Positions 1 through 64,000 of a DNA stretch of 64,000 nucleotides are shown here, in pieces. The first letter of the stretch is position 1. Each line of letters opens with the position of its first letter. Under the pieces are notes generated by a model. That model searched no databases, had not been told where the DNA came from, and saw only the letters and a list, made by a program, of their open reading frames with translations. Where the stretch lies: assembly GCF_031458255.1 (NCBI RefSeq), contig NZ_JAVDYC010000001.1:6023001-6087000 (forward strand). The letters are read 5' to 3'. Source of the stretch: Catenuloplanes niger (GTDB taxonomy: Bacteria > Actinomycetota > Actinomycetes > Mycobacteriales > Micromonosporaceae). The position numbers were made by a program, and so were the translations under genes.

Positions 1-351
1 GCGCGCGTGCAGGCGCTCGGCCGCCGCGCCACCCCGCCGGCGCCGCCCGTGCTCAGCGCCGCCGACCTGGTGCTCGATCAGGCCCGCCGGGTTGTCACCC
101 GGGCCGGCGGGGTGCTGCAGCTGACCAACAAGGAGTTCGGCGTGCTGGAGGAGCTGCTCAAGGCGCGCGGCGCCGTGGTCTCCACCGAGGAGCTGCTGGA
201 ACGCGTCTGGGACGAGAACACCGACCCGTTCACCACCACCGTGCGGGTCACCATGAACACGCTGCGCCGCAAGCTCGGCGACCCGCCGATGATCGAGACC
301 GTGGTGGGGGCCGGTTACCGCATCACGTCGTTCTCGGACGCCGCGTCATGA
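1..351 (+). CDS. Response regulator, C-terminal OmpR/PhoB-type DNA-binding part (5' truncated by window)
   Basis: The reading frame is open from the first base, so the receiver domain lies upstream of the window. The visible part is a winged-helix trans_reg_C domain: it contains LTNKEFGVLEELLKARG, then VSTEELLERVWDE, then a recognition helix region VRVTMNTLRRKLGD and the wing ending VVGAGYRI, all typical of OmpR/PhoB regulators. The stop overlaps the ATG of the downstream histidine kinase by 4 nt (ATGA), so the two are translationally coupled and form a two-component pair. The signal and target genes cannot be deduced from this window. Confidence 0.93.
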   Translation, partial: ARVQALGRRATPPAPPVLSAADLVLDQARRVVTRAGGVLQLTNKEFGVLEELLKARGAVVSTEELLERVWDENTDPFTTTVRVTMNTLRRKLGDPPMIETVVGAGYRITSFSDAAS

Positions 352-1490
352 GCCCGCTGATGCGACCCACGCTGCGGCTCCGGCTGACCGTGCTGAACGG
401 GATCCTGCTGGTCGGCGCCGGCGCGATCATGCTGGTCCTGGCCTGGATGCTGATCGACAACGTGCTGCACCCGGCCGACTCGCTGCTGCCCGGCACCCAG
501 GTGGCGCTCGCCGACGGCAGCCGCCTCCCGGTGGAGGTCTGGCAGGACCGGATGGTCGCCGGCGCGCGGGCCGAGCTGCTGGCCAAGGGCCTGCTCGCGC
601 TGATCGCGATCGGCGTCGCCGGGATCGCCGGCGCGTACGTGGTCGCCGGGCGGGCGCTGCGCCCGCTGCACCAGGTCACCGCGACGGCCCGGCGGCTCGG
701 CGGCGAGACGCTGGACCAGCGGATCCGCTACTCCGGCGCGAACGACGAGGTCGCTGAGCTGGCCGCCACGTTCGATGCGATGCTGGACCGGCTCACCGAG
801 TCGTTCGAGTCGCAGAAACGCTTCGTGGCGAACGCGTCGCACGAGCTGCGCACGCCGCTCGCGGTCATGCGGACCGAGATCGACGTCACGCTGAGCGACG
901 ACGAGGCGGACATCCAGGAGTACCGCCGGATGGCGATGGTGGTCCGCGACGCCTCCGAACGCGCGAACGGGCTGGTCGACGCGCTGCTCATTCTGGCCCG
1001 CAGCGAGGCGCAGTCGGGGCGGCGACTCGCCCGGAAGGTGCCGTTCGACATCACCGACGGTGTGCACGCGGCGCTGTCCGCGCAGAAGAACGAGATGGCC
1101 CGGCTGAAACTGGACGTCGCGACCGACCTGCGGCCGGCCGTGGTGGTGGGCGATCCGGGGCTGCTGGAGCGGCTGGCCGGCAACCTGATCGAGAACGCGG
1201 TCCGCTACAACCACCTGCACGGACGCCTGTGGGTCCGGACCGACGTGCCGGCGCCCGGCGTGGTGCGGCTCGTGGTGGGCAACACCGGGTTCGAGGTCGA
1301 CCAGGCCGACGTACCGGGGTTGTTCGAGCCGTTCCGGCGCGGTGGACGCGAGCGGACCGGGGCCCGCGGCAGCGGTCTGGGGCTGTCGATCGTGAACGCG
1401 GTGTGCGAGGCGCACGGGGCGACGGTGGGCGCGGTGGCGCAGCACGGCGGCGGCCTCGAGGTGACGGTGACACTGCCGGGCGCGGTGTAG
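348..1490 (+). CDS. HAMP-domain sensor histidine kinase
   Basis: A 380-residue membrane histidine kinase that would phosphorylate the preceding response regulator. Two membrane segments (about residues 12-33 and 79-103) flank a short extracytoplasmic stretch of about 45 residues. A HAMP linker follows, then the H-box NASHELRTPLAVM (phospho-acceptor His near residue 165), the N-box NLIENAVRYN near 279 and the G-box GSGLGLSIVN near 341. All catalytic boxes look intact. The short sensor loop suggests sensing in or near the membrane, as in small envelope-stress kinases; this is inference. The start is the ATG inside the overlapping ATGA with the regulator gene. Confidence 0.95.
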   Translation: MSPLMRPTLRLRLTVLNGILLVGAGAIMLVLAWMLIDNVLHPADSLLPGTQVALADGSRLPVEVWQDRMVAGARAELLAKGLLALIAIGVAGIAGAYVVAGRALRPLHQVTATARRLGGETLDQRIRYSGANDEVAELAATFDAMLDRLTESFESQKRFVANASHELRTPLAVMRTEIDVTLSDDEADIQEYRRMAMVVRDASERANGLVDALLILARSEAQSGRRLARKVPFDITDGVHAALSAQKNEMARLKLDVATDLRPAVVVGDPGLLERLAGNLIENAVRYNHLHGRLWVRTDVPAPGVVRLVVGNTGFEVDQADVPGLFEPFRRGGRERTGARGSGLGLSIVNAVCEAHGATVGAVAQHGGGLEVTVTLPGAV

Positions 1491-1979
1491 CGGGTCACGC
1501 CGTCCGGCCCGGTTGGCCTGGGGCCGTTCGGTTGGTCCAGCCGATGCGTGTCCCGGTGTCCCGGTGTCCCGGTGTCGCTGGTTCACGGGTGCCCGCTGAT
1601 CGTTGTTGCCGGCGGTGCCGCTGGGGCGGGTAACCGGCGTGCCGGACGCATCACCCGTTCGTTGATCGCGTTCCGCTTCGGCTCCATTTCCCGCACGAAG
1701 CTGATGTTCCCGCTTCCGGCGTGGTGGCGGTCCGCATGCTCCCGCGGGCACCGGTCGGCCGTTGGCCGGCCTTCCTGTCTGTGCCGTGGGTGGTCACCCC
1801 AACCCATGCGGTCGCGGCGTTTTCCCAGGCCGCGCCGTTCGCGGTTGCCTCGCACCGTGCACCGCCGGCGTCGGTGAAGGCCGGCGGACGGGGCCTCGCC
1901 GGCGGCCGATCGGTCACGTTGTCCGGCGGTTATCCACAGGTCTGGTGACGGGCCGGTGGCGGACGGCAGCGTATAAGGC
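1491..1979. other. Gene-free region with microsatellite and dispersed repeat copy A
   Basis: No convincing gene. It contains three and a half units of an 8-bp repeat (CCCGGTGT, about 1548-1577), copy A of the dispersed intergenic repeat, and at 1931-1946 a near-consensus DnaA box (TTATCCACA) just ahead of the next gene. Overlapping open frames here have no ribosome site or recognisable protein content. Confidence 0.6.
1707..1757 (+). repeat. Dispersed intergenic repeat, copy A (core)
   Basis: Core reads TTCCCGCTTCCGGCG, a variable spacer, then CCGCATGCTCCCGCGGGC and ACCGGTC. It matches copies at 12792, 29342, 36793, 48119 and, inverted, 63264. Homology with copy B resumes downstream, at the stretch CCGATCGGTCACG and the TTATCCACAGG that ends near 1946, so the full unit may be about 240 bp. 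It begins about 216 bp after the kinase stop. Confidence 0.8.
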
Positions 1980-2939
1980 GTGTTCGATGGATGGGTCAAA
2001 CGGCAGCGCGGCGTGGTCGCACGCTGGCAGGCGCTCGCCGGCGGCTACACCCGGTCGGGGATCGAGAAGCAGCTGATCGAGGGCCGTTGGCGGCGCCTCG
2101 CCAACGGCGTCTACGCGACCTCACCCGGCCAGCTCAGCCGCGTGGCCGAGCTGTGGGCCGCGGTGTTGGCGGCCGGCAGCGGTGCCATGCTCAGCCACTA
2201 CTCGGCGGCCGAGATCCTCGGCCTGACCGCCGGCGGCCTCGGCCCGATCCACATCACGGTCCCGGCGGGCCGACACCCGCAGCGGATGTCCGGGGTCGTG
2301 ATCCACCGGTCCCGGCGCGCGGCCTGGATCCGCCATCCCACCCGGTCCCCGCCGGTGACCCGCGCCGAGGAGGCGGTCCTCGACCTGTGGGAGGTCGCGG
2401 CCGACCTGGACGAGGCGCTCGGCTGGGTCGCGATCGCCTGCGGCCGGTTGGCGACCTCGCCGGAGCGGCTGCTCCTCGCCTTGCAGTCCCGCCTGCGGGT
2501 GCGGTGGCGGGCCGAGCTGATGGCCGCGCTGCGCGACGTCGGGACCGGCTGCCGCTCGCTGCCGGAGCTGCGCTACCTGCGCGACGTGGAGCGCGCACAC
2601 GGGCTTCCGGAGGGTGAGCGATGGCCGTGCGGCGCCCGGTCGATGCGCGAGACGCCGGCCGACGAGTGGGGCGCCGGGGTGGTCCTCTACCCGGCGTTCG
2701 GCACCAGCGTGCACCTCGGCGACGAGCAGCCGGCCGAGAAGACCGCTCCGGCCACGCCGTCCCCGGCGGTCACGGAGCTCGCCGAGACGTTACAGGGAAG
2801 GGTGTTGCGCTATGTCGACGCGGACGTGCTGGAGCGACCGTGTGATGTCGCTGACCAGGTGGCGGAGGCGCTCCGGCGGCACGGGTGGCGGCGCCATCCC
2901 CGCCGCTGTTCTCCGTCGTGCGGCGCACTCACCCCGTAG
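1980..2939 (+). CDS. AbiEi-antitoxin-like / DUF559-type protein with degraded nuclease motif
   Basis: A 319-residue protein of the large actinobacterial family with an AbiEi-like N-terminal winged helix (residues about 1-70, including IEKQLIEGRWRRLANGVYAT) and a C-terminal Vsr/DUF559-like endonuclease-type domain. The C-terminal part retains family features such as VLERPCDVADQVAEALRRHGW and a closing Cys pair in RRCSPSCGA. The region where relatives usually carry a V-E-L-D-G-type catalytic strand reads TSVHLGDEQPAEK here, so the acidic catalytic residues appear lost. No AbiEii toxin gene is adjacent. The GTG start at 1980 is the first that covers the N-terminal domain; no strong Shine-Dalgarno is seen. 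Function is unproven; it may be a decayed nuclease or DNA-binding protein. Confidence 0.7.
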   Translation: MFDGWVKRQRGVVARWQALAGGYTRSGIEKQLIEGRWRRLANGVYATSPGQLSRVAELWAAVLAAGSGAMLSHYSAAEILGLTAGGLGPIHITVPAGRHPQRMSGVVIHRSRRAAWIRHPTRSPPVTRAEEAVLDLWEVAADLDEALGWVAIACGRLATSPERLLLALQSRLRVRWRAELMAALRDVGTGCRSLPELRYLRDVERAHGLPEGERWPCGARSMRETPADEWGAGVVLYPAFGTSVHLGDEQPAEKTAPATPSPAVTELAETLQGRVLRYVDADVLERPCDVADQVAEALRRHGWRRHPRRCSPSCGALTP

Positions 2940-3681
2940 GTCCACCGCCCGCGAGCCCGACGCGGCCGGCGTGGTTGATGTGGTTGGCGCGTCCGTTGCG
3001 GTCGGCGGGCCCGACGCGGGCGGGCTACGTGCGGTTGGCGGGTGCGGTGCGGCCGGCAGGCCTGGTGCGGCTCGTGGTCCTGACGCGGCTCATGGTCCTG
3101 ACGCGGCTCGCGGTCCTGGTGTGGCCTACGGGCCCGATGTGGCCCATGGGCCCGGTGCGGTTTGCGGATGCGAGCCTGCCGACGGATTCGGTGCCGCCCA
3201 TGAGGCTGATGCCACTCACGGGTCCGGGACCGGCTGCCACGAGCCGGCCGCCGTCTCGGCCGGAACCTGTCCCAGCGCCGGACCGACCTTGTCCGTTCCG
3301 TGGCCGAAGCCCCACCACGGGTGCCGTGGCGCTCGGCGTGGTCAGCCTCACCGACGTGGCTGCGGTCACGGGCATGGTTCGCTTCACCGATACGGCCGCG
3401 GCGAACGGATTGACCGGCCCTGCCGGTACTACCGCCCTGACCGGCGTGGTGGTCCCGCCGGTGTTGTGGTCGCGACGGCAGTGGCCGGATCGGACCACTG
3501 TTGCCGAGGCGGCGGGTGCGGTCGGTCTCAGCGGCGCTGCGGTCGTCTTGCCGGTGTTGCCGTTACGAGTGGAGTGGCTGAGCCCGACCGATGCTGCCGA
3601 GGCGGCCGGTGTGGCCGGTCCCGGCCGCACCGTTGCGGCGGCCGGTGCGGCCGGTGGCGCTGGAGTCGGCGGCGGGGCCGG
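2940..3681. repeat. Gene-free region with degenerate 18-bp tandem array
   Basis: From about 2951 to 3172 the sequence is a run of about 12 degenerate 18-bp units (for example GTCCTGACGCGGCTCATG followed by GTCCTGACGCGGCTCGCG). The rest is G+C-rich low-complexity sequence. Because the period is six codons, long frames stay open in several phases on both strands. None has a ribosome site or non-repetitive protein content, so no gene is called. Confidence 0.6.
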
Positions 3682-5340
3682 TCAGGCGGGCAGCGTGTCG
3701 GTCGCGCGCCGGACCTCGCGGAGGCGGCGGGTGGTGATGCCGAGCTCATCGGCCACGGCGGCCTCGGAGATGCCGGGGTTGCGGGCCTCTATGTCGGCGG
3801 CCAGCGCGGCGGTCTCGGCGGCGGATCGGCGCGGGCGCGTCGTGCCGGTGCCGTTCGGTGTCGTGGCAGCCGCGCCACCCGGTGCGGCGCCGTCGCCGTC
3901 CGGGCCGGAGCCCGTGCCGCGGTCGGTGCCGGTGCGATCGGTGATCCGGCCGGTGGTCGTCTGCCGGGTGGCCGAGGCCGCGGCCGAGGTGCGGGCCGGG
4001 CTGCGGGTCGCGGCGGTCCCGGTGCGCGGCGCAGGCACGCGCGGCAGCTGATGAGCTGTTTCGTCCGCACGAGCATCGCCCGGCGTGACACCGCCGGACA
4101 TAGCCCTGCCGGATACGGCGGCACCGGTTGTCGTCCTGCCGGATACGGCGGCACCGGTTGTCGTCCTGCCGGACACGGCGGCACCGCTTGTCGTCCTGCC
4201 GGGCACGCTGGCACGGGACGTGGCCCCGCCGGGCACGGTGGCGCCGGACGCGGCCCCGCTGGGCACTGTGGCACCGGATGCGGGAGCGGCGGGCTCGGCG
4301 GCGGATTCGGCGTCGAGCCCGCCGGTGGTCCCGTCGTCCGGCACGGCGGCCCGGCCGGCGAGCGATCCGCTGGCCACGGAGATGCTCGCGCGGCTGCGCG
4401 GGCTGGCGCCGCCGCGCACGCCCCGGGCGACCGGGCGGCCGCTGAGTGCGGCCTCCACGGCGGCGGCCACGTCGGAGGCGAGCATCGGCTGGGAGCCGGT
4501 GGTGGTCAGCGGGTCCCGGTCGCGGCGTGCGCCGGCGGCCACGGCCATCGCGCCACCGGCGGCGAGGCGGTCGGCGGTGTGCCGGCGGTCGGCCGCGTCC
4601 ACCAGGCGGTACTCGTCGGTGGCGTACCCCTGTTCGTGCGTGGCGTCGGCGAACTGCGAGCTGGCGCCGGCGGTGCCCAGCGGGCGCGGCACCAGGGCGG
4701 CGATGCCGGGCACGTCGTCGTCGGTGAGACGGCCCTGGTCACCGAACCACTCCTCGCCGGAGTCGGATTGGGTGACCGGCGACGTGGCCGGCCGGTGATC
4801 CGCGGCGACCGGGCCGGCGGCGCGCGTGCGGGTCCGGTCCGGTGCGATGTCGTCCGGCGCGACCCGGACGGCCGGCCCGGCCGGCCCGGTGGCCGGCTCG
4901 CCGGTCGTCAGCGCGGCGGCCTCGGCGGCGGCCCGCTTGGCGGCCTGGGCCTCGGTGATGCGGCCGCCCAACTCGATCAGGCAGATGGAGGCGACCACGA
5001 TCAGGCCGTCCACCGAGATCGGCAGCAGGTAGGCGCTGGCGCCCGTCTCGCCGTACTTGGCGGCTACGCCGGCCATGTGCCAGTAGGAGATCCAGGCCGC
5101 GATGCCGGCGATGGCCGCCGTCGCGACCATCCGGATGAACGCGAGCGACTTCCGATGGACGGGGACGCGCGAGATCAGTTCCACCGTGAGCAGCAGAGCG
5201 AAGGGAGGCCAGGCGGCGATGGTTTGGCTGATCGGATTGTCGACGGCATGCAGAACGTTGGCGACCACCGAGGCGGCGACACCCAGCAGCAGGGTTGCGC
5301 GAACGGCCCAGCGGATGCGGAGAAGCTGGGGGAGGGTCAC
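3682..5340 (-). CDS. DUF2637 membrane protein with long repetitive tail and C-terminal HTH-like segment
   Basis: About 552 residues. The first ~125 residues form a DUF2637 domain with four membrane helices (including LLLGVAASVVANVLHA, IAAWPPFALLLTVELIS and LLPISVDGLIVVASICLIE). This family is common in actinomycetes and often lies near plasmid-transfer or DNA-related genes. A Pro/Ala/Thr-rich cytoplasmic region follows, including a ten-residue repeat (SGRTTTGAAV, encoded by 30-bp units at about 4108-4285). The last ~50 residues (EAAVADELGITTRRLREVRR) look like a helix-turn-helix. GTG 5340 is preferred because GGAG lies 8 nt upstream; a TTG nine codons further upstream (5367) is possible. The role is unknown; a membrane-tethered DNA-binding protein is a reasonable inference. 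Confidence 0.85.
   Translation of the reverse strand: MTLPQLLRIRWAVRATLLLGVAASVVANVLHAVDNPISQTIAAWPPFALLLTVELISRVPVHRKSLAFIRMVATAAIAGIAAWISYWHMAGVAAKYGETGASAYLLPISVDGLIVVASICLIELGGRITEAQAAKRAAAEAAALTTGEPATGPAGPAVRVAPDDIAPDRTRTRAAGPVAADHRPATSPVTQSDSGEEWFGDQGRLTDDDVPGIAALVPRPLGTAGASSQFADATHEQGYATDEYRLVDAADRRHTADRLAAGGAMAVAAGARRDRDPLTTTGSQPMLASDVAAAVEAALSGRPVARGVRGGASPRSRASISVASGSLAGRAAVPDDGTTGGLDAESAAEPAAPASGATVPSGAASGATVPGGATSRASVPGRTTSGAAVSGRTTTGAAVSGRTTTGAAVSGRAMSGGVTPGDARADETAHQLPRVPAPRTGTAATRSPARTSAAASATRQTTTGRITDRTGTDRGTGSGPDGDGAAPGGAAATTPNGTGTTRPRRSAAETAALAADIEARNPGISEAAVADELGITTRRLREVRRATDTLPA
4108..4285 (-). repeat. In-frame 30-bp tandem array in the DUF2637 gene
   Basis: About five to six units of 30 bp (plus-strand start GCCGGATACGGCGGCACCGG), the first two nearly identical and later ones diverging. 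They encode ten-residue repeats in the linker of the DUF2637 protein. Confidence 0.8.
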
Positions 5341-5566
5341 CGGTATCGCTCCATTCGTCGGCGACAAGATCCGTGATTATGTCGCAGACATCCTGAACCG
5401 GGAATGTTTCCTGACCGAGTATCTCCGGAACGTTCGGCGTGTCGCTCTTGACGAAGGCGGAAATCGTTACCTTCCGTTCCATCGTGGAGCCTTGCGTGGG
5501 GCGCCGAACGACGGCCGCCCGCCTCCTCGCCGGTGGCGTGGGGGCGGGCGGCCGGAGAACCGTGCG
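5341..5566. other. Intergenic region with a possible small open frame
   Basis: Between fadB and the DUF2637 gene. A minus-strand frame from ATG 5482 reads protein-like for ~48 residues (MERKVTISAF ... FPVQDVCDIITDLVADEW) before running into the DUF2637 gene out of frame. Its third-position GC is only about two thirds, well below the neighbours, so coding is not established. The stretch may be the DUF2637 leader. Confidence 0.35.
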
Positions 5567-7633
5567 TCAGGCGAGCGAGGCCGTGCCCTTCGGCAGGAAT
5601 CGCCGGCCGGTGACCGACTCGGACGTGCCGGTGCGGTCCAGGTACGGCGTGATGCCGCCGAGGTGGAACGGCCAGCCGGCGCCCAGGATCATGCACAGGT
5701 CGACGTCCTGCGCCTCCGCGACCACGCCCTCGTCGAGCAGGGTGCGGATCTCCTGGGCGAGACCGTCGAGGACCTTCTGACGTACCTCGTCCGCGGAGAG
5801 CGGTGTGTCGCCGACGGTCAGCAACGCGGTGACCGCCGGGTTGATCTCGTCGTCCACCAGCAGCGGCAGGCGGGCGTCGGCGAGCGCCTTGAGGTTCGCG
5901 CTGAGCGGGAACCGGTCCGGGAACGCCGCGTGCAGCGTCTCCGTCACGTGGTAGGCGATGGCCGGCCCGACCAGCTGCAGCAGCGCCAGCGGCCGCATCG
6001 GCAGGCCCAGCGGGTCGATCGCGGAGTCCGCGACCTCCAGCGGCGTGCCGGCGTCGATCGCCGACTGGATCTCCGACAGGAAGCGGACCAGCACCCGGTT
6101 GGCGACGAACGCGGGCGCGTCCTTGACCAGCACGCAGCTCTTCCGCAGCTGCTTGCCGACCGCGAACGCGGTGGCGAGCGCCGCGTCCGAGGTCTGCTCG
6201 CCTCGGATGATCTCCAGCAGCGGCAGCACCGCGACCGGGTTGAAGAAGTGGAAGCCGACCACCCGCTCCGGGTGTTCCAGGTCCGCGGCCATCTCGGTGA
6301 CGGACAGCGAGGACGTGTTCGTGGCCAGCACCGCCTCCGGAGAGACGATCTTCTCCAGCTCCGCCCAGACCTGCTTCTTGACGGACAGCTCCTCGAAGAC
6401 CGCCTCGATGACGAGGTCGGCGTCCGCGAAGACCGACCGGTCGACCGAGCCGGTGACCAGCGCGCGCACCTTCGCCGCGGTGCCGGCGTCCATCCGGCCC
6501 TTGCCGACCGCCTTGTCGATCTCGGCGTGTACGTACCCGACGCCCTTGTCGACGCGCTCCTGGTCGAGATCCGTCATCACGACCGGGACCTGCAGCCGGC
6601 GCGCGAACAGCAGGGCCAGCTGCGACGCCATCAGGCCGGCGCCGACCACGCCCACCTTGGTGACGTCCTTCGCGTGCACCGGCGACGGCGCACCGACCGG
6701 CTTCTTCGCGCGGCGCTGCACCAGGTCGAAGGCGTAGAGACCGCTGCGCAGCTCGTCACTGAAGATCAGGTCGGCGAGCGCCTGGTCCTCCAGCGCGGTG
6801 CCCTCCGCGAACGAGGCGCCCTTCGCGACGCCGATCAGCTCCAGCGCCCGGTTCGCGGCCGGGACCGCGCCGTGCAGGCGCTTGTCCAGCATCGCCTTCG
6901 CGAAGTAGAGCACGCCGTCCCACGAGTCACGGTCGACCTCGGGACGCTCGACCGTGATCGAGCCGCCGACCACGCCCGCGGCCCAGGCCAGCGACCGCTC
7001 CAGGAAGTCGGCGGGCTCCAGCAGCAGGTCCGCGATGCCCATCTCGGCCGCCTGCTTCGGCTTGAGCATGCGGTTCTGCGTCAGCGGGTTCTGGATGATC
7101 ACCGTGGCCGCGTTCGCCGGGCCGATCAGGTTCGGCAGCAGCTGGGTGCCGCCCCAGCCCGGGACCAGGCCCAGCGATACCTCGGGCAGCGCGAGCGCGG
7201 CGGCACCGGACGAGAGCGTCCGGTAGTGGCAGTGCAGCGCCAGCTCCAGGCCGCCGCCCATCGCCGCGCCGTTGATGAACGCGAACGTCGGGATCGTGCT
7301 GTCCTTCAGCCGCGCGAACACGCGGTGGCCGAGCCGGCCCAGTTCCAGCGCCTGCGCGTGCGTCTCGAGCAGCGGCACGCCGGTGAGGTCCGCGCCGACG
7401 CAGAAGACGTACGGCTTGCCGGTGATCGCGATGAACGCCGGCTCCGCCGCGAGCGCCTGGTCGATCGCCTCCGACAGCGACGCCAGCCCGCCCGGGCCGA
7501 ACGTGTTGGGCTTCTTGTGGTCGAAGCCGTTGTCCAGCGTGATCAGCGCGACCTGACGGTCGACGCCCGGCACCCGGACCAGCCGCAGCAGCGACTTCGT
7601 CACGACCTCGGAGGGAAAGGAGATCTCCGTCAT
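5567..7633 (-). CDS. fadB: Multifunctional enoyl-CoA hydratase / 3-hydroxyacyl-CoA dehydrogenase (FadB)
   Basis: A 688-residue beta-oxidation alpha subunit catalysing hydration of trans-2-enoyl-CoA and NAD-dependent oxidation of the 3-hydroxyacyl-CoA. The N-terminal crotonase domain carries GADLTG and the two catalytic-glutamate segments GGGLELALHC and LPEVSLGLVPGWGG. From about residue 322 the Rossmann domain begins with VGVVGAGLMASQLAL. NTSSLSVTEM and the catalytic-His segment GFHFFNPVAVLPLLEII follow, then the C-terminal dehydrogenase domains. The ATG immediately follows the thiolase stop (TAA-ATG), so the two are co-transcribed and likely form the trifunctional complex, as in mycobacterial FadA/FadB. 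The length fits the family. Confidence 0.95.
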   Translation of the reverse strand: MTEISFPSEVVTKSLLRLVRVPGVDRQVALITLDNGFDHKKPNTFGPGGLASLSEAIDQALAAEPAFIAITGKPYVFCVGADLTGVPLLETHAQALELGRLGHRVFARLKDSTIPTFAFINGAAMGGGLELALHCHYRTLSSGAAALALPEVSLGLVPGWGGTQLLPNLIGPANAATVIIQNPLTQNRMLKPKQAAEMGIADLLLEPADFLERSLAWAAGVVGGSITVERPEVDRDSWDGVLYFAKAMLDKRLHGAVPAANRALELIGVAKGASFAEGTALEDQALADLIFSDELRSGLYAFDLVQRRAKKPVGAPSPVHAKDVTKVGVVGAGLMASQLALLFARRLQVPVVMTDLDQERVDKGVGYVHAEIDKAVGKGRMDAGTAAKVRALVTGSVDRSVFADADLVIEAVFEELSVKKQVWAELEKIVSPEAVLATNTSSLSVTEMAADLEHPERVVGFHFFNPVAVLPLLEIIRGEQTSDAALATAFAVGKQLRKSCVLVKDAPAFVANRVLVRFLSEIQSAIDAGTPLEVADSAIDPLGLPMRPLALLQLVGPAIAYHVTETLHAAFPDRFPLSANLKALADARLPLLVDDEINPAVTALLTVGDTPLSADEVRQKVLDGLAQEIRTLLDEGVVAEAQDVDLCMILGAGWPFHLGGITPYLDRTGTSESVTGRRFLPKGTASLA

Positions 7634-8827
7634 TTACTTCTCACCCTCCCAGGCGGGGTTCTCCCAGATGACCGAGCCGCCCATGCCGATGCCGATGCAC
7701 ATGGCGGTGATGCCGTACCGGACCTGCGGGTTCTCGGCGAACTGGCGGGCCAGCTGGGTCATCAGCCGGACGCCGGAGGAGGCCAGCGGGTGGCCGACCG
7801 AGATCGCGCCGCCCCACGGGTTCACGCGCGGGTCGTCGTCCGCGATGCCGAAGTGGTCGAGGAACGCCAGCACCTGCACCGCGAACGCCTCGTTCAGCTC
7901 GAACAGGCCGATGTCCTCGATGCCCAGGCCGGCCTTGCGCAGCGCCTTCTCGGTCGCCGGGATCGGGCCGACGCCCATCACCTCGGGCTCGACCCCGACG
8001 TACGCGTAGGAGACCAGCCGCATCGCGACCGGCAGGCCCAGCTCACGGGCGACGTCCTCGGCCGCGATCAGCCCGGCGGTGGCGCCGTCGTTGAGGCCCG
8101 CCGCGTTACCGGCGGTGACCTTGCCGTGCGGGCGGAACGGCGTCTTCAGCGTGGCCAGCTTCTCCAGGCTGGTCTCGCGCGGCGCCTCGTCCGTGCTGGC
8201 CAGGCCCCAGCCGGTGGCCGGGTCGCGCACGGCCATGGTGACCAGGTCGGGCTGCAGCTTGCCGTTCGCGTACGCCTTGGCCGTCTTGATCTGCGAGGCC
8301 AACGCGAACGCGTCCGCGCGCTCCTTGGTGATCTGCGGCGCGCGGTCGTGCAGGTTCTCCGCGGTCGAACCCATCACCAGGGCGGACGGGTCGACGAGCT
8401 TCTCCGCGAGGATCCGCGGGTTCGGGTCGACGCCCTCGCCCATCGGGTGGCGGCCCATGTGCTCCACGCCGCCGGCGATCGCCACGTCGTAGGCGCCCAT
8501 GGCGATGCCGCCGGCCACGGACGTCACCGCGGTCATCGCGCCGGCGCACATCCGGTCGATGGAGAAGCCGGGCGTGCTCTTCGGCAGGCCGGCCAGCAGC
8601 GCGGCCGTGCGCCCGATGGTGAGGCCCTGGTCGCCGATCTGGGTGGTGGCCGCGATCGCGACCTCCTCGACCCGGTCCGGCGGCAGCTGTGGGTTACGGG
8701 CCATCAGCTCCCGGATGCAGCGGATCACGAGGTCGTCGGCGCGGGTGTCGGCGTACATGCCACCCGCCTTGCCGAACGGAGTGCGGACACCGTCGACAAA
8801 GACGACGTCCCGAACTTGACGGGGCAC
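7634..8827 (-). CDS. fadA: Acetyl-CoA C-acyltransferase (thiolase, FadA)
   Basis: A 397-residue degradative thiolase performing the last, thiolytic step of beta-oxidation. The nucleophilic Cys is Cys94 in DRMCAGAMTA. The C-terminal half carries NEAFAVQ, the catalytic His in SVGHPLASSG and the second Cys in AMCIGIGMGGS. The start is GTG 8827 with the ribosome site GAGGAGG ending 6 nt upstream. It is first in the operon with fadB. Its ribosome-binding region is part of a 16-bp inverted repeat (8836-8851 with 8933-8948), which could influence expression. Confidence 0.95.
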   Translation of the reverse strand: MPRQVRDVVFVDGVRTPFGKAGGMYADTRADDLVIRCIRELMARNPQLPPDRVEEVAIAATTQIGDQGLTIGRTAALLAGLPKSTPGFSIDRMCAGAMTAVTSVAGGIAMGAYDVAIAGGVEHMGRHPMGEGVDPNPRILAEKLVDPSALVMGSTAENLHDRAPQITKERADAFALASQIKTAKAYANGKLQPDLVTMAVRDPATGWGLASTDEAPRETSLEKLATLKTPFRPHGKVTAGNAAGLNDGATAGLIAAEDVARELGLPVAMRLVSYAYVGVEPEVMGVGPIPATEKALRKAGLGIEDIGLFELNEAFAVQVLAFLDHFGIADDDPRVNPWGGAISVGHPLASSGVRLMTQLARQFAENPQVRYGITAMCIGIGMGGSVIWENPAWEGEK

Positions 8828-8835
8828 AGCGGGCC

Positions 8836-8948
8836 TCCTCGCGAAATCATGACGTGTGCGGCAATGCTACTCGCCGGTAACCAAGGGTCGCAGGCCGACG
8901 CCCCTATGGTCCAGCCCACACCTGGGCCGCCGCATGATTTCGCGAGGA
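8836..8948. repeat. 16-bp perfect inverted repeat with 81-bp spacer upstream of fadA
   Basis: TCCTCGCGAAATCATG at 8836-8851 recurs inverted as CATGATTTCGCGAGGA at 8933-8948. The left arm includes part of the fadA ribosome site; the right arm lies 12 bp from the RNase D stop. Two half-sites of a repressor, or a long-range stem in the fadA leader, are both possible. Confidence 0.75.
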
Positions 8949-8959
8949 AGCCGCGTCGC

Positions 8960-10282
8960 TCACTCCTGTGCCGGCAGCGCCTCCGCCAGGCCGTTGGCCA
9001 GCAGGTTCACCTGCCAGTTGCGGGCGTTGTAGCCGCGCAGCGTGTCGCCGACCGTCGCGACGGTGATCTCCTCCGGTGGCGTCCACGCCAGCCGGCGGAT
9101 CGAGTCCGGCGAGATCAGGTTCTCCGGCGGCAGGTTGTGCTGGGCCGCGACCTGCAGCACCACCTCACGGCAGCGAGCCAGCCGGGACGCGGCGGCCGGG
9201 TCCCGATCGGCCCACCGATGCGGTGGCGGCGGACCCTCCATCGGCGGCGAGACCGGCAGCTCCGCGTCGGGCAGCGCCCTGGCCTCGCGCAACGCCTCCA
9301 GCCAGGTCTTGGCCAGCCGGCGCACCGAGCGCCCGCCGAAGCCGGGCACGGTGAGCAGCGTGCGCTCGTCCTGCGGGTCCAGCTCGGCCGCCGCGACGAT
9401 CGCGGCGTCCGGCAGCACCCGGCCCGGAGCGGAGTCCCGGCGGGAGGCGACGGCGTCCCGGGCGTACCAGAGCGCCCGCACCCGCGCCTGGGCACGCTGG
9501 CCCCGGATCCGGTGGATGCCGGAGGTGCGCCGCCACGGGTCGGTCCGCACCTTCGGCGGCTGCCCACCGGAGGCGACCAGCGCGGCGAACTCCTCCGCCG
9601 CCCACTCGGCCTTGCCCTGGCGCTGCAGCTCCTCGGCGAGCACGTCGCGAAGGTCGGTCAGCATCTCCACGTCGAGCGCCGCGTAGGTGAGCCACGACTC
9701 GGGCAGCGGCCGGCTCGACCAGTCCGCCGCCGAGTGATGTTTCTCCAGCGAGTAGCCGAGCAGCGATTCGGTGAGCGCGGCCAGGCCGACCCGCTCGTAC
9801 CCGCCCAGGCGGGCCGCGAGCTCGGTGTCGAACAGCCGCCGTGGACGCAGGCCCAACTCGGCCAGGCAGGGAAGGTCCTGGTTCGCGGCGTGCAGGACCC
9901 ACTCCGCGTCGGCGATCGCCGCGTCCAGCGCACGCAGGTCACCGAGGGGCAGCGGATCGATCAGCACGGTTCCCGCGCCGGCCCGGCGCAGCTGCACCAG
10001 GTAGGCCCGCTGGCTGTAGCGGTATCCGGAGGCGCGCTCCGCGTCGACCGCGACGGGCCCGCTGCCGGCGGCGAACCGGGCGACGGCGTCGTCCAGTTCC
10101 TTACCGCTCTCCACGGGCTTCGGCGTGCCGTCTCGGGGCACGAGCAAAGGGACCGCCCCGCCGGGGGAGGGGTCGGGCCTCACGTCTGACTCCGCCGCCG
10201 GGCGGTCGTCGGCTGGGTTGTGCGGTCCGTCCCCTGCCTGGCGTTGCGTGTCCCGACGGTGCAGGGGTGATTCGTCGGTCAC
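8960..10282 (-). CDS. rnd: Ribonuclease D family 3'-5' exonuclease with HRDC domain
   Basis: A 440-residue RNase D-type protein for 3' trimming of stable RNAs. After a disordered N-terminus of ~55 residues comes a DEDD exonuclease domain: motif I in [13 protein letters not shown], motif II in [14 protein letters not shown] and motif III in [12 protein letters not shown]. An HRDC domain follows (including [13 protein letters not shown]), then a further C-terminal helical region. It is longer than the E. coli enzyme, as usual in actinobacteria. The start is taken as GTG 10282; the poorly conserved N-terminus makes later starts possible. A DUF3000 gene lies 68 bp upstream on the same strand, a neighbourhood often seen in actinobacteria. 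Confidence 0.9.
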
Positions 10283-10350
10283 CTTGTAACCCTACGGGTT
10301 GCCGGACGTTAACCCGTCGCTGCGCCTGCGTCGGCGCGTCGGAAAGCGCA

Positions 10351-10920
10351 TCAGCGGCCGAACGGGGAGATCGCGGTCACGCCCGGCGGCGGCAGGCCGG
10401 CCGTCGAGGAGAGCAACGCGCACCAGCCGAGGAGGTGGCCGGTGAGCGCGTGTTCCGAGTCGTCGAGCGGGGTCCAGGACGCCCGCAGCTCGATGTCCGC
10501 CGTGGCCGGTGGCCCGGCCAGGTCACCGAACCGGGTGGAGGTGGTCTGCGTGACCGTGCCGGCCAGCGCGGCGTGCCCGGCGCCGTGACTCTCCAGCGCG
10601 TCCGTGAGCCAGGTCCAGGCCACGGCCGGGAGCAGCGGATCCGCGGCCAGCTCCGGTTCGAGCTCCGCGGTCACGTAGCTGACCAGCCGCAACCGGCCCT
10701 GCCATGCCTCGTGGCCGGCCGGGTCGTACAGCAGGACGAGACGGCCGGTCGCCACCTCGTCGCCGTCGCGCAGCACCGTGGCGCTCAACGCGAACGCGTA
10801 AGGAGCCAGCCGCTGTGGAGCGGTGACCTCCTCCAGCAGGATCTCCGGGCGGGGGGTGGCGGCGCGCAGGCCGGCTACGGCACGCGCGAACGTCTCCGGG
10901 AGAACGGTCGAGGGTGCCAT
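10351..10920 (-). CDS. DUF3000 domain-containing protein
   Basis: A 189-residue cytoplasmic protein matching the actinobacterial DUF3000 family along its whole length (for example [22 protein letters not shown], split here as RPEILLEE and [12 protein letters not shown], and [14 protein letters not shown]). No catalytic motif is recognisable and the family has no assigned function. It is divergent from hemE, with 165 bp between the starts, and upstream of RNase D on the same strand. The ATG at 10920 has only a weak AGG upstream. Confidence 0.88.
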
Positions 10921-11085
10921 GTCCGCAGCCTAAGCGCGGGCCTTACGCGTTCGGCACCCGGCGCGCCGGGGCCATCGGCGTCGATCGTGTCGCGGCCGTC
11001 CGTTGTGCGCGGTCCCGGCAACGGACGGGCCCCGCCGCGACGAACCGTCAGGTGTGGCGGAACCGGTTGTCGGAGGCGTGCGAGC

Positions 11086-12171
11086 ATGGAGGGGATGACG
11101 ACCACAGCATCGGGCGCCGCCCGCGCCTCCTCCCAGGTCCCGGCCACCGCAGACTCCGCGTTCGTGCGCGCGGCCCGGGGCGGTGCGGTGCCGCACACGC
11201 CCGTGTGGTTCATGCGCCAGGCCGGCCGGTCGCTCCCGGAGTACCGCAAGGTCCGTGAGGGCATCCCGATGCTGGAGTCCTGCCGCCGGCCCGAGCTGGT
11301 GGCGGAGATCACGCTGCAACCGGTCCGCCGGCACGGCGTGGACGCGGCGATCTTCTTCAGCGACATCGTGGTCCCGATCGCGGCCGCCGGCATCGATCTC
11401 GACATCGTCGCGGGCACCGGCCCGGTGATCGCCGAGCCGATCCGCACCGCCGCCGACGTGGAGCGGCTACGGCCGATCACGATCGACGACGTCTCGTTCG
11501 TGGACGAGGCGGTCCGGCTGCTCACCGCCGAGCTCGGCGCGACGCCGCTGATCGGGTTCGCGGGCGCGCCGTTCACGCTGGCCAGCTACCTGATCGAGGG
11601 CGGGCCGTCGCGCACGTACACCCGCACCAAGGCGATGATGTACGGCGCGCCCGACCTGTGGAACGCGCTGCTGGACCGGCTCGCGGACATCACGCACGAG
11701 TTCCTCCGGGTGCAGATCGCGGCCGGTGTCTCCGCGGTCCAGCTCTTCGACTCGTGGGCCGGGGCGCTGTCCGAGGCCGACTACCGCCACTACGTGCTGC
11801 CCCACTCGCGCAAGGTGCTGTCCGGGCTGGCCGACGCGGGCGTGCCCCGCATCCACTTCGGCGTCGGCACCGCGCTGCTGCTCGGCGCGATGGGCGAGGC
11901 CGGGGCGGACGTGGTCGGGGTGGACTGGCGAACCCCGCTGGACGTCGCCGTGACGCAGGTCGGCGCCGGCAAGGCCGTGCAGGGCAACCTCGACCCGGCC
12001 GTCCTCTTCGCACCGTGGCCGGTCGTCGAACAGCACGTGCGCCGCATCCTCGGCGAGGGCCGCGCCGCTCCCGGGCACGTCTTCAACCTGGGCCACGGCG
12101 TGCTGCCGGACACCGACCCGGACGTGCTCACCCGCGTCGTCGAGCTGGTCCACACGGCCTCCGCGCGGTAA
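11086..12171 (+). CDS. hemE: Uroporphyrinogen decarboxylase
   Basis: A 361-residue enzyme converting uroporphyrinogen III to coproporphyrinogen III in heme synthesis. It carries the N-terminal signature [16 protein letters not shown] with substrate-binding arginines, FSDIVVP, the second signature [12 protein letters not shown] and the C-terminal [12 protein letters not shown]. The start is ATG 11086 because GGAGG lies 9 nt upstream. A second ATG at 11095 is only three codons later and its nearest purine run is too close. It is followed 8 bp later by a flavin reductase gene and then by hemG and hemQ, so the region holds the coproporphyrin-dependent heme branch typical of Gram-positive bacteria. 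Confidence 0.97.
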
Positions 12172-12179
12172 CCGCGGCC

Positions 12180-12674
12180 ATGGTCGAGCTGCCGCGGGTC
12201 CCCGAGGACGAGCCGGCGCTGCGTGCCGCGTTCTCCCGGTTCCCCAGCGGCGTCGTCGCGGTCGCGGCACTCGTCGACGGCGAACCGGCCGGCATGTCGG
12301 CCAGCTCGTTCACGTCCGTCTCGCTCGACCCGCCGCTGGTCTCGGTGAACGCGCACGTCAAGTCCGCCACCTGGGCACGCCTCGCGGACCGGTCACGCCT
12401 CGGCCTGAGCGTGCTCAGCGAGGACCAGGCGGACATCTGCCGCCGCCTCGCCACCCGCGGCCGCACCGACCGCTTCGCCGGCGTCCCCTGGGCCGCCACC
12501 GGCACCGGCGCGGTCTTCGTCGAGGGCGCCACCGCCTGGCTGGAGTGCGAGGTCACCCAGCGGGTCCCGGCCGGCGACCACGAGATCGTCGTGCTCCGCC
12601 TGCGCGCGGTCGCCACCATGCCGGACCGCCCACCGCTGATCTTCCACGCGAGCGCGTTCCACCGCCTCGCCTGA
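12180..12674 (+). CDS. Flavin reductase-like FMN-binding protein
   Basis: A 164-residue protein of the flavin reductase (split-barrel, FMN-binding) family. Typical features are FSRFPSGVVAVAALVDGEPAG, given here as FSRFPSGVVAVAAL, then GMSASSFTSVSLDPPLVSVN, here GMSASSFTSVSLDPPL, and a C-terminal LIFHASAFHRL. It probably supplies reduced flavin to a monooxygenase; no partner is adjacent. The ATG begins 8 bp after hemE, so it is probably co-transcribed with it. A role in heme metabolism is possible but unsupported. Confidence 0.85.
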   Translation: MVELPRVPEDEPALRAAFSRFPSGVVAVAALVDGEPAGMSASSFTSVSLDPPLVSVNAHVKSATWARLADRSRLGLSVLSEDQADICRRLATRGRTDRFAGVPWAATGTGAVFVEGATAWLECEVTQRVPAGDHEIVVLRLRAVATMPDRPPLIFHASAFHRLA

Positions 12675-13536
12675 CCGCGAACGCCGCTGCTCTCCCCGTT
12701 CCCGGCGTGGTCGGTTCTCTACGTTCCGGCGTGGTCCGGCCCGCACGGACCCGCGAGCACCGAGCCGGACCGGGCGACCTCAACCCCGATTTTCCCGCTT
12801 CCGGCGGGGTGCGGCCCGCATGCTCCCGCGGGCCAACCGGGCGGTCCACTCAACTTCGCTGGCGCTCCGTTCGCTCCCCGCCGCGGAGCCGGTGCCGCCG
12901 GCCAAGAGCGGCACGACCTCCGTGCGGGCACCGGCCGCCGGCCGCTTCCGTGCCGCCGGCCCGGACCACCGCCGTCGGCCGGTGCCGCGAGCACAGTGTT
13001 CGGCGCGGTCCGATCGGTCACGGTAATTCGCGGTTGTCCACAGGCCTGGCCCGGTGCGGGTGGTGCCGGGCAAGGTGGATTCGTGGTCGACCGCTCGCTC
13101 CGGCGCGTTGTGGGCTGTGTCGAGGGTTGTGGGCTGTGTCGAGGCAGGAGGGGATCGGTGGTTGGCCACACGGTTCGGCGTTGTGCGGGCTGTGTCAGGC
13201 AGGAGAGGTCGGTGGTTGGCCACGCGGTGCGGTGCGGGATGTGCCGGAGCAAGAGGGTCCGCGGTTCCGACCCGACCCGGCCCGGTGCGGCGCGGTGTTG
13301 GTTGCCGGGTAAGGCGCGCTGCGATGTTGGTGGCCTGGCGCGGTGCTGGGTGCTGGGCGACGGGCGCGGTGCGCCGCGGTGCCGGTGAGGCGCGTTCGTG
13401 GGTGACGAGTGGGTGTGGCGGCCGGGGTGCGCGGGCGGCGTGGTCGGGGGCCGGGCACCGGTGGCCGGGAGGGCGAAGGTCATGTGGGAGATGGGCCACC
13501 CGGCCCGGTGAGTGACCGAGGGGAGGTGGCAGGCTG
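12675..13536. other. Gene-free region with dispersed repeat copy B and degenerate duplications
   Basis: No convincing gene. It contains copy B of the dispersed repeat. From about 13030 (TTGTCCACAGGCCTGG) it resembles the leader of the AbiEi-like gene at 1980, including a GGATTCGTGGTCGACC stretch, so it could be the relic of a similar locus. Imperfect direct duplications follow (around 13128 and 13180, each ending GGTGGTTGGCCAC). Confidence 0.55.
12792..12840 (+). repeat. Dispersed intergenic repeat, copy B (core)
   Basis: TTCCCGCTTCCGGCGGGG, a spacer, then CCCGCATGCTCCCGCGGGC and AACCGG. Similarity to copy C continues for about 120 bp (shared CGGAGCCGGT and CGGCACGACC). Similarity to copy A reappears at about 13005-13050. 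It starts 117 bp after the flavin reductase stop, in the same orientation. Confidence 0.8.
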
Positions 13537-15312
13537 GTGAGCATGGGCAACGAGCGGGTTGCGGTGGTCGGGGGCGGCATCGCGGGGGTTGCGGCGGCGT
13601 TGCGGCTGCGGGAGCGGCTGGGGCCCGACGCGACGATCACGATCTTCGAGCAGGGTGCCGCGCTCGGCGGGAAGTTGCGGACCGGTGAGCTGGCCGGTGG
13701 CGTGCAGGAGCTGGGGGCGGAGACCTTCCTGGCGGGTGATCCGGCGGGTGGCGAGTCGGCCGCGGTGTCGCTGGCCCGGCGGGCCGGTCTGGGCGATCGG
13801 CTGGTGCATCCCGGGACGACACAGGCCGCGCTGGTGATCGGCGGCGTGCTGACCGGCATCCCCGGTGGGACGCTGATGGGCGTGCCGGAGGACGCGGCGC
13901 AGGTCGCGTCCGTGGCCCGGGTCGTCGAGGGCCGCGACCCGGATCAGGGCCGGCCGCTGCTGGGCGACGGCGAGGACGTGGCGATCGGCGCGCTGACCCG
14001 GCGCCGGTTCGGCGACGAGGTGGTGGACCGGCTGGTCGATCCGCTGCTGGGCGGCGTCTACGCGGGCCGCGCCGACGAACTGTCCCTGGACATGACGGTG
14101 CCGGGACTGGCCCGCGCGGCACGCACCGAGCACACCCTGACCGCCGCGGTGAAGGCGGCCAAGGCCGCCGCGGCACGCGCCCGAGCCGCCGGCGCCGCCG
14201 CACCGGCCGGAGCAGCGCAGACCGCCGCCGCCCAGGCCGGAGTAGCGCAGGTCGCCGCCGCCCAGCCGGGAGACCGGCGGGCCGCCGCGGAGACGGGAAG
14301 CGCGCAGACGGATGTCACGCGGGCCGCGGCGCGGGCAGCGGTCGCACTGACGGACGCCGCGCAGACGGACGTCACGCGGACCGGAGCCGCGGCGCGGGCA
14401 GCGGTCGCACAGACGGATGCCGCGCAGTCGGAGGACGCGTCCGCCGCCGCGCAGGTGGGTGGTGCGCGAGCGGGAGGTGCGCCGGCCGGGACCGCGCACG
14501 GTGCCACCGGGCGGGCCGGGGCGGCGCCGATCTTCGCCACTGTGGACGGTGGGCTGAGTCGGCTGGTCGAGGCGGTGGCGGACGCGGCTAAGGCGGAGGT
14601 GCGGCTGGGGCTGCCGGTGCGGGCGCTGGAACGCGCCGGTGACGGTGGCTGGGTGCTGACCGTCGGGGCGGCGAACTCGAGTGCCGCGGCGGAGCGCCAC
14701 CGGGTGGACGCGGTCGTGCTGGCGGTGCCGGCGAAGGCGGCGGCACGGCTGCTGGGCGGCGTGGACGCGAGCGTCTCGGGCGTGGTCGGCGGGTTGGACT
14801 ACGCGAGCATCGCGCTGATCAACATGGCGTTGCCGGCGGCGGAGCTGCCGCACCTGTCGGGGCTGTTGATTCCGCCGGTCGAAGGGCTGCTGATCAAGGC
14901 GGCGACGTTCTTCGGCGTGAAGTGGCCGCATCTACGGCGGGCGGACGGCGTGGTGCAGGTGCGCACGTCGGTGGGACGCTACGGCGAGGAGCATCTGCTG
15001 CAGCGGGACGACGCGGAGCTGGTGACGACCGCGCACGCGGAGTTGTCGCGGTTGCTGGGCGGCGCGCTGCCGGCACCGGTCGACTCGATCGTGCAGCGGT
15101 GGGGCGGGGCGTTGCCGCAGTACGCGCCGGGCCACCGGGCACGGATCACGTCGGCCCGGGAAACTCTGCGGGCCGCGCATCCGACCATTGTGCTGGCGGG
15201 CGCGGCCTACGACGGCGTGGGCATCCCGCTCTGCGTGCGGTCCGGGGAGAGCGCGGCCGACGAAGTGGCAGACGTTGTGCAGGCAAGCGACAGGAGCAGG
15301 GAGAACGCATGA
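13537..15312 (+). CDS. hemG: Protoporphyrinogen/coproporphyrinogen oxidase (HemG/HemY, CgoX) with Ala-rich insertion
   Basis: A 591-residue FAD-dependent oxidase of late heme synthesis. The N-terminus has the dinucleotide-binding motif [15 protein letters not shown] and the [18 protein letters not shown] region. The C-terminus has VILAG-type FAD closure ([17 protein letters not shown]). Relatives are usually about 450-490 residues; here residues ~206-329 are an Ala/Thr/Gln-rich low-complexity insertion with internal duplication ([14 protein letters not shown]-like units). The enzyme domains on both sides look complete. The start is GTG 13537 with GGGAGG 10 nt upstream; ATG 13543 is an alternative. 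The stop overlaps hemQ (ATGA), so the two are coupled. Confidence 0.93.
14155..14524 (+). repeat. Low-complexity in-frame expansion inside hemG
   Basis: Encodes about 120 Ala-rich residues. Two near-identical blocks (one with GCGCAGACGGATGTCACGCG, the other with GCGCAGACGGACGTCACGCG) show recent duplication. The reading frame is preserved throughout. Confidence 0.8.
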
Positions 15313-16010
15313 GCGAGCAGACGAACGCGGCGCGGATCAAGGAACTGAACGCGAGCATCCGGTACACGATGTGGTCGGTGTTCAGGGCCGAGACGTTGCT
15401 GCCGGCGCTGCGCGACGATCTGGGCGCCGAGGTGGACGTGCTCTTCGAGCAACTCGAGGCGAAGGGCGTGGTGATCCGGGGCACGTACGACGTGTCCGGT
15501 CTGCGTGCGGACGCCGACCTGATGATCTGGTGGCACGCGGAGTCGAGCGACGCGCTGCAGGAGGCCTACTCGCTGTTCCGCCGCACCGCGCTCGGCCGGC
15601 ACCTGAGCCCGGTCTGGTCGCAGATGGCGCTGCACCGGCCGGCCGAGTTCAACCGCAGCCACATCCCGGCGTTCCTGGCCGGCGAGGAGGCCCGGCCGTA
15701 CCTCTGCGTCTACCCGTTCGTGCGCTCCTACGAGTGGTACCTGCTGCCCGACGAGGAGCGGCGCGACCTGCTGCGTGAGCACGGGCAGATGGCGCGCGGC
15801 TACCCGGACGTGCGGGCCAACACGGTCGCGTCGTTCGCGCTGGGCGACTACGAGTGGATGCTGGCGTTCGAGGCGGACGAGCTGCACCGGATCGTGGACC
15901 TGATGCGCGACCTGCGCGCGTCCGGCGCACGGCGGCACGTCCGCGAGGAGGTGCCGTTCTACACCGGCCGCCGCCGCTCGATCGCGGAGATCGCGGCGTC
16001 GCTGCCGTAA
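15309..16010 (+). CDS. hemQ: Coproheme decarboxylase HemQ (chlorite dismutase family)
   Basis: A 233-residue HemQ/ChdC that decarboxylates coproheme III to heme b in the Gram-positive pathway. Family hallmarks include [10 protein letters not shown] near the N-terminus, [20 protein letters not shown] (seen as [15 protein letters not shown] and IWWHA), [13 protein letters not shown] carrying the Tyr linked to decarboxylation, and [20 protein letters not shown]. It is coupled to hemG by a 4-nt overlap. A strong hairpin follows within 26 bp of the stop and separates it from the convergent pectate lyase gene. Confidence 0.96.
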
Positions 16011-16035
16011 CGACGGCGGCGACGGACACGGCGAA

Positions 16036-16064
16036 CGGGGGTACGGGCGGAACCCGTACCCCCG
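16036..16064. terminator. Bidirectional hairpin between hemQ and pectate lyase
   Basis: A perfect 12-bp stem (CGGGGGTACGGG with CCCGTACCCCCG) and 5-nt loop between two convergent genes, 26 bp from the hemQ stop and 12 bp from the lyase stop. There is no clear T tract, as is common in high-GC actinobacteria. Confidence 0.8.
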
Positions 16065-16076
16065 AAGGCTCTGGAT

Positions 16077-17090
16077 CTAGATCTTGCCGGTGCCGGCCTG
16101 CGCGGTGACGATGGACTTCACCGAGCTGGGCGTGTCACAGGTGTAGGAGTAGGGGATCGAGGCGACGCTGCCGCCGGTCTGACCGGCGCCGGAGTTGACC
16201 TTGTGGTTGTTGCGCGCCACCAGCGAGCCCGCGTCGGACGAGCCCTCACCCAGGTGGTACGGGTCCTCGACGTTCTCGAAGTAGTTGCACTCGACGAGCA
16301 CGCCCGCGTTCTCGGTGGACGCGACGCCGTAGTCACCGATGTTGCTGTAGTAGTTGTTGAACACGTGCACCGGGTTGCCGAAGCGGACCCGCGGGTTGCG
16401 CTGACCGGTGCCGTCGAACCAGTTGTGGTGGTACGTCACCTTCAGCTTGCCGGTGTCCTCGGCGGAGTTGTCGTCGCTGTGGCCGAGCAGCATGTTCTTG
16501 TCGTGGTCGTGGCTGTGCACGTACGACACGGTGATGAAGTTGCTGGTCCGCTTGATGTCGAGCAGCCCGTCGTAGCCGTTCGCCATGTCGAGGTGGTCGA
16601 GCCAGACGTTCGTCGAGTACTGCACGTTGATCGAGTCGTCGGACGCGTTCCGGAAGTTCAGGTTCTGGATGATCACGTTTGTGGCGTTGGCGATGTTCAG
16701 GCCACCGCCGGTGATCGTCGCGTTCGACCCGACACCGCGGATCGTCTTGTTCGAGGCGACCTTCTGCATGCCGCTGATCGAGATCGTGCCGGACACGTTG
16801 ATGACCGCGGCACTGCTCGACTGCATCGCGCTGATCAGGGCGGACGAGGACGTGACGGTGATCGGGGAGGCGTTGCCGCCGCCGGTCGTGCCACCGTTCT
16901 GCGTCGCCCAGCCGACCAGGGCGGGAGCCGCGAGGGTGCCCGTGCCGGCGTCGGCCTGCGGGGTCTCCGCCGCGTTGGCGATCGCGCCCATGCCGGCCAC
17001 GAGTACGGCGGCCGTGAGGCCGGCGCCGATCGCGAGCGGAAGGGCGCGGCGCCGCGACGAGCGGTGCCGGGCCGGAGAGTTGTCCTGCAT
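16077..17090 (-). CDS. Secreted pectate lyase, polysaccharide lyase family 1
   Basis: A 337-residue exported enzyme cleaving polygalacturonate by beta-elimination. The N-terminus has an Arg-rich n-region (RSSRRRALPL) followed by a hydrophobic core and a probable cleavage after AIANA near residue 40. The PL1 parallel beta-helix shows VWLDHLDMANGYDGLLDIK and VTYHHNWFDGTGQRNPRVRFG (first part VTYHHNWFDGTG), which includes the R-x-P-R-x-R-F-G catalytic/Ca-site segment, then VHVFNNYY. ATG 17090 is chosen because AAGGAGG lies just upstream and the signal peptide starts there. It is monocistronic, with a ~250-nt leader. A plant-polymer lifestyle fits the cellobiose cluster at 56445-62241. Confidence 0.93.
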   Translation of the reverse strand: MQDNSPARHRSSRRRALPLAIGAGLTAAVLVAGMGAIANAAETPQADAGTGTLAAPALVGWATQNGGTTGGGNASPITVTSSSALISAMQSSSAAVINVSGTISISGMQKVASNKTIRGVGSNATITGGGLNIANATNVIIQNLNFRNASDDSINVQYSTNVWLDHLDMANGYDGLLDIKRTSNFITVSYVHSHDHDKNMLLGHSDDNSAEDTGKLKVTYHHNWFDGTGQRNPRVRFGNPVHVFNNYYSNIGDYGVASTENAGVLVECNYFENVEDPYHLGEGSSDAGSLVARNNHKVNSGAGQTGGSVASIPYSYTCDTPSSVKSIVTAQAGTGKI

Positions 17091-17323
17091 GTGCCGTTCC
17101 TCCTTCGGTGGGGTGTCCGGGGTGGACTCCCCTCGACGGGAGGCGGTGACCCTGGGTGGCCGTGGGCGCGGCCGATCCGGGCGGTTCGGGTGCAATAGGG
17201 CCACCGCCTGACGCGGCCGGGGCTTCTGCCTGCCCCGGCACCGCGCCATGGGGCGATATTTCCGATCTCGGAGTCATGGGCCGATAGCCCGTTGCGTTAA
17301 CGACTCCGAAACCTTCTGGCCCC

Positions 17324-17353
17324 ACCGTAGGCAGCGTCAGAGATAAGGGTCAA
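17324..17353 (-). promoter_or_regulatory. Putative promoter for the pectate lyase gene
   Basis: On the minus strand TTGACC (17348-17353) and TACGGT (17324-17329) are separated by 18 bp, resembling a housekeeping promoter. The leader downstream contains a 7-bp inverted pair (CGGAGTC about 17266, GACTCCG about 17303) that could be an operator. Confidence 0.45.
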
Positions 17354-18236
17354 TGCATTGGATTTGCAGATTTATTGCGGCAAATCCGGACAAGCGACTC
17401 CGGCCGGTGCGCGATTGGTTCGAGCTGCGCCCGGTTCGGTCCGGTTTCAGCCTAGCGCCCGCCGGCGGCCTTTTGCAGTTGATGCGCGTCGATATGTGCA
17501 GAGCTGGCACGATGCGATGACTCTCCGCACGGATTTCGCCGACTCCGGACCGCCGCATCGCGTCCCCGACCCCGCGGAACCACCCGCGCGGTACGCGGAC
17601 GGCCGGCGCCGATCGCGCAGCGGCGGAACCGGTCGCATGGCGTTCGGGCGGGGCGGCTGGAACCGCCCGCGCGGTATGCGGGTGGCGGTTCCGACAGTGC
17701 AGCGGCGGAACCGCTCGCGTGGTGTTCGGGCAGGAGCGGCCGGAACCGCCCGCGCGGTATGCGGGTGGGCGGCGTCGATCGTGCGGCGGCCGGAACCATC
17801 CGCGCGGCATTCGCCGGGAGCGGCCGGAACCGCCCACGCGGTATGCGGGTGGGCGGCGTCGATCGTGCAGCGGCGGAACCGGCCGCGTGGTGTTCGGGCG
17901 GGAGCGGTGGGAACCACCCGCGTGGCTTGAGGACGGCCGGCGCCGATCGCGCAGCGGCGGAACCGGCTGCGTGGTGTTCGGGCGGGGGCGGTGGGAACCA
18001 TCCGCGTGGCTTGCGGACGGGCGGAGCCGATCGCGCAGCGGTGGAACCGACCGCGTGGTCTTCGGGCGAGACCACCGGGAACCGGCCGCTTGGCATCCGG
18101 CCGGGAATCGCCCGGGATCGTGCAGCGGTTCGAATCGTTCGCGGGGCATCCGCACGGGCGGGCGGATTTCGCGGCGGGCGGGCTCCCGTCGCCGTGGCGG
18201 AGGCCGCGGGAGCGACCGCCACGGCGACGGGACCGT
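17354..18236. repeat. 84-bp tandem array in a gene-free region
   Basis: The landmark CAGCGGCGGAACC recurs at about 17618, 17700, 17784 (variant), 17868, 17952, 18036 and 18123, a spacing of 82-87 bp (mostly exactly 84), giving about seven units over 17576-18140. Each unit has two related halves, each with a GGAACC-N2-3-CGCG segment. Since 84 is 28 codons, frames remain open in several phases, but no ribosome site or non-repetitive protein content supports a gene. Confidence 0.8.
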
Positions 18237-19271
18237 TCAGGCCCGGCGGCTGCGGCGTTGGACGATGAGCAGCGCCACCAGGTAGACGCCGCCGATCACG
18301 CTGGTCACGATGCCGACCGGCAGCTGGACGGGCAGCGCGTGCTGGGCCGCGAAGTCGGACGCGACCGTGAGCAGCGCGCCCATCATGGCCGCGGGCAACA
18401 CGTTCGGGCCGGGGTGCCGGGTGAGGCGGCGGGCCAGGTGCGGCCCGGCGAGTGCCACGAACGGGATCGGGCCGGCCATCGAGATGGCGGCCGCGACCAG
18501 GCCGATCGAGGCGAGCAGCGGTACCAGCCGGGTGGCGAGTACGCCGACGCCGAGCGCGGTGGCGGTGTCGTCGCCGAGCTCCAGCATGGACATCCGGCGG
18601 TTGAAGGCCAGGACCAACGGTACGAGTACGGCGACCGCGATCGCCAGCAGCGTCACGTGTTCCCAGTTGCGTCCGGAGAGGTTGCCGACCTGCCAGGCGA
18701 TCGCGCGCTGGGCGTCGCCGAGGATGGCGCGGGTGAGCAGGTATCCGTTGACGGCCATCAGCACGGTGGAGATGCCGACGCCGACCAGCACCAGGCGATA
18801 TCCGTTCAGTCCGTGCCGGCCGACCAGCAGCAGGATGACCAGCGCGGTGACGAAGCCGCCGACGACCGCGCCGATCGACGTGCCGACCGTACCGCTCGCG
18901 GTGAGCAGGATCGCCGCGATGCCGCCGGTGGCCGCGCCCATCGAGAAGCCGATCATGTCGGGGCTGCCCAGCGGGTTGCGGCTGAGGCTCTGCATGACCG
19001 CGCCGGCCACGCCGAGCCCGGCACCGGCCAGGATCGCGACCAGCAGGCGCGGCAGCCGCAGCGTGTTGACCACGAACTCGGCGGCCGGCGGCGCCTGCCC
19101 GACGACGGCGGTCACCACGTCGCCGACCGGCACCGCGAAGTCGCCGGTGGTCAGCGTGAACCCGGCCGCGACCAGGAGCGCGACGGCCATGCCCAGAGTG
19201 ATCAGAAACGATCGCGGGGGTACGGTGCGGAACGCGTTGCCGACCCGGGCCGAGGACGATGTCGTGGTCAC
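18237..19271 (-). CDS. FecCD-family iron-siderophore ABC permease (second)
   Basis: A 344-residue polytopic permease of the FecCD/BtuC type with about ten membrane segments. Family motifs include LRLPRLLVAILAGAGLGVAGA (first part LRLPRLLVAILAG), SLSRNPLGSPDMIGFSMGA, GxGISTVL and the cytoplasmic coupling region GPIPFVALAGPHLARRL that contacts the ATPase. The GTG start at 19271 overlaps the stop of the first permease by 4 nt, so the pair is coupled and probably forms a heterodimer. No ATPase gene follows; an 84-bp repeat array lies downstream. Confidence 0.94.
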   Translation of the reverse strand: MTTTSSSARVGNAFRTVPPRSFLITLGMAVALLVAAGFTLTTGDFAVPVGDVVTAVVGQAPPAAEFVVNTLRLPRLLVAILAGAGLGVAGAVMQSLSRNPLGSPDMIGFSMGAATGGIAAILLTASGTVGTSIGAVVGGFVTALVILLLVGRHGLNGYRLVLVGVGISTVLMAVNGYLLTRAILGDAQRAIAWQVGNLSGRNWEHVTLLAIAVAVLVPLVLAFNRRMSMLELGDDTATALGVGVLATRLVPLLASIGLVAAAISMAGPIPFVALAGPHLARRLTRHPGPNVLPAAMMGALLTVASDFAAQHALPVQLPVGIVTSVIGGVYLVALLIVQRRSRRA

Positions 19272-20257
19272 AGGTGCACCACCCGGCGCGCGCGGACGAT
19301 GGCGATGAACACGATCCCCCCGATGACGTCCATGACGATTCCGACCTGCAGCTCGGACGGCCGGGCCAGCACGCGGCCCAGCACGTCCGCGCCGAGCAGC
19401 ACCACCGGCGCCAGCAGCATGCTGAACGGCAGCACCCATCGTTGATCGGGTCCGGTGAACGACCGGACGATGTGCGGCACCATCAGCCCGACGAACGCGA
19501 GCGGCCCGCACGCGGCCGTGGCGGCACCGCACAGCACGGTGACCGCGACCAGGACCAGGACGCGGGTGGTGCCGACGCCGGCGCCGAGCGCGCGGGCGGT
19601 GTCGTCGCCGAGCGCGAGCGCGTTCAGGCTGCGCGCCAGGACCAGGCTGAGCAGGATGCCGCCGACGAAGAACGGTGCCAGGCTCCACAGCGTGTCGGTC
19701 TCCCGGTTGGCCAGCGAGCCGACCACCCAGAACCGCATCTGGTCGAGCGCGCCCCGGTCCGAGAGCTGCAGCGCCTGCACCACGCCGGCCAGCGCGAACT
19801 GCACCGCGATGCCGGCCAGTGCGAGCCGGGCCGGGTTGGTGCCGGCCCGCCCGGCGCTGGCGCCGTAGACGACCAGCATGGCGAGCACCGAGCCGAGGAA
19901 CGCGAACCAGACGTACCCGGCCGGGGCGGTGATGCCGAAGATCGTGATCGCCAGTACCACGCCGGCCGCGGCGCCGAGGTTGATGCCGAAGATGCCGGGG
20001 TCGGCGAGCGGGTTGCGGGTGAGTGACTGCATGAGCGCACCGGACAGGCCGAGCGCCGCACCCGCGACGATCCCGAGCACGGTACGCGGGATGCGCATCT
20101 CCCGGACGGTCAGCACGTCGTCCGGGTCACCGCTGCCGCCGAGCGCGTCGAGTACGTCGCCGAGCGGGATGAAGCGGCTGCCGACCGCGATGCTCAGCGC
20201 CACCGTGACCAGCAACAACACGACGACGAGCAGGAGGCCGGCAAGGCGTTTTCGCAC
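19268..20257 (-). CDS. FecCD-family iron-siderophore ABC permease (first)
   Basis: A 329-residue permease of the same family (RIPRTVLGIVAGAALGLSGA, seen as RIPRTVLGIVAGAALG; SLTRNPLADPGIFGINLGA; CGPLAFVGLMVPHIVR). The GTG 20257 has GGGAG seven nt upstream. It diverges from the substrate-binding protein gene across a 65-bp region holding an iron box, so import genes on both sides should be derepressed together under iron limitation. Confidence 0.94.
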   Translation of the reverse strand: MRKRLAGLLLVVVLLLVTVALSIAVGSRFIPLGDVLDALGGSGDPDDVLTVREMRIPRTVLGIVAGAALGLSGALMQSLTRNPLADPGIFGINLGAAAGVVLAITIFGITAPAGYVWFAFLGSVLAMLVVYGASAGRAGTNPARLALAGIAVQFALAGVVQALQLSDRGALDQMRFWVVGSLANRETDTLWSLAPFFVGGILLSLVLARSLNALALGDDTARALGAGVGTTRVLVLVAVTVLCGAATAACGPLAFVGLMVPHIVRSFTGPDQRWVLPFSMLLAPVVLLGADVLGRVLARPSELQVGIVMDVIGGIVFIAIVRARRVVHL

Positions 20258-20300
20258 CGATGACTCCCTGTTGAAAGACCCTGCGTTTCACATTTACTGA

Positions 20301-20319
20301 GGGAAGGCTAGCCTTACCT
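20301..20319. promoter_or_regulatory. DmdR/IdeR-type iron box
   Basis: GGGAAGGCTAGCCTTACCT with the 12-bp palindromic core AAGGCTAGCCTT (20304-20315) resembles the actinobacterial iron-box consensus TTAGGTTAGGCTAACCTAA. It lies between the divergent siderophore permease and binding-protein genes, ending 4 bp before the ATG of the latter. Confidence 0.8.
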
Positions 20320-20322
20320 CCC

Positions 20323-21366
20323 ATGCGACACGTCCTTGGTGCCCGTACTTCCCGCCGAAGCCTCCTGACCGGAGCGTTCGGCCTCGGCGCGACCGCCGTT
20401 CTCGCCGCCTGTGGCGGCTCTGATGACGCCACCCCGTCCGCGTCCGGCAGCGCCGCCGCCGCGGGCCCGTTCACCTACACCGACGGCCGCGGCAAGCAGA
20501 TCTCGCTGCCGAAGGTGCCCACGAAGATCGTCGCCCAGGTGGGCGCGGCCGCCGCGCTGTGGGACTTCGGCATCCGGCCGATCGGCATCTTCGGCCCGTC
20601 CACGAAGGCGGACGGCACCAAGGACCCGCAGGCCGGCAGCGTCGACCTCGCGGCCGTGACGTCCGTGGGCAACGTCTTCGGCGAGTTCAACGTGGAGAAG
20701 TACCTGTCGCTCGCGCCGGAACTGCTGGTCAGCTGCATGTACGACCCGAAGCTGCTCTGGTACGTGCCGGAGGAGACCGAGCCGCAGATCGAGCAGATCG
20801 CGCCCACGCTCGGCATCCAGCTGACCGAGGTCGCGCTGCCCAAGGCGATCGGCTTCTACGAGGAGTTGGCCGGCAAGCTCGGCGCGGACATCAACACGCC
20901 GGAGATCACCGCCGCGAAGGCCGCGTTCAACACCGCGGACGCGGCCCTGAAGACCGCCGCTGCCGCCGCCACCGCCGCCGGGCTGCGCGTCGCCGCGTTC
21001 TCCGGGAGCAAGGACACGCTCTACATGTCCATCCCGAAGTACAGCCCGGACCTGTCGCACTACCTCGCGCAGGGCGTGCCGTTGACGGTGCCGACCAAGC
21101 CGGACAGCGAGGGCGCCTGGTGGGAGTCGCTGAGCTGGGAGAACGCGGCCAAGTACCCGGTCGACGTGATCCTCTACGACGCGCGGACGCAGGCGCTGCC
21201 GAGCGCCGAGCTGATCAAGACTCAGCCGGCCTGGGCGCAGCTCCCGGCCGTCAAGGCGGGCCAGATCGTCGACTGGTACTCGGAGGCGCAGTACAGCTAC
21301 CAGGGCTACACGCCCGCGCTGACCGAGCTGGCCGCCAAGCTTCCGACGTTCAAGAAGGTCGCCTGA
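20323..21366 (+). CDS. Iron-siderophore ABC transporter substrate-binding lipoprotein
   Basis: A 347-residue periplasmic-binding-type lipoprotein. The N-terminus has a twin-arginine-like SRRSLLTG followed by a lipobox LAAC (Cys ~29), so it is membrane anchored. The mature part begins FTYTDGRGKQISLPKVPTKI (first residues FTYTDGRGKQ), the hallmark of FecB/FepB proteins, and ends in the usual QGYTPALTELAAKL. It supplies the ferri-siderophore to the divergent permeases. The ATG lies only 4 bp after the iron box, so the leader is very short and repressor binding would block transcription start. A strong hairpin follows. Confidence 0.93.
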   Translation: MRHVLGARTSRRSLLTGAFGLGATAVLAACGGSDDATPSASGSAAAAGPFTYTDGRGKQISLPKVPTKIVAQVGAAAALWDFGIRPIGIFGPSTKADGTKDPQAGSVDLAAVTSVGNVFGEFNVEKYLSLAPELLVSCMYDPKLLWYVPEETEPQIEQIAPTLGIQLTEVALPKAIGFYEELAGKLGADINTPEITAAKAAFNTADAALKTAAAAATAAGLRVAAFSGSKDTLYMSIPKYSPDLSHYLAQGVPLTVPTKPDSEGAWWESLSWENAAKYPVDVILYDARTQALPSAELIKTQPAWAQLPAVKAGQIVDWYSEAQYSYQGYTPALTELAAKLPTFKKVA

Positions 21367-21373
21367 TTTCGTA

Positions 21374-21421
21374 CCCCCGTCTGGCTCGTTGATCTTTGAA
21401 AGGAAGCGAGCCAGACGGGGG
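21374..21421 (+). terminator. 15-bp perfect hairpin after the siderophore-binding gene
   Basis: CCCCCGTCTGGCTCG (21374-21388) pairs with CGAGCCAGACGGGGG (21407-21421) around an 18-nt loop. It can end the upstream transcript. Its right arm also contains the poly-G ribosome site of the next gene, so folding would hide that site. Confidence 0.8.
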
Positions 21422-21428
21422 GCCATGC

Positions 21429-21707
21429 GTGATCAAGCGCAGCAGATTGTTCGGCGGTAAGACCAGGGTCACGTTCTGCCTGCCCGCGGACCACCCCGGC
21501 GGTACGGTCAGCGTGGTCGGCTGTTTCAACGGCTGGGAGCCGGGACGCCACGAGCTGGTGCCGCGGCGCGGCGGTATCCGATCCGTGAGCCTTCCGCTCG
21601 CCCCCGGCCGTTACCACTTCCGCTACCTCGCGACCGGCGGCGTCTGGCTCGACGACGAGCACGCGGACGCGGTCATCGACGGACTCGGCTGCCGTCTGGA
21701 TCTGTGA
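21429..21707 (+). CDS. Small isolated CBM48/isoamylase-N-like domain protein
   Basis: A 92-residue protein that is essentially one early-set immunoglobulin-like domain of the isoamylase-N/CBM48 (glycogen-binding) family: VTFCLPADHPGGTVSVVGCFNGW (seen as VTFCLPADHPGG and VSVVGCFNGW), then HELVPRRGG, PGRYHFRYLATGGVWLDDE (first part PGRYHFRYLATGG). The FNGW and the YHFRY...G.W.DDE pattern are diagnostic. It is standalone, with no enzymatic domain. The GTG 21429 is chosen because a GGGGGG run ends about 6 nt upstream; earlier in-frame codons lack a ribosome site. A carbohydrate-binding or regulatory role is inferred. Confidence 0.8.
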   Translation: MIKRSRLFGGKTRVTFCLPADHPGGTVSVVGCFNGWEPGRHELVPRRGGIRSVSLPLAPGRYHFRYLATGGVWLDDEHADAVIDGLGCRLDL

Positions 21708-21783
21708 CGTTCGCTCCGTGCGTTCCCGGGGAAACCGGAACGTGCGGCAAGATCGAGGCTGACGGCCCGACAAGGAGAGCGCG

Positions 21784-22785
21784 ATGGTGCGGTTCGGATA
21801 CAAGGCTTCCGCCGAGCAGTTCAGCCCGACGGAACTGCTCGACTTCACGGTCCAGGCGGAGGAGTCCGGTTTCGACTCCGTCTTCATCAGCGACCACCTC
21901 CAGCCGTGGCGGCACACGCACGGCCACGCCCCGGCCGCGCTGCCCTGGCTGGGCGCCGCGCTGGCCCGGACCAGCCGCGTCACGATCGGCACCAGCGTGC
22001 TGACGCCGACGTTCCGCTACCACCCCGCGATGATCGCGCAGGCGTTCGCCACGCTCGGCCTGATCGCACCGGGCCGGGTGATCCTCGGCGTGGGCAGCGG
22101 CGAGTCGCTCAACGAGGTCCCGCTCGGCACCGCCTGGCCGGAGCCGAAGGAGCGCTTCGCCCGCCTCAAGGAGGCCGTCACGCTGATCAAGCAGCTGTGG
22201 GCCGAGGACCGCGTCGACTTCGAGGGCACGTACTACCGCACCGAGAAGGCCACCGTCTACGACAAGCCGGAGACGCCGGTGCCGCTCTACATCGGCGCGT
22301 CCGGCCCGGCCGCGACCAGGATGGCCGGCCGCGTCGCCGACGGTTTCATCACCACCAGCGGCAAGGGCCACGACCTCTACACGGGTACGCTGCTGCCCGC
22401 GCTGACCGAGGGCGCCGGCAAGGCCGGCCGTACCCTCGACGACCTGGACCTGATGATCGAGGTCAAGGTCTCCTTCGACCACGACGCCGACCGCGCCCTC
22501 AACGACACCCACCACTGGGCCGCCCTCGCACTGTCCTCCGACGAGAAAACCGGCGTCGAGGACCCGATCGAGATGGAACGCCTGGCCGACGCGCTCCCGG
22601 TGGAACGCTCCGCGAAGCGCTTCATCGTCTCCACCGACCCGGACGAGCACGTCGCGAAGATCCAGGAATACATCGACATGGGCTTCAAGCACCTGGTCTT
22701 CCACGGCCCCGGCCCCGACCAGTCCCGTTTCATCGACGTCTACGGCAAGGAAATCCTCCCGCGCCTGCGCACCAGAAACTCCTGA
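21784..22785 (+). CDS. fgd: F420-dependent glucose-6-phosphate dehydrogenase
   Basis: A 333-residue LLM-class flavin-like enzyme closely matching mycobacterial Fgd1. It oxidises glucose-6-phosphate to 6-phosphogluconolactone and reduces coenzyme F420. Shared hallmarks are GYKASAEQF at the N-terminus, SDHLQPWRH (active-site Asp/His/Trp), GTSVLTPTFRYHPAMIAQAF, GVGSGESLNE (active-site Glu), TSGKGHDLYT (phosphate-binding Lys) and DPIEMERLADALPVE. The start ATG has AGGAGAG just upstream. A stem-loop follows the stop. It shows that the organism makes F420. Confidence 0.95.
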   Translation: MVRFGYKASAEQFSPTELLDFTVQAEESGFDSVFISDHLQPWRHTHGHAPAALPWLGAALARTSRVTIGTSVLTPTFRYHPAMIAQAFATLGLIAPGRVILGVGSGESLNEVPLGTAWPEPKERFARLKEAVTLIKQLWAEDRVDFEGTYYRTEKATVYDKPETPVPLYIGASGPAATRMAGRVADGFITTSGKGHDLYTGTLLPALTEGAGKAGRTLDDLDLMIEVKVSFDHDADRALNDTHHWAALALSSDEKTGVEDPIEMERLADALPVERSAKRFIVSTDPDEHVAKIQEYIDMGFKHLVFHGPGPDQSRFIDVYGKEILPRLRTRNS

Positions 22786-22793
22786 ATCCAGTG

Positions 22794-22849
22794 GCCCCCG
22801 GCGTGGCCAGGCCCTGCGTGATCTCGCGGGCGCCGAGCCACCCGGGGGC
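22794..22849 (+). terminator. Hairpin downstream of fgd
   Basis: GCCCCCGG-c-GTGGC (22794-22807) pairs with GCCAC-CCGGGGGC (22837-22849) around a ~29-nt loop, nine bases after the fgd stop; probable transcription end. Confidence 0.6.
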
Positions 22850-23565
22850 GGTTTCAACCGGTGCTCACGGATGTCACGCGCGTAGAGCTTTCGGAGAAGA
22901 TCCGACTGCAGCGGTCTGTGAGTCGTAGTGCGCTTTCCGGCGTTACGTCAATTGCTTCTCGCGACTCCCTCAGGTTTTCGTGCGTTCTTATTCGGGCGTT
23001 GCTGCACTTCGATTATTTTCGCTGGCCGCTGGCCGCTGGCCGCTGGCCGCTGGCCGCTGGCCGCTGGTCTGACGTCGGCGAGCGAAAGAAAGGTCATGAC
23101 GTAATATCGCTTCGGCTGCGGGGCGGCATCGTTAGTCGATGCTTCGCGGGCGGCCGATATGGACAGCGTTCCGCGCCCGTGTCTTTCTGGCACCGGCTTA
23201 CGGCGGACCAGACTTTTCGACGGCCGCCGAGTTGTGCGTCGCTGCCGACGGGTGCGAATCCGGAATAATCGATGCCGGCCTGCGCTAGCGCGCGGAGCCG
23301 GGCCGGACACCCGGCTGCGTCGCTGTTTGCTGAACTGCTTCGCTGTGGCTGTGGCTGTGGCTGTGGCGGGGCGCGGCTGGTGGCCGGGTCGGCCGGTGAT
23401 GGTTTCCGGTGCGCGGTGTCGATCGGGAGCAAGAGGCGGTGCGGCATTGCCGTCCGGCAGTCCCGGCTGCGGCGGGCGGTTGGTCACTCGAGGACGCCTG
23501 CGGTGGCGCGGGCGCGCGGTCGCGCTATGGGATCTGAGGGAGCGCGGCGGGTGGTAGCGCGACGG
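22850..23565. other. Gene-free region with 7-bp microsatellite
   Basis: Base composition is less G+C-rich than the neighbours. It contains six units of GCTGGCC (23021-23062) and a GTGGCT hexamer run (about 23341-23367). Open frames on both strands are low complexity and without ribosome sites, so no gene is called. Confidence 0.5.
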
Positions 23566-24651
23566 CTATTGCGGCGTAACAGGTTCCCGGCCATGAGAAA
23601 TTTGCGGCGCGACGGGCGCGCGGTCACGTAAGCGCACCTGCGGCGCAGCGGGTGCGTGGCGACGTGCGGCCGCCTGCGGCGCAGCGGGTGCGTGGCGACG
23701 TGCGGTCGCCTGCGGCGCAGCAGCCGTGCGGTCATGCGAGAACACCGACGGTCCAGCCGCTTTCACCTGGCCAGCCGTAGGCGCCTGCGGTGCGGCAGGC
23801 ATCCGGTCGCTCGCAGGCGCCTGTGGTGCGGCAAGCGTCCGATCACCCAAGGAGACCTGTGGTGCGGCTGGCTTCTGGCTGGTCGAAGGTGGCTGTGGTG
23901 CTCCAGGCGCGTGGCCGGGCAAGAGCCCCGACGGCGCGGCAGGTGCGTGGCGAACCGAAGGTGGCTGTGGTGCGTCTGGCTTCTGGCTGGTCGAAGGTGG
24001 CTGTGGTGCTCCAGGCGCGTGGCCGACCAAGAGCCCCGACGACGCGGCAGGCGCCTGGCGGGCTGAAGGCGGCTGTGGTGCGGCGGCTGCGGGGCTGGCC
24101 AAAGGCGCGAGCGGTGCGGCGGCTGCGTGGCGAGCCGAAGGCGGCTGTGATGCGGCAGACGCGTGATCAGCCAAAGGCCCCGGCGGTGCGGTAGACGCGC
24201 GGCCAACTGAAGGCGTCTGCAGTGCGGCAGTTATACGGTCGCCCGCAAGTGCCCGCAGCGCGGCAGGCGCACGTTCGCCCGTAGATGTCTGCGGTGCGGC
24301 AGGCGCGGGGTCGCCCGCAGGTACCCGCGGCGCAGCAGGCGCACGTTCACCCGTGGGCGCCTGCGGTGCGGCAGGCGCGGGGTCACCCGGTTGTGCCCGC
24401 GGTGCAGTGCGCTTGCGGTGGCGGTCCAGTGACGGGTGGCCTGCGGCGCTGTCCACGGCCGCCACCGCCTCGACATAGGTGTAGCCGTGGTCGCGGCGTA
24501 GGCGCTCGATATGACCGAGGCGCTTTCCCCAATAGCGACGTCGTTGATGTGCGTGACGGAATTGATCTCGTTCGGCGGAGTAGTTCCGTGACGCGGTCCG
24601 GTCCCGCATCGCGGCTGTTTCCGACGACGTGAACAACTGCATCTGACGCAT
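23566..24651 (-). CDS. Conserved actinobacterial hypothetical protein with ~20 dodecapeptide repeats
   Basis: A 361-residue protein with two parts. Residues 1-~85 are a basic, non-repetitive region (MRQMQLFTSSETAAMRDRT, SRNYSAERDQFRHAHQRRR, RLRRDHGYTYVEAVAAVDS), which I believe is shared with other Micromonosporaceae hypotheticals; no function is known. Residues ~92-361 are about 20 tandem units of 12 residues with pattern APAAPQxPxxxR (36-bp DNA period), with a higher-order pair containing GLLxGHAPGAPQPPSTSQKP. ATG 24651 is supported by GGAAGG eight nt upstream. The tail resembles a flexible Pro/Ala linker and is probably variable in length between strains. Confidence 0.7.
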   Translation of the reverse strand: MRQMQLFTSSETAAMRDRTASRNYSAERDQFRHAHQRRRYWGKRLGHIERLRRDHGYTYVEAVAAVDSAAGHPSLDRHRKRTAPRAQPGDPAPAAPQAPTGERAPAAPRVPAGDPAPAAPQTSTGERAPAALRALAGDRITAALQTPSVGRASTAPPGPLADHASAASQPPSARHAAAAPLAPLASPAAAAPQPPSARQAPAASSGLLVGHAPGAPQPPSTSQKPDAPQPPSVRHAPAAPSGLLPGHAPGAPQPPSTSQKPAAPQVSLGDRTLAAPQAPASDRMPAAPQAPTAGQVKAAGPSVFSHDRTAAAPQATARRHAPAAPQAAARRHAPAAPQVRLRDRAPVAPQISHGREPVTPQ

Positions 24652-25697
24652 AAGGGAAGCCTTCCACAAGCTCGCGATCATCACAGACCCGAATACTGTT
24701 TCCGGCCCCCACGCGATCGTGCACCATTCGCGAGACGGCACCTTCCCGTCTTGGCGCACATACCATCAAAGGACGCGTCACGAGCCCGATAGAATTGTCC
24801 AAAAGAAGCGATGCCTCAAAACTGCATGCGGACGCCAATCGTGGTGGTCCTCACGGACGTGCGCCAGCAGCATCCCGGCCCACAGACGCGACCCACAGAC
24901 GCCACGAGAAGACAGCCGGCCCACGGAACCCCACACCCAGCGAGCCCCGCCATGCACCGGAGCCCGAGACCCGCCGGAGGCAGCCCTGAACAGCAAGCGC
25001 ACAAGGCAGAGGCCAGCCGCATAACGGGCGCACCCCGCCATGGCCCCGATCGAGATCGCAGCCGCCGAATAGGACTCGCCGGTCCTCAGCATCACCCTCC
25101 GCCCCGCTAGGGTTACTCCCACACCTAACGGCGCGTGCTTCGCGACGGTCAAAGGGCACGGTCGGGCGAGCGGCCGTGCCGCCGCACGCGAGGGCCGCCC
25201 GACGCCGAGGAGGCCTGCAAGTTGTCGGGATCTCGCACCCCTGGCGTGTTGTCGCCCTCCTTCGGGGACGCATACCACGGCGCCGCGCCCCGCCGCCCCG
25301 CTCGCGCGCCCGGACCGCCGACCATGCAGGGGCGCAGCGGATCGGCGAGGCGCGACGGACCCGCCGAGGGCCACGACCTGCCGCACCGCCCGGACTCACG
25401 GGCCGCCCTGGTCTGGTGGCACCACCGGAACTCTCGGAGCGCCGTGGACCCGCAGCGTCGCCGGAACTCGCGGAGCGCCGTGGACCTGCAGCGTCGCCGG
25501 AACTCTCGGAGCGCCGTGGACCTGCAGCGTCGCCGGAACTCTCGGAGCACCGTGGATCCGCAGCGTGGCCGGAACTCGCGGAGCACCGTGGATCCGCAGC
25601 GTGGCCGGAACTCACGGAGCACCGTCCACCTGCAGCGTCGCCGGACCCGGTGGGCACCGGCCGAACGGAGTGAAGCAACCAGAAGGGGCGGGCGCAA
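24652..25697. other. Gene-free region ending in a 36-bp array upstream of the GGDEF-EAL gene
   Basis: Contains the promoter region of the repeat-tailed protein (less G+C-rich, 24652-24830), then about 600 bp with no recognisable gene, then the 36-bp array listed separately. Several overlapping open frames are present on both strands; none carries a known domain. Confidence 0.5.
25425..25640 (+). repeat. 36-bp tandem array, six units
   Basis: Units begin CCGGAACTCNCGGAGC at 25425, 25461, 25497, 25533, 25569 and 25605, each exactly 36 bp with a few substitutions. In the phase of the downstream gene it would encode PELxERRGPAAS-type dodecapeptides, but a TGA at 25671 separates it from the GGDEF-EAL start at 25698. 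Confidence 0.9.
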
Positions 25698-27026
25698 GTG
25701 GAGCTGGTGACGCAGTTGCGGGAGCGGGTACGCGAGTTGGAGCGGGCCGCGTTCTACGACCACCTGACCGGCCTGCCGAATCGGGCGTACTTCCTGGAGC
25801 GGTTGCGGACCGCCATGGCTCGCGGCCGCGTACCCGGCGTGCTGTTCTTTGATCTTGATGGGTTCAAGCGGGTCAACGACGTGCACGGTCATGATGCCGG
25901 TGACGAGCTGTTGGTGCGGGTCGCCGCGCGGCTGCGGGACGAGCTCCGCGAGGCGGACGTGGCGGCGCGGTTCGGTGGGGACGAGTTCCTGGTGCTGCTG
26001 GACGGTGTGGATCATCCGAGCCGGATGGTGCGGATCGCGAGGCGGATGCAGGCGGCGGTGTCCCGGCCGTACCGGCTGGACGGGGTGCGGGAGGACGTGG
26101 TCATCGGCGCGACCGTGGGCGTCTGTGCCGGTGCCGAGGGCTACCCGGACGCGGCCGAGCTGTTGCGTGCCGCGGACGCCGCGATGCTCAGCGGGAAGGC
26201 GCGCGGCAAGGGGACGGTGGTCACGTTCACGCTCTGCCCGCGGATGAGCGCCGCGGACCGGCGGCGGGTGGAGCGGGAGCTGTGGGACGGGTTCCACGCG
26301 CACCGGTTCGACCTGTACTACCAGCCGATCGTGGATCTGCGGAGCCGGCACACGGTCGCGTTCGAGGCGTTGCTGCGCTGGCGGCACCCGGAGCGTGGCC
26401 TGTGGGAGGCGGCGGAGTGGGTGCGGATCGCGGAGGAGGGTGGCGCGCTCGACGCGATCGCGCTGCGCACGATCAGTCAGGTCACCACGCAGGTGGAGAT
26501 GTGGCGGCGGGCCGGGGAGGCACCGGCCGGCGTGGGGCTGCGGTACAACGTGGGCGCCGGCCAGTTCTGGGACCGGAACCTGCACGAGGACGTGGCCGCC
26601 TGCCTGCGCTACCACGGGGTCGACCCGGCGCGGTTCGCGATCGAGGTGACCGAGAGCGTGCTCATGCTGGACCCGGAGGCCGCGGTCGGGGTGCTGGACC
26701 GGATGCACGCTATCGGTGTCGAGGTGCACCTGGACGACGTCGGCTCCGGCTGGTCGTCGCTGGAGCCGCTGCCCCGGTTGCCGGTCGACGCGCTGAAGAT
26801 CGACCGGTCGTGCGTGTCCCGGATGGGGCTGGACGCGGAGGCGGACGACCTGGTCCGTGCGATCGTCGGGCGCGGCCGGGACCTCGGGCTCGGGCTGGTC
26901 GCGGAGGGCGTGGAGACGGAGGAGCAGCGCGCGACCCTGCTGGGTCTCGGCTGTGACCTCGGCCAGGGGTTCCTGTTCTCACCCGCGGTGCCGGCCGGCC
27001 GGGCCGGCACCGTGATGTCGTTCTAG
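25698..27026 (+). CDS. GGDEF-EAL domain protein (cyclic-di-GMP turnover)
   Basis: A 442-residue cytoplasmic protein with no sensory domain beyond a short coiled-coil-like N-terminus (LRERVRELERAAFYDHLTGL). The diguanylate cyclase domain has DLDGFKRVND and an intact RFGGDEFLVLL at ~92-100. The EAL domain has FEALLRWRHP near 223, the IEVTESVLM acidic segment, LDDVGSGWSSL (usual form LDDFGTGYSSL) and KIDRS, then LVAEGVETEEQ. Both active sites look largely intact, with unusual substitutions in the EAL loop, so it may make, break or only bind c-di-GMP. The GTG start has AAGGGG upstream. The stop overlaps the convergent msrB stop (CTAG). Confidence 0.92.
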   Translation: MELVTQLRERVRELERAAFYDHLTGLPNRAYFLERLRTAMARGRVPGVLFFDLDGFKRVNDVHGHDAGDELLVRVAARLRDELREADVAARFGGDEFLVLLDGVDHPSRMVRIARRMQAAVSRPYRLDGVREDVVIGATVGVCAGAEGYPDAAELLRAADAAMLSGKARGKGTVVTFTLCPRMSAADRRRVERELWDGFHAHRFDLYYQPIVDLRSRHTVAFEALLRWRHPERGLWEAAEWVRIAEEGGALDAIALRTISQVTTQVEMWRRAGEAPAGVGLRYNVGAGQFWDRNLHEDVAACLRYHGVDPARFAIEVTESVLMLDPEAAVGVLDRMHAIGVEVHLDDVGSGWSSLEPLPRLPVDALKIDRSCVSRMGLDAEADDLVRAIVGRGRDLGLGLVAEGVETEEQRATLLGLGCDLGQGFLFSPAVPAGRAGTVMSF

Positions 27027-27430
27027 GCCTTCGGCTCCAGGCGTACCGAGATGGAGTTGACGCAGTGGCGCGTGTTCTTCGCCGTGAAGCCCTCGCCGCG
27101 GAACACGTGACCCAGGTGTGAGCCGCAGTTCGCGCACTGGATCTCGGTGCGCAGCATGCCGAGCGACCGGTCCTCGATCTCCACGACCGTGCCCGGGATC
27201 GCGTCGTCGAAGGACGGCCAGCCGCAGTGGCTGTCGAACTTGGTGTCGCTGCTGAACAGCTCCGCACCGCAGGCGCGGCAGTGGTAGACGCCCTCGGTCT
27301 TGGTGTTGACGTACTCACCGGTCCAGGGCGCCTCGGTGCCGGCCTGCCGCAGGACCCGGAACTCCTGCGGGTTGAGGCGGACCCGCCATTCCTCCTCGGT
27401 GGTGGGCAGGGCGCTCTTGTCGATCGTCAT
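27023..27430 (-). CDS. msrB: Peptide-methionine (R)-S-oxide reductase
   Basis: A 135-residue MsrB that repairs methionine-R-sulfoxide in proteins. Zinc ligands are present as two C-x-x-C pairs (HCRACG and QCANCG). The catalytic Cys lies in NTRHCVNSISV near the C-terminus, and FDSHCGWPSF and GHVFRGEGF are family signatures. The gene is full length. It is convergent with the GGDEF-EAL gene, the two stop codons overlapping in a CTAG, so transcripts from each side run into the other. Confidence 0.96.
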   Translation of the reverse strand: MTIDKSALPTTEEEWRVRLNPQEFRVLRQAGTEAPWTGEYVNTKTEGVYHCRACGAELFSSDTKFDSHCGWPSFDDAIPGTVVEIEDRSLGMLRTEIQCANCGSHLGHVFRGEGFTAKNTRHCVNSISVRLEPKA

Positions 27431-27614
27431 GCCTCAACGGTACTTGCGGCCCGGTCGAGCGCCAGTGTCCTCGGACTCACCTGCCCCGTTAGGCGGGGAG
27501 TGCGGGTGTTGGTCCGCTTTGCCCCTGGGGGAGCGTAAGATCCAGGAACAAAACGGTCTTTAACTGTAAAAATCAACATGAGCCTCACCAACCACCCTTT
27601 GAGGAGAACACAGC
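27431..27614. promoter_or_regulatory. Divergent leader region between msrB and chaplin-like gene
   Basis: Contains a small hairpin (CCCCG-TTAGG-CGGGG, about 27485-27500) and, before the chaplin-like gene, a locally A+T-rich stretch (ACAAAACGGTCTTTAACTGT, about 27548-27567) likely to hold the promoter. GAGGAG at 27601-27606 is the ribosome site for GTG 27615. Confidence 0.5.
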
Positions 27615-28247
27615 GTGACGAGCATGAAGCGGCGCATCATCGCGGCGGCAACGCTGCCGGCCGCCGGATTCACCATGTTCGCGGCGGCGCTCGCGCTGAC
27701 CGCCCAACCGGCGAGCGCGGCACCGGACGACACCAACGGCATCGCGAACGGCGCCCAGGTGGGCCTCCCGATCAACGCGCCGATCACCGTCTGCGGCATC
27801 GCGGCCGGTGTCCTCGGCGACGCCACCGCACAGTGCGCCGCGCCGCGCGTCGCGCCCACCTCGGGCTACGGCGACGAGGGCCCGGACCGCGGCAAGCCGG
27901 GCTACGGCACGCCGTCGCCGGGCGGCCCGGGTGCGGAGACGCCGCCGGCCACCCCGGAGGTGCCGGAGACGCCGGAGGCCCCGGAGACGCCCGAGGTGCC
28001 GACGCCGACGCCGACCGGCTCCGTGCCGTCCGCCGGCCAGCAGGAGGTCCCGCCGAGCGGCGGCGTCTCCAACGGCTCGCCCGAGGCCCCGGTCCCGACC
28101 GGCGGCGTGCAGGGTGAGGAGGGCCAGGGCGAACTGCCGGTCACCGGTCTGCCGCTCGCCGGCCTGGTCGGCGCGGGCGCGCTGGTCACCGCCGGTGGCG
28201 CCGCGCTGCTCTACACCGGCCGCCACCGCCGCCGCTTCGAGAGCTGA
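27615..28247 (+). CDS. Chaplin-like surface protein with LPXTG-type sorting signal
   Basis: A 210-residue exported protein. The signal peptide ends about PASAA (residue ~37). It is followed by one chaplin-like segment (NGIANGAQVGLPINAPITVCG, seen as NGIANGAQVGLPINAP and ITVCGIAAGVLGDATAQC) with the paired Cys typical of chaplins, which coat aerial hyphae and spores. Then come a Pro/Glu/Thr-rich spacer (PETPEAPETPEVPTPTPTG), a sortase motif LPVTG, a hydrophobic segment and an Arg-rich tail (RHRRR). It is therefore predicted to be covalently anchored, like long chaplins, though with only one chaplin domain. GTG 27615 has GAGGAG 8 nt upstream. Confidence 0.85.
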   Translation: MTSMKRRIIAAATLPAAGFTMFAAALALTAQPASAAPDDTNGIANGAQVGLPINAPITVCGIAAGVLGDATAQCAAPRVAPTSGYGDEGPDRGKPGYGTPSPGGPGAETPPATPEVPETPEAPETPEVPTPTPTGSVPSAGQQEVPPSGGVSNGSPEAPVPTGGVQGEEGQGELPVTGLPLAGLVGAGALVTAGGAALLYTGRHRRRFES

Positions 28248-28256
28248 TCCGCTGTT

Positions 28257-28291
28257 GCCGTCCGGGGGCACCTCCGCGACCCCCGGACGGC
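28257..28291 (+). terminator. Hairpin after the chaplin-like gene
   Basis: A perfect 12-bp stem GCCGTCCGGGGG/CCCCCGGACGGC with an 11-nt loop, 9 bp after the stop and 14 bp before the next start. Confidence 0.75.
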
Positions 28292-28305
28292 GTAAGGTCG
28301 CGACC

Positions 28306-29325
28306 ATGGCGTCGAAAGCCGAGGAGATCGAGGTCGCCGGCCGAGCCGTGCGGCTGACCAGCCCCGACAAGGTCTACTTCCCGGACCGCGGATTCACCAA
28401 GCGGGACGTCTTCGAGTACTACCTCGCGGTCGGCGACGGCATGCTGCGCGCGTTGCGCGACCGGCCGACGACGCTGCAGCGCTTCCCCGACGGCATCGGC
28501 GGGGAGACGTTCTTCCAGAAGCGGGTGCCCACGCGCGGCGTACCGTTGTGGATCCAGACCGCGAAGATCACGTTCCCGAGCGGCCGCCCCGCCGACGAGC
28601 TCTGCCCCGCCGACCTGGCCCACGTGGCCTGGGCCGCGCAGATGGGCACGATCGTGTTCCACCCCTGGCCGGTCCGCGGCGCGCACGTGGACGCGCCCGA
28701 CGAGCTGCGCATCGACCTCGATCCGCAGCCCGGCACCGACTTCGCGGACGCGGTCGAGGTGGCCGGCACGGTGCGCGAGGTGCTCGCCGAGCTCGGCGCG
28801 ACCGGTTACCCGAAGACCTCCGGCGGCCGCGGCGTCCACGTCTACGTGCGCATCCAGCCGCGCTGGTCGTTCGTCGAGGTCCGGCGCGCCGCGATCGCGT
28901 TCGCCCGCGAGGTCGAGTCCCGCCGCCCCGACCTGGCCACCACGAACTGGTGGAAGGAGGAACGCGGCGAGCGGGTCTTCCTCGACTACAACCAGATGGC
29001 CCGCGACCGCACCATCGCCTGCGCCTACAGCCTCCGCGCCAACGCCCGCGCCACCGTCTCGACGCCGGTCACCTGGGCCGAGCTGCCCGACGTCGAACCC
29101 GACGACTTCGACCTCCGGACCGTCCCGCCCCGCTTCGCCGCGATCGGCGACCCCCACGCGACCATCGACGACGCCGCCTTCGACATCACCCCGCTGCTGG
29201 AGTGGGCCGCCCGCGACGACCGCGGCGACCTCCCCTACCCGCCGGAGTACCCGAAGATGCCCGGCGAGCCGATGCGCGTCCAGCCGTCCCGGGCCAGGAG
29301 CGCCCAGCAGGACGGCAAACCGTAG
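28306..29325 (+). CDS. ligD: Standalone LigD-type primase-polymerase domain protein
   Basis: A 339-residue AEP-superfamily polymerase like the POL domain of LigD, which fills ends during Ku-dependent non-homologous end joining. Motif I metal ligands lie in LRIDLDPQPG, followed by TSGGRGVHVYVRI and a later VFLDYNQMARDRTIA with the third carboxylate. LTSPDKVYFPDRGFTKRDVFEYY is the typical N-terminus (seen here as LTSPDKVYFPDRGFTK). No ligase or phosphoesterase domain is fused; a separate ATP-dependent ligase is at 35529-36602. The ATG has AAGG about 8 nt upstream. A dispersed repeat begins 17 bp after the stop. Confidence 0.92.
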   Translation: MASKAEEIEVAGRAVRLTSPDKVYFPDRGFTKRDVFEYYLAVGDGMLRALRDRPTTLQRFPDGIGGETFFQKRVPTRGVPLWIQTAKITFPSGRPADELCPADLAHVAWAAQMGTIVFHPWPVRGAHVDAPDELRIDLDPQPGTDFADAVEVAGTVREVLAELGATGYPKTSGGRGVHVYVRIQPRWSFVEVRRAAIAFAREVESRRPDLATTNWWKEERGERVFLDYNQMARDRTIACAYSLRANARATVSTPVTWAELPDVEPDDFDLRTVPPRFAAIGDPHATIDDAAFDITPLLEWAARDDRGDLPYPPEYPKMPGEPMRVQPSRARSAQQDGKP

Positions 29326-29341
29326 AACCAAGGGCTTCATC

Positions 29342-29389
29342 TTCCCGCTCCCGGCGTGGCCACTCCGGGCATGCTCCCGCGGGCAAACC
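29342..29389 (+). repeat. Dispersed intergenic repeat, copy C (core)
   Basis: TTCCCGCTCCCGGCGTGG, a spacer, then CGGGCATGCTCCCGCGGGC and AAACC. Similarity to copy B extends to about 29470. It starts 17 bp after the polymerase stop codon, in the same orientation. Confidence 0.8.
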
Positions 29390-29587
29390 CCGCGGCGGCC
29401 TCCGCCGCCGCTCGGCCGCCGCATCGGAGCCGGTCCCGGCCCGGTCACCGAAGAACGGCACGACCACACCTCCCCACCCGTCCCGCCGGCCACCGCCGTT
29501 GGCCACAGCCCGGCGAGCGAGAGGATCCAGAGACAAATTTCTGGGATACAATTCCTCGCACTTGGGATGCGTTGAGTAGGGGAGGGC

Positions 29588-29935
29588 ATGATGACGCTTG
29601 CACGGGTGGCCGCGCTTCTCGGCCTGGCCGGTGCAGTGGTGCACCTCGCGCTGACCGGAGCGCACGTGGCCCACGCGCCGCTGATCGCTCTCGGCCTGGT
29701 GGCGCTCGCGCTCGTCTGCGTGCCGTGCAGCGTCCGGCTCTGGCGCAGTCCGCACGACCGGAGTGCCTGGCGAGGTGCGCTGGTGGTGGCCGGCGTGATG
29801 GTGATGCTGCACCTCGCGATGCGCCCGGACGGCGCCATGCTCGCCGCGGTGCTGACCGTCGCCGCCCTTCAGGCCGCCGTCGGCCTGGCCGCCCTGCGCC
29901 GCTCCGCCCGACTGCCCGCCCCGGCCGACGCCTGA
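29588..29935 (+). CDS. Small hydrophobic membrane protein, unknown function
   Basis: A 115-residue protein with about four hydrophobic segments (ALLGLAGAVVHLAL, ALIALGLVALALVCV-like, ALVVAGVMVMLHLAM and MLAAVLTVAALQAAVGLAAL) and short polar connections. I recognise no family. GGGGAGG directly upstream supports ATG 29588, or the next codon (29591), as start. It is preceded by a less G+C-rich 60-bp leader likely to contain its promoter. Confidence 0.65.
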   Translation: MMTLARVAALLGLAGAVVHLALTGAHVAHAPLIALGLVALALVCVPCSVRLWRSPHDRSAWRGALVVAGVMVMLHLAMRPDGAMLAAVLTVAALQAAVGLAALRRSARLPAPADA

Positions 29936-30398
29936 CGCCCCGCCTTGGCGAGCCGGGCCCACGCAACCCGACAGGTCCACGCAACCCGTCCGGATTCGCG
30001 CAACGCCACCGACCCGCGCAACTCCGGCTGGCTGCGCGGCGCCACCGACCCGCGCAACTCCGGCTGGCTACGCGATGCCGCGGGCCCGCGCACATCAATA
30101 CCGCCGGCCCACGCAGCCAGCCTCGCCGGCCGGCGTCGGCCGCTGCTCCGATTTGCCGGCTGGGATGGTTCAGCGCCCTCCGGCTGGTCGGCGGCGGTGA
30201 TCACGGGCCGGTGCTCACGGCCAGCGGGGGTGGGACGGTTCGCGCCGTGAGGCCGGTCGATGGGCTGGATGGTTCGCGCCGCGACATCGGCCGGCGGGCG
30301 CGAGCGGTCAGTTAACCGGAGGGCTTGCGGCGCCTGTCGTGAAGTGACCGATTCGTTCCGGATGTGGAGCGGGCGAGTCGTCGTGCCCGGCTCCGTCG
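29936..30398. other. Gene-free region with a two-unit 36-bp repeat
   Basis: Two nearly identical 36-bp units (GACCCGCGCAACTCCGGCTG, about 30010-30081) with degenerate flanking units. No supported gene; overlapping frames translate to low-complexity repeats. Confidence 0.5.
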
Positions 30399-30740
30399 TC
30401 AGGGTCGGGCCGGGCGTGGGGTGTCACCGGCGACGAGGGTGCCAAAGCGGATCAGGGCGCGGCCGGTGGAGCGGCGAAGCGCGCGGCCGGCGGTGTGGCG
30501 AAGCGCGCGGCCGGCGGTGTGGCGAAGCGCGCGGCCGGCGGTGTGGCGAAGCGCGCGGTCGGCGGTGTGGCGAAGCGCGCGGCCGCCGATGTGACCGGGG
30601 GTGTCGCCGTGGAGGCCGGCGTGGTCGGAGCCGGTGCGCGGGCGACGTGCGGCGGTGGTCGCGAGATGGGTGTGGTGGGCCTCGGCCAGCAGTTCGGCTT
30701 GGCGGGCCTTCATCCAGAGTGCGGCGAGCGTGGAGTGCAT
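30399..30740 (-). CDS. Small protein with octapeptide-repeat tail, divergent from CGNR regulator
   Basis: A 113-residue basic protein of unknown function. The first ~35 residues (MHSTLAALWMKARQAELLAE, then AHHTHLATTAARRP) look like an ordinary amphipathic helical region. The C-terminus carries five or six RALRHTAG octapeptides encoded by 24-bp units. ATG 30740 has a strong ribosome site (GAAGGAG five nt upstream), the main reason to accept the gene. On the minus strand TTGACC and TACCGT spaced 17 bp lie about 60-90 bp upstream and overlap a 13-bp palindrome shared with the divergent CGNR gene. Confidence 0.6.
   Translation of the reverse strand: MHSTLAALWMKARQAELLAEAHHTHLATTAARRPRTGSDHAGLHGDTPGHIGGRALRHTADRALRHTAGRALRHTAGRALRHTAGRALRRSTGRALIRFGTLVAGDTPRPARP
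30476..30595 (-). repeat. 24-bp tandem array, five units
   Basis: Units starting GAAGCGCGCGGCCGGCGG at 30476, 30500, 30524, 30548 and 30572, nearly identical and exactly 24 bp. They encode octapeptides in the minus-strand gene; nearly identical copies suggest recent expansion. Confidence 0.9.
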
Positions 30741-30794
30741 GGCGGCTCCTTCGGCTACGGCAACCGGCTAAAGCGTTTTGGTGGTTGCAAGCCG

Positions 30795-30807
30795 ACGGTA
30801 GTACCGT
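30795..30807. promoter_or_regulatory. 13-bp palindrome in divergent promoter region
   Basis: ACGGTA-G-TACCGT, perfectly symmetrical, lies between the CGNR regulator gene and the small repeat-tailed gene. It overlaps the putative minus-strand -10 element, so it is a candidate operator for the CGNR protein. Confidence 0.5.
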
Positions 30808-30855
30808 GCATGTGACCGGTCAAACGCAATTGCCGGTGTTTCAGGATGGTGCGAG

Positions 30856-31587
30856 GTGGCCCCGGTGCGCGAGAAGATCCCGGACGGGTTGGCGCTGGTC
30901 GCCGCGTTCGCCAACACGGTCGACGTGGAGGCGGGCACGGACGAGCTGGCCGACGTCGACGGCCTGCGCCGATGGCTGGCCGCACACGGCCACGACGGCC
31001 CGGCCGGCGACGCGGAACTGGCCCACGTGCGTGACTTCCGCGCCGCGCTCCGCGACGAGATCGCGGCCCACCACGACCAGCCCGCCACCACCCCCCACCG
31101 CGAGACCGCCACCCGACACGCGGAGGCCGCCAGCCGACACGAGGCCGCCACCCAGCCCGGCGACGGCAAGGCTTCCCAGCCCGCCGCCCACCACGACGGC
31201 GCCGCGCCCGCCGCCCAGCGCGACGGCGCCGCGCCCGCCACCCAGCCCGGCGGTGACGTGCGGACGGGGGAGCAGGCCGGTGCGCGGGCGAGGCTGAACG
31301 CGCACGCCCGTGGCGTACCCGTGCGCGTCGCTCTTGATCTGGGCGGTGTCCGGCTGGAGGCCGCCGGTGCGTCCGGCGTGGAGTCGCTGCTCGGCGCGCT
31401 GCTGGCGGAGTTGCTCCTGGCCGAGCGGGACGGTGTGTGGCGGCGCCTGAAGATCTGTGACGCGGAGACCTGCCGCGAGGCGTTCTACGACTGGTCGAAG
31501 AACTCGTCACGGCGATGGTGCTCGATGGGCGTGTGCGGTAACCGCAGCAAGACCCGGGCGTACCGGGTTCGGCGCCGGGAAAGCTGA
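30856..31587 (+). CDS. CGNR zinc-finger (ABATE-domain) regulator with His/Ala-rich insertion
   Basis: A 243-residue protein of the actinobacterial ABATE/CGNR family, whose members are putative DNA-binding regulators. The N-terminus (LALVAAFANTVDVEAGTDEL) is the ABATE-type start. The C-terminus has the zinc-binding CGNR module: KICDAETCREAFYDWSKN, then RRWCSMGVCGNRSKTRAYR. Between them residues ~70-140 are a His/Ala/Pro-rich low-complexity insertion (for example AAHHDGAAPAAQRDGAAPA) absent from typical relatives, again with short in-frame repeats. The GTG 30856 start lacks a strong ribosome site. It may autoregulate through the adjacent palindrome. Confidence 0.85.
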   Translation: MAPVREKIPDGLALVAAFANTVDVEAGTDELADVDGLRRWLAAHGHDGPAGDAELAHVRDFRAALRDEIAAHHDQPATTPHRETATRHAEAASRHEAATQPGDGKASQPAAHHDGAAPAAQRDGAAPATQPGGDVRTGEQAGARARLNAHARGVPVRVALDLGGVRLEAAGASGVESLLGALLAELLLAERDGVWRRLKICDAETCREAFYDWSKNSSRRWCSMGVCGNRSKTRAYRVRRRES

Positions 31588-31622
31588 CCCGCGCACCCAC
31601 CCGGCGGCGTCAGGATGATCGG

Positions 31623-32066
31623 ATGCTGACGTTGTTGCTGGCGCCGTTCCGGCTGGTGTACCGCGGGCTCGTCTATCTCGCGAACTCGCCGCGCACGCTG
31701 ATGGGCTCCTACCTCGGGCTGATCGTCATCTGCGGCACGCTCTACAGCCACTTCGAGCGGGCGAGCGTCGGCGACTCGATCTGGTGGGCGGTGGTCACCG
31801 CGTCCACGGTCGGGTACGGCGACATCTCGCCCGAGTCGTGGCAGGCCCGGGCCATGGCCGCGCTGCTCATCTCGATCATGGTGCTGCTCGTCATCCCGCT
31901 GATCACCGCACACTTCGCCAGCAGGCTGATCGTCGACGCGGACGCGTTCCGGCACGAGGAGCAGGAAGAGATCAAGCAGAATCTGCGCGTGGTACGGGCG
32001 CTGCTCGAGGCCCGGCTCAACCGGCCGGACAGCGCAGATCCTTCGCCGGAACCGTCAGGTCGATGA
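31623..32066 (+). CDS. Two-TM potassium channel
   Basis: A 147-residue membrane protein with two transmembrane helices (LMGSYLGLIVICGTLYSHF and AMAALLISIMVLLVIPLIT) around a pore loop with the canonical K+ selectivity filter TASTVGYGD. A short charged C-terminal tail (HEEQEEIKQNLRVVRALLEA) could form a coiled coil for tetramer assembly. There is no RCK domain. ATG 31623 has AGGA 7 nt upstream. Its last 50 nt overlap the convergent peptidase gene, so the C-terminus and that gene's end are read from both strands. Confidence 0.93.
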   Translation: MLTLLLAPFRLVYRGLVYLANSPRTLMGSYLGLIVICGTLYSHFERASVGDSIWWAVVTASTVGYGDISPESWQARAMAALLISIMVLLVIPLITAHFASRLIVDADAFRHEEQEEIKQNLRVVRALLEARLNRPDSADPSPEPSGR

Positions 32067-33582
32067 GGTACCCGTCGACGGCCTGCGTGATGCAGCGCGT
32101 GTTCGGGTACGCCGTGTGGCCCTCGCCCTCCCAGGTCAGCACCTGCCCGGTGCCGAGCATGCCGGCCAGCACCGCGGTCTGCTCGTACGGCGTGGCCGGG
32201 TCGCCGACCGTGCCGACCACCACGATCGGCGGTGCGCCCCGCGCGGGCCCGGTCGGGTACGGGTCGCGTGCGCCCGGCCAGAACGCGCAGCCCAGCATGC
32301 CCATCGCCAGCGCCGGCCCGAACAGCGGGTACTTCTTCTCCCACTCCTGCTGCAGCGTGCGCACCTGTTCCGGGGTGACCTGCTCCTCGCTGTCCGCGCA
32401 GTTCACGGCCAGCAGCGCGTCGGCCTGGTTGTCGTACTCACCCTGGTCGGTGCGGCTGGTGTACGTGTCCGCCAGCTCGAACATCGGGTCCGGGTCGCCG
32501 TCGCGCAGTGCGCCGAGCGCCTTGCCGAGCTCGGGCCAGTACAGCTCGGTGTAGAGCGCGGCCACGGCCGAGTAGAAGATCCAGCCGGCCGTCGCCTCCC
32601 GGCCGTCCGCGCCGCGCAGCGGGGTCGCCCGGGCCTTGTCCAGCAGCTCGTTCAGCGTGGCGCGGGCGTCCGGCGCGACCGGGCACTGCGCGGCGGTGGC
32701 CCGGCACCAGGCGGCGAAGTTGTCGAACGCGCGCTCGAAGCCCTTGGCCTGCGATTCCGAGCCGGCCACCATGCCCTGCTGCGGGTCGACCGCGCCGTCC
32801 AGCACCATCGCGCGGATGTTCTGCGGGAACAGCTGGGCGTACGTGGCGCCGAGCAGCGTGCCGTACGAGTAGCCCAGGTAGGTCAGCTTCTCGTCGCCGA
32901 CCGCGGCCCGGATCGCGTCGATGTCCCGCGCGGCCTGCTCGGTGGAGAAGAGCGGCAGGTCCGCGCCGTACTTCGTGCCGCACTCCGCGCCGATCCGCTG
33001 GTTCAGCGCGACGATCTCGTCGAACTCGGCCTGTGTCTCCGGGTCGGGCTCGGAGCCGTAGCTGGCGTCCAGGTCCGCGTCCGAGATGCACTTGACCGGC
33101 GAGGACCGGGAGACGCCGCGCGGGTCGAAGCCGATCACGTCGAACCGTTCCAGGATCTCGGTCGGCAGCCCCTGCACCTGCGGGCCGAACGACAGGTACG
33201 CCGCGGTGTCGATGCCGGAGCCGCCCGGGCCGCCCGGGTTGATCAGCAGCGAGCCGATCCGGTCCTTCTGCTGGGTGGACCGCACCCGCATCAGCGCGAG
33301 CTCGAACGTCTGCCCGTTCGACGCGTCGTTCCAGTCCTTGGGTACCGGGATCGTGGCGCACTCGTACCGCATGCGCGGCGCCTTCTGCCCGTACAGCTGC
33401 TGCGGGATCTCGGCGCAGTTGCGCCAGGACAGGTTCGGTGCGCCGCCGCCCCCGGGCTGCTGCTCGCGCGCGCTGTTGTCCCCGCCCGGTGCGAAGACCG
33501 GCAGCGAGCAGCCGGACACCGCCAGCATCGTGGCGGCCAGCGCGGCCAGCGCGCGGTGAGGTGTGCGACGCACGGACGGCAT
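32017..33582 (-). CDS. Exported alpha/beta-hydrolase, tripeptidyl-aminopeptidase (TAP) family lipoprotein
   Basis: A 521-residue secreted serine peptidase of the actinomycete SlpD/SlpE/Tap type. The N-terminal signal ends in a lipobox (AVSGC, Cys ~26), so it is probably a lipoprotein. The alpha/beta-hydrolase core shows LLINPGGPGGSG (oxyanion hole), GFDPRGVSRSSP and the nucleophile elbow GYSYGT. The C-terminal TAP-like domain contributes the Asp/His (VGTVGDPATPYEQ and GEGHTAYPNTRC). The length fits. ATG-equivalent start 33582 is preceded by GAGAGGG. It is convergent with the K+ channel gene, overlapping by 50 nt. Confidence 0.93.
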   Translation of the reverse strand: MPSVRRTPHRALAALAATMLAVSGCSLPVFAPGGDNSAREQQPGGGGAPNLSWRNCAEIPQQLYGQKAPRMRYECATIPVPKDWNDASNGQTFELALMRVRSTQQKDRIGSLLINPGGPGGSGIDTAAYLSFGPQVQGLPTEILERFDVIGFDPRGVSRSSPVKCISDADLDASYGSEPDPETQAEFDEIVALNQRIGAECGTKYGADLPLFSTEQAARDIDAIRAAVGDEKLTYLGYSYGTLLGATYAQLFPQNIRAMVLDGAVDPQQGMVAGSESQAKGFERAFDNFAAWCRATAAQCPVAPDARATLNELLDKARATPLRGADGREATAGWIFYSAVAALYTELYWPELGKALGALRDGDPDPMFELADTYTSRTDQGEYDNQADALLAVNCADSEEQVTPEQVRTLQQEWEKKYPLFGPALAMGMLGCAFWPGARDPYPTGPARGAPPIVVVGTVGDPATPYEQTAVLAGMLGTGQVLTWEGEGHTAYPNTRCITQAVDGYLIDLTVPAKDLRCPAG

Positions 33583-33675
33583 CCCTCTCGTCGGGGCGGT
33601 TTGGTCGCCTCGAGGTTAGCCGGTCGTGCGGTCCCGGGACTGCCGTGACGGCCGTCACCAGGGATGATCTTAGGA

Positions 33676-34599
33676 ATGGGCGGGGTACTCAGCGGATTCG
33701 CCGCGATCTGGGTGATCGCCACGGTGGGTTACCTGCTCGCGCGCGGCCGGGTGCTCGGCGAGGCCGCGCCCGAGGTGCTGGGTCGGCTGGTCTTCTTCGT
33801 CGCCACCCCGGCGCTGCTGTTCGTCACGCTGAGTCGCACCAGCCTGGACCGGATCGTCACCGGTGCGCTGCTCGTCTTCGTGGTCGCGACGATCCTGGTC
33901 GCGCTGATCCACGCGCTGGTCGCGCGGCTGGTGTGGCGGCGGGGCGCGGGCCGGACCACGATCGGCGCGCTCGGCGCGTCCTATGTGAACGCGGCCAACC
34001 TGGGCCTGCCGATCGCGGCGTACGTGCTCGGCGACGTCTCCCTGGTCGTACCGGTGCTGCTGTTCCAGGTCCTGCTCGCGGCGCCGTTCGCGCTGACCGT
34101 GCTGGACCTGGCGAGCGGGCAGGGCCGGCCGTCGCTGCGATCGCTCGCGCTGTTGCCGGCCCGCAACCCGATCATGATCGCGTCCGTGGCCGGCATCGCG
34201 GTCGCGGCGTCCGGCTGGACCCCACCGGCGCTGCTGCTGGAGCCGTTCGAGCTGGTCGGTGCCGCGGCGGTGCCGGGCGCGCTGCTGGCGTTCGGCATGT
34301 CGGTGCCGGGCGCACGGCCGCTGCACCCGGGTCCGGAGGCACCCGACCGTTACCTCGCGGTGTCGCTGAAGGTGGTCGTCCAGCCGGCGCTGGCGTACCT
34401 GATCGGACGGTTCCTGTTCGGCCTGGACGACGCCGCGCTGTTCGCGGCCGTGGTGACGTCCGCGCTGCCCGCGGCGCAGAACGTGTTCGTCTTCGCGCTG
34501 CGCTACCGGGAGTCCGAGACGCTCGCGCGGGACGTGGTCATGCTGTCCACGCTCGCCTCCGCACTCACCATGATCGTTGCCGCGGTGTTCCTCGCATGA
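33676..34599 (+). CDS. AEC-family (auxin efflux carrier-like) transporter
   Basis: A ~307-residue polytopic membrane protein with ten predicted helices in two halves. Features of the AEC/malonate-transport family include LGRLVFFVATPALLF, GASYVNAANLGLPIAAYVLG (the conserved N-x-x-N-x-G-L-P) and the second-half TSALPAAQNVFVFA. The substrate is unknown; relatives export organic acids or auxin-like compounds. ATG 33676 is preferred over 33664 because the extra codons include a rare TTA Leu and AGGGATGA is then suitably placed. The stop overlaps an in-frame ATG of the following gene region. Confidence 0.9.
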   Translation: MGGVLSGFAAIWVIATVGYLLARGRVLGEAAPEVLGRLVFFVATPALLFVTLSRTSLDRIVTGALLVFVVATILVALIHALVARLVWRRGAGRTTIGALGASYVNAANLGLPIAAYVLGDVSLVVPVLLFQVLLAAPFALTVLDLASGQGRPSLRSLALLPARNPIMIASVAGIAVAASGWTPPALLLEPFELVGAAAVPGALLAFGMSVPGARPLHPGPEAPDRYLAVSLKVVVQPALAYLIGRFLFGLDDAALFAAVVTSALPAAQNVFVFALRYRESETLARDVVMLSTLASALTMIVAAVFLA

Positions 34600-34670
34600 C
34601 CGGCGACCACCACCACCCGCCGGTACGCCGCGCGGCCGGCCTTGACGGGGATCCGTACCGTCGAACCGCA

Positions 34671-35495
34671 ATGGAATCCGATGACCTCTTCGCCGCACGC
34701 GAGGCCGCCTGGGCCCGGATGAGCCCGCGCCCGCCCGAGGACGACGTGCCCGCCTGGATCCGCTACCCGGCGCGCGCGATCGCGCTGGTCTTCGTGGTGC
34801 CGGTCCGGTTCGTCTGGGAACTGGTGACGCGCACCGCCCGGCTGATCGGCGCGGCGCTCGGCTGGATCGGCGTCTACCTGCTGTGGCTGCCGGCGCGCTG
34901 GGTCTGGCTGCACCTGATCTGGTGGCCGCTGCGCTGGGTGGCACTCCACCTGATCTGGTTCCCGCTGCGCTGGGTGTGGCTGCACCTGGTCTGGTGGCCG
35001 CTGCGCTGGGTGTGGCTCAACGCGCTCTGGCCGCCGCTGCGCTGGACCGGGATCAATCTGATCGGCGTGCCGCTGACCTGGCTGGTCGTCCATCTGGTGA
35101 TCGTGCCGGTCGGCTGGGTCGCGGTCACGCTGGTCTATGAGCCACTGCGCTGGCTCGCCCGCGCCGTACGGCCGGCCGCGGTCGCGGTGCTGCGCGGCAT
35201 CGAATGGACGTTCGACGCGCTCCGGTGGCTGGTCGAGCGCGCGGTCGTCCGCCCGGCCGGCTGGGTGCTGCGGGTGCTGGCGGACGCGCTGGACTGGGCG
35301 TGGCGCCACTCGGTGGTCCCGGTCGCCCGGGGAATCGCCTGGCTGTGGCGGCACACCGTGGTGCCGGTCGCGCGCGGCGTGGCGTGGATCTGGTCGCACA
35401 CCGTCACCCCGGTCTGGCGGTTCGTCCGCGACGACGTCTGGCGGCCGGTCGCCGACGCGACCCGCGACATGCTGCGCGCGCTGCGCGGCCGTTGA
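34671..35495 (+). CDS. Tryptophan-rich 12-residue-repeat membrane protein, unknown function
   Basis: A 274-residue protein with about 33 Trp (12 %). After an acidic N-terminus (MESDDLFAAREAAWARMSPR) and one hydrophobic segment, residues ~72-125 are four to five tandem units of 12 residues with pattern LRWVWLHLIWWP (36-bp DNA period). Two units of WRHTVVPVARGVAWI type follow near the C-terminus. Such Trp/Leu/Arg helices suggest an interfacial membrane-lying protein. The start is uncertain: ATG 34671 gives a family-like beginning, while ATG 34596 overlaps the transporter stop (ATGA) and would add 25 residues. No known domain is recognised. Confidence 0.75.
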   Translation: MESDDLFAAREAAWARMSPRPPEDDVPAWIRYPARAIALVFVVPVRFVWELVTRTARLIGAALGWIGVYLLWLPARWVWLHLIWWPLRWVALHLIWFPLRWVWLHLVWWPLRWVWLNALWPPLRWTGINLIGVPLTWLVVHLVIVPVGWVAVTLVYEPLRWLARAVRPAAVAVLRGIEWTFDALRWLVERAVVRPAGWVLRVLADALDWAWRHSVVPVARGIAWLWRHTVVPVARGVAWIWSHTVTPVWRFVRDDVWRPVADATRDMLRALRGR

Positions 35496-35528
35496 CCGCG
35501 CGGCCCCTCCCGCGCTCGGCGGTGACGG

Positions 35529-36602
35529 TCACCGCGGGTGGGTGCCCAGCACGTCCGCCAGGTGGAAGCGGACCGGCCGTTCCAGCTGCTCGTACGTGCA
35601 CGTCGACGGGTCGCGGTCCGGGCGCCACCGCTCGAACTGGGCGGTGTGCCGGAACCGCACACCCTCCATGTAGTCGTACCGGACCTCGACCACCCGTTCC
35701 GGCCGCAGCGGCGTGAACGACAGGTCCTTGCCCGCGTTCCACCGGCTCTGCTCGTTGCGCCGCGGCGTGCGCTCGCCCTGCTCGTGCGCGGCCCAGTTCC
35801 ACGGATGATCCTCGAACGTGGTGACCAGCGGCTGCAGCTCGTGGAACAGCTCCTGGCGGCGGGCCATCGGGAACGAGCCGATCACGCCGACCGACACCAG
35901 CGTGCCCCGCTCGTCGTGCAGCCCGAGCAGCAGCGACCCGATCCGGTCCGGCCCCGACTTGTGCACCCGGTACCCGGCCACCACGCAGTCCGCGGTCCGC
36001 TTGTGCTTGATCTTCGTCATCACCCGCTTGTCCGGCTGGTAGGTCAGCTCCGGGCCCTTGGCGATCAGCCCGTCCAGCCCCGCACCCTCGAACTCGGCGA
36101 ACCAGCGCCGCGCGGTCTCCAGATCGTCCGTTATCGGCGTGACGTGGACCGGCGCCCCGGCGTGCGCCAGCGCCTCCTCCAGCCGCCGCCGACGCTCCGC
36201 GAACGGCACCTCGGTCAGGTCCTCGTCGCCGAGCGCCAGCAGGTCGAACGCGACGAAGCTGGCCGGCGTCCCGGTGGACAGCAACGTCACCCGGCTGGCC
36301 GCGGGATGGATCCGCTGCTGCAGCGCCTCGAAGTCGAGCGTGTTCCGCTCGGTGTCCGCGACGATTATCTCGCCGTCGATCACCGCCCGCTCCGGGAAGT
36401 TCGCCAGCACCGCCTCGACCACCTCCGGGAAGTACCGCGTCATCGGCTTCTCGTTGCGGCTGCCGATCTCCACCTCCGCGCCGTCCCGGAAGATGATCGA
36501 CCGGAACCCGTCCCACTTCGGTTCGTAGAGCTGCCCGGCCGGGATCTCGCCTATCGGCTTGGCGAGCATCGGCTTGACCGGCGGCAGCAGCGGAAGATCC
36601 AT
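35529..36602 (-). CDS. ATP-dependent DNA ligase (LigC/LigD ligase-domain type)
   Basis: A 357-residue ATP-dependent ligase. The adenylated Lys is in motif I EPKWDGFRSI, followed by the RNEKPMTRYFPEV motif, DGEII (motif III), FVAFDLLAL, GLIAKGPE (motif IV) and VMTKIKHKRTADC (motif V). The OB-fold follows, ending in typical VEVRYDYMEGVRFRH and RFRHTAQFERWRPDR. Such short ligases act in NHEJ or gap repair together with separate polymerase proteins such as the one at 28306. ATG 36602 (MDLPLLPPVKPML) matches family N-termini; ATG 36614, four codons earlier, is also possible. No Ku gene is in the window. Confidence 0.92.
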   Translation of the reverse strand: MDLPLLPPVKPMLAKPIGEIPAGQLYEPKWDGFRSIIFRDGAEVEIGSRNEKPMTRYFPEVVEAVLANFPERAVIDGEIIVADTERNTLDFEALQQRIHPAASRVTLLSTGTPASFVAFDLLALGDEDLTEVPFAERRRRLEEALAHAGAPVHVTPITDDLETARRWFAEFEGAGLDGLIAKGPELTYQPDKRVMTKIKHKRTADCVVAGYRVHKSGPDRIGSLLLGLHDERGTLVSVGVIGSFPMARRQELFHELQPLVTTFEDHPWNWAAHEQGERTPRRNEQSRWNAGKDLSFTPLRPERVVEVRYDYMEGVRFRHTAQFERWRPDRDPSTCTYEQLERPVRFHLADVLGTHPR

Positions 36603-37032
36603 GAGCCTATGCATACACCCTGATCACACACAGTTAAAGGGACACGTCGGCACAGATCGCCGCATGCGCGGAACCGGCGTGCACGGCCGCGGCCATCGTG
36701 TCCTGGACCGACCACAAACGCCCGTTCCGTCCGCTCTCGTCGCAGACTGCCGCCGCTCATCGACGACGAGACTTCCCGGCCAGATCTTTTCTGCCCGCTT
36801 CCGGCGGGCCGGCTCCCGCATGCTCCCGCGGGCACCGGTCGTCGCTGGCGCTCCTCCCTGCCGGTCCCGCCGTGGTCACCACGACCCCGCCCGTTGCTCC
36901 CCGCCACCGGTCACCCGGAAAGAGTCTCCCGCCCCGCCCCGAACCCGGCCGTCAACTCGCGACACCGCCGCCCGTCGCGCCCACCCGCCCACCGACCCGG
37001 TGCCGCTGGGCGATCAAGTACCGACCGCGTGT
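36603..37032. other. Gene-free region with dispersed repeat copy D, ending at IS insertion
   Basis: Between the ligase start and the IS element. It contains copy D of the dispersed repeat and, at its right end, the left remnant of an 18-bp array interrupted by the IS. No gene supported. Confidence 0.55.
36793..36875 (+). repeat. Dispersed intergenic repeat, copy D (long core)
   Basis: GCCCGCTTCCGGCGGGC can itself form a 6-bp hairpin. It is followed by CCCGCATGCTCCCGCGGGC, ACCGGTCGTCG and GCTCCTCCCTGCCGGTCC. The 3' half is nearly identical to copies E and F. AGATCT precedes the core, as in copy E. Confidence 0.85.
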
Positions 37033-37040
37033 CCCGGTAG
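37033..37040. repeat. Left 8-bp target-site duplication of the IS
   Basis: TCCCGGTA, repeated exactly at 38446-38453 on the other side of the IS. Confidence 0.9.
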
Positions 37041-38445
37041 GGTCCGTACCAAGATCGGTGTTTCCGGCTCTTCGGTCAGTAGGTTTCGGCGGCCGGCCAG
37101 CGGTCACCGAAGGTGATGGCGAAGGCGTTCAGCACGGGCTTCCAGCGGATCGTCCATCGTGCGCGGCCGGCCCCGGTCGGGTCCAGGCTGCGGGTCACAA
37201 GATACAGGCATTTCAACGCGGCCTGCTCGCTGGGGAAATGCCCGCGTGCGCGAACAGCACGACGGTAGCGGGCGTTCAATGATTCGATCGCGTTCGTCGA
37301 ACAGATCACCTTCCTGATCTCGACGTCGTAATCGAGGAACGGGATGAACTCATCCCACGCGTTACGCCACAACCGGATCATCGCCCGGTATTTACTCCCC
37401 CATTTCTCCTCGAGGTCGTCCAGAGCGGCGAGCGCGGCGTCGGCGTTGACCGCCGTGTAAATCGGTTTGATGTCGCGTTTGATCGCGTCGGCATCCGCCC
37501 GGGAGGTCAGACGAAAAGTGTTCCGGATCAGATGAATGATGCAGGTCTGGACGATCGCTTGCGGCCACACCGCCTCGACGGTGTCCGGCAGCCCTTTCAG
37601 CCCGTCGCAGACGACGAAGAACACATCCCGCACGCCACGGTTCTTCAGATCCACCAGGACACTCATCCAGAACTTGGCGCCCTCGCCACCGGAGCCGGAC
37701 CACAACCCCAGGACGTCTTTGTGGCCGTCCACGGTGACCCCGATGGCCGCGTAGACCGGCCGGTTGGCGACCTGGCCGTCACGGACCTTGACGACGATGG
37801 CGTCGATGAACACGGCCACGTAAACGGCATCGAGTGGCCGGGTCGACCATTCCGTCATCTCCGCCACGACTTTATCGGTGATCCGCGAGATCGTCTCTTT
37901 CGACACCGACGCACCGTAGATCTCCGCAAAATGCGCGGAGATCTCCCCGGTCGTCATTCCCTTCGCATACAACGACAACACGATCTCGTCGACCTCGGTC
38001 AGGCGCCGTTGCCGTTTCTTCACGATCTGCGGCTCGAACGTCCCTTCCCGATCTCGCGGCACGTCGATACGCACCTCACCGGCCGCATCCGAGATCACCG
38101 TCTTGCCGCGGCTGCCGTTGCGCACATTTGTCGACTCACGCTCCGGCGATGCCTGGTTCTTCGCATGACCGAGGTGTTCAGTCATCTCCTCGTTCAACGC
38201 GGTCTCGAGGACATTCTTGGTGAACAGCTTCAACAAGCCGTTCGGACCGGTCAGTTCCAGCCCGCGCGCCTTCGCCTCGGCCACCATCGCCGCCGCAGCG
38301 GCCTGCTCCGGCGACAGCTGCCGCCCGTCACCCTCGATCTTCTTCCGTGGACTCACAACGTTCGATGTCATCACTCACGGTGCCCATCCCGCCAGGACTT
38401 CAGCCCGGCGTGTCGGGCCGGAAACACCCCTCGTGGCACAGTCCC
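37041..38445 (-). mobile_element. Complete IS256-family insertion sequence
   Basis: A 1405-bp element. Terminal inverted repeats of about 29 bp (37041-37069 and 38417-38445) agree at about 21 positions, best at the inner GGTGTTTCCGGC. It is flanked by the 8-bp direct repeat TCCCGGTA, the duplication length expected for IS256-family insertion. One full-length transposase gene lies inside. Intact ends, intact gene and a perfect target duplication indicate a recent insertion, which split an 18-bp tandem array. Confidence 0.93.
37076..38374 (-). CDS. IS256-family transposase (mutator type)
   Basis: A 432-residue DDE transposase. Catalytic residues can be placed in AVFIDAIVVKVRDG (first Asp), FFVVCDGLKGLPDTVEAVWP (second Asp, seen as VVCDGLKGLPD) and STNAIESLNARYRR (Glu). 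The IS256 signature TCIIHLIRNTFR precedes the last. The N-terminus contains the usual LKLFTKNVLETALNEEMTEHLG (first part LKLFTKNVLETALNEE). There is no frameshift. It is the only gene in the element and should be functional. Confidence 0.97.
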   Translation of the reverse strand: MMTSNVVSPRKKIEGDGRQLSPEQAAAAAMVAEAKARGLELTGPNGLLKLFTKNVLETALNEEMTEHLGHAKNQASPERESTNVRNGSRGKTVISDAAGEVRIDVPRDREGTFEPQIVKKRQRRLTEVDEIVLSLYAKGMTTGEISAHFAEIYGASVSKETISRITDKVVAEMTEWSTRPLDAVYVAVFIDAIVVKVRDGQVANRPVYAAIGVTVDGHKDVLGLWSGSGGEGAKFWMSVLVDLKNRGVRDVFFVVCDGLKGLPDTVEAVWPQAIVQTCIIHLIRNTFRLTSRADADAIKRDIKPIYTAVNADAALAALDDLEEKWGSKYRAMIRLWRNAWDEFIPFLDYDVEIRKVICSTNAIESLNARYRRAVRARGHFPSEQAALKCLYLVTRSLDPTGAGRARWTIRWKPVLNAFAITFGDRWPAAETY

Positions 38446-38615
38446 TCCCGGTACGGCCGCGTGTCCCGGTGCGACCGCGTGCCCGGGTGCGGCCGCATGC
38501 CCGGGTGCGGCCGCGCGATCGGGTGCGGCCGCGTGGCTGGGTGTGGCCGCGTGGCTGGGTGCGGCCGTGTGTGAGGGTGCCGCCGCGTGTCTGGGTGCGG
38601 CCGCGAGTGACGCTG
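38446..38615. repeat. 18-bp tandem array interrupted by the IS (includes right target duplication)
   Basis: TCCCGGTA (38446-38453) is the right target duplication. Nine 18-bp units follow from 38454 (CGGCCGCGTGTCCCGGTG, CGACCGCGTGCCCGGGTG and so on). The sequence left of the IS (ACCGCGTGTCCCGGTA) is the preceding unit, so the array was continuous before insertion. Confidence 0.88.
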
Positions 38616-39047
38616 GGGCGGATGCCGCTGCGCGCTTGAGTGCTGCTGCGTGGTGGGATGCGGCTGCGTGGTGGGGGATGCGGCGGGTGGCGGCTGTCGT
38701 CTGGGGCGTGCTGTTCCTGAGTGGTCGACTGCTGCTGGGCCGGCTACCGCTGGGCGGGCTGTCGCTGGGATGGGTGTCTGTTGGGTGGCCGCTGTCGCTG
38801 GGCGGGCTGTCGCTCGGTGGGCCGGCCAACTGCTGGGTGCGCTGTCGCGGGTGCACTGTCGCTGGGCGGGCTGTCGGTGGGTGGCGGCCGGTCGCAAGGC
38901 AGATCGGTGGGCTCGGGCACCCCGTGCCCGAAATTTCACCATAAAGCTGCCAGGCCGGGTCGGGTCAAGGCGACGTGCGACATGCGACATGCGACTGAAG
39001 GTCGCGGTGCCCACCGGCGTCGATCATGAGCGGTCTGCGCGGGCCGG
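38616..39047. other. Gene-free low-complexity region
   Basis: G+C-rich with repeated GCTGTCGCTGGGCGGGCTGT-like phrases. Long frames on the minus strand translate to Ala/Pro/His repeats only, without a supported start; no gene called. Confidence 0.45.
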
Positions 39048-39527
39048 TCAGGTGCGCCAGCGGATGCGGCCGGTGAAGGAGAGCGGCGCGAGAAGGCCGA
39101 AGAGGCCGGCGAGGCCGACGAGGAGCCAGGTGATCAGTGGATCCGGTGCGGCCCCGGCGTCCGTGACGCTGGCCGCGGGGTTCGCCGGGTCGTAGATGAC
39201 CTTCGCGGTGCCGCCGGTGACCGGTGCGGGGTTCCAGTCCAGCGTGCCCACCTCCGTGGTGATCTGCTGCCCGCCCGCGGTGGTGAACCGGAGCAGCGCG
39301 TTGCGGTCGTCGCCCGCGCGCAGCACCTCCGCCCGTGCCTGGATGCCGCGTTCCCGCAGCGCGGTCGCGTGCCGATGGGCGGTGACCGCGGCGGTCAGGC
39401 AGAGCAGCGCGGCCAGCACGCACAGCGCACCGGTGACCGGCGGGCTGTTCGCCCAGGCGAGGAAGCCGTCCCGCGGTGTGAACGGGTTCCGGTGCAGACC
39501 GCGTGGCCGTCGCCGGTTCGCTGACAC
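39048..39527 (-). CDS. DUF3592-like membrane protein
   Basis: About 159 residues. There are two membrane segments: one near residues 30-55 (VTGALCVLAALLCLTAAVTA) and one near the C-terminus (ITWLLVGLAGLFGLLAPLSF). Between them is an extracytoplasmic beta-rich domain (RAEVLRAGDDRNALLRFTTA, VIYDPANPAASVTDA) matching DUF3592 topology. The function of this family is unknown. GTG 39527 is preferred because GGAGG lies 7 nt upstream; GTG 39533 would overlap it. Confidence 0.75.
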   Translation of the reverse strand: MSANRRRPRGLHRNPFTPRDGFLAWANSPPVTGALCVLAALLCLTAAVTAHRHATALRERGIQARAEVLRAGDDRNALLRFTTAGGQQITTEVGTLDWNPAPVTGGTAKVIYDPANPAASVTDAGAAPDPLITWLLVGLAGLFGLLAPLSFTGRIRWRT

Positions 39528-39572
39528 CGCCACCCCTCCCGCACGCCGGCCCGCCCCGGCGGGACGAGTCTC

Positions 39573-41267
39573 CTATTGTCCGATTACATCCGCCTCCCGA
39601 CCGGCGGGCGCCGCTTTCGCCGAATCCCGCACAACCGTTTCCTCCCCGGCCGCTTCATCCCCGCCGTCCGGTCGAACCGTGCCCGGTTCCCCGCCGGCTG
39701 GCCGGCCCGCGGCCGGTCGCACGTCGGCGAGCCGATTGGCGGTTGGTTCCCCGTCGATCGGTCGGTGCGCGGCCGGTTCCCCGTTGGCTGGCCGGTCCGC
39801 GGCCGGTTCCGGGTTGGCTGGCTGGGCGGCGGCTGGTTCCATGCCGGCCGGCCGGTCCACGGCCGGTTCCGGGTTGGCTGGCTGAGCGGCGGCTGGTTCC
39901 ATGCCGGCCGGCCGGTCCGCGTCCGGTTCCGCGTTGGCTGATTGGGCCGCGGCCGGTTCAATAACAGCGGGCCGGACCGCGGCTGGTTGCACGCCGGCTG
40001 GCCGGTCCACGGCCGGTTCCGCGGTGGCCGGGTGGGCCGTGGCCGGCTCCGCGTCGGCCGGTCGGGCCGTGGCCGGTGCCGTCGAAGCCGGGCCGGACGG
40101 TGCCGGTGCGGAGCGGCGGTGGGTGCGGAGGAGGAGCAGGAGGAGTGTGCCGGCGATCAGGCCCCAGAAGGCGGAGCCGATGCCCAGGAACGACACGCCG
40201 GACGCGGTGACCACGAACGTCACCACCGCGGCCTCCCGGCCGGAGGGCTCGGCGACCGCGGAGGACAGCGCGGACGCCAGCGCGGACAGCAGCGCCAGCC
40301 CGGCGACCGCCTCGATCAGGACCGGTGGGGAGAGCAGGACCAGCGCGGTGGCCAGGCCGGCGCCGAGGCCGAGCAGGATCATGAAGCCGCCCGCGCTGAC
40401 CGACGCGATCCAGCGCCGCCCGGGGTCCGGTGACGCGTCCGGGCCGGCGGCCAGCGCGGCGCTGATCGCGGCCAGGTTCACCGCGTGCGCACCGGCCGGT
40501 GCGGCGACCACGGTCGCGACGCCGGTGGTCAGCAGCACCGGCCGCAGCGGCGCCCGGTAGCCGAATCCGGCCAGCACCGCCATGCCGGGCACGTTCTGCG
40601 AGGCCATGGTGACCAGGAACAGCGGTACGGCCAGCGAGATCAGCGCGGCCGGGGTGAACGCGGGCGCGGTCAGCGCGACCGTGGGCCACAGCGACACCGC
40701 GCCGAGGCCGCCGGCGGGTGCGGTCAGCGCGATGCCGGCCGCGGCGACCACCAGCGCGACCGGCACGGCCCACAGCCGGGCGAAGCGGAAGAGCAGGGCC
40801 CAGACCACGATCACGGGTACGGCCAGCGCCGGCACCTCCGCGACCGCGCGCACCGGAGCCAGGCACAGGTCGAGCAGCACGCCGGCGAGCATCGCGCCCG
40901 CGACCGGCTGCGGGATCGCCGCGATCCACCGTCCGAGCGGCGCGAACAGGCCGGCGAGCACGATCAGCAGGCCGGTCACCAGGAACGCGCCGGTCGCGGC
41001 CGGCCAGCCGCCCTCGGGGACGCCGGTCGCGACCAGCAGCGCGGCGCCGGGCGTGGACCAGGCGATCGCGATCGGCAGGCGGTGGCGTACCCCCAGGAGA
41101 ACGGCGACCGCGCCGACGGCCAGGCAGCCGGCGAGCAGGCCGGAGGAGGCCTGCGCGGGGGAAGCGCCGACCGCGCGCAGCCCGGCGAGCACGATCGCGA
41201 ACGAGCTGGCGAACCCGACGACGGCGGTGACCGCGCCGGCCACGACCGGTTGCACGAGCTTGGACAC
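39573..41267 (-). CDS. benE: BenE-family benzoate/H+ symporter-like transporter with repetitive C-terminal tail
   Basis: About 564 residues. The first ~390 residues are a BenE-type transporter (NAT/uracil-transporter fold) with about 12 helices: VSKLVQPVVAGAVTAVVGFA at the start, GLLAGCLAVGAV, IAWSTPGAALL, IPQPVAGAMLAGVLLDLCLA and VPLFLVTMASQNVPGMAVL, which carries the typical Q-N-x-P-G-x-A motif. The remaining ~160 residues are a hydrophilic Pro/Ala/Glu tail of 20-residue repeats (PAGMEPAAAQPANPEPAVDR; 60-bp DNA units), not normal for the family. GTG 41267 has a G7 run five nt upstream. It diverges from an XRE-cupin regulator across a palindromic operator. Confidence 0.9.
   Translation of the reverse strand: MSKLVQPVVAGAVTAVVGFASSFAIVLAGLRAVGASPAQASSGLLAGCLAVGAVAVLLGVRHRLPIAIAWSTPGAALLVATGVPEGGWPAATGAFLVTGLLIVLAGLFAPLGRWIAAIPQPVAGAMLAGVLLDLCLAPVRAVAEVPALAVPVIVVWALLFRFARLWAVPVALVVAAAGIALTAPAGGLGAVSLWPTVALTAPAFTPAALISLAVPLFLVTMASQNVPGMAVLAGFGYRAPLRPVLLTTGVATVVAAPAGAHAVNLAAISAALAAGPDASPDPGRRWIASVSAGGFMILLGLGAGLATALVLLSPPVLIEAVAGLALLSALASALSSAVAEPSGREAAVVTFVVTASGVSFLGIGSAFWGLIAGTLLLLLLRTHRRSAPAPSGPASTAPATARPADAEPATAHPATAEPAVDRPAGVQPAAVRPAVIEPAAAQSANAEPDADRPAGMEPAAAQPANPEPAVDRPAGMEPAAAQPANPEPAADRPANGEPAAHRPIDGEPTANRLADVRPAAGRPAGGEPGTVRPDGGDEAAGEETVVRDSAKAAPAGREADVIGQ
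39760..40060 (-). repeat. 60-bp in-frame tandem array in the benE tail
   Basis: Plus-strand units begin GGTTCCATGCCGGCCGGCCG or close variants. At least two adjacent units are nearly identical and several are diverged. They encode 20-residue repeats after the last membrane helix. Confidence 0.8.
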
Positions 41268-41293
41268 CGCGACCCCCCCGATGACGACGAAGC

Positions 41294-41311
41294 CGTTCCG
41301 TAAACGGAACG
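41294..41311. promoter_or_regulatory. 18-bp palindromic operator between benE and the XRE regulator
   Basis: CGTTCCGT-AA-ACGGAACG is perfectly symmetrical and centred in the 54-bp divergent spacer, ending 10 bp before the regulator start. A further half-site ACGGAACG occurs just after the regulator stop (about 41863). Confidence 0.75.
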
Positions 41312-41321
41312 CTGAGCCATC

Positions 41322-41861
41322 GTGCACCATGTCACGGTGACCACGCCAGGGGGAATCGGCCGGCGCCTGCGCGAGCTGCGCGAGGCCCGCGGGCTGTCGC
41401 TGTCCGAGGTGGCGCGCCGCGCCGGGATCGGCAAGGCGACGCTCTCCGGACTGGAGACCGGCACCCGCAATCCCACGCTGGAGACGCTCTACGCGGTGAC
41501 CGCGCAGCTCGGCGTGCCGCTGGGCGCGGTGCTGGCGGCCGACCCGGAGCAGCGGGTGAGCGGCGCGGCCGTGACCGCGACGCTGCTGGACACGTTCGAG
41601 GAGGCGGGCGCCGTGTTCGAGCTCTACCGGCTGCGCGTCGCCGCGGGCGCGCACCAGTCGTCGCCGGCGCACCAGGCGGGCGTGACGGAGCACCTGACCG
41701 TGTTCGCGGGCGCGCTGCGCACCGGCCCGGCGGACGCCCCGCTGCTGGCCGGGGCCGGCGAGCACGTGTCCTGGCGGGCCGACGTCCCGCACGTCTACCA
41801 GGCGGTGGGCGAGACGGACGCGCACGCGTCGCTGCTGATCCGGACGCCGCGCGCCGGATAA
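41322..41861 (+). CDS. XRE-family regulator with C-terminal cupin
   Basis: A 179-residue transcription factor. The helix-turn-helix spans residues ~12-66 (LRELREARGLSLSEVARRAG, then KATLSGLETGTRNPTLETLY). A cupin sensor domain of ~100 residues follows (VTEHLTVFAGALRTGPADAP, GEHVSWRADVPHVYQAVGE). This architecture is common for regulators next to the transporter or enzyme gene they control. Divergence from benE over a shared palindrome suggests it represses benE and itself; the ligand is unknown. GTG 41322 (or 41337) has no ribosome site, so the mRNA may be leaderless. Confidence 0.88.
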   Translation: MHHVTVTTPGGIGRRLRELREARGLSLSEVARRAGIGKATLSGLETGTRNPTLETLYAVTAQLGVPLGAVLAADPEQRVSGAAVTATLLDTFEEAGAVFELYRLRVAAGAHQSSPAHQAGVTEHLTVFAGALRTGPADAPLLAGAGEHVSWRADVPHVYQAVGETDAHASLLIRTPRAG

Positions 41862-42444
41862 CGGAACGGTCACGGTCATCCCGGCCGTCTTGAGCGCCGG
41901 GCATTCCTTATGAATAGTGGTCTCGCCCAGATCGAACGATTCTTATCGATTGATTAAGGAGTGCTTAGACGACTTGACGTTCCTCTGCGAAAACACGCCA
42001 GAATTCGTTTTGGCAGTGCAGGCTCCCGGATCGGGCGCCGGCCGCGACCGCGCCGCTCACCAGCCCAGTGAGCTGCGAAGACAGTGGTCGTCCCGGACAT
42101 TGCCGGCGCACGATTAATCGGCCGGTACGTGGTGTGCCCACATCGCGTACCGGCCGATTCTCATGAATGGCGCGGGCTTCGCCGGAGTGGTGGTGCCGGA
42201 TGGTGCGGCGGACTCCCGTACCGGCGCCGGGCCTTGGGTCTTAAGTCGTCCCAAAATCTGAAATGTGAGCCGATACACAGCAGCGAGGATTATTCGCGCA
42301 AATCGGACCGGTCACTCTGCCGGGTGACCGAGGCCACACAGATTCACGGATTTCTCCTCGTCGGATTGATCCAACGGGCGCTGCCTCCGCGTACCTACTG
42401 GCGATCGAGTCGAGCAGCGACCGTAACCGGATGAGGAGGTGGCG
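41862..42444. promoter_or_regulatory. Long gene-free leader of the sigma-factor gene with strong hairpin
   Basis: Distinctly less G+C-rich than average (for example ATTCTTATCGATTGATTAAG near 41938). It holds the 42116-42159 hairpin. No supported gene; a short frame at 41917 lacks a ribosome site. Confidence 0.55.
42116..42159 (+). other. 14-bp perfect hairpin in the sigma-factor leader
   Basis: AATCGGCCGGTACG (42116-42129) pairs with CGTACCGGCCGATT (42146-42159). The 16-nt loop itself contains a possible inner stem (GTGG/CCAC). It lies about 286 bp before the sigma gene, without a T tract. Confidence 0.65.
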
Positions 42445-43287
42445 ATGCATCAGGTAGCCAGCGGTGGTCGTGGAACGGACACACTGTGTGCCCCTGGGCA
42501 GCCGCGATCAACAAACCGGTGGCTGGCGCTCGACGACAGCTCGATCAACCGCAATGATGGGCCGGTGACGCCACGACCGGCTCCCCGGCACGAGGCCAGG
42601 CCTGCCGCGCACGAGGCAACTCCTGACTTCTCGCGCCCTGCCATGAACCCAGCACCTTCCCCTCGCATCCCCGGCAGCCCCACCGGACCGGTCGACCCTC
42701 GCGGAAGAGGGCGACGCGGTGGAGGCGGCGACGGCGGCGAGGGCACCGGAGGCTTCGGCCCGACCGGCTCCGCCAAGAGCGAGGACGCACTCGTGCGCAC
42801 GCTCTACGAGGAGCACGCCGGACCGCTGCTGATGTTCGTGCTGCGACTGACCGGTGGTGACCGGCAGCGCGCCGAGGACATCGTGCAGGAGACGCTGCTG
42901 CGGGCCTGGCGGAACGCGCACCGGCTGGGTGCGCAGGGACAGACTTCGCTACGGCCGTGGCTGGTCACGGTCGCCCGGCGGATCGCCATCGACGATCACC
43001 GGAGCGAGAAGGCCCGCCCGACCGAGACCTACGACCGCGAGCTGGAGACGTTCCCCACGACATCCGACGAGACCGATCGGCTGTTGCAGGAGATGACCGT
43101 CTCCGACGCGTTGCGCACGCTCACCACGGCGCATCGGGAGATTCTGGTGGAGACTTACTTCAAGGGGCGCACGGTGCAGGAGGCCGCATCTGCGCTCGGG
43201 CTGCCGCTCGGCACCGCGAAATCGCGCGTCTACTACGCGCTGCGGGCCCTGCGGTCGGCGCTTCAGGAGCGGGGGGTGACGGGGTGA
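42445..43287 (+). CDS. ECF sigma factor with long N-terminal extension
   Basis: A 280-residue sigma-70-family ECF factor. The first ~110 residues are a Pro/Gly-rich extension (PVTPRPAPRHEARPAAHEAT, GRGRRGGGGDGGEGTGG) of unknown role. Sigma region 2 follows (LVRTLYEEHAGPLLMFVLRL, RAEDIVQETLLRAWRN), then region 4 (ALRTLTTAHREILVETYFKG, QEAASALGLPLGTAKSRVYY). ATG 42445 has GGAGG five nt upstream. It is translationally coupled by GTGA overlap to a zinc-finger anti-sigma factor, and exported proteins follow, suggesting a cell-envelope stress response. Confidence 0.93.
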   Translation: MHQVASGGRGTDTLCAPGQPRSTNRWLALDDSSINRNDGPVTPRPAPRHEARPAAHEATPDFSRPAMNPAPSPRIPGSPTGPVDPRGRGRRGGGGDGGEGTGGFGPTGSAKSEDALVRTLYEEHAGPLLMFVLRLTGGDRQRAEDIVQETLLRAWRNAHRLGAQGQTSLRPWLVTVARRIAIDDHRSEKARPTETYDRELETFPTTSDETDRLLQEMTVSDALRTLTTAHREILVETYFKGRTVQEAASALGLPLGTAKSRVYYALRALRSALQERGVTG

Positions 43288-44081
43288 ACGACCGATTCTC
43301 GACGTCGGCCCCGGAGGGGGCGTCGCCCCACACGGACGTGGGGTCGTACGCGATCGGCGCGCTCGACGAGTACGAGACGGCGCGTTTCGAGGAACACCTG
43401 ATCGACTGCGACGAGTGCGCGGCCGAGCTGGAGTCCCTGATGCCGGTCGTCGACGTGCTCAGCCGGGTGGATCCGCCGAGCTACGTGGCCGCGGAGCAGA
43501 CGCACCGCGAGGGCCGGGTGCTGCAGCGGATGATGGGCACGGTCGGCAAGGAGCGCCGCCGGGCGCGCCGCCGCCAGCTCGTCGCCAGCGCGGCCGCGGT
43601 GGTGATCCTGGCCGTGGTCACCACGCTGTCGCTGTTCGCCGGCGGGCAGATGTTCGGCGGCGACCCGGGCGGCACCCCGGAGGCGCTGCCGTCGCAGGTC
43701 GGCGAGCTTCCGCCGGACCCGGACGGTCCCGGCATCGGTGGCCCGAACGGCGGCGACCAGTTCCAGGCGACCGACCCGCGCACCGGCGTCCAGCTCCTGG
43801 TCGACTTCCGGGAGAAGGACTGGGGCACGCAGGTCAACTTCATCGTCCGCAACATCAAGGACGTGGAGGAGTGCCGGCTGGTGCTGGTCACGACGAACGG
43901 CGCGGAGGAGATCGTCACCAGCTGGAAGGTTCCGGCCGCCGGCTACGGCACCACCGAGAACCCGAACCCGCTGGAGCTGTCCGCGCAAACCGCGCTCAGC
44001 CGGTCCGACATCGCGTTCGCATCCGTGCGCGCCGTCTCGGCCGACGACAAGAGCACCACGATGGTGACCGCGCCGAACTGA
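43284..44081 (+). CDS. Membrane anti-sigma factor with zinc-finger (zf-HC2/ZAS) domain
   Basis: A 265-residue regulator. The ZAS motif H-x3-C-x2-C is in FEEHLIDCDECAAELESL (residues ~36-50). One transmembrane helix lies around residues 103-122 (LVASAAAVVILAVVTTLSLF). The extracytoplasmic C-terminal domain (~140 residues, FREKDWGTQVNFIVRNIKDV) is the probable sensor. It should hold the adjacent sigma factor at the membrane, as in SigL-RslA or SigR-RsrA type pairs. GTG 43284 overlaps the sigma stop by 4 nt. A textbook terminator follows. Confidence 0.93.
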   Translation: MNDRFSTSAPEGASPHTDVGSYAIGALDEYETARFEEHLIDCDECAAELESLMPVVDVLSRVDPPSYVAAEQTHREGRVLQRMMGTVGKERRRARRRQLVASAAAVVILAVVTTLSLFAGGQMFGGDPGGTPEALPSQVGELPPDPDGPGIGGPNGGDQFQATDPRTGVQLLVDFREKDWGTQVNFIVRNIKDVEECRLVLVTTNGAEEIVTSWKVPAAGYGTTENPNPLELSAQTALSRSDIAFASVRAVSADDKSTTMVTAPN

Positions 44082-44099
44082 TCCGTACCAACGCTTTAT

Positions 44100-44137
44100 G
44101 AGCCGGGGCCCGTACTTCACGGGCCCCGGCTCTTTTT
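44100..44137 (+). terminator. Rho-independent terminator after sigma/anti-sigma operon
   Basis: A 14-bp perfect stem GAGCCGGGGCCCGT/ACGGGCCCCGGCTC, 5-nt loop, followed by TTTTT; the clearest intrinsic terminator in the window. Confidence 0.95.
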
Positions 44138-44249
44138 GGTTCAACGGCCCGGTGTGAAATTGTCCACCGCCGATTCCCGATCCACTTCGAGGTGAGGTGC
44201 GTATTCACCGGCAGAACGGAAAAGCGGACGAACCCTCAGGGAGATCAAC

Positions 44250-44963
44250 GTGGTTACCCAGAAGCGAACCCTTCTCGCCATGACCGGCACCATGGGTGCG
44301 CTCGCCGCGGCGCTGATGCTGGCGTCGGGCTGCGCCCCGGTCAGCTACGACACCGCTGGAGAGGGGAACCAGGTCCCCGCGGCGAACTCCGTGAGCGAGT
44401 CCGCGGACCCTGAGGCCAGCGCCGACCCCGAGGCGTCCGAGGCGCCGGAGGAGGAGCAGGAGGAAGAGGTCGAGCTCGCCCCCGAGCAGCTGACCGAGAA
44501 GCTCATCAAGCAGTCCCCGGACCAGATGGGTGACGTGGTCGCGGACGAGGAGGGCTTCCTGCTCTACCGCTTCGACAAGGACAGCAACAAGCCGGCCATC
44601 TCGAACTGCAACGGCGACTGCGCGCTGGTCTGGCCGCCCGCGCTGACCGACGGCGAGCCGGAGCTGGAGGGCATCGACGAGGAGCTGGTCGGCACCGTGC
44701 TCCGGTCGGACGGCACCCGGCAGCTGACGCTGGACGGCTGGCCGCTGTACCGCTACATCGGCGACGAGAAGCCGGGTCAGTGGAAGGGCCAGAAGGTCGG
44801 CGGCACCTGGTTCAACGTCCAGCCCGACGGCAAGAAGAACCTGAACTGCCTCCCCGAGGGCACCCCGAAGGCGGTGCCGGTGCCCAAGAAGGAAGAGGGC
44901 AAGGGCGGTGCCGCGCCGGCGCCGAGCGCCTCGGGTGCGTCGTCGAGCGACTACGACTACTGA
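44250..44963 (+). CDS. COG4315-type secreted lipoprotein
   Basis: A 237-residue lipoprotein. The signal ends in LASGC (Cys ~28). An acidic linker rich in Glu/Ala follows (SADPEASADPEASEAPEEEQ). The core has the COG4315/lipoprotein_15 repeats: FLLYRFDKDSNKPAISNCNG with CxGxCxxxWPP (NCNGDCALVWPPAL), then LTLDGWPLYRYIGDEKPGQW and GGTWFNVQPDG. The C-terminus is a Pro/Ser tail. Homologues are exported proteins of unknown function often seen near ECF sigma factors. GTG 44250 has GGGAGA 5-6 nt upstream. A hairpin follows. Confidence 0.88.
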   Translation: MVTQKRTLLAMTGTMGALAAALMLASGCAPVSYDTAGEGNQVPAANSVSESADPEASADPEASEAPEEEQEEEVELAPEQLTEKLIKQSPDQMGDVVADEEGFLLYRFDKDSNKPAISNCNGDCALVWPPALTDGEPELEGIDEELVGTVLRSDGTRQLTLDGWPLYRYIGDEKPGQWKGQKVGGTWFNVQPDGKKNLNCLPEGTPKAVPVPKKEEGKGGAAPAPSASGASSSDYDY

Positions 44964-44984
44964 TCGCGATTAGGTGATAACGGA

Positions 44985-45017
44985 AAGGGCCGGCCGCGTC
45001 GAATGCGGCCGGCCCTT
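44985..45017 (+). terminator. Hairpin after the COG4315 lipoprotein gene
   Basis: A 13-bp stem AAGGGCCGGCCGC/GCGGCCGGCCCTT with 7-nt loop, 21 bp after the stop. A separate 16-bp palindrome TCACCCG-AA-CGGGTGA (45043-45058) follows and may be an operator for the next gene. Confidence 0.85.
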
Positions 45018-45163
45018 CGCATTCCTGGGGCTTTCCGGAGCATCACCCGAACGGGTGAAGATCCAGGTTCAGAACAAATCCGATTAATCAATTTTCGATG
45101 GCTTGAACCCTCCGGGACCCGAAATCCGTGAAGCGTGATGTGTCGACTAGTGGAGGTGAAGTG

Positions 45164-45931
45164 ATGGCGGCTGTGCGGCTCCGGCGACGAGGTGCACGCG
45201 CGGTTTCCACTCTCGCGATCCTGGGTGCCGTCCTGTTCTCGGCACCCGCCGTGGCTTTCGCCCAGGCGCCGACCCCCGAAGTGGTGGAACCGGCCGAGCA
45301 GGACCCGTCCGGCCCGATCACGTCCGCGGACGAGCAGTTCGTGATCGCGGTGCGACTGGCCGGTCTGTGGGAGATCCCGGCCGGTGAGATGGCCGGGGAC
45401 AAGGGCGAGTCCCAGAAGGTGAAGGAGGTGGGCGACTCGATTCGGCAGCAGCACATCGAGCTGGACGAGCTGACCGTGAACGCCGCCGCGAAGCTGAACA
45501 TCCAGCTGCCGAACGAGCCGAACCAGGACCAGTCGAACTGGCTGGCCGAGATGGAGGCGGCCGAGGGCGCCGAGTTCGACGAGATCTTCGTGGCCCGGCT
45601 CCGCGCCGCGCACGGCAAGATCTTCCCGGTCGTCAGCACGATCCGGGCCTCGACCCGCAACGACGTGGTCCGCGCGCTCGCGCAGCAGACCAACGCCTTC
45701 GTGCTCACCCACATCACGCTGCTGGAGAGCACCGACCTCGTGAACTACGCCGGACTGCCTGCCGCGCCCAACGCGCAGGCCGACCCGGTCACCGGTGCCA
45801 ACGCGTTGCTGGCGGCAGCGCAGGCACGCGGCGCCACCGGTGGCTTCGACACGACCGCCATCTGGCTGGTCCTGGTCGTGGCCGTGGTGGCCGGCGCGTT
45901 CGGCGCCGTTCGCATCATCCGAAGTCGATAA
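45164..45931 (+). CDS. Exported DUF4142 protein with C-terminal membrane anchor
   Basis: A 255-residue exported protein. The signal peptide (residues ~15-34, ending AVAFAQA) is followed by a DUF4142 helical, ferritin-like domain: SADEQFVIAVRLAGLWEIPA, QQHIELDELTVNAAAKLNIQ, FDEIFVARLRAAHGKIFPVV, TNAFVLTHITLLESTDLV. A single transmembrane helix (AIWLVLVVAVVAGAFGAVRI) and a short basic end follow. DUF4142 proteins occur in envelope-stress regulons; the biochemical role is unknown. ATG 45164 is fixed by GGAGG seven nt upstream. The next gene starts 60 bp later, so the two are probably co-transcribed. Confidence 0.88.
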   Translation: MAAVRLRRRGARAVSTLAILGAVLFSAPAVAFAQAPTPEVVEPAEQDPSGPITSADEQFVIAVRLAGLWEIPAGEMAGDKGESQKVKEVGDSIRQQHIELDELTVNAAAKLNIQLPNEPNQDQSNWLAEMEAAEGAEFDEIFVARLRAAHGKIFPVVSTIRASTRNDVVRALAQQTNAFVLTHITLLESTDLVNYAGLPAAPNAQADPVTGANALLAAAQARGATGGFDTTAIWLVLVVAVVAGAFGAVRIIRSR

Positions 45932-45991
45932 AAGCGCTGCCTCAACCCCAACCCGGCAACGCTCGATCTGCAGTAAGGAAGGTTGCCCGTC

Positions 45992-47062
45992 ATGCCCAGG
46001 TGGACGGATAAGCTGAGGTACTCCCTCGCCTCGCGGAACAGGAAGATCGTCGCGGCTGTTGCGACCGTCGCGGTGTTCGGCGGCATCATCGCCGTCACCC
46101 AGGTGTCGAACGCGGCGACGAACCGGCGCAACAACCCCGGCCGGGGGCAGGCCTGCCAGGCGGCGCCACAGCCGCAGGTGAGCTCCACGACGTACCCGCG
46201 CAACGGCCGTGGTTCGTTCATCGACGAGAACGGTCGCCGGCAGAACGTCGGTGACGGCCAGGCCTCCGAGCAGGAGATCAACGAGGCCCGTCAGCGCAAC
46301 CGCCGCAACCGTGGCTGCACCCCGGCCTCGCCGCCGCCGGCCGCGACCCCGTCCAGCACCACCGGTAACAACAACGGTGGCGGCAACAACAACGGTGGTG
46401 GTAACAACAACGGTGGTGGTAACAACAACGGTGGTGGTAACAACAACGGCGGCGGCAACAACAACGGCGGCCAGAACCCGGGTGCCGGCGAGGGCACGGT
46501 CCGCGAGGACACCAACGGCCTCGCGATCCTCGGCGACGACTGCGGCGAGAGCCAGCTGCAGCCGCACACCGGCTTCCAGGAGGGCAACCGCTGCGTCGAC
46601 ACCGAGTTCGGTGAGGTCGCCAGCGCCGCCAACAACGCCTCGCTGCTGATCACCGACATCCCGGACAACGTGGGCGTCAACGAGCCGTTCACCATCTCCG
46701 TCTCCACCCGCAACCTGGTCCGGGACCGCTTCCTGGGTGCCGCCGCCGGTGGCTACTACCTGGAGAGCTCCTTCCTGAACGACGACGGCCTGGTCCGCGG
46801 CCACTTCCACACCGCCTGCCGGGTGCTGCAGAACAACAACGAGGCCCCGGACGCGGCTCCGGCCCCGGCGTTCTTCGTCGCGACCGAGGACGGCGGCGGC
46901 GGCCGCGCCCCCGACACCGTGCAGATCAACGTGCCGGGCCTCCCGGCGGCCGGCGAGTTCCAGTGCACCGTGTGGGCCGGTGACGGCTCGCACCGCACGC
47001 CGATGATGGAGCGCGCGAACCAGACCCCGGCGATCGACTCCGCCCGGGTGCAGGTCGGCTGA
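45992..47062 (+). CDS. Large secreted protein with Asn3-Gly3 hexapeptide repeats
   Basis: A 356-residue exported protein with no domain I recognise. It has a signal-anchor-like N-terminus (IVAAVATVAVFGGIIAVTQV), a basic Asn/Arg-rich region, then six NNNGGG hexapeptides (18-bp DNA units, 46364-46471). A C-terminal ~200-residue Cys-containing domain follows (DTNGLAILGDDCGESQLQPH, HFHTACRVLQNNNEAPD, FQCTVWAGDGSHRTPMMERA), which could be an Ig-like or adhesion module. ATG 45992 has GGAAGG 9 nt upstream. It is co-oriented with the DUF4142 gene and may belong to the same envelope programme. Confidence 0.75.
   Translation: MPRWTDKLRYSLASRNRKIVAAVATVAVFGGIIAVTQVSNAATNRRNNPGRGQACQAAPQPQVSSTTYPRNGRGSFIDENGRRQNVGDGQASEQEINEARQRNRRNRGCTPASPPPAATPSSTTGNNNGGGNNNGGGNNNGGGNNNGGGNNNGGGNNNGGQNPGAGEGTVREDTNGLAILGDDCGESQLQPHTGFQEGNRCVDTEFGEVASAANNASLLITDIPDNVGVNEPFTISVSTRNLVRDRFLGAAAGGYYLESSFLNDDGLVRGHFHTACRVLQNNNEAPDAAPAPAFFVATEDGGGGRAPDTVQINVPGLPAAGEFQCTVWAGDGSHRTPMMERANQTPAIDSARVQVG
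46364..46471 (+). repeat. 18-bp in-frame array encoding NNNGGG
   Basis: Six units of GGTAACAACAACGGTGGT or one-base variants. They are strongly A-containing compared with surrounding G+C-rich DNA and form a flexible Asn/Gly linker. Confidence 0.9.
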
Positions 47063-47212
47063 CACTCCCCGAGGTACCGGCCGCCGTCACAGACCTACCC
47101 CCCTCGTGACGGGCGGCCGGCGCCAAGGGTCCGGAAGAGGCGGTGCCGGGGCATGTGAAGGGATGCCCCGGCGCCGCTTCTTCGCGTCCGCGTCCGGTGG
47201 CACACTTGCGTC

Positions 47213-48109
47213 GTGCTCCGTCTACCGCTGCCCGAGGGCTACCACCTCCCCGGCTCGACGCGGTACCTCGGGCTGGGCCGTTTCGACCCGTCCGCCCGTT
47301 TCGTCGACGGGGTGTTCTGGTTCGCGGCCCACACCCCGGACGGTCCCGGCTCGCTCAGCCTCACCCGCGACGGCTCCGCACTGACCGCCCACGCGTACGG
47401 CGACGGCGCCACCTGGCTCCTCGCGCACGCCGCAGCCATCGCCGGCCTGAACGACGACGTCACCGAATTCCCCGCGCTCGCGGCCGCGCACCCGCTCGTC
47501 GCCGAACTCGCCCGCGTCCACCGCGGCGTCCGGCTCCCCGCCACCGGCCTGGTCTTCCCCCGCCTGACCCGCGCCGTCCTGGAACAGAAAGTCACCGGCA
47601 AGGAAGCGTTCCGCGGCTGGTCCGGCCTGGTCCGCAGGCACGGCACACCCGCACCCGGCCCCTGCCCCGACCTGTGGGTACCGCCGACCGCCGAGGTCGT
47701 GGCCGGCCTCACCTACTGGGCGCTGCACCCACTCGGCGTCGAACAGCGCCGCGCCCAGACCATCCTCCGCGCCGCCACCCTCGCCGCGACGCTGTCCCGG
47801 TGCCCCGACTCGGCATCGCTGACCCGGCGCCTCCTCGACATCCCCGGCATCGGCCCATGGACCGCCGCGGAAACGGTCCGCACCGTCTTCGGCGACCCGG
47901 ACGCGGTCAGCGTCGGCGACTTCCACATCCCGAACACGGTCGCCTGGGGCCTGGCCGGCGAAGCCCGCGGCGACGACGCGCGCATGCTCACGCTGCTGGC
48001 CCCGTTCACCGGCCACCGCGGACGCGTCTGCGTACTACTGGAAACCGCCGGCATCGCGGCACCCCGCTTCGGCCCGCGAATGCCGATCCGGTCATTCGCC
48101 CGGTTCTAG
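47213..48109 (+). CDS. AlkA-type DNA-3-methyladenine glycosylase family protein
   Basis: A 298-residue HhH-GPD superfamily base-excision glycosylase. The helix-hairpin-helix is in LLDIPGIGPWTAAETVRTVF, followed by the segment DPDAVSVGDFHIPNTVAWGL carrying the catalytic-type Asp. FPRLTRAVLEQKVTGKEAFR (the AVLEQ-type helix) precedes it. The N-terminal domain resembles AlkA. It probably removes alkylated purines. GTG 47213 is the start; no strong ribosome site is visible. Copy E of the dispersed repeat begins 10 bp after the stop. Confidence 0.88.
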   Translation: MLRLPLPEGYHLPGSTRYLGLGRFDPSARFVDGVFWFAAHTPDGPGSLSLTRDGSALTAHAYGDGATWLLAHAAAIAGLNDDVTEFPALAAAHPLVAELARVHRGVRLPATGLVFPRLTRAVLEQKVTGKEAFRGWSGLVRRHGTPAPGPCPDLWVPPTAEVVAGLTYWALHPLGVEQRRAQTILRAATLAATLSRCPDSASLTRRLLDIPGIGPWTAAETVRTVFGDPDAVSVGDFHIPNTVAWGLAGEARGDDARMLTLLAPFTGHRGRVCVLLETAGIAAPRFGPRMPIRSFARF

Positions 48110-48118
48110 ATCTATATA

Positions 48119-48188
48119 CCCGCTCCCGGCGGGTGGAGTTCCGCATGCTCCCGCGGGCACCGGTCGTCGCCGGCGCTCCTCCCTGCGG
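48119..48188 (+). repeat. Dispersed intergenic repeat, copy E (long core)
   Basis: ACCCGC-TCCCG-GCGGGT forms a 6-bp hairpin. It is followed by CCGCATGCTCCCGCGGGC, ACCGGTCGTCGCCGGCG and CTCCTCCCTGCGG. Nearly identical to copies D and F. It starts 10 bp after the glycosylase stop. Confidence 0.88.
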
Positions 48189-48463
48189 CATCCGAGGCCG
48201 CACGATCGACCCCCACCTCCCTGCGTCGGTGGTGCTGTCAGCCGGGAATTGCGGCGCTCGGTTGTGTTCGGCGTGGCGGCGCGGCCGCCCTGAGCGTGGT
48301 GCGGAAACGTATTCAGCGGTGGAAGAAAAAGCGGCTCAGCGTCTGTGGCATGCGGTTATCGATTAATTGCGCCTGCCGGCACCGGTCGTGCTTCGCGCTT
48401 GCCGGCCCGTGCTGAGGCCGCGGGCGGGGAGGGCGTGCCGCCGCGAGTGGGGAGTGGGGAGGC
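48189..48463. other. Gene-free stretch between glycosylase and NurA-like gene
   Basis: Tail of dispersed copy E, then a less G+C-rich segment (AAACGTATTCAGCGGTGGAA, CGGTTATCGATTAATTGC near 48353). No gene or clear terminator for the minus-strand operon seen. Confidence 0.4.
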
Positions 48464-49456
48464 TCAGCGGTTGCGGGTGGCGGTTTCGTAGGCGGCGCGG
48501 GCGGCGGCCTGGGTGAGGGCGCGGTGCAGCAGGCGGGAGTCGCCGAGCATGGAGCGGAGGCGGCGTTCCAGGCCGGCGATCGGGATCAGGTTCTGCGGGG
48601 CGCGTGGGTCCTTGTAGGCGGTGGACGCGAAGCGGGGGAGGGTGACCAGGGAGAGGTCGGCCAGGGCGAAAGCGGCCGCGGGTGGCAGGTCGGTGGAGCA
48701 TTCGGCGCGGACGATGCCGGCCCAGGGGGCGCCGGGGCGGCCGGGGAGGCGCAGGTACCAGGAGTAGGCGCCCCAGGTGGTGCCGGTCAGGAAGACGGGG
48801 GAACGCTGGCCGGGCTTGAGGGAGGTGACCACGGCGGCGAGGCGTGGGGGGAGGTACTGGCGGTGCTGGGTCTTGATGTAGCCGATGGTGCGCGGGAGCT
48901 GGCGGCGGTTGCGGAGCGGACCGTCGACGACCAGCAGGTCGTCGTCGCCGGCGTCGGCGCGGGCCTCGGTGGAGACGTCGACCTCGAGGGCGGTGAGCGG
49001 GGCCTGGATGGCGGCGGGGAGTTTGTTCTGGTCGCCGCTGCCGGTGACGCGCTGGACCGTGTAGCGGATCGAGCCGGCGACCGCGTCGGCGGCGCTGGGG
49101 CTGGCGGTGAACAGGCCGCGCTGGACGCGGGCGCCGGCCAGTTCGGCGGCGCCGCGGTCGAGGTCGCAGCGGACCACGCCGGCGGCGTAGGAGGCGGCGA
49201 GGCCGGGGTAGGACGAGCCGTCGTCCTCCTCGGTCCACAGGCCGGCGTCGATCCGGCGGACGCCGTCGACCAGCAGGATCACCCGCGGTGGGCGCAGGTC
49301 CGGTGGGGGCAGGAGCGGCTGCCAGGCGTCGGACGGGACCTCCAGGTCCGCGTCGACCTGCGCGGTGCTCTGCTCGGACGGGCCGGCGAAACCACCGTCG
49401 GGCTCGATGTTCGAGCCGTAGGCCGGGTCCCACGCGTCGATGAAGTAACGGGTCAC
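48464..49456 (-). CDS. nurA: NurA-like nuclease
   Basis: A 330-residue protein with NurA-domain features. The first acidic motif is in RVILLVDGVRRIDAGLW (the V-D-G near the start of the nuclease fold), followed by SYPGLAASYAAGVVRCDL. The second is DDDLLVVDGPLRNRRQLPRT leading to IGYIKTQHRQYLPP, matching the NurA pattern D-G-x-L ... G-x-x-K. A C-terminal part (AYSWYLRLPGRPGAPW, NLIPIAGLERRLRSMLGD) is as in the family. NurA is a 5'-3' exonuclease that works inside the HerA ring. GTG 49456 overlaps the SbcC stop by 4 nt, last gene of the HerA-SbcD-SbcC-NurA operon. Overall identity to archaeal NurA is low, so the assignment rests on motifs and context. Confidence 0.8.
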   Translation of the reverse strand: MTRYFIDAWDPAYGSNIEPDGGFAGPSEQSTAQVDADLEVPSDAWQPLLPPPDLRPPRVILLVDGVRRIDAGLWTEEDDGSSYPGLAASYAAGVVRCDLDRGAAELAGARVQRGLFTASPSAADAVAGSIRYTVQRVTGSGDQNKLPAAIQAPLTALEVDVSTEARADAGDDDLLVVDGPLRNRRQLPRTIGYIKTQHRQYLPPRLAAVVTSLKPGQRSPVFLTGTTWGAYSWYLRLPGRPGAPWAGIVRAECSTDLPPAAAFALADLSLVTLPRFASTAYKDPRAPQNLIPIAGLERRLRSMLGDSRLLHRALTQAAARAAYETATRNR

Positions 49457-52407
49457 AGGCCGCTCCGGGTCACTCGCGCGCTACGGGCATCCTTGCGCAC
49501 CTCGAAGCGGACCGGGATCCGCTCGGCGAGCGCGCCGACATGGGTGACCACGCCGACCATCCGGTCGCCGCGGGCGGCCAGGTTCTCCAGCGTGGCGGCG
49601 ACGGAGTCGAGCGTGACCGCGTCCAGCGTGCCGAAGCCCTCGTCCAGCACGATCGACTCGAGGCTGGCCGCGGTGGTGGACATGCCGGCCAGCTGCTCGG
49701 AGAGCGCGAGCGCCAGGGCCAGCGACGCCTGGAACGTCTCGCCGCCGGAGAGCGTGCGCACGCCGCGCCGCAGGCCGGCGTCGTGGTGGTCGACGACCCA
49801 GAACTCGCCCTTGTCGTGCACCAGTTCGTACTGCCCGCCGGACAGTTCGCGCAGGATCCGGGAACCGCCGTCGACCAGCAGGTCCAGTGCCTCCTCCAGC
49901 AGCCAGCGCTCAAAGTTGTTAGCACGCAGGTGGCCGGCGAGCGTTTTCGCGACCCGGCCGTCGCGCTCGTGCACGGCCCGCTGCTCGCGCAGTTCGGCGG
50001 CCTGCTCGCGGCGCTCCTCGATGCGGCGCAGCGCGCCCTCGGCCCGCTCGGTCGCCACGGCCGCGGCCCGCAGGTATTCGGCCTCGCCACGCTTCGCCGG
50101 CGCGGTCAGGCCGACGGCCTGGAAAAGACCCTCGATCCGCACGTGTACGTCGTCCGCCTCGCCGCGGGCCGCCAGCAACTCGGCCTCGGCCGCGGTCCGG
50201 GCGTCCGCGCGCCGCGCGACCTGCTCCGCGGCCCAGCCGGCCAGGCCGGTCCAGGCCGCGGCCACGTCCTCCCGGTCCGGCGCGGGCGGCCCGAACGGCG
50301 CGACCGTGTCCCGTGCGGCGTCGAAGCCCTGCCAGGCCGCCCGGAGACGCTGCTCCGCGCGGTCGGCCTCGGTCTGGGCGCGGCGCTGCGCCTCCCGGGC
50401 CCGGCGGACGGCCGTGCCCGCGGCGTCCAGCCGCTTCCGGAGTGCCGCGATCCCGTCCAGTTCCCGCCGGAGCGCGTCCGGGCCGGGCGAGCCGGCGATC
50501 TTGGCGGTGGCCGCGGTGAGGCGGTGCTGGAGGTCGTCGTGGCGGGCCCGCGCGCGGTCGAGCGTCCGTTCCAGCTCCCGGGCGGCCTGCTCGCGCTCGG
50601 TGACCAGCTTCGCGGCTTGGTCGGCGGCCGCCCGCGCGCGCTTGCCCTCGGCCTCGGCCGCCGCGACCGCGGACCGCCCGGCGGCCCGCTGCGCGGCGGG
50701 ATCCGCCGGCCCGGCGCCGGCCCGGCCGGGTGCGGACCCGCCCAGGACGGCTTCACCGCGCGGCCGAGGCGCCCCCGCCCGGCCGTCCGGCCGCCCGGAG
50801 CCTTGCCCACCGCCACCGGAAATACCGGTGCCACCAGCATCGCCGGTGCCGCCGGGAATGCCTGTACCGCCAGGAATGCCGGTGCCGCCGGGAGCGCCGG
50901 TGCCGCCGGGAATGCCGGTGCCGCCGGGAGCGCCGGTGCCGCCGGGAATGCCGGTGCCGCCGGGAGCGCCGGTGCCGCCGGGAATGCCGGTGCCGCCGGG
51001 AGCGCCGGTGCCGCCGGGAATGCCGGTGCCGCCGGTGCCCGTCTCGGCGGGACCGTTCACGCCCGGCCCACCGGGACCGTTCGGTCCGTGCCGGTGGCCG
51101 AGGGCGCGGCCCGCGCCGTCGGCCGGCACGGCGTACCCCGTGGGGGTCTCGATCGGCAGTGCCGTGACGGGGTGGGCGCAGACCGGGCAGGGGTCGCCGA
51201 CCGTGAGGTGCAGGCGGAGCGCGGTGGCACGGTCGGCGTTCTGTGCGTCCTGGTAGGCCTGGCGGGCCGCGTCCAGCGCGGCGGTGGCGCGGTCGTGATC
51301 GGTGCGCGCGGCCGTGACCGCGGCCGCGGCCGCGCCGTGCTCGCGCTCGGCCGAGGCCAGCGTGCCGGTCAGCTCCGCCGCCTGCCGGGTCAGCGTGTCC
51401 GTCTCCGCGTGCGCCTCCAGCAGCAGCCGGAGCGCGGCCGGGTCGCCGCTGCCGGCCATCTCGCCGCGGACCTTCTCCTCCTGCTCCTCGGCCGTGTGCA
51501 CGGCGCGGACGGCCTCGGCCGCGGCGGCGCGGGCGTCGGCTGCCGCGCCGGCCACGGCGGCGACGTCGGCGGGCGCGCGCACGCCGCGCAGCTTGGCGAT
51601 CTCCGTGTCCAGCGTGGCGACCGCGGTGGTGGCCGCGCCGGTGCGGTCCGCGGCGGCGCGCAGGCCGGGCAGCGCGGCCTCGACCCCCTCGGCCAGCTCG
51701 ATCACCCGGTCCAGGTGGTCGGCGGCGGCCGCGAGGTGGGCGTCGTCCGTGTCGTCCAGTCCGGACAGCAGCTGGTCGACCGCGGACAGCTTGGCGTCGG
51801 CCGCGCCGGCCCGGGCCGTGGCGCGACGCTGGACCTCCTCGTAGACGCCGAGGTCGAGCAGGTTGACCAGGATCTGCTGCCGGGTCGCGGGCTTCGCGTG
51901 CAGGAAGTCGGCGAACTGCCCCTGCGGCAGCACCACGCACGTGGTGAACTGCTCGTAGGGCAGGCCGACCGCCTCCTGCACCGCCTTGTCCATCTCCGCG
52001 GGCGTGCCGGCCAGCACCTCGCCGAGGTCCTCCGGGGACAGCCCGGTGTCCAGCTTGGTCACGTCGAAGCCGCGCGGCATCAGCTGCAGCCCGGCACCGC
52101 TGGTGTTGACCCGGCCCTTGCCGTCCCGGCGGACCACGCGGGTGGCCACGTACCGCTCGTTGGCGGACTCGAAGACCAGCCGGACGCGTGCCTCGACCGC
52201 GGACGGGGAGAGCGCGTTGACGATGCCGCGGGCGGTGCCCCAGCGCGGCACCTGGCCGTACAGCGCGAACGTGATCGCGTCCAGCACCGTGGACTTGCCG
52301 GAGCCGGTCGGGCCGACCAGTGCGAAGAAGTCCGCGTCGGTGAAGTCGACCGTGGTCTGCTCGCGGAACACGGTGAACCCGGACATGTCCAGCCGCAGCG
52401 GCCTCAC
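49453..52407 (-). CDS. sbcC: SbcC/Rad50-type SMC ATPase with collagen-like insertion near the zinc hook
   Basis: A 984-residue ATPase partner of SbcD that tethers and opens DNA ends. Walker A (VGPTGSGKST, ~33), the Q-loop-type VVLPQGQFADFLHAKP, two long coiled coils separated by a CxxC zinc hook (DPCPVCAHPV, ~407), the ABC signature RTLSGGETFQASLALAL (~882) and Walker B ESIVLDEGFGTLD (~917) are all present. Unusually, residues ~455-525 next to the hook form a collagen-like Gly-X-Y run (GIP-GGT-GAP-GGT repeats). GTG 52407 overlaps the SbcD stop and its own stop overlaps the NurA start, so the three proteins are made in coupled stoichiometry. Confidence 0.95.
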   Translation of the reverse strand: MRPLRLDMSGFTVFREQTTVDFTDADFFALVGPTGSGKSTVLDAITFALYGQVPRWGTARGIVNALSPSAVEARVRLVFESANERYVATRVVRRDGKGRVNTSGAGLQLMPRGFDVTKLDTGLSPEDLGEVLAGTPAEMDKAVQEAVGLPYEQFTTCVVLPQGQFADFLHAKPATRQQILVNLLDLGVYEEVQRRATARAGAADAKLSAVDQLLSGLDDTDDAHLAAAADHLDRVIELAEGVEAALPGLRAAADRTGAATTAVATLDTEIAKLRGVRAPADVAAVAGAAADARAAAAEAVRAVHTAEEQEEKVRGEMAGSGDPAALRLLLEAHAETDTLTRQAAELTGTLASAEREHGAAAAAVTAARTDHDRATAALDAARQAYQDAQNADRATALRLHLTVGDPCPVCAHPVTALPIETPTGYAVPADGAGRALGHRHGPNGPGGPGVNGPAETGTGGTGIPGGTGAPGGTGIPGGTGAPGGTGIPGGTGAPGGTGIPGGTGAPGGTGIPGGTGIPGGTGDAGGTGISGGGGQGSGRPDGRAGAPRPRGEAVLGGSAPGRAGAGPADPAAQRAAGRSAVAAAEAEGKRARAAADQAAKLVTEREQAARELERTLDRARARHDDLQHRLTAATAKIAGSPGPDALRRELDGIAALRKRLDAAGTAVRRAREAQRRAQTEADRAEQRLRAAWQGFDAARDTVAPFGPPAPDREDVAAAWTGLAGWAAEQVARRADARTAAEAELLAARGEADDVHVRIEGLFQAVGLTAPAKRGEAEYLRAAAVATERAEGALRRIEERREQAAELREQRAVHERDGRVAKTLAGHLRANNFERWLLEEALDLLVDGGSRILRELSGGQYELVHDKGEFWVVDHHDAGLRRGVRTLSGGETFQASLALALALSEQLAGMSTTAASLESIVLDEGFGTLDAVTLDSVAATLENLAARGDRMVGVVTHVGALAERIPVRFEVRKDARSARVTRSGL
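50833..51045 (-). repeat. 18/36-bp in-frame array encoding collagen-like triplets in sbcC
   Basis: Plus-strand units GGAATGCCGGTGCCGCCG and GGAGCGCCGGTGCCGCCG alternate nearly perfectly about ten times, encoding GGTGIP and GGTGAP hexapeptides, which are Gly-X-Y triplets. Confidence 0.92.
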
Positions 52408-53570
52408 GACGCGCCTCCCGGAATCTCCTCGTAGATCTCGTCGAACAGGTCCTGCACGCCCTCGTCGTCGTGCCCGCGCACCTTCAGGTAGTCGGCGAAC
52501 AGCGTGCTCGGCGAGCGCCCGGCCCGCTGCGCCGCGGTCGGGCTGGTGCGGGTGGGCAGCATGTCCGGGTCGATGCGCACGTCCAGCGCGTTCGGCAGCA
52601 GGTCCTGGACCTCCTCGCGGAGACCGGCCCGGGGCATCTCCCGCACGTAGACGCGCAGCCAGCCGGCCGCGTCCGTGTTGCGCTCGGCGAACCGCTCGAG
52701 GTCGGGCAGCGTGCCGCGGACCGTGCGCAACGGCGTCGCGGAGGAGATCGGCACGGACCGGGGGCGGGCCGGGCGGGTCGCGGTGACCTCGACGATCGTG
52801 ACGGACGGCGTGTTCTCCTCCTCGCCGAAGTCGACCGCGAGCGGGCTGCCGGAGTAGCGGATCGGGCACGGGCCGAGGATCTGCTGGGTGCGGTGCAGGT
52901 GCCCGAGCGCCACGTAGTGCGCGGTGGACGGGAAGACACTGGCCGGCACCGCGTAGCCGAGCACGGTGTGCGCGTCCCGCTCGCCGCCGCCCAGCTTCGC
53001 GCCGACCACGGTGAGGTGGCCGGTCAGGATGTTGACCGCGCTGCGGTCGGCGAAGTCCTCGGTGAGTTTCCCGATCAGCCGGCCGATGTGGTCCGCGTAC
53101 GTCTGCTGTGCCTCGGACGCGGTCAGCTCGTACATCTCCACGGCGCGCACCGCGAACCGCTGGGAGAGGAACGGCAGCGCGACCAGCCGCCACGCCTCAC
53201 CGCCGGCCGTGGTGCCGGTGAGCACGTGCTCGGCCGCGGTCTCCCGGACCGTGCCGCGCAGCTGGATGCCGGCCGCGTCCGCCCACGGGCGCAGTGCGTC
53301 GAGCGCCGGGCCGTTGTCGTGGTTGCCGCCGATCGCCACCACCTCGGCGCCGGTCGCCCGCAGCGCGGTCAGCGCGCGGGTCACGATCCGGGTCGAGTCG
53401 GGCGTGGGCGCGGCCGTGTCGTAGAGATCGCCGGCCACGATCACCAGGTCGGGCTGCTCCCGCTGGGCGATCTCGACCAGGTCGCGGAGCACGTTGATGT
53501 GCTCCTCCACCCGGGTGTGTCCCTTGAGGACCTTCCCGACGTGCCAGTCCGAGGTGTGCAGGATCTTCAT
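52404..53570 (-). CDS. sbcD: SbcD/Mre11-type DNA nuclease
   Basis: A 388-residue calcineurin-like metallo-phosphoesterase nuclease, partner of SbcC. All five phosphoesterase motifs are visible: ILHTSDWHVGK, VIVAGDLYDT, IGGNHDNGPA, NILTGHLTV and ALGHLHRTQ. The capping domain and a C-terminal SbcC-binding tail (LFADYLKVRGHDDEGVQDLF) follow. ATG 53570 has GGAAG five nt upstream and lies 10 bp after the HerA stop. Its stop overlaps the SbcC start (GTGA). Confidence 0.96.
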   Translation of the reverse strand: MKILHTSDWHVGKVLKGHTRVEEHINVLRDLVEIAQREQPDLVIVAGDLYDTAAPTPDSTRIVTRALTALRATGAEVVAIGGNHDNGPALDALRPWADAAGIQLRGTVRETAAEHVLTGTTAGGEAWRLVALPFLSQRFAVRAVEMYELTASEAQQTYADHIGRLIGKLTEDFADRSAVNILTGHLTVVGAKLGGGERDAHTVLGYAVPASVFPSTAHYVALGHLHRTQQILGPCPIRYSGSPLAVDFGEEENTPSVTIVEVTATRPARPRSVPISSATPLRTVRGTLPDLERFAERNTDAAGWLRVYVREMPRAGLREEVQDLLPNALDVRIDPDMLPTRTSPTAAQRAGRSPSTLFADYLKVRGHDDEGVQDLFDEIYEEIPGGAS

Positions 53571-53580
53571 GTCGGCTTCC

Positions 53581-55344
53581 TCAGAAGGGGATGTCGTCGT
53601 CGGAGATGCGGGAGCCGGCACCGGACCGGCCGCCGACGACCGCGAACGGGTCGGCGGACGAGACGATCGAGCGCAGCGTGCCGGTGGGCGCGGCACCGGC
53701 CTCGGAGACGCGGGTGGCCCAGGCCGGGAACGGGAACTCCACGCAGAGCGGGACCGGGATGTCCGGCTGGTTGACGAACATGGTGCCGGGCTTGGCCAGC
53801 AGCACCCGTTGCCGTTGCGCGGGCGGGAGGAAACCGTACTCCGGGCGGCCGGCCTCGGCCGGGTCGAGCCGGCCGACCACGCGGATCGCGGAGTTCGTCA
53901 CGATGCGGCGCTCGACCTCGCTGGCGGTCTGCTGCGCGCCGATCAGGATGACGCCGAGCGACCGGCCGCGTTCCGCGATGTCGAGCAGCACCTCCTTGAT
54001 CGGTGAAGTGCCGTCCCGGGGCGCGTACTTGTTCAGCTCGTCCAGCACCACGAAGAGCAGCGGCTTGGCGGTGCCGGCCTTCTCCTTGCGCTCGAACTCG
54101 CTCTTCAGCGTCACGCCGACCACGAACCGCTGCGCGCGGTCCGGCAGGTTGTGCAGGTCCACCACGGTGACCTGGGCGCTCTCCGACGTGTTGATCGAGT
54201 GCGGCCGGCGCTGGGCCAGGTCGCCGCGGATCAGCCGGGACAGGTCCTTCTTGCTGGAGATCAGGCGGCGGGCGAACGCGTTCGTCGTGCCGATGCCGAC
54301 CGCGGAGCCGGCCCAGTCGCGCCGGGTGTCCTCGTCGCTGAGCTGCTCGACCAGGAAGTCGACCAGGTCGCCGTAGGAACCGATCCGCTTGCCCTGGACG
54401 GAGATCCCGCCCTCGGCCGGCACCGCGACGCGCTGCAGGTGCGCGGTGACCGCGTGGACGACCATCGTGTACTGCTGGCGCTCGTCGTCCGCGTCGGCGA
54501 ACACGTACGGCAGGAGGCCGGTCTCGCAGAACTCGGCGAGCGTCCAGTAGAACGCGTCCACCCCGGTCAGCCGGCTGCTCACGTCCGGCGTGCCGGAGGG
54601 GTCGCCGATCCGCGGCGGCGCGTAGACCCGGACGTCCGCGAACGCGTCCGCGGGCAGGCCGAGCTTGCCGTACGCCTCGGTGGTCCGCTCGTCCAGCCGG
54701 GTGTTCGGGTGGTCGAGGAAGAGCAGATCCTCGCCCTTGACGTTGAAGATGAGCGCCTTGGAGTTGACGCTCTCCGCGCCGAGCACGCCGGAGCGGAACA
54801 CGGAGTAGAGCAGGAACGTGGCGAAGCTGGTCTTGGTGGCCACGCCGGAGATGCCGGAGATCGAGACGTGTGCGCCGCGCGTGCCGTCCAGGAAGTCCGC
54901 GTTCAGGTAGACCGGGACGCCGTCGCGGCCGGACCCCATCGGGATCGGCCGCTCCATCCGGTCGAAGTGCAGCGCCTGCGCGCGGGCGACGCCCTCGGCG
55001 CGGAACACCGGCGCGCCCGGGGCCGGCGGCACGTAGAGCTCCGGGTCGACGCGGGTGGTGGTGATCTCCGCCGCCTCCTGGACGAGCGCGGGGAGCGTGC
55101 CCTCCGCGATCGCGAAGACGTCGGAGTCGAACTGCGCGCCCTCGTGCCGCGCGCGGACCTGGGTGACCACGCCCGCGATCGTCACCGGCTCGCGGTCCGG
55201 CAGCTCGCGCCGGGTCACCACCACGTCGTCGAGCTGCAGGTAGGCCCCCGGGGTGACGGCGGTCCAGAACTGCAGCGGCGTGGCGTCGGCGGTGCCCAGC
55301 ACGCGGCCGACGGCGGGGCCCGGGTCCGAGGGGTCTACTGGCAC
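53581..55344 (-). CDS. herA: HerA-like hexameric DNA translocase ATPase
   Basis: A ~587-residue HerA/FtsK-superfamily ATPase (DUF87 type). An N-terminal HAS-barrel (PAVGRVLGTADATPLQFWTA, IAGVVTQVRARHEGAQFDSD) is followed by the Walker A variant ISGISGVATKTSFATFLLYS (~160), a long insertion, Walker B PLLFVVLDELNKYAPRDG (~430) and the conserved ERGRSLGVILIGAQQTASEV sensor region. The protein ends in an acidic DDDIPF tail, possibly a partner-binding or SSB-like peptide. GTG 55344 is chosen because the upstream codons encode non-conserved residues and lie in the DnaA-box leader; a start up to 55422 is possible. In archaea HerA drives NurA and cooperates with Mre11-Rad50. Confidence 0.88.
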   Translation of the reverse strand: MPVDPSDPGPAVGRVLGTADATPLQFWTAVTPGAYLQLDDVVVTRRELPDREPVTIAGVVTQVRARHEGAQFDSDVFAIAEGTLPALVQEAAEITTTRVDPELYVPPAPGAPVFRAEGVARAQALHFDRMERPIPMGSGRDGVPVYLNADFLDGTRGAHVSISGISGVATKTSFATFLLYSVFRSGVLGAESVNSKALIFNVKGEDLLFLDHPNTRLDERTTEAYGKLGLPADAFADVRVYAPPRIGDPSGTPDVSSRLTGVDAFYWTLAEFCETGLLPYVFADADDERQQYTMVVHAVTAHLQRVAVPAEGGISVQGKRIGSYGDLVDFLVEQLSDEDTRRDWAGSAVGIGTTNAFARRLISSKKDLSRLIRGDLAQRRPHSINTSESAQVTVVDLHNLPDRAQRFVVGVTLKSEFERKEKAGTAKPLLFVVLDELNKYAPRDGTSPIKEVLLDIAERGRSLGVILIGAQQTASEVERRIVTNSAIRVVGRLDPAEAGRPEYGFLPPAQRQRVLLAKPGTMFVNQPDIPVPLCVEFPFPAWATRVSEAGAAPTGTLRSIVSSADPFAVVGGRSGAGSRISDDDIPF

Positions 55345-55414
55345 CCGATCATCGTGCCCCACGGGTACGACAACAACGTAAGCCACGCCGTGGTTGGCAC
55401 CACCTGTCCCCACG

Positions 55415-55455
55415 TTATCCACAAGATCTTGTGGTTACCCACAGGGTTATCCACA
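55415..55455. promoter_or_regulatory. DnaA-box cluster with 16-bp palindrome in the herA leader
   Basis: Perfect TTATCCACA at 55415-55423 and 55447-55455 and TTACCCACA at 55435-55443 lie on one strand. A weaker inverted match (TAACCACAA) is at 55429-55437. The palindrome CCACAAGATCTTGTGG spans 55419-55434. All lie in the 123-bp gap between ribD-like stop and herA start. Confidence 0.8.
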
Positions 55456-55467
55456 ACCCGTGGGCAC

Positions 55468-56181
55468 TCAGTCCTCGGACGGGTGACCTCGGACATACCT
55501 GATCATCACGTGGTCGCCGCCGCGCAGCACGTGCGCCGGCCGCATCCGGGCGGCGGTCGAGACGGCCCCGGCCACGATCCGCGACGTGCCCGCGCCGGCC
55601 AGCAGCGGCGCCACGGTGAGACACAGCTCGTCGACCGCGTCCGCGGCGAGCAGCGTGCCGAACAGCTGCGGGCCGCCCTCGCAGAGGACGTGGTCCAGCC
55701 CTCTCGCCCGTACCGGCGCGAGAAGGTTCGCATCCGCGAAGCGGACCACGTCGGCGACCTCGGCCAGGTCCGGGCGGTGCGCGTCCGACGAGGTCAGGAT
55801 GATCGGGCGGACCGGCGCGTCGGCGAGCGCGGGCATTGCCGGGTCCAGGTCGAGCGAGTGCGAGACCGTGACCAGCGTGGGTACGTCCGGCAGCCCGTGC
55901 GCGCGGCGCCACTCGATCCGCGGCGGGCTGAGCCGGATCGGGCGGTAGTTCTCCCGGCGCAGCGTGCCGGCGCCGACCAGCACCGCGTCCGCGAGCATGC
56001 GCAGCACGCCGAAGACGCGTTTGTCGTCCGCGCCGGAGAGTGCGGTGGAGAGTCCGTCGATCTCCATCGCGCCGTCCGCGCTCGACACGAAACTGACCCG
56101 TAACGTCGGCCGGGGTGGCCGGGCGTAGTGCGCGATCAGCGTCTCGTCGTCCAGGTCAGGGCCGGTAACAAGCTCGTTCAC
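55468..56181 (-). CDS. RibD C-terminal-type pyrimidine reductase family protein
   Basis: A 237-residue protein of the dihydrofolate-reductase-like RibD C-terminal family, lacking the deaminase domain of bifunctional RibD. Motifs: PTLRVSFVSSADGAMEIDGL, ADAVLVGAGTLRRENYRPIR, LCEGGPQLFGTLLAADAVDE and LCLTVAPLLAGAGTSRI. It may reduce a ribosylaminopyrimidine in riboflavin or F420 precursor supply, or another substrate; no riboflavin genes are adjacent. GTG 56181 is preferred, with AGG nine nt upstream. It precedes herA on the same strand across 123 bp. Confidence 0.88.
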   Translation of the reverse strand: MNELVTGPDLDDETLIAHYARPPRPTLRVSFVSSADGAMEIDGLSTALSGADDKRVFGVLRMLADAVLVGAGTLRRENYRPIRLSPPRIEWRRAHGLPDVPTLVTVSHSLDLDPAMPALADAPVRPIILTSSDAHRPDLAEVADVVRFADANLLAPVRARGLDHVLCEGGPQLFGTLLAADAVDELCLTVAPLLAGAGTSRIVAGAVSTAARMRPAHVLRGGDHVMIRYVRGHPSED

Positions 56182-56242
56182 GAGCGAAAGCCTAGTGCTG
56201 ACACGGTTTTCCGTGAGTGACGCATCGCGGGCGGTAACGAAA

Positions 56243-56256
56243 TGGGAACGCTCCCA
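56243..56256. promoter_or_regulatory. CebR-type operator 1
   Basis: TGGGAACGCTCCCA, one mismatch from the CebR consensus TGGGAGCGCTCCCA; lies 9 bp upstream of the -35 element of the cebE promoter. Confidence 0.9.
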
Positions 56257-56264
56257 CCGGCCCC

Positions 56265-56293
56265 TTGACACTCAGTTAACGTGTCGGCAATCT
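56265..56293 (+). promoter_or_regulatory. cebE promoter
   Basis: TTGACA (56265-56270), 17-bp spacer, CAATCT (56288-56293): a consensus-like housekeeping promoter bracketed by two CebR-type operators. Confidence 0.85.
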
Positions 56294-56295
56294 CA

Positions 56296-56309
56296 TGGGA
56301 GCGCTCCCG
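56296..56309. promoter_or_regulatory. CebR-type operator 2
   Basis: TGGGAGCGCTCCCG, one mismatch from consensus, immediately downstream of the -10 element at the likely transcription start. Confidence 0.9.
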
Positions 56310-56444
56310 AGCATGCAGTGGGCGGCACCACACCACGCGGGACAACGGGCGCACTTCGTCGATCTCTGGCACCGATCGACTTCGACGTTCAGGGCACATA
56401 GAACGACCCACCACTTCCACCATCACGACCTGAGAGGGGTCAGG

Positions 56445-57755
56445 ATGAGCGTTCCGAGGCGCCGCCTGCGCGGCATCGCGGCGGCGGCTCTCGCCGCCGG
56501 CATGGTTTTCTCGGCCGCGGCGTGCAGCGCGAGCGACGGCGACAGCGGCGGTGAGGGCGGCGGAGGCACCGTCGTCCTGCAGTACTTCGGCAGCCCCGGC
56601 TTCGACGCGGCGATCGCGGCGTTCCAGACCGCGAACCCGGACATCAAGGTCGACGCCCAGAACATGGGCGAGCTGAAGGACTTCACGCCGAAGCTGAACC
56701 AGTGGCTGGCCACCGGTCAGGGCGCGGGCGACGTGGTCATGCTCGAGGAGGGCACGCTCCTGGGCTACCTGGAGACGCCGGACAAGTGGACCAACCTGCT
56801 CGACCTGGGCGCGGCCTCGCTGGAGGCCGACTTCCTGCCCTACAAGTGGGCGAACGGCTTCACGGCGGACAAGTCCAAGCTGGTCGGTCTCGGCACCGAC
56901 ATCGGTGGCCTGGCCATGTGCTACCGGACCGACCTGTTCGAGAAGGCCGGCCTGCCGACCCAGCGTGACGAGGTCTCCAAGCTCTGGCCGACGTGGGAGC
57001 AGTACGCCGCGACCGGCAAGAAGTTCAAGGAGTCGCCCGCGGTCAAGGATGTCGCGTTCATCGACACCGCCACCGCGGTGATGCAGCCGTACATCATGCA
57101 GAACTCGCAGACCTGGTTCTACGACACGAACAACAACTACATCGTCGAGTCGAACCCGATCGTCCGGGAGGCCTGGGACTTCGGCCTGCAGATGGCGGCG
57201 GACGGCCTGACCGGCAAGCTGCAGCGCTGGCAGCCGGACTGGAACGCCGCGTTCGCCAACGCCGCGTTCGCGACCGTGCCGTGCCCGGCGTGGATGACCG
57301 GCTCGATCGCGGAGCGGGCCGGCGACGCCGGCAAGGGCAAGTGGGACATCGCCACGATCCCCGGCGGCAGCGGCAACTGGGGTGGCTCGTACCTGGCGAT
57401 CCCGGAGCAGAGCAAGAACAAGGAGGCGGCCTACAAGCTGCTGACCTACCTGACCGGCAAGGACGGCGAGCTCTCCTCGTACAAGGAGAAGGGCAACATG
57501 CCGTCGAACGTGAAGGCGCTCGACGACCCGGCGTTCGCCTCGTCGACGAACGAGTACTTCAGCAACGCGCCGACCGGCCAGATCTTCGGCGCCAGCGCCA
57601 AGAGCCTGAAGCCGATCTACCTCGGCCCGAAGCACCAGGGCATCTGGGAGAACCACTTCGAGACCGAGATGCGCAACGCGGAGCAGGGCAAGAAGACGTC
57701 CGACGAGGCCTGGAAGACGGCCGTGGCGGACGGCAAGAAGCTGGCCGAGGGCTGA
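56445..57755 (+). CDS. cebE: Cellobiose/cello-oligosaccharide ABC transporter binding lipoprotein
   Basis: A 436-residue family-1 solute-binding lipoprotein. The signal ends in SAAAC (Cys ~27). The mature protein has the sugar-binding fold (GTVVLQYFGSPGFDAAIAAF, LNQWLATGQGAGDVVMLEEG, GGSGNWGGSYLAIPEQSKNK). Context (permeases, GH1 beta-glucosidase, LacI regulator and CebR boxes) identifies it as CebE-like, delivering cellobiose or cellotriose. ATG 56445 has GAGGGG upstream. A long intercistronic stem-loop follows, which probably raises its mRNA level over the permeases. Confidence 0.92.
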   Translation: MSVPRRRLRGIAAAALAAGMVFSAAACSASDGDSGGEGGGGTVVLQYFGSPGFDAAIAAFQTANPDIKVDAQNMGELKDFTPKLNQWLATGQGAGDVVMLEEGTLLGYLETPDKWTNLLDLGAASLEADFLPYKWANGFTADKSKLVGLGTDIGGLAMCYRTDLFEKAGLPTQRDEVSKLWPTWEQYAATGKKFKESPAVKDVAFIDTATAVMQPYIMQNSQTWFYDTNNNYIVESNPIVREAWDFGLQMAADGLTGKLQRWQPDWNAAFANAAFATVPCPAWMTGSIAERAGDAGKGKWDIATIPGGSGNWGGSYLAIPEQSKNKEAAYKLLTYLTGKDGELSSYKEKGNMPSNVKALDDPAFASSTNEYFSNAPTGQIFGASAKSLKPIYLGPKHQGIWENHFETEMRNAEQGKKTSDEAWKTAVADGKKLAEG

Positions 57756-57772
57756 TCGACCGGTAACGCGTC

Positions 57773-57813
57773 ACGGTGGCGTCCACGCGGGTGACTTGCG
57801 TGGGCGCCACCGT
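57773..57813 (+). other. Intercistronic 16-bp stem-loop between cebE and cebF
   Basis: ACGGTGGCGTCCACGC (57773-57788) pairs with GCGTGGGCGCCACCGT (57798-57813) with one G-U pair and a 9-nt loop. Its position after the binding-protein gene suggests mRNA stabilisation or partial termination. Confidence 0.8.
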
Positions 57814-57861
57814 CACACGGTCTGGAGTCACCGGCCGCGGCCGGGGAAGGAACCCCACCAC

Positions 57862-58857
57862 ATGAGCATCGACACCCACGCCGCAGGTGCGCCGCGGCAC
57901 TCGGCGGGCCCGCCGCCGCTGGATCCCGGAGAGCGCCGCAAGCAGGCGCGCCAGGTGCGGCTCGGACGGCTCGACCTGAAGGCGTCGCCGTACCTCTACG
58001 TCGCGCCGTTCTTCGTTCTCTTCGCCGTCTTCGGCTTCTTCCCGCTGCTCTACACCGGTTGGGTGTCGCTGCGTGACTGGGGCCTGATCAAGGGCGACCA
58101 GGGCTTCGTCGGCCTGCAGAACTTCCAGGAGGTGCTGACCGACGACAAGTTCTGGAACGCGATGTACAACACGGCCGGCATCTTCGTGGTGTCGACCGTG
58201 CCGCAGCTGCTGCTCGCGCTGATGCTGGCCAACTGGCTGAACCGGAAGCTGCGGTTCCGCACCGCGCTGCGGATGGGCATCCTGCTGCCGAACATCACCT
58301 CGGTCGCCGCGGTCGGCATCGTCTTCGGCTTCATCTTCGCCGACCGGTACGGCCTGGCGAACTGGATCCTGCAGTCGCTGAGCCTGGACCCGATCTCCTG
58401 GCGGGGCAGCCGGTTCGCGTCCTGGACCGCGATCGCGTTCATGGTCGACTGGCGGTGGACCGGCTACAACGCGCTGATCTACCTGGCCGCGATGCAGGCC
58501 ATCCCGCGCGACCTCTACGAGTCCGCCTCGCTGGACGGCGCGTCCCCGACCCGCCAGTTCTGGCAGCTCACGGTGCCACTGATCCAGCCGACGATCCTGT
58601 TCACGGTGATCATCTCGACGATCGGCGGCATGCAGCTGTTCACCGAGCCGCTGATGTTCAACTACGGCGCCGCCGGCTCCGGCAGCGGCCTGGAGAACTT
58701 CCAGACCATCGCGATGTACATCTACTACACGACGTTCGAGGGCAACTTCAAGTACGGCCTCGGCTCCGCGATGTCCTGGCTGCTCTTCCTGCTGATCATC
58801 GGGTTCGCACTGATCAACTTCCTGATGGTGCGTCGTTCGCTGAAGGGGTCCAAGTGA
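57862..58857 (+). CDS. cebF: Cellobiose ABC transporter permease CebF
   Basis: A 331-residue MalF-type permease with six transmembrane helices. The cytoplasmic EAA loop is in YESASLDGASPTRQFWQLTV, followed by PLIQPTILFTVIISTIGGMQ. The N-terminal cytoplasmic stretch (GERRKQARQVRLGRLDLKAS) is typical. It pairs with CebG; the ATPase (MsiK in Streptomyces) is encoded elsewhere, as usual for this system. The stop overlaps the cebG start (GTGA). Confidence 0.93.
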   Translation: MSIDTHAAGAPRHSAGPPPLDPGERRKQARQVRLGRLDLKASPYLYVAPFFVLFAVFGFFPLLYTGWVSLRDWGLIKGDQGFVGLQNFQEVLTDDKFWNAMYNTAGIFVVSTVPQLLLALMLANWLNRKLRFRTALRMGILLPNITSVAAVGIVFGFIFADRYGLANWILQSLSLDPISWRGSRFASWTAIAFMVDWRWTGYNALIYLAAMQAIPRDLYESASLDGASPTRQFWQLTVPLIQPTILFTVIISTIGGMQLFTEPLMFNYGAAGSGSGLENFQTIAMYIYYTTFEGNFKYGLGSAMSWLLFLLIIGFALINFLMVRRSLKGSK

Positions 58858-59759
58858 CCGCGCTGACCACCCGGCCCGCGCCCAACGCGCCGGCCACGCA
58901 CAAGCCCACCCGCCGTCGCCGTCCCGGTGCGAAGCTGTGGGAGGCGAGCCCGCTCACGTACGTCGCGCTGATCATCGCGGTGCTGCTGGCGATCTTCCCG
59001 ATCGCCTGGTCGTTCATCGTCGCGTCGCGGGACAACTCGGCGGTCTACAAGATCCCGCCGCCGCTGACGCCCGGCGGTGAGTTCCTGGCCAACACGACCC
59101 GGCTGCTCAACAACGACCAGGCGCACTTCCTGATCGGCCTGGCCAACTCGATCTTCGTGTCCAGCGTCGTGACGATCTCCGTGGTGCTGTTCTCCACGCT
59201 GGCCGGCTTCGCGTTCGCCAAGCTGCGGTTCAAGGGCGCGAACCTGCTGCTGCTGGTCATCATCGTGACGATGATGATCCCGACGCAGCTCGGCTACATT
59301 CCGCTCTACATCATGATGATCGAGCTGGGCTGGCTCGGCTCGCTCCAGGCCGTGATCGTGCCGTTCCTGGTCAAGGGCTTCGGCGTGTTCATGATGCGGC
59401 AGTACGCGATGTCCGCGGTCCCGGACGAGCTGATCGAGGCGGCCCGGATGGACGGCTGCTCGACCTGGCGGATCTACTGGAACGTCGTGCTCCCCACGCT
59501 GCGCCCGGCCGCGGCCGTGCTCGGCCTGCTGACGTTCATGGAGACGTGGAACGAGTTCCTCTGGCCGTACCTGGTTCTGGACGGAGACACTCCGACGATC
59601 CAGTACTCGCTTAAGATCCTTGCCACGGGCAACTACACGACCGACTACGTGCAGGTCTTCACCGGGACCGCGCTGGCGATCGTGCCGCTGCTCCTCGTGT
59701 TCCTCGCGTTCGGCCGCCAGATCATCGGCGGCATCATGGAAGGGTCCGTCAAGGCGTGA
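58854..59759 (+). CDS. cebG: Cellobiose ABC transporter permease CebG
   Basis: A 301-residue MalG-type permease with six helices. The EAA loop is in [20 protein letters not shown], followed by [40 protein letters not shown] is the usual third helix region. The GTG start overlaps cebF by 4 nt and the stop overlaps the beta-glucosidase start, giving a tightly coupled cebF-cebG-bglC unit. Confidence 0.94.
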
Positions 59760-61132
59760 CGACTCCACAATTTCCGCCGGACTTCCTCTGGGGCGCCGCC
59801 ACGGCGGCGTACCAGATCGAGGGCGCGGCGACCGAGGACGGCCGTGGCCCGTCGATCTGGGACACGTTCAGCCACACCCCGGGGCGCACGGTCAACGGCG
59901 ACCACGGCGACGTGGCCTGCGACCACTACCACCGGCTCTCGGACGACGTGCGCCTGATGGCCGAGCTGGGCCTGAAGTCGTACCGGTTCTCGCTGGCCTG
60001 GCCGCGCATCCAGCCCACCGGGTCCGGCAAGGTCAACCAGGCCGGCCTGGACTTCTACCGCCGGCTCGCGGACGAGCTGCTCGAGGCGGGCGTCCTGCCG
60101 TGGGCCACGCTCTACCACTGGGACCTGCCGCAGGCGCTGGAGGACGCGGGTGGCTGGCCGCACCGGGACACCGCGGCCCGGTTCGCCGACTACGCGCAGC
60201 TCACCGTGGACGCGCTCGGCGACCGGATCACGAACTGGACCACGTTCAACGAGCCCTGGTGCTCCGGCTTCCTCGGGTACGGGTCGGGCGTGCACGCGCC
60301 CGGCGTCCAGGACGGCGGCGCGTCGGTCCGGGCCGTGCACCACCTGCTGCTCGGCCACGGGCTCGCGCTGCAGGCGGTCCGGGCCCGGACGCCGGAGGTG
60401 AACCTCGGCATCACGCTCAACCTGTACTCGATGGCGCCCGCGACCGAGTCGGACGCGGACCGGGACGCGGCCCGCCGCATCGACGGCCTCGCCAACCGGT
60501 TCTTCCTGGACCCGGTGCTGCGCGGCGAATACCCGGCGGACGTGGTCGAGGACCTGGCCGGCGTCTCCGACTTCGCGCACCTGCGGGACGGCGACCTGGC
60601 CACGATCAACCAGCCGCTGGACTTCCTCGGCATCAACTACTACAGCCGGCACGTGGTCGCGGCGCCCGAGCCGGGCGCGGTGGCGGAGCCGTCCTGCTGG
60701 CCGGGGAGCGAGACCGTCCGGTTCGTGCACCGCTCCGGCGTACCGGTGACGGACATGAACTGGGAGATCGACGCGCCCGGGCTCGTCGAAACGCTTCGCG
60801 GTGTTGCGGAGAACTATCCGGCGGTGCCGCTCTACGTCACCGAGAACGGCTCCGCGTTCGTGGACAAGCTGGTGGACGGCGTGGTCGACGACCCGGAGCG
60901 GGTGGACTACTTCGACCAGCACCTGCGCGCCTGCCACGCGGCGATCGAGGCCGGCGTGCCGCTCAAGGGATACTTCGCCTGGTCGCTCATGGATAATTTT
61001 GAGTGGTCCTGGGGTTACACGAAGCGTTTCGGCATGGTCTACGTCGATTACGAGACGCAGGCGCGCATCCCCAAGACCAGTGCCAGGTGGTACGCCGACG
61101 TGATCCGACGTAACGGTCTGGCCGCACAGTAA
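59756..61132 (+). CDS. bglC: Intracellular GH1 beta-glucosidase
   Basis: A 458-residue glycoside hydrolase family 1 enzyme that splits imported cellobiose to glucose. The acid/base Glu is in [20 protein letters not shown], the nucleophile Glu in [11 protein letters not shown]. The N-terminal [20 protein letters not shown] and [16 protein letters not shown] are signatures. There is no signal peptide, fitting cytoplasmic action on transported sugar. Its GTG start overlaps the cebG stop. Confidence 0.96.
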
Positions 61133-61151
61133 CGCGTGGTCGTACCGTAGC

Positions 61152-61177
61152 GGGGCGTGCCCACGTCGGCACGCCCC
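61152..61177 (+). terminator. Hairpin between bglC and cebR
   Basis: A 10-bp stem GGGGCGTGCC/GGCACGCCCC with a 6-nt loop, 19 bp after the bglC stop and 18 bp before the cebR start; no T tract. It may limit read-through into the repressor gene. Confidence 0.65.
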
Positions 61178-61194
61178 CGGCCCTTGGAGCAGAC

Positions 61195-62241
61195 ATGACT
61201 ACCCAGCGCACGCGGTCGCTCGGACGGCCCACCCTCGACGCCGTGGCCGCGCGGGCGGGGGTCGGCCGCGGCACGGTGTCCCGCGTCGTCAACGGGTCTC
61301 CGCAGGTCAGCCCGGAGGCACGGGCCGCCGTGCAGGCCGCGATCGACGAGCTCGGCTACGTGCCGAACCGGGCGGCCCGCGCGCTGGTCACCCAGCGGAC
61401 CGACTCGGTGGCGCTGGTCGTGTCCGAGTCCGGCGACCGGGTGTTCGGCGAGCCGTTCTTCGCCGGCATCGTCCGCGGCATCAGCTCCGGCCTGCTCGAG
61501 ACGCAGATGCAGCTCTGGCTCGCCATGGCGCAGTCGCCGGCCGAGCGCGAGCGGGTCGAGCACCACCTCACCAACCAGCACGTCGACGGCGTCCTGCTGC
61601 TCTCGCTGCACGACTCCGACCCGCTGCCGACGCTGCTGGAACAGCGCAACCTGCCGGCCGTGCTCGGTGGGCGCCCGGCGCGCATGCTGCAGCCCGGCGC
61701 GCAGGCGGCCTACTTCGTGGACGTGGACAACGCCGGCGGCGCGCGGCTGGCCACGGAGTACCTGATCGCGGGCGGCCGGCAGCGGGTCGCCACCATCGCC
61801 GGGCCGCAGGACATGGGCGTGGGCGTGGCCCGGCTCGCCGGTTACCGCGAGGCGGTGCGGCTCAGCGGGCGGGCGCCGGCGGAGGACCTGATCGCGTACG
61901 GTGACTTCTCCGAGGGCAGCGGCACCGCGGCCATGCGCCGGCTGCTCGAGCTGGCCCCGGACCTGGACGCGGTCTTCGTCGCGTCCGACCTGATGGCCTG
62001 CGGTGCGCTGCGCGCGCTGCGCGAGGCCGGCCGGCGCGTGCCCGCCGACGTGGCCGTGGTCGGCTTCGAGGACTCGCCGATCGCGCGCCAGGCCGACCCG
62101 CCGCTCACCACCGTCTACCAGCCGGTCGAGGAGATGGGCCGGCAGATGGCCCGGCTGCTGGTCGCGCGCATCCGCCGGGAACCGATGGAGCGGCCCTACG
62201 TGCTGCTCGACACGCACATGGTTCCGCGGGCCTCGGCGTAA
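61195..62241 (+). CDS. cebR: LacI-family repressor CebR
   Basis: A 348-residue LacI-type regulator. The helix-turn-helix (TLDAVAARAGVGRGTVSRVV) and hinge helix (NRAARALVTQRTDSVALVVS) are followed by the periplasmic-binding-like sensor domain (DGVLLLSLHDSDPLPTLLEQ, ADVAVVGFEDSPIARQADPP, LTTVYQPVEEMGRQMARLLV). It should bind the two TGGGAGCGCTCCCA-like operators at cebE and release on cellobiose. ATG 61195 has TTGGAGC upstream. No operator is seen directly ahead of cebR itself. Confidence 0.94.
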   Translation: MTTQRTRSLGRPTLDAVAARAGVGRGTVSRVVNGSPQVSPEARAAVQAAIDELGYVPNRAARALVTQRTDSVALVVSESGDRVFGEPFFAGIVRGISSGLLETQMQLWLAMAQSPAERERVEHHLTNQHVDGVLLLSLHDSDPLPTLLEQRNLPAVLGGRPARMLQPGAQAAYFVDVDNAGGARLATEYLIAGGRQRVATIAGPQDMGVGVARLAGYREAVRLSGRAPAEDLIAYGDFSEGSGTAAMRRLLELAPDLDAVFVASDLMACGALRALREAGRRVPADVAVVGFEDSPIARQADPPLTTVYQPVEEMGRQMARLLVARIRREPMERPYVLLDTHMVPRASA

Positions 62242-62364
62242 CCGGTCTCAGCTGCATTTTTATGCACGGACACGGGTAGGCAACGACCGCGAAACGGACA
62301 CCGCGCACACTGGTCCCGTCAGCCAGTGTTCCACTGCTGTTCGCCGGTGCCGAGGGGAGCGTCA

Positions 62365-63078
62365 ATGTTGCTGCGGGTACGGGTCACGCTTCCGGACCGC
62401 CCTGGGGCGCTGGGCCAGGTGGCGCGCACGCTGGGCGTCGCCGGTGCCGACATCGTCCAGGTCGTGGTGCTGGAGCGGCTCGGTGGCCGCGCCGTCGACG
62501 ACTTCACCGTGGTCTGGCCGGGCGCCGCGCGCGTCGAGCGCCTGATGGCCGGGCTGGCCGCGATCCCCGGCGTGCAGGTCGACGGCGTCTGGCGGGCGAT
62601 CGGCGCCCCGGTCGCCGGCGGGCACGACGCGGAGCTGCTCGCCCAGGTCGCGGCGAACCCGTCGGACGGCCTCGCCACGCTGGTCGACGCCGTCCCCGGC
62701 CTGCTGGCGGCGGACTGGGCCGCGGCCGCGATGGTGCCGGCCGACTGGGCGTCCCGGGCCGCCGCACCCCGCACCGAGGACGAGGCCGGCCGCGAGCCGG
62801 ACGTCGCCTATGCCAGCTGGCGTGCGCCGGAGCCGCCGCGCCTGCCCGAGGTCACACCGCTGCGGGCCCGGTCGCTGACCGGCCCGGACGGCACCCGTTA
62901 CGCCGTGGCGCCGTTCGGCCGCGCCGGGCTGGTGCTGGTGGTGGCGCGCACGGACGGCGACAACCTGTCCGCCGCGTCGTTCCACGTCACCGAGGTCGAC
63001 CGGATCTCGCAGCTGGTCCGCGCGGCCGCCGTGATCCTCGGCGACCGCCTCGACCTGATCACCCCGCAGACGGTTTAG
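62365..63078 (+). CDS. ACT-domain-containing protein
   Basis: A 237-residue cytoplasmic protein. The N-terminal ~75 residues form an ACT domain (LLRVRVTLPDRPGALGQVAR, GADIVQVVVLERLGGRAVDD) that usually binds amino acids. The C-terminal part (PFGRAGLVLVVARTDGDNLS, AAVILGDRLDLITP) has no recognised domain; it may be a degenerate GAF-like sensor. ATG 62365 has GAGGGGAG five nt upstream. It is monocistronic, between cebR and an inverted dispersed repeat. Confidence 0.8.
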   Translation: MLLRVRVTLPDRPGALGQVARTLGVAGADIVQVVVLERLGGRAVDDFTVVWPGAARVERLMAGLAAIPGVQVDGVWRAIGAPVAGGHDAELLAQVAANPSDGLATLVDAVPGLLAADWAAAAMVPADWASRAAAPRTEDEAGREPDVAYASWRAPEPPRLPEVTPLRARSLTGPDGTRYAVAPFGRAGLVLVVARTDGDNLSAASFHVTEVDRISQLVRAAAVILGDRLDLITPQTV

Positions 63079-63190
63079 CGCCTGCTTCAACGGAGAGCCC
63101 CGGAGCGGGGCGCGGTCCGCGTGTCGTCCGGGCCTCGCCGCAACCGGCCGGGCCCCGGGAGCCGCCCGGTGGGTTTCCGCCACGGCGGAA

Positions 63191-63264
63191 CCGGCAGGGA
63201 GGAGCGCCGGCGACGACCGGTGCCCGCGGGAGCACTCGGAACGCGCCCACGCCGGAAGCGGGAA
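63191..63264 (-). repeat. Dispersed intergenic repeat, copy F (inverted)
   Basis: On the minus strand TTCCCGCTTCCGGCGTGG, a spacer, CCGAGTGCTCCCGCGGGC, ACCGGTCGTCGCCGGCG and CTCCTCCCTGCCGG. It starts 42 bp after the stop of the minus-strand immunity-like gene, in that gene's orientation. Confidence 0.88.
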
Positions 63265-63306
63265 AATCGGTTCTTGCGATCATGCGAACCTCTCCGGAGA
63301 GACGTC

Positions 63307-63630
63307 TCAGGAGAACGGTGACGACCGCGGGACCGGCAGGGGCGTGAGGCCGTGTTGCGCCGCGTAGATGTTGAGCCACTGCTCCAGGGGCGGCGCGGAG
63401 TTGGCGATCCAGACGTCGCTGCCGTCCTTGAGCACGATGACCGGGCCGGCCGGCACCATGTCGGTGAAGGCGTTCGTCCGCAGATAGCGTGCGGAGTTGT
63501 AGGAGAACGCCCACGCCCACGGGAACTCGCGCGGCGACTCCGGGTCGGTGAGCACCAGCGGCGTGTCCGGGTCCTCGATCTCGCGGACCCGGGCCTCGGC
63601 GAGCGCGCGGGCCTGGCTGATGTCGATCAT
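63307..63630 (-). CDS. Imm35/YrhB-like immunity protein
   Basis: A 107-residue cytoplasmic protein matching the Imm35 (YrhB-like) immunity family: ARALAEARVREIEDPDTPLV, WAWAFSYNSARYL, AGPVIVLKDGSDVWIANSAP and LEQWLNIYAAQHG. ATG 63630 is fixed by GAGGAG six nt upstream; an in-frame codon at 63672 would lie inside the toxin gene. It starts 13 bp after the papain-fold toxin stop, the normal toxin-then-immunity order, so it should neutralise that toxin. Confidence 0.85.
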   Translation of the reverse strand: MIDISQARALAEARVREIEDPDTPLVLTDPESPREFPWAWAFSYNSARYLRTNAFTDMVPAGPVIVLKDGSDVWIANSAPPLEQWLNIYAAQHGLTPLPVPRSSPFS

Positions 63631-63643
63631 CGGTTGCTCCTCG

Positions 63644-64000
63644 TCACGGGATACGGGTGAACCAGAGCTCACTGCCGGGGCTGGTCAGCGGCGGCAGGTA
63701 TCCCAGTCTGCCGGTCTGCCCGTCGACGAACATGATCCGCCCGTCCCGGTTCCACACGTTCATGACGTGGCCGTCGGTGGTGCCGCCGATCTTGTAACCG
63801 ATGATGCCGACCGTGCCGTTCGGCGCGGCCGCCATGTCCGCCACCACCTGGCCGTAGTCCGCGCCCGGCACCTGGTGGAACGCCATGCCGGGGTAGTTCG
63901 CCTCGATGGTGGACAGCGGCCGGGTGGCCGGGATCTTGTGCGCCACGGTGACGGTGTCGTGCTTGATGTAGTCGTCCACCCGCTGCACGCAGATCGTGCA
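63644..64000 (-). CDS. Papain-fold (Tox-PL, glutamine-deamidase-type) toxin domain, C-terminal end of a larger protein (truncated by window)
   Basis: The frame is open to the window edge, so only the C-terminal 118 residues are seen. The edge carries a Cys pair CTICVQRVDDYIKHDTV that fits the catalytic-Cys helix of Tox-PL domains (N-C-x-x-C-V pattern). Downstream the catalytic His is in GGTTDGHVMNVWNRDG and the third active-site position in RIMFVDGQTGRLGYLPPL. Such domains end polymorphic toxins exported by type VII or related systems. The immunity gene follows 13 bp later. The export and repeat modules lie outside the window. Confidence 0.85.
   Translation of the reverse strand, partial: CTICVQRVDDYIKHDTVTVAHKIPATRPLSTIEANYPGMAFHQVPGADYGQVVADMAAAPNGTVGIIGYKIGGTTDGHVMNVWNRDGRIMFVDGQTGRLGYLPPLTSPGSELWFTRIP

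Follow-up and report, generated by a model that had tools for sequence, protein, structure and literature searches.

The locus and its four proteins

The window analysed here is a 64,000-nucleotide stretch of the genome of Catenuloplanes niger, which consists of one contig of 9.74 Mb. Four co-oriented genes lie on its minus strand: herA (55344-53581), encoding a Deinococcus-type HerA/FtsK-family translocase of 587 aa; sbcD (53570-52404), encoding a Mre11-type nuclease of 388 aa; sbcC (52407-49453), encoding a Rad50-type ATPase of 984 aa with a CPVC zinc hook; and nurA (49456-48464), encoding a predicted bacterial-type NurA nuclease of 330 aa. A gap of 10 bp separates the herA stop codon (TGA, 53583-53581) from the sbcD ATG, which starts at 53570, while the two following junctions each share the 4 nt GTGA, formed by the sbcD TGA (52406-52404) with the sbcC GTG (52407-52405) and by the sbcC TGA (49455-49453) with the nurA GTG (49456-49454). 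The herA-sbcD-sbcC-nurA operon had been proposed in a sequence-only reading of this DNA, and it is confirmed by the frames and junctions as read in the sequence; the motifs quoted in that reading (GISGVATKT, VVLDE, LLVDGVR and VVDGPLRNR...GYIK) are all found in the translations. The herA frame has an alternative upstream start at 55422, and the start at 55344 chosen in the earlier reading is favoured because a promoter-like motif, described below, ends at 55351.

HerA did not exceed the cut-off of any Pfam model. Searched against the PDB, its profile retrieved Deinococcus HerA (7f6d_B) with an E value of 3.1e-185, the next match being at 0.0014. The alignment is nearly full-length and includes the N-terminal HAS-barrel region (541 of 578 positions, residues 12-601 of 7f6d_B). 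The Walker A, Walker B and trans-acting arginine residues are present, and K171, T172, D435, E436 and R461 are invariant in the 159 ungapped rows of 162. In the alignment K171 and D435/E436 correspond to K175 and D487/E488 of the Deinococcus protein, mutation of which impairs that enzyme (PMC9960219). The unusual Walker A motif GISGVATKT is common to the Catenuloplanes and Deinococcus proteins, and in the Deinococcus crystal K175 and T176 touch phosphate and Mg (PMC9960219). The predicted model of HerA is poor (pLDDT 56.5), which we count against the role proposed below.

SbcD matches the Pfam models Metallophos and SbcD_C above their cut-offs, its phosphoesterase motifs can be read by eye, and it is the only match for SbcD in its own genome (E <= 0.001). 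SbcC exceeds the cut-offs of AAA_23, SMC_N and SbcC_Walker_B, and the zinc hook, an LSGGE signature and an LDE Walker B motif were read by eye. Its best NCBIfam model is TIGR00618 (sbcc) with 254 bits, under the cut-off of 478.5, and the Rad50 models gave at most 55.8 bits, far under the TIGR00618 score. Within sbcC, at 50812-51035, an 18/36 bp tandem repeat encodes a collagen-like GGTGIPGGTGAP stretch adjoining the zinc hook; this repeat is absent in four genomes of the same genus, whose linkers vary in length and sequence.

As a single sequence the 330-aa protein scored 16.4 bits with the Pfam NurA model, below its cut-off of 21, and the same model found no match in the genome at E <= 0.001. 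A profile built from an alignment of 15 sequences and searched against the PDB retrieved Deinococcus NurA (7f6d_H, E 3.4e-37) and Thermotoga TM1739 (1zup, E 1.3e-10), with the next-best matches only at E 0.44. The AlphaFold model (pLDDT 85.4, pTM 0.84) is predicted to have the NurA (RNase H-like) fold; the best Foldseek matches are 7f6d_G and 1zup, and the superposition on 7f6d_G is loose (E 6e-17, TM 0.65, rmsd 7.8). Four residues are invariant in the ungapped rows of 175 aligned sequences: D64 (163/163), D178 (173/173), K195 (175/175) and R285 (174/174). By alignment D64, K195 and R285 correspond to D53, K201 and R309 of the Deinococcus enzyme, and mutation of any of these three abolishes its activity (PMC9960219). 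The assignment of this protein to NurA, first made from its motifs, is therefore upheld by the structure prediction and profile search that had been suggested as checks, which found both the fold and the homology, and by catalytic residues that are invariant wherever they are aligned.

Upstream region and candidate promoter

A promoter-like motif, TTGTCGTAC-N8-CACGAT, is located on the minus strand at 55351..55373, 6 bp upstream of the herA GTG, so that the mRNA would be almost leaderless if this site is used. It resembles the RecA-NDp promoter of PafBC, the consensus of which we take to be TTGTCRGTG-N8-TANNNT, and 8 of the 12 scored positions of the site fit this consensus. We defined a core pattern as TGTC plus the A and T of the -10 element at fixed spacing. 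Of 82 upstream regions from the family (85 less three that were too short; the regions are related and the counts not independent), 39 contained it. The same pattern occurred in 37 of 1640 shuffled sequences and in 50 of 1620 randomly drawn pieces, and when the family regions were grouped into sequence clusters 17 of the 42 had it. Its absence from the other 43 of the 82 regions counts against the preferred reading. With the full consensus, best scores rose above the background in just the two highest bins, where 12 of 82 regions scored 10 or 11 and about 0.5 were expected. The exact consensus occurs three times in the genome, against once for a reversed control pattern, and one of the three sites precedes a gene read by eye as radA-like. 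The fit of only 8 positions at the window site, the restriction to two bins and these exact-match counts likewise weigh against the preferred reading. PafBC acts in the DNA-damage response and its regulon includes AdnAB and RecBCD (PMC6789036, PMC8223512). From the candidate promoter upstream of herA we infer that the operon may be under PafBC control.

Control by LexA was considered and rejected, since the best SOS-box match in the window carries mismatches at 5 of 12 positions and the 82 family regions resemble 810 random pieces. Further upstream of herA, at 55415-55455, there is a cluster of sites that we take to be DnaA-box-like. Two exact copies of TTATCCACA lie at 55455-55447 and 55423-55415, where the minus strand reads TGTGGATAA, and a third, near copy is at 55443-55435; the cluster is partly kept in Catenuloplanes japonicus (locus L001). 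As a trait of the family, DnaA-box control was discarded: among 15 upstream regions exact boxes occur only in the window and in L001, and boxes with a single mismatch in L006, L008 and L009.

Distribution, gene order and relation to known systems

A NurA protein search of genome contigs gave 14 loci, the nearest being that of C. japonicus with an 87% identical NurA, and all 14 have the order herA-sbcD-sbcC-nurA (HDCN, each gene being denoted by H, D, C or N, so that NHDC has nurA first). According to Pfam the operon of the window is flanked by a RibD-like and a glycosylase-like gene; the former lies upstream in 11 and the latter downstream in 10 of the 14 loci, at varying distance and orientation. 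In the Micromonosporaceae NurA was found in 98 of 101 genomes (88 of the 89 good ones) and HerA in 100 of 101. NurA occurs once per genome, with two adjoining pieces in G396. The genes are arranged as HDCN on one strand in 84 of 97 family neighbourhoods, a set that shares some genomes with the 14 loci. Among the 13 exceptions a contig end falls inside the stretch in eight, one of which (L107) continues for 1.8 kb after sbcD with no herA before it ends; in the other five (L109, L117, L121, L136 and L137) herA lies farther upstream on the same strand, which counts against the preferred reading. The linkage in close relatives on which the sequence-only reading depended is thus found, and the four-gene set is core in Micromonosporaceae.

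Among 396 genomes of the phylum NurA matches were obtained in 84 and HerA matches, some of them weak, in 131. All 84 come from the genome itself, the same family or the same phylum, and no NurA was found in the genomes of the same order or class outside the family (at least 36 of the 396), despite which the four-gene set is present on a Streptomyces plasmid and in Nonomuraea. Leaving aside the window genome and G204, which belongs to the family set, 82 neighbourhoods of the phylum showed the order NHDC in 37 cases and HDCN in 21, in several of which herA is 1 to 14 kb from sbcD; the others were NH (9), NHD (6), HDC (3), N (2), CN, DCN and HD (1 each) and none of these (1). On a 90-row HerA tree HDCN required 2 changes (shuffled mean 28.1) and NHDC 6 (28.9), and with so few changes gene order appears to follow descent; the tree was built by a quick method, with long-branch warnings, from family loci thinned to every sixth and without HerA stretches under 450 aa.

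Several individual loci depart from these arrangements. In L166 and L168 herA precedes sbcD on the same strand by about 11 and 14 kb, and in L155 (13253-14852) three pieces of herA lie upstream of sbcD-sbcC-nurA, either because the gene has decayed or because the assembly contains errors. A HerA group that is only distantly related (about 30% identical; L150, L151 and L224-L231, family f18) has a nurA-like gene nearby and often an sbcD-like gene further down, and its PDDEXK_1 matches are often missing or weak.

Four records of a plasmid collection match NurA. A Streptomyces plasmid (L235, 699-14476) carries a complete HDCN set with an ImmA/IrrE metallopeptidase gene upstream and helicase and restriction endonuclease genes downstream, a neighbourhood which is possibly a defence-like context. 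A conjugative plasmid of the cyanobacterium Sphaerospermopsis carries NHDC, a Nostoc plasmid has nurA-herA at the edge of the record, and an 11.85 Mb Nonomuraea record labelled 'plasmid', which is probably a chromosome, has HDCN. In two annotated plasmid records NurA is labelled 'hypothetical protein', and HerA is given either that label or 'ATP-binding protein', so surveys by gene name would miss the operon.

In Pyrococcus the gene order is likewise herA-mre11-rad50-nurA. The Catenuloplanes HerA scored 13.7 bits, against a cut-off of 970, with the NCBIfam repair-helicase HerA model NF040819, which we take to be archaeal. That score, the Deinococcus and Thermotoga matches and the low Rad50 scores led us to reject an archaeal type for the proteins. 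The description of the operon as archaeal-style consequently stands for gene content, four linked and co-oriented genes, and fails for ancestry, HerA and NurA being of the Deinococcus type and SbcC scoring best with a bacterial model. In Sulfolobus and other thermophiles the same four activities are encoded in one operon (PMC4351679, PMC2288612), and all four genes are essential in Sulfolobus islandicus (PMC4351679); in contrast, the Catenuloplanes proteins are of bacterial types and an AdnAB-like enzyme is also encoded in the genome. The closest solved relatives that we found are NurA-HerA of Deinococcus radiodurans (7f6d, PMC9960219), which have the same catalytic residues. Their genes are treated as a two-gene operon, and the Deinococcus-Thermus phylum is said to lack RecBCD/AddAB (PMC9960219). 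In Oceanithermus profundus, of the Thermales, sbcD and sbcC lie downstream of hepA (PMC5448004), so that the linked bacterial set already has a printed precedent; this cluster, a bacterial herA linked to sbcD-sbcC, resembles the NHDC order of other actinobacterial lineages, whereas in Catenuloplanes nurA is last. Among the papers listed in literature searches, no title or abstract opening describes an actinobacterial version of the operon, and Iyer 2004 and Constantinesco 2004 may mention bacterial clusters. We regard the four-gene set as a genuine and conserved bacterial counterpart of a machine that is already known, and the mechanism proposed for it below is carried over from homologues.

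Proposed role of the operon

The sequence-only reading had suggested that the set may be a complete repair or defence machine distinct from AdnAB/RecBCD. Replacement of AdnAB was considered and rejected, since adjacent frames with UvrD and PDDEXK domains, an AdnAB-like pair, lie near 5.23 Mb of the same genome and coexist with the operon; no match to RecC was found in this genome. PF12705 is positive in 363 of the 396 genomes and does not separate those with from those without AdnAB-type enzymes. For mycobacteria, PMC8223512 names RecBCD and AdnAB as the two principal complexes that resect ends.

The four genes are identified, their catalytic residues are intact, they are tightly spaced and their linkage is conserved. 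We propose that they encode a machine for processing DNA ends with a housekeeping role, SbcCD-HerA-NurA, acting beside AdnAB, and give this proposal a probability of about 0.77. SbcCD (Mre11-Rad50) would bind and open blocked or hairpin ends, a HerA hexamer would thread the duplex and pump the DNA into a NurA dimer, and NurA would cut the 5' strand to leave a 3' single-stranded tail for RecA. Such a machine would work alongside AdnAB instead of replacing it, and DNA damage would probably induce it through the candidate PafBC-type promoter. The end-resection role suggested in the earlier reading is likely by homology to Deinococcus and from the intact catalytic residues; a physical HerA-NurA complex and its resection activity would follow from the Deinococcus work, and the hand-over from SbcCD to HerA-NurA is suggested by the operon arrangement. 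In Deinococcus loss of nurA or herA lowers intermolecular recombination tenfold (PMC5448004). Deleting nurA or herA in Deinococcus and Thermus has a modest effect on radiation phenotypes or even improves them (PMC9960219, PMC5448004); this and the Sulfolobus immunoprecipitation data discussed next count against the proposal.

The four genes could instead form two separate units, with SbcCD dealing with hairpins and palindromes and HerA-NurA with another DNA task, held together mainly through shared regulation. We consider this unlikely, although several observations fit it: nurA switches sides between the HDCN and NHDC orders, herA is displaced in the five family neighbourhoods mentioned above, Thermus nurA-hepA sits among metabolic genes and has no sbcDC beside it in the account of PMC5448004, and immunoprecipitation in Sulfolobus showed no interaction of NurA with the other three proteins (PMC2288612). 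Against it stand the persistence of the four-gene linkage in both gene orders and in HerA clades that diverge from one another, and an interaction between Mre11 and HerA in Sulfolobus (PMC2288612).

Still less probable is a role in defence against phages or plasmids, in which HerA-NurA would degrade invading linear DNA with SbcCD as the sensor; defence had also been entertained in the sequence-only reading. The NurA model weakly matches chain 8wfd_G of TdpAB, presumably a defence complex (E 7e-4). HerA gave six PADLOC matches, all of them partial and the best, mad8, weak (E 1.2e-8), and it reached 15.9 bits, against a cut-off of 850, with the curated anti-phage HerA model NF042944. Defence complexes that combine an ATPase with a nuclease and contain HerA have been published (PMC11291478), and complete sets occur on the Streptomyces plasmid, beside the ImmA/IrrE, helicase and restriction genes, and on the conjugative cyanobacterial plasmid. 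However, the operon contains the only SbcD match of the genome, its RibD-like and glycosylase-like neighbours are conserved, and the 50,697 phage records searched at E <= 1e-5 contained no NurA match. NurA and HerA are moreover near-universal in the family, with one NurA per genome, and this speaks against defence as the task of the chromosomal copies; the plasmid copies make it possible for the mobile ones.

Beyond the end-processing role itself, we tentatively put forward a more specific picture, which we hold possible but somewhat doubtful. A physically coupled SbcCD-HerA-NurA holoenzyme may constitute a core end-resection pathway of this large family, damage-inducible through PafBC and parallel to AdnAB, with a shift between nurA first and nurA last within one operon, the nurA-last form having reached the archaeal order by convergence, and with the set also carried on plasmids. 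The operon raises the questions of how SbcCD is coupled to HerA-NurA and how labour is divided with AdnAB. The Micromonosporaceae are antibiotic producers and, with the set core to the family, they would allow the link between Mre11-Rad50 and HerA-NurA to be tested in culturable bacteria, with AdnAB present or absent.
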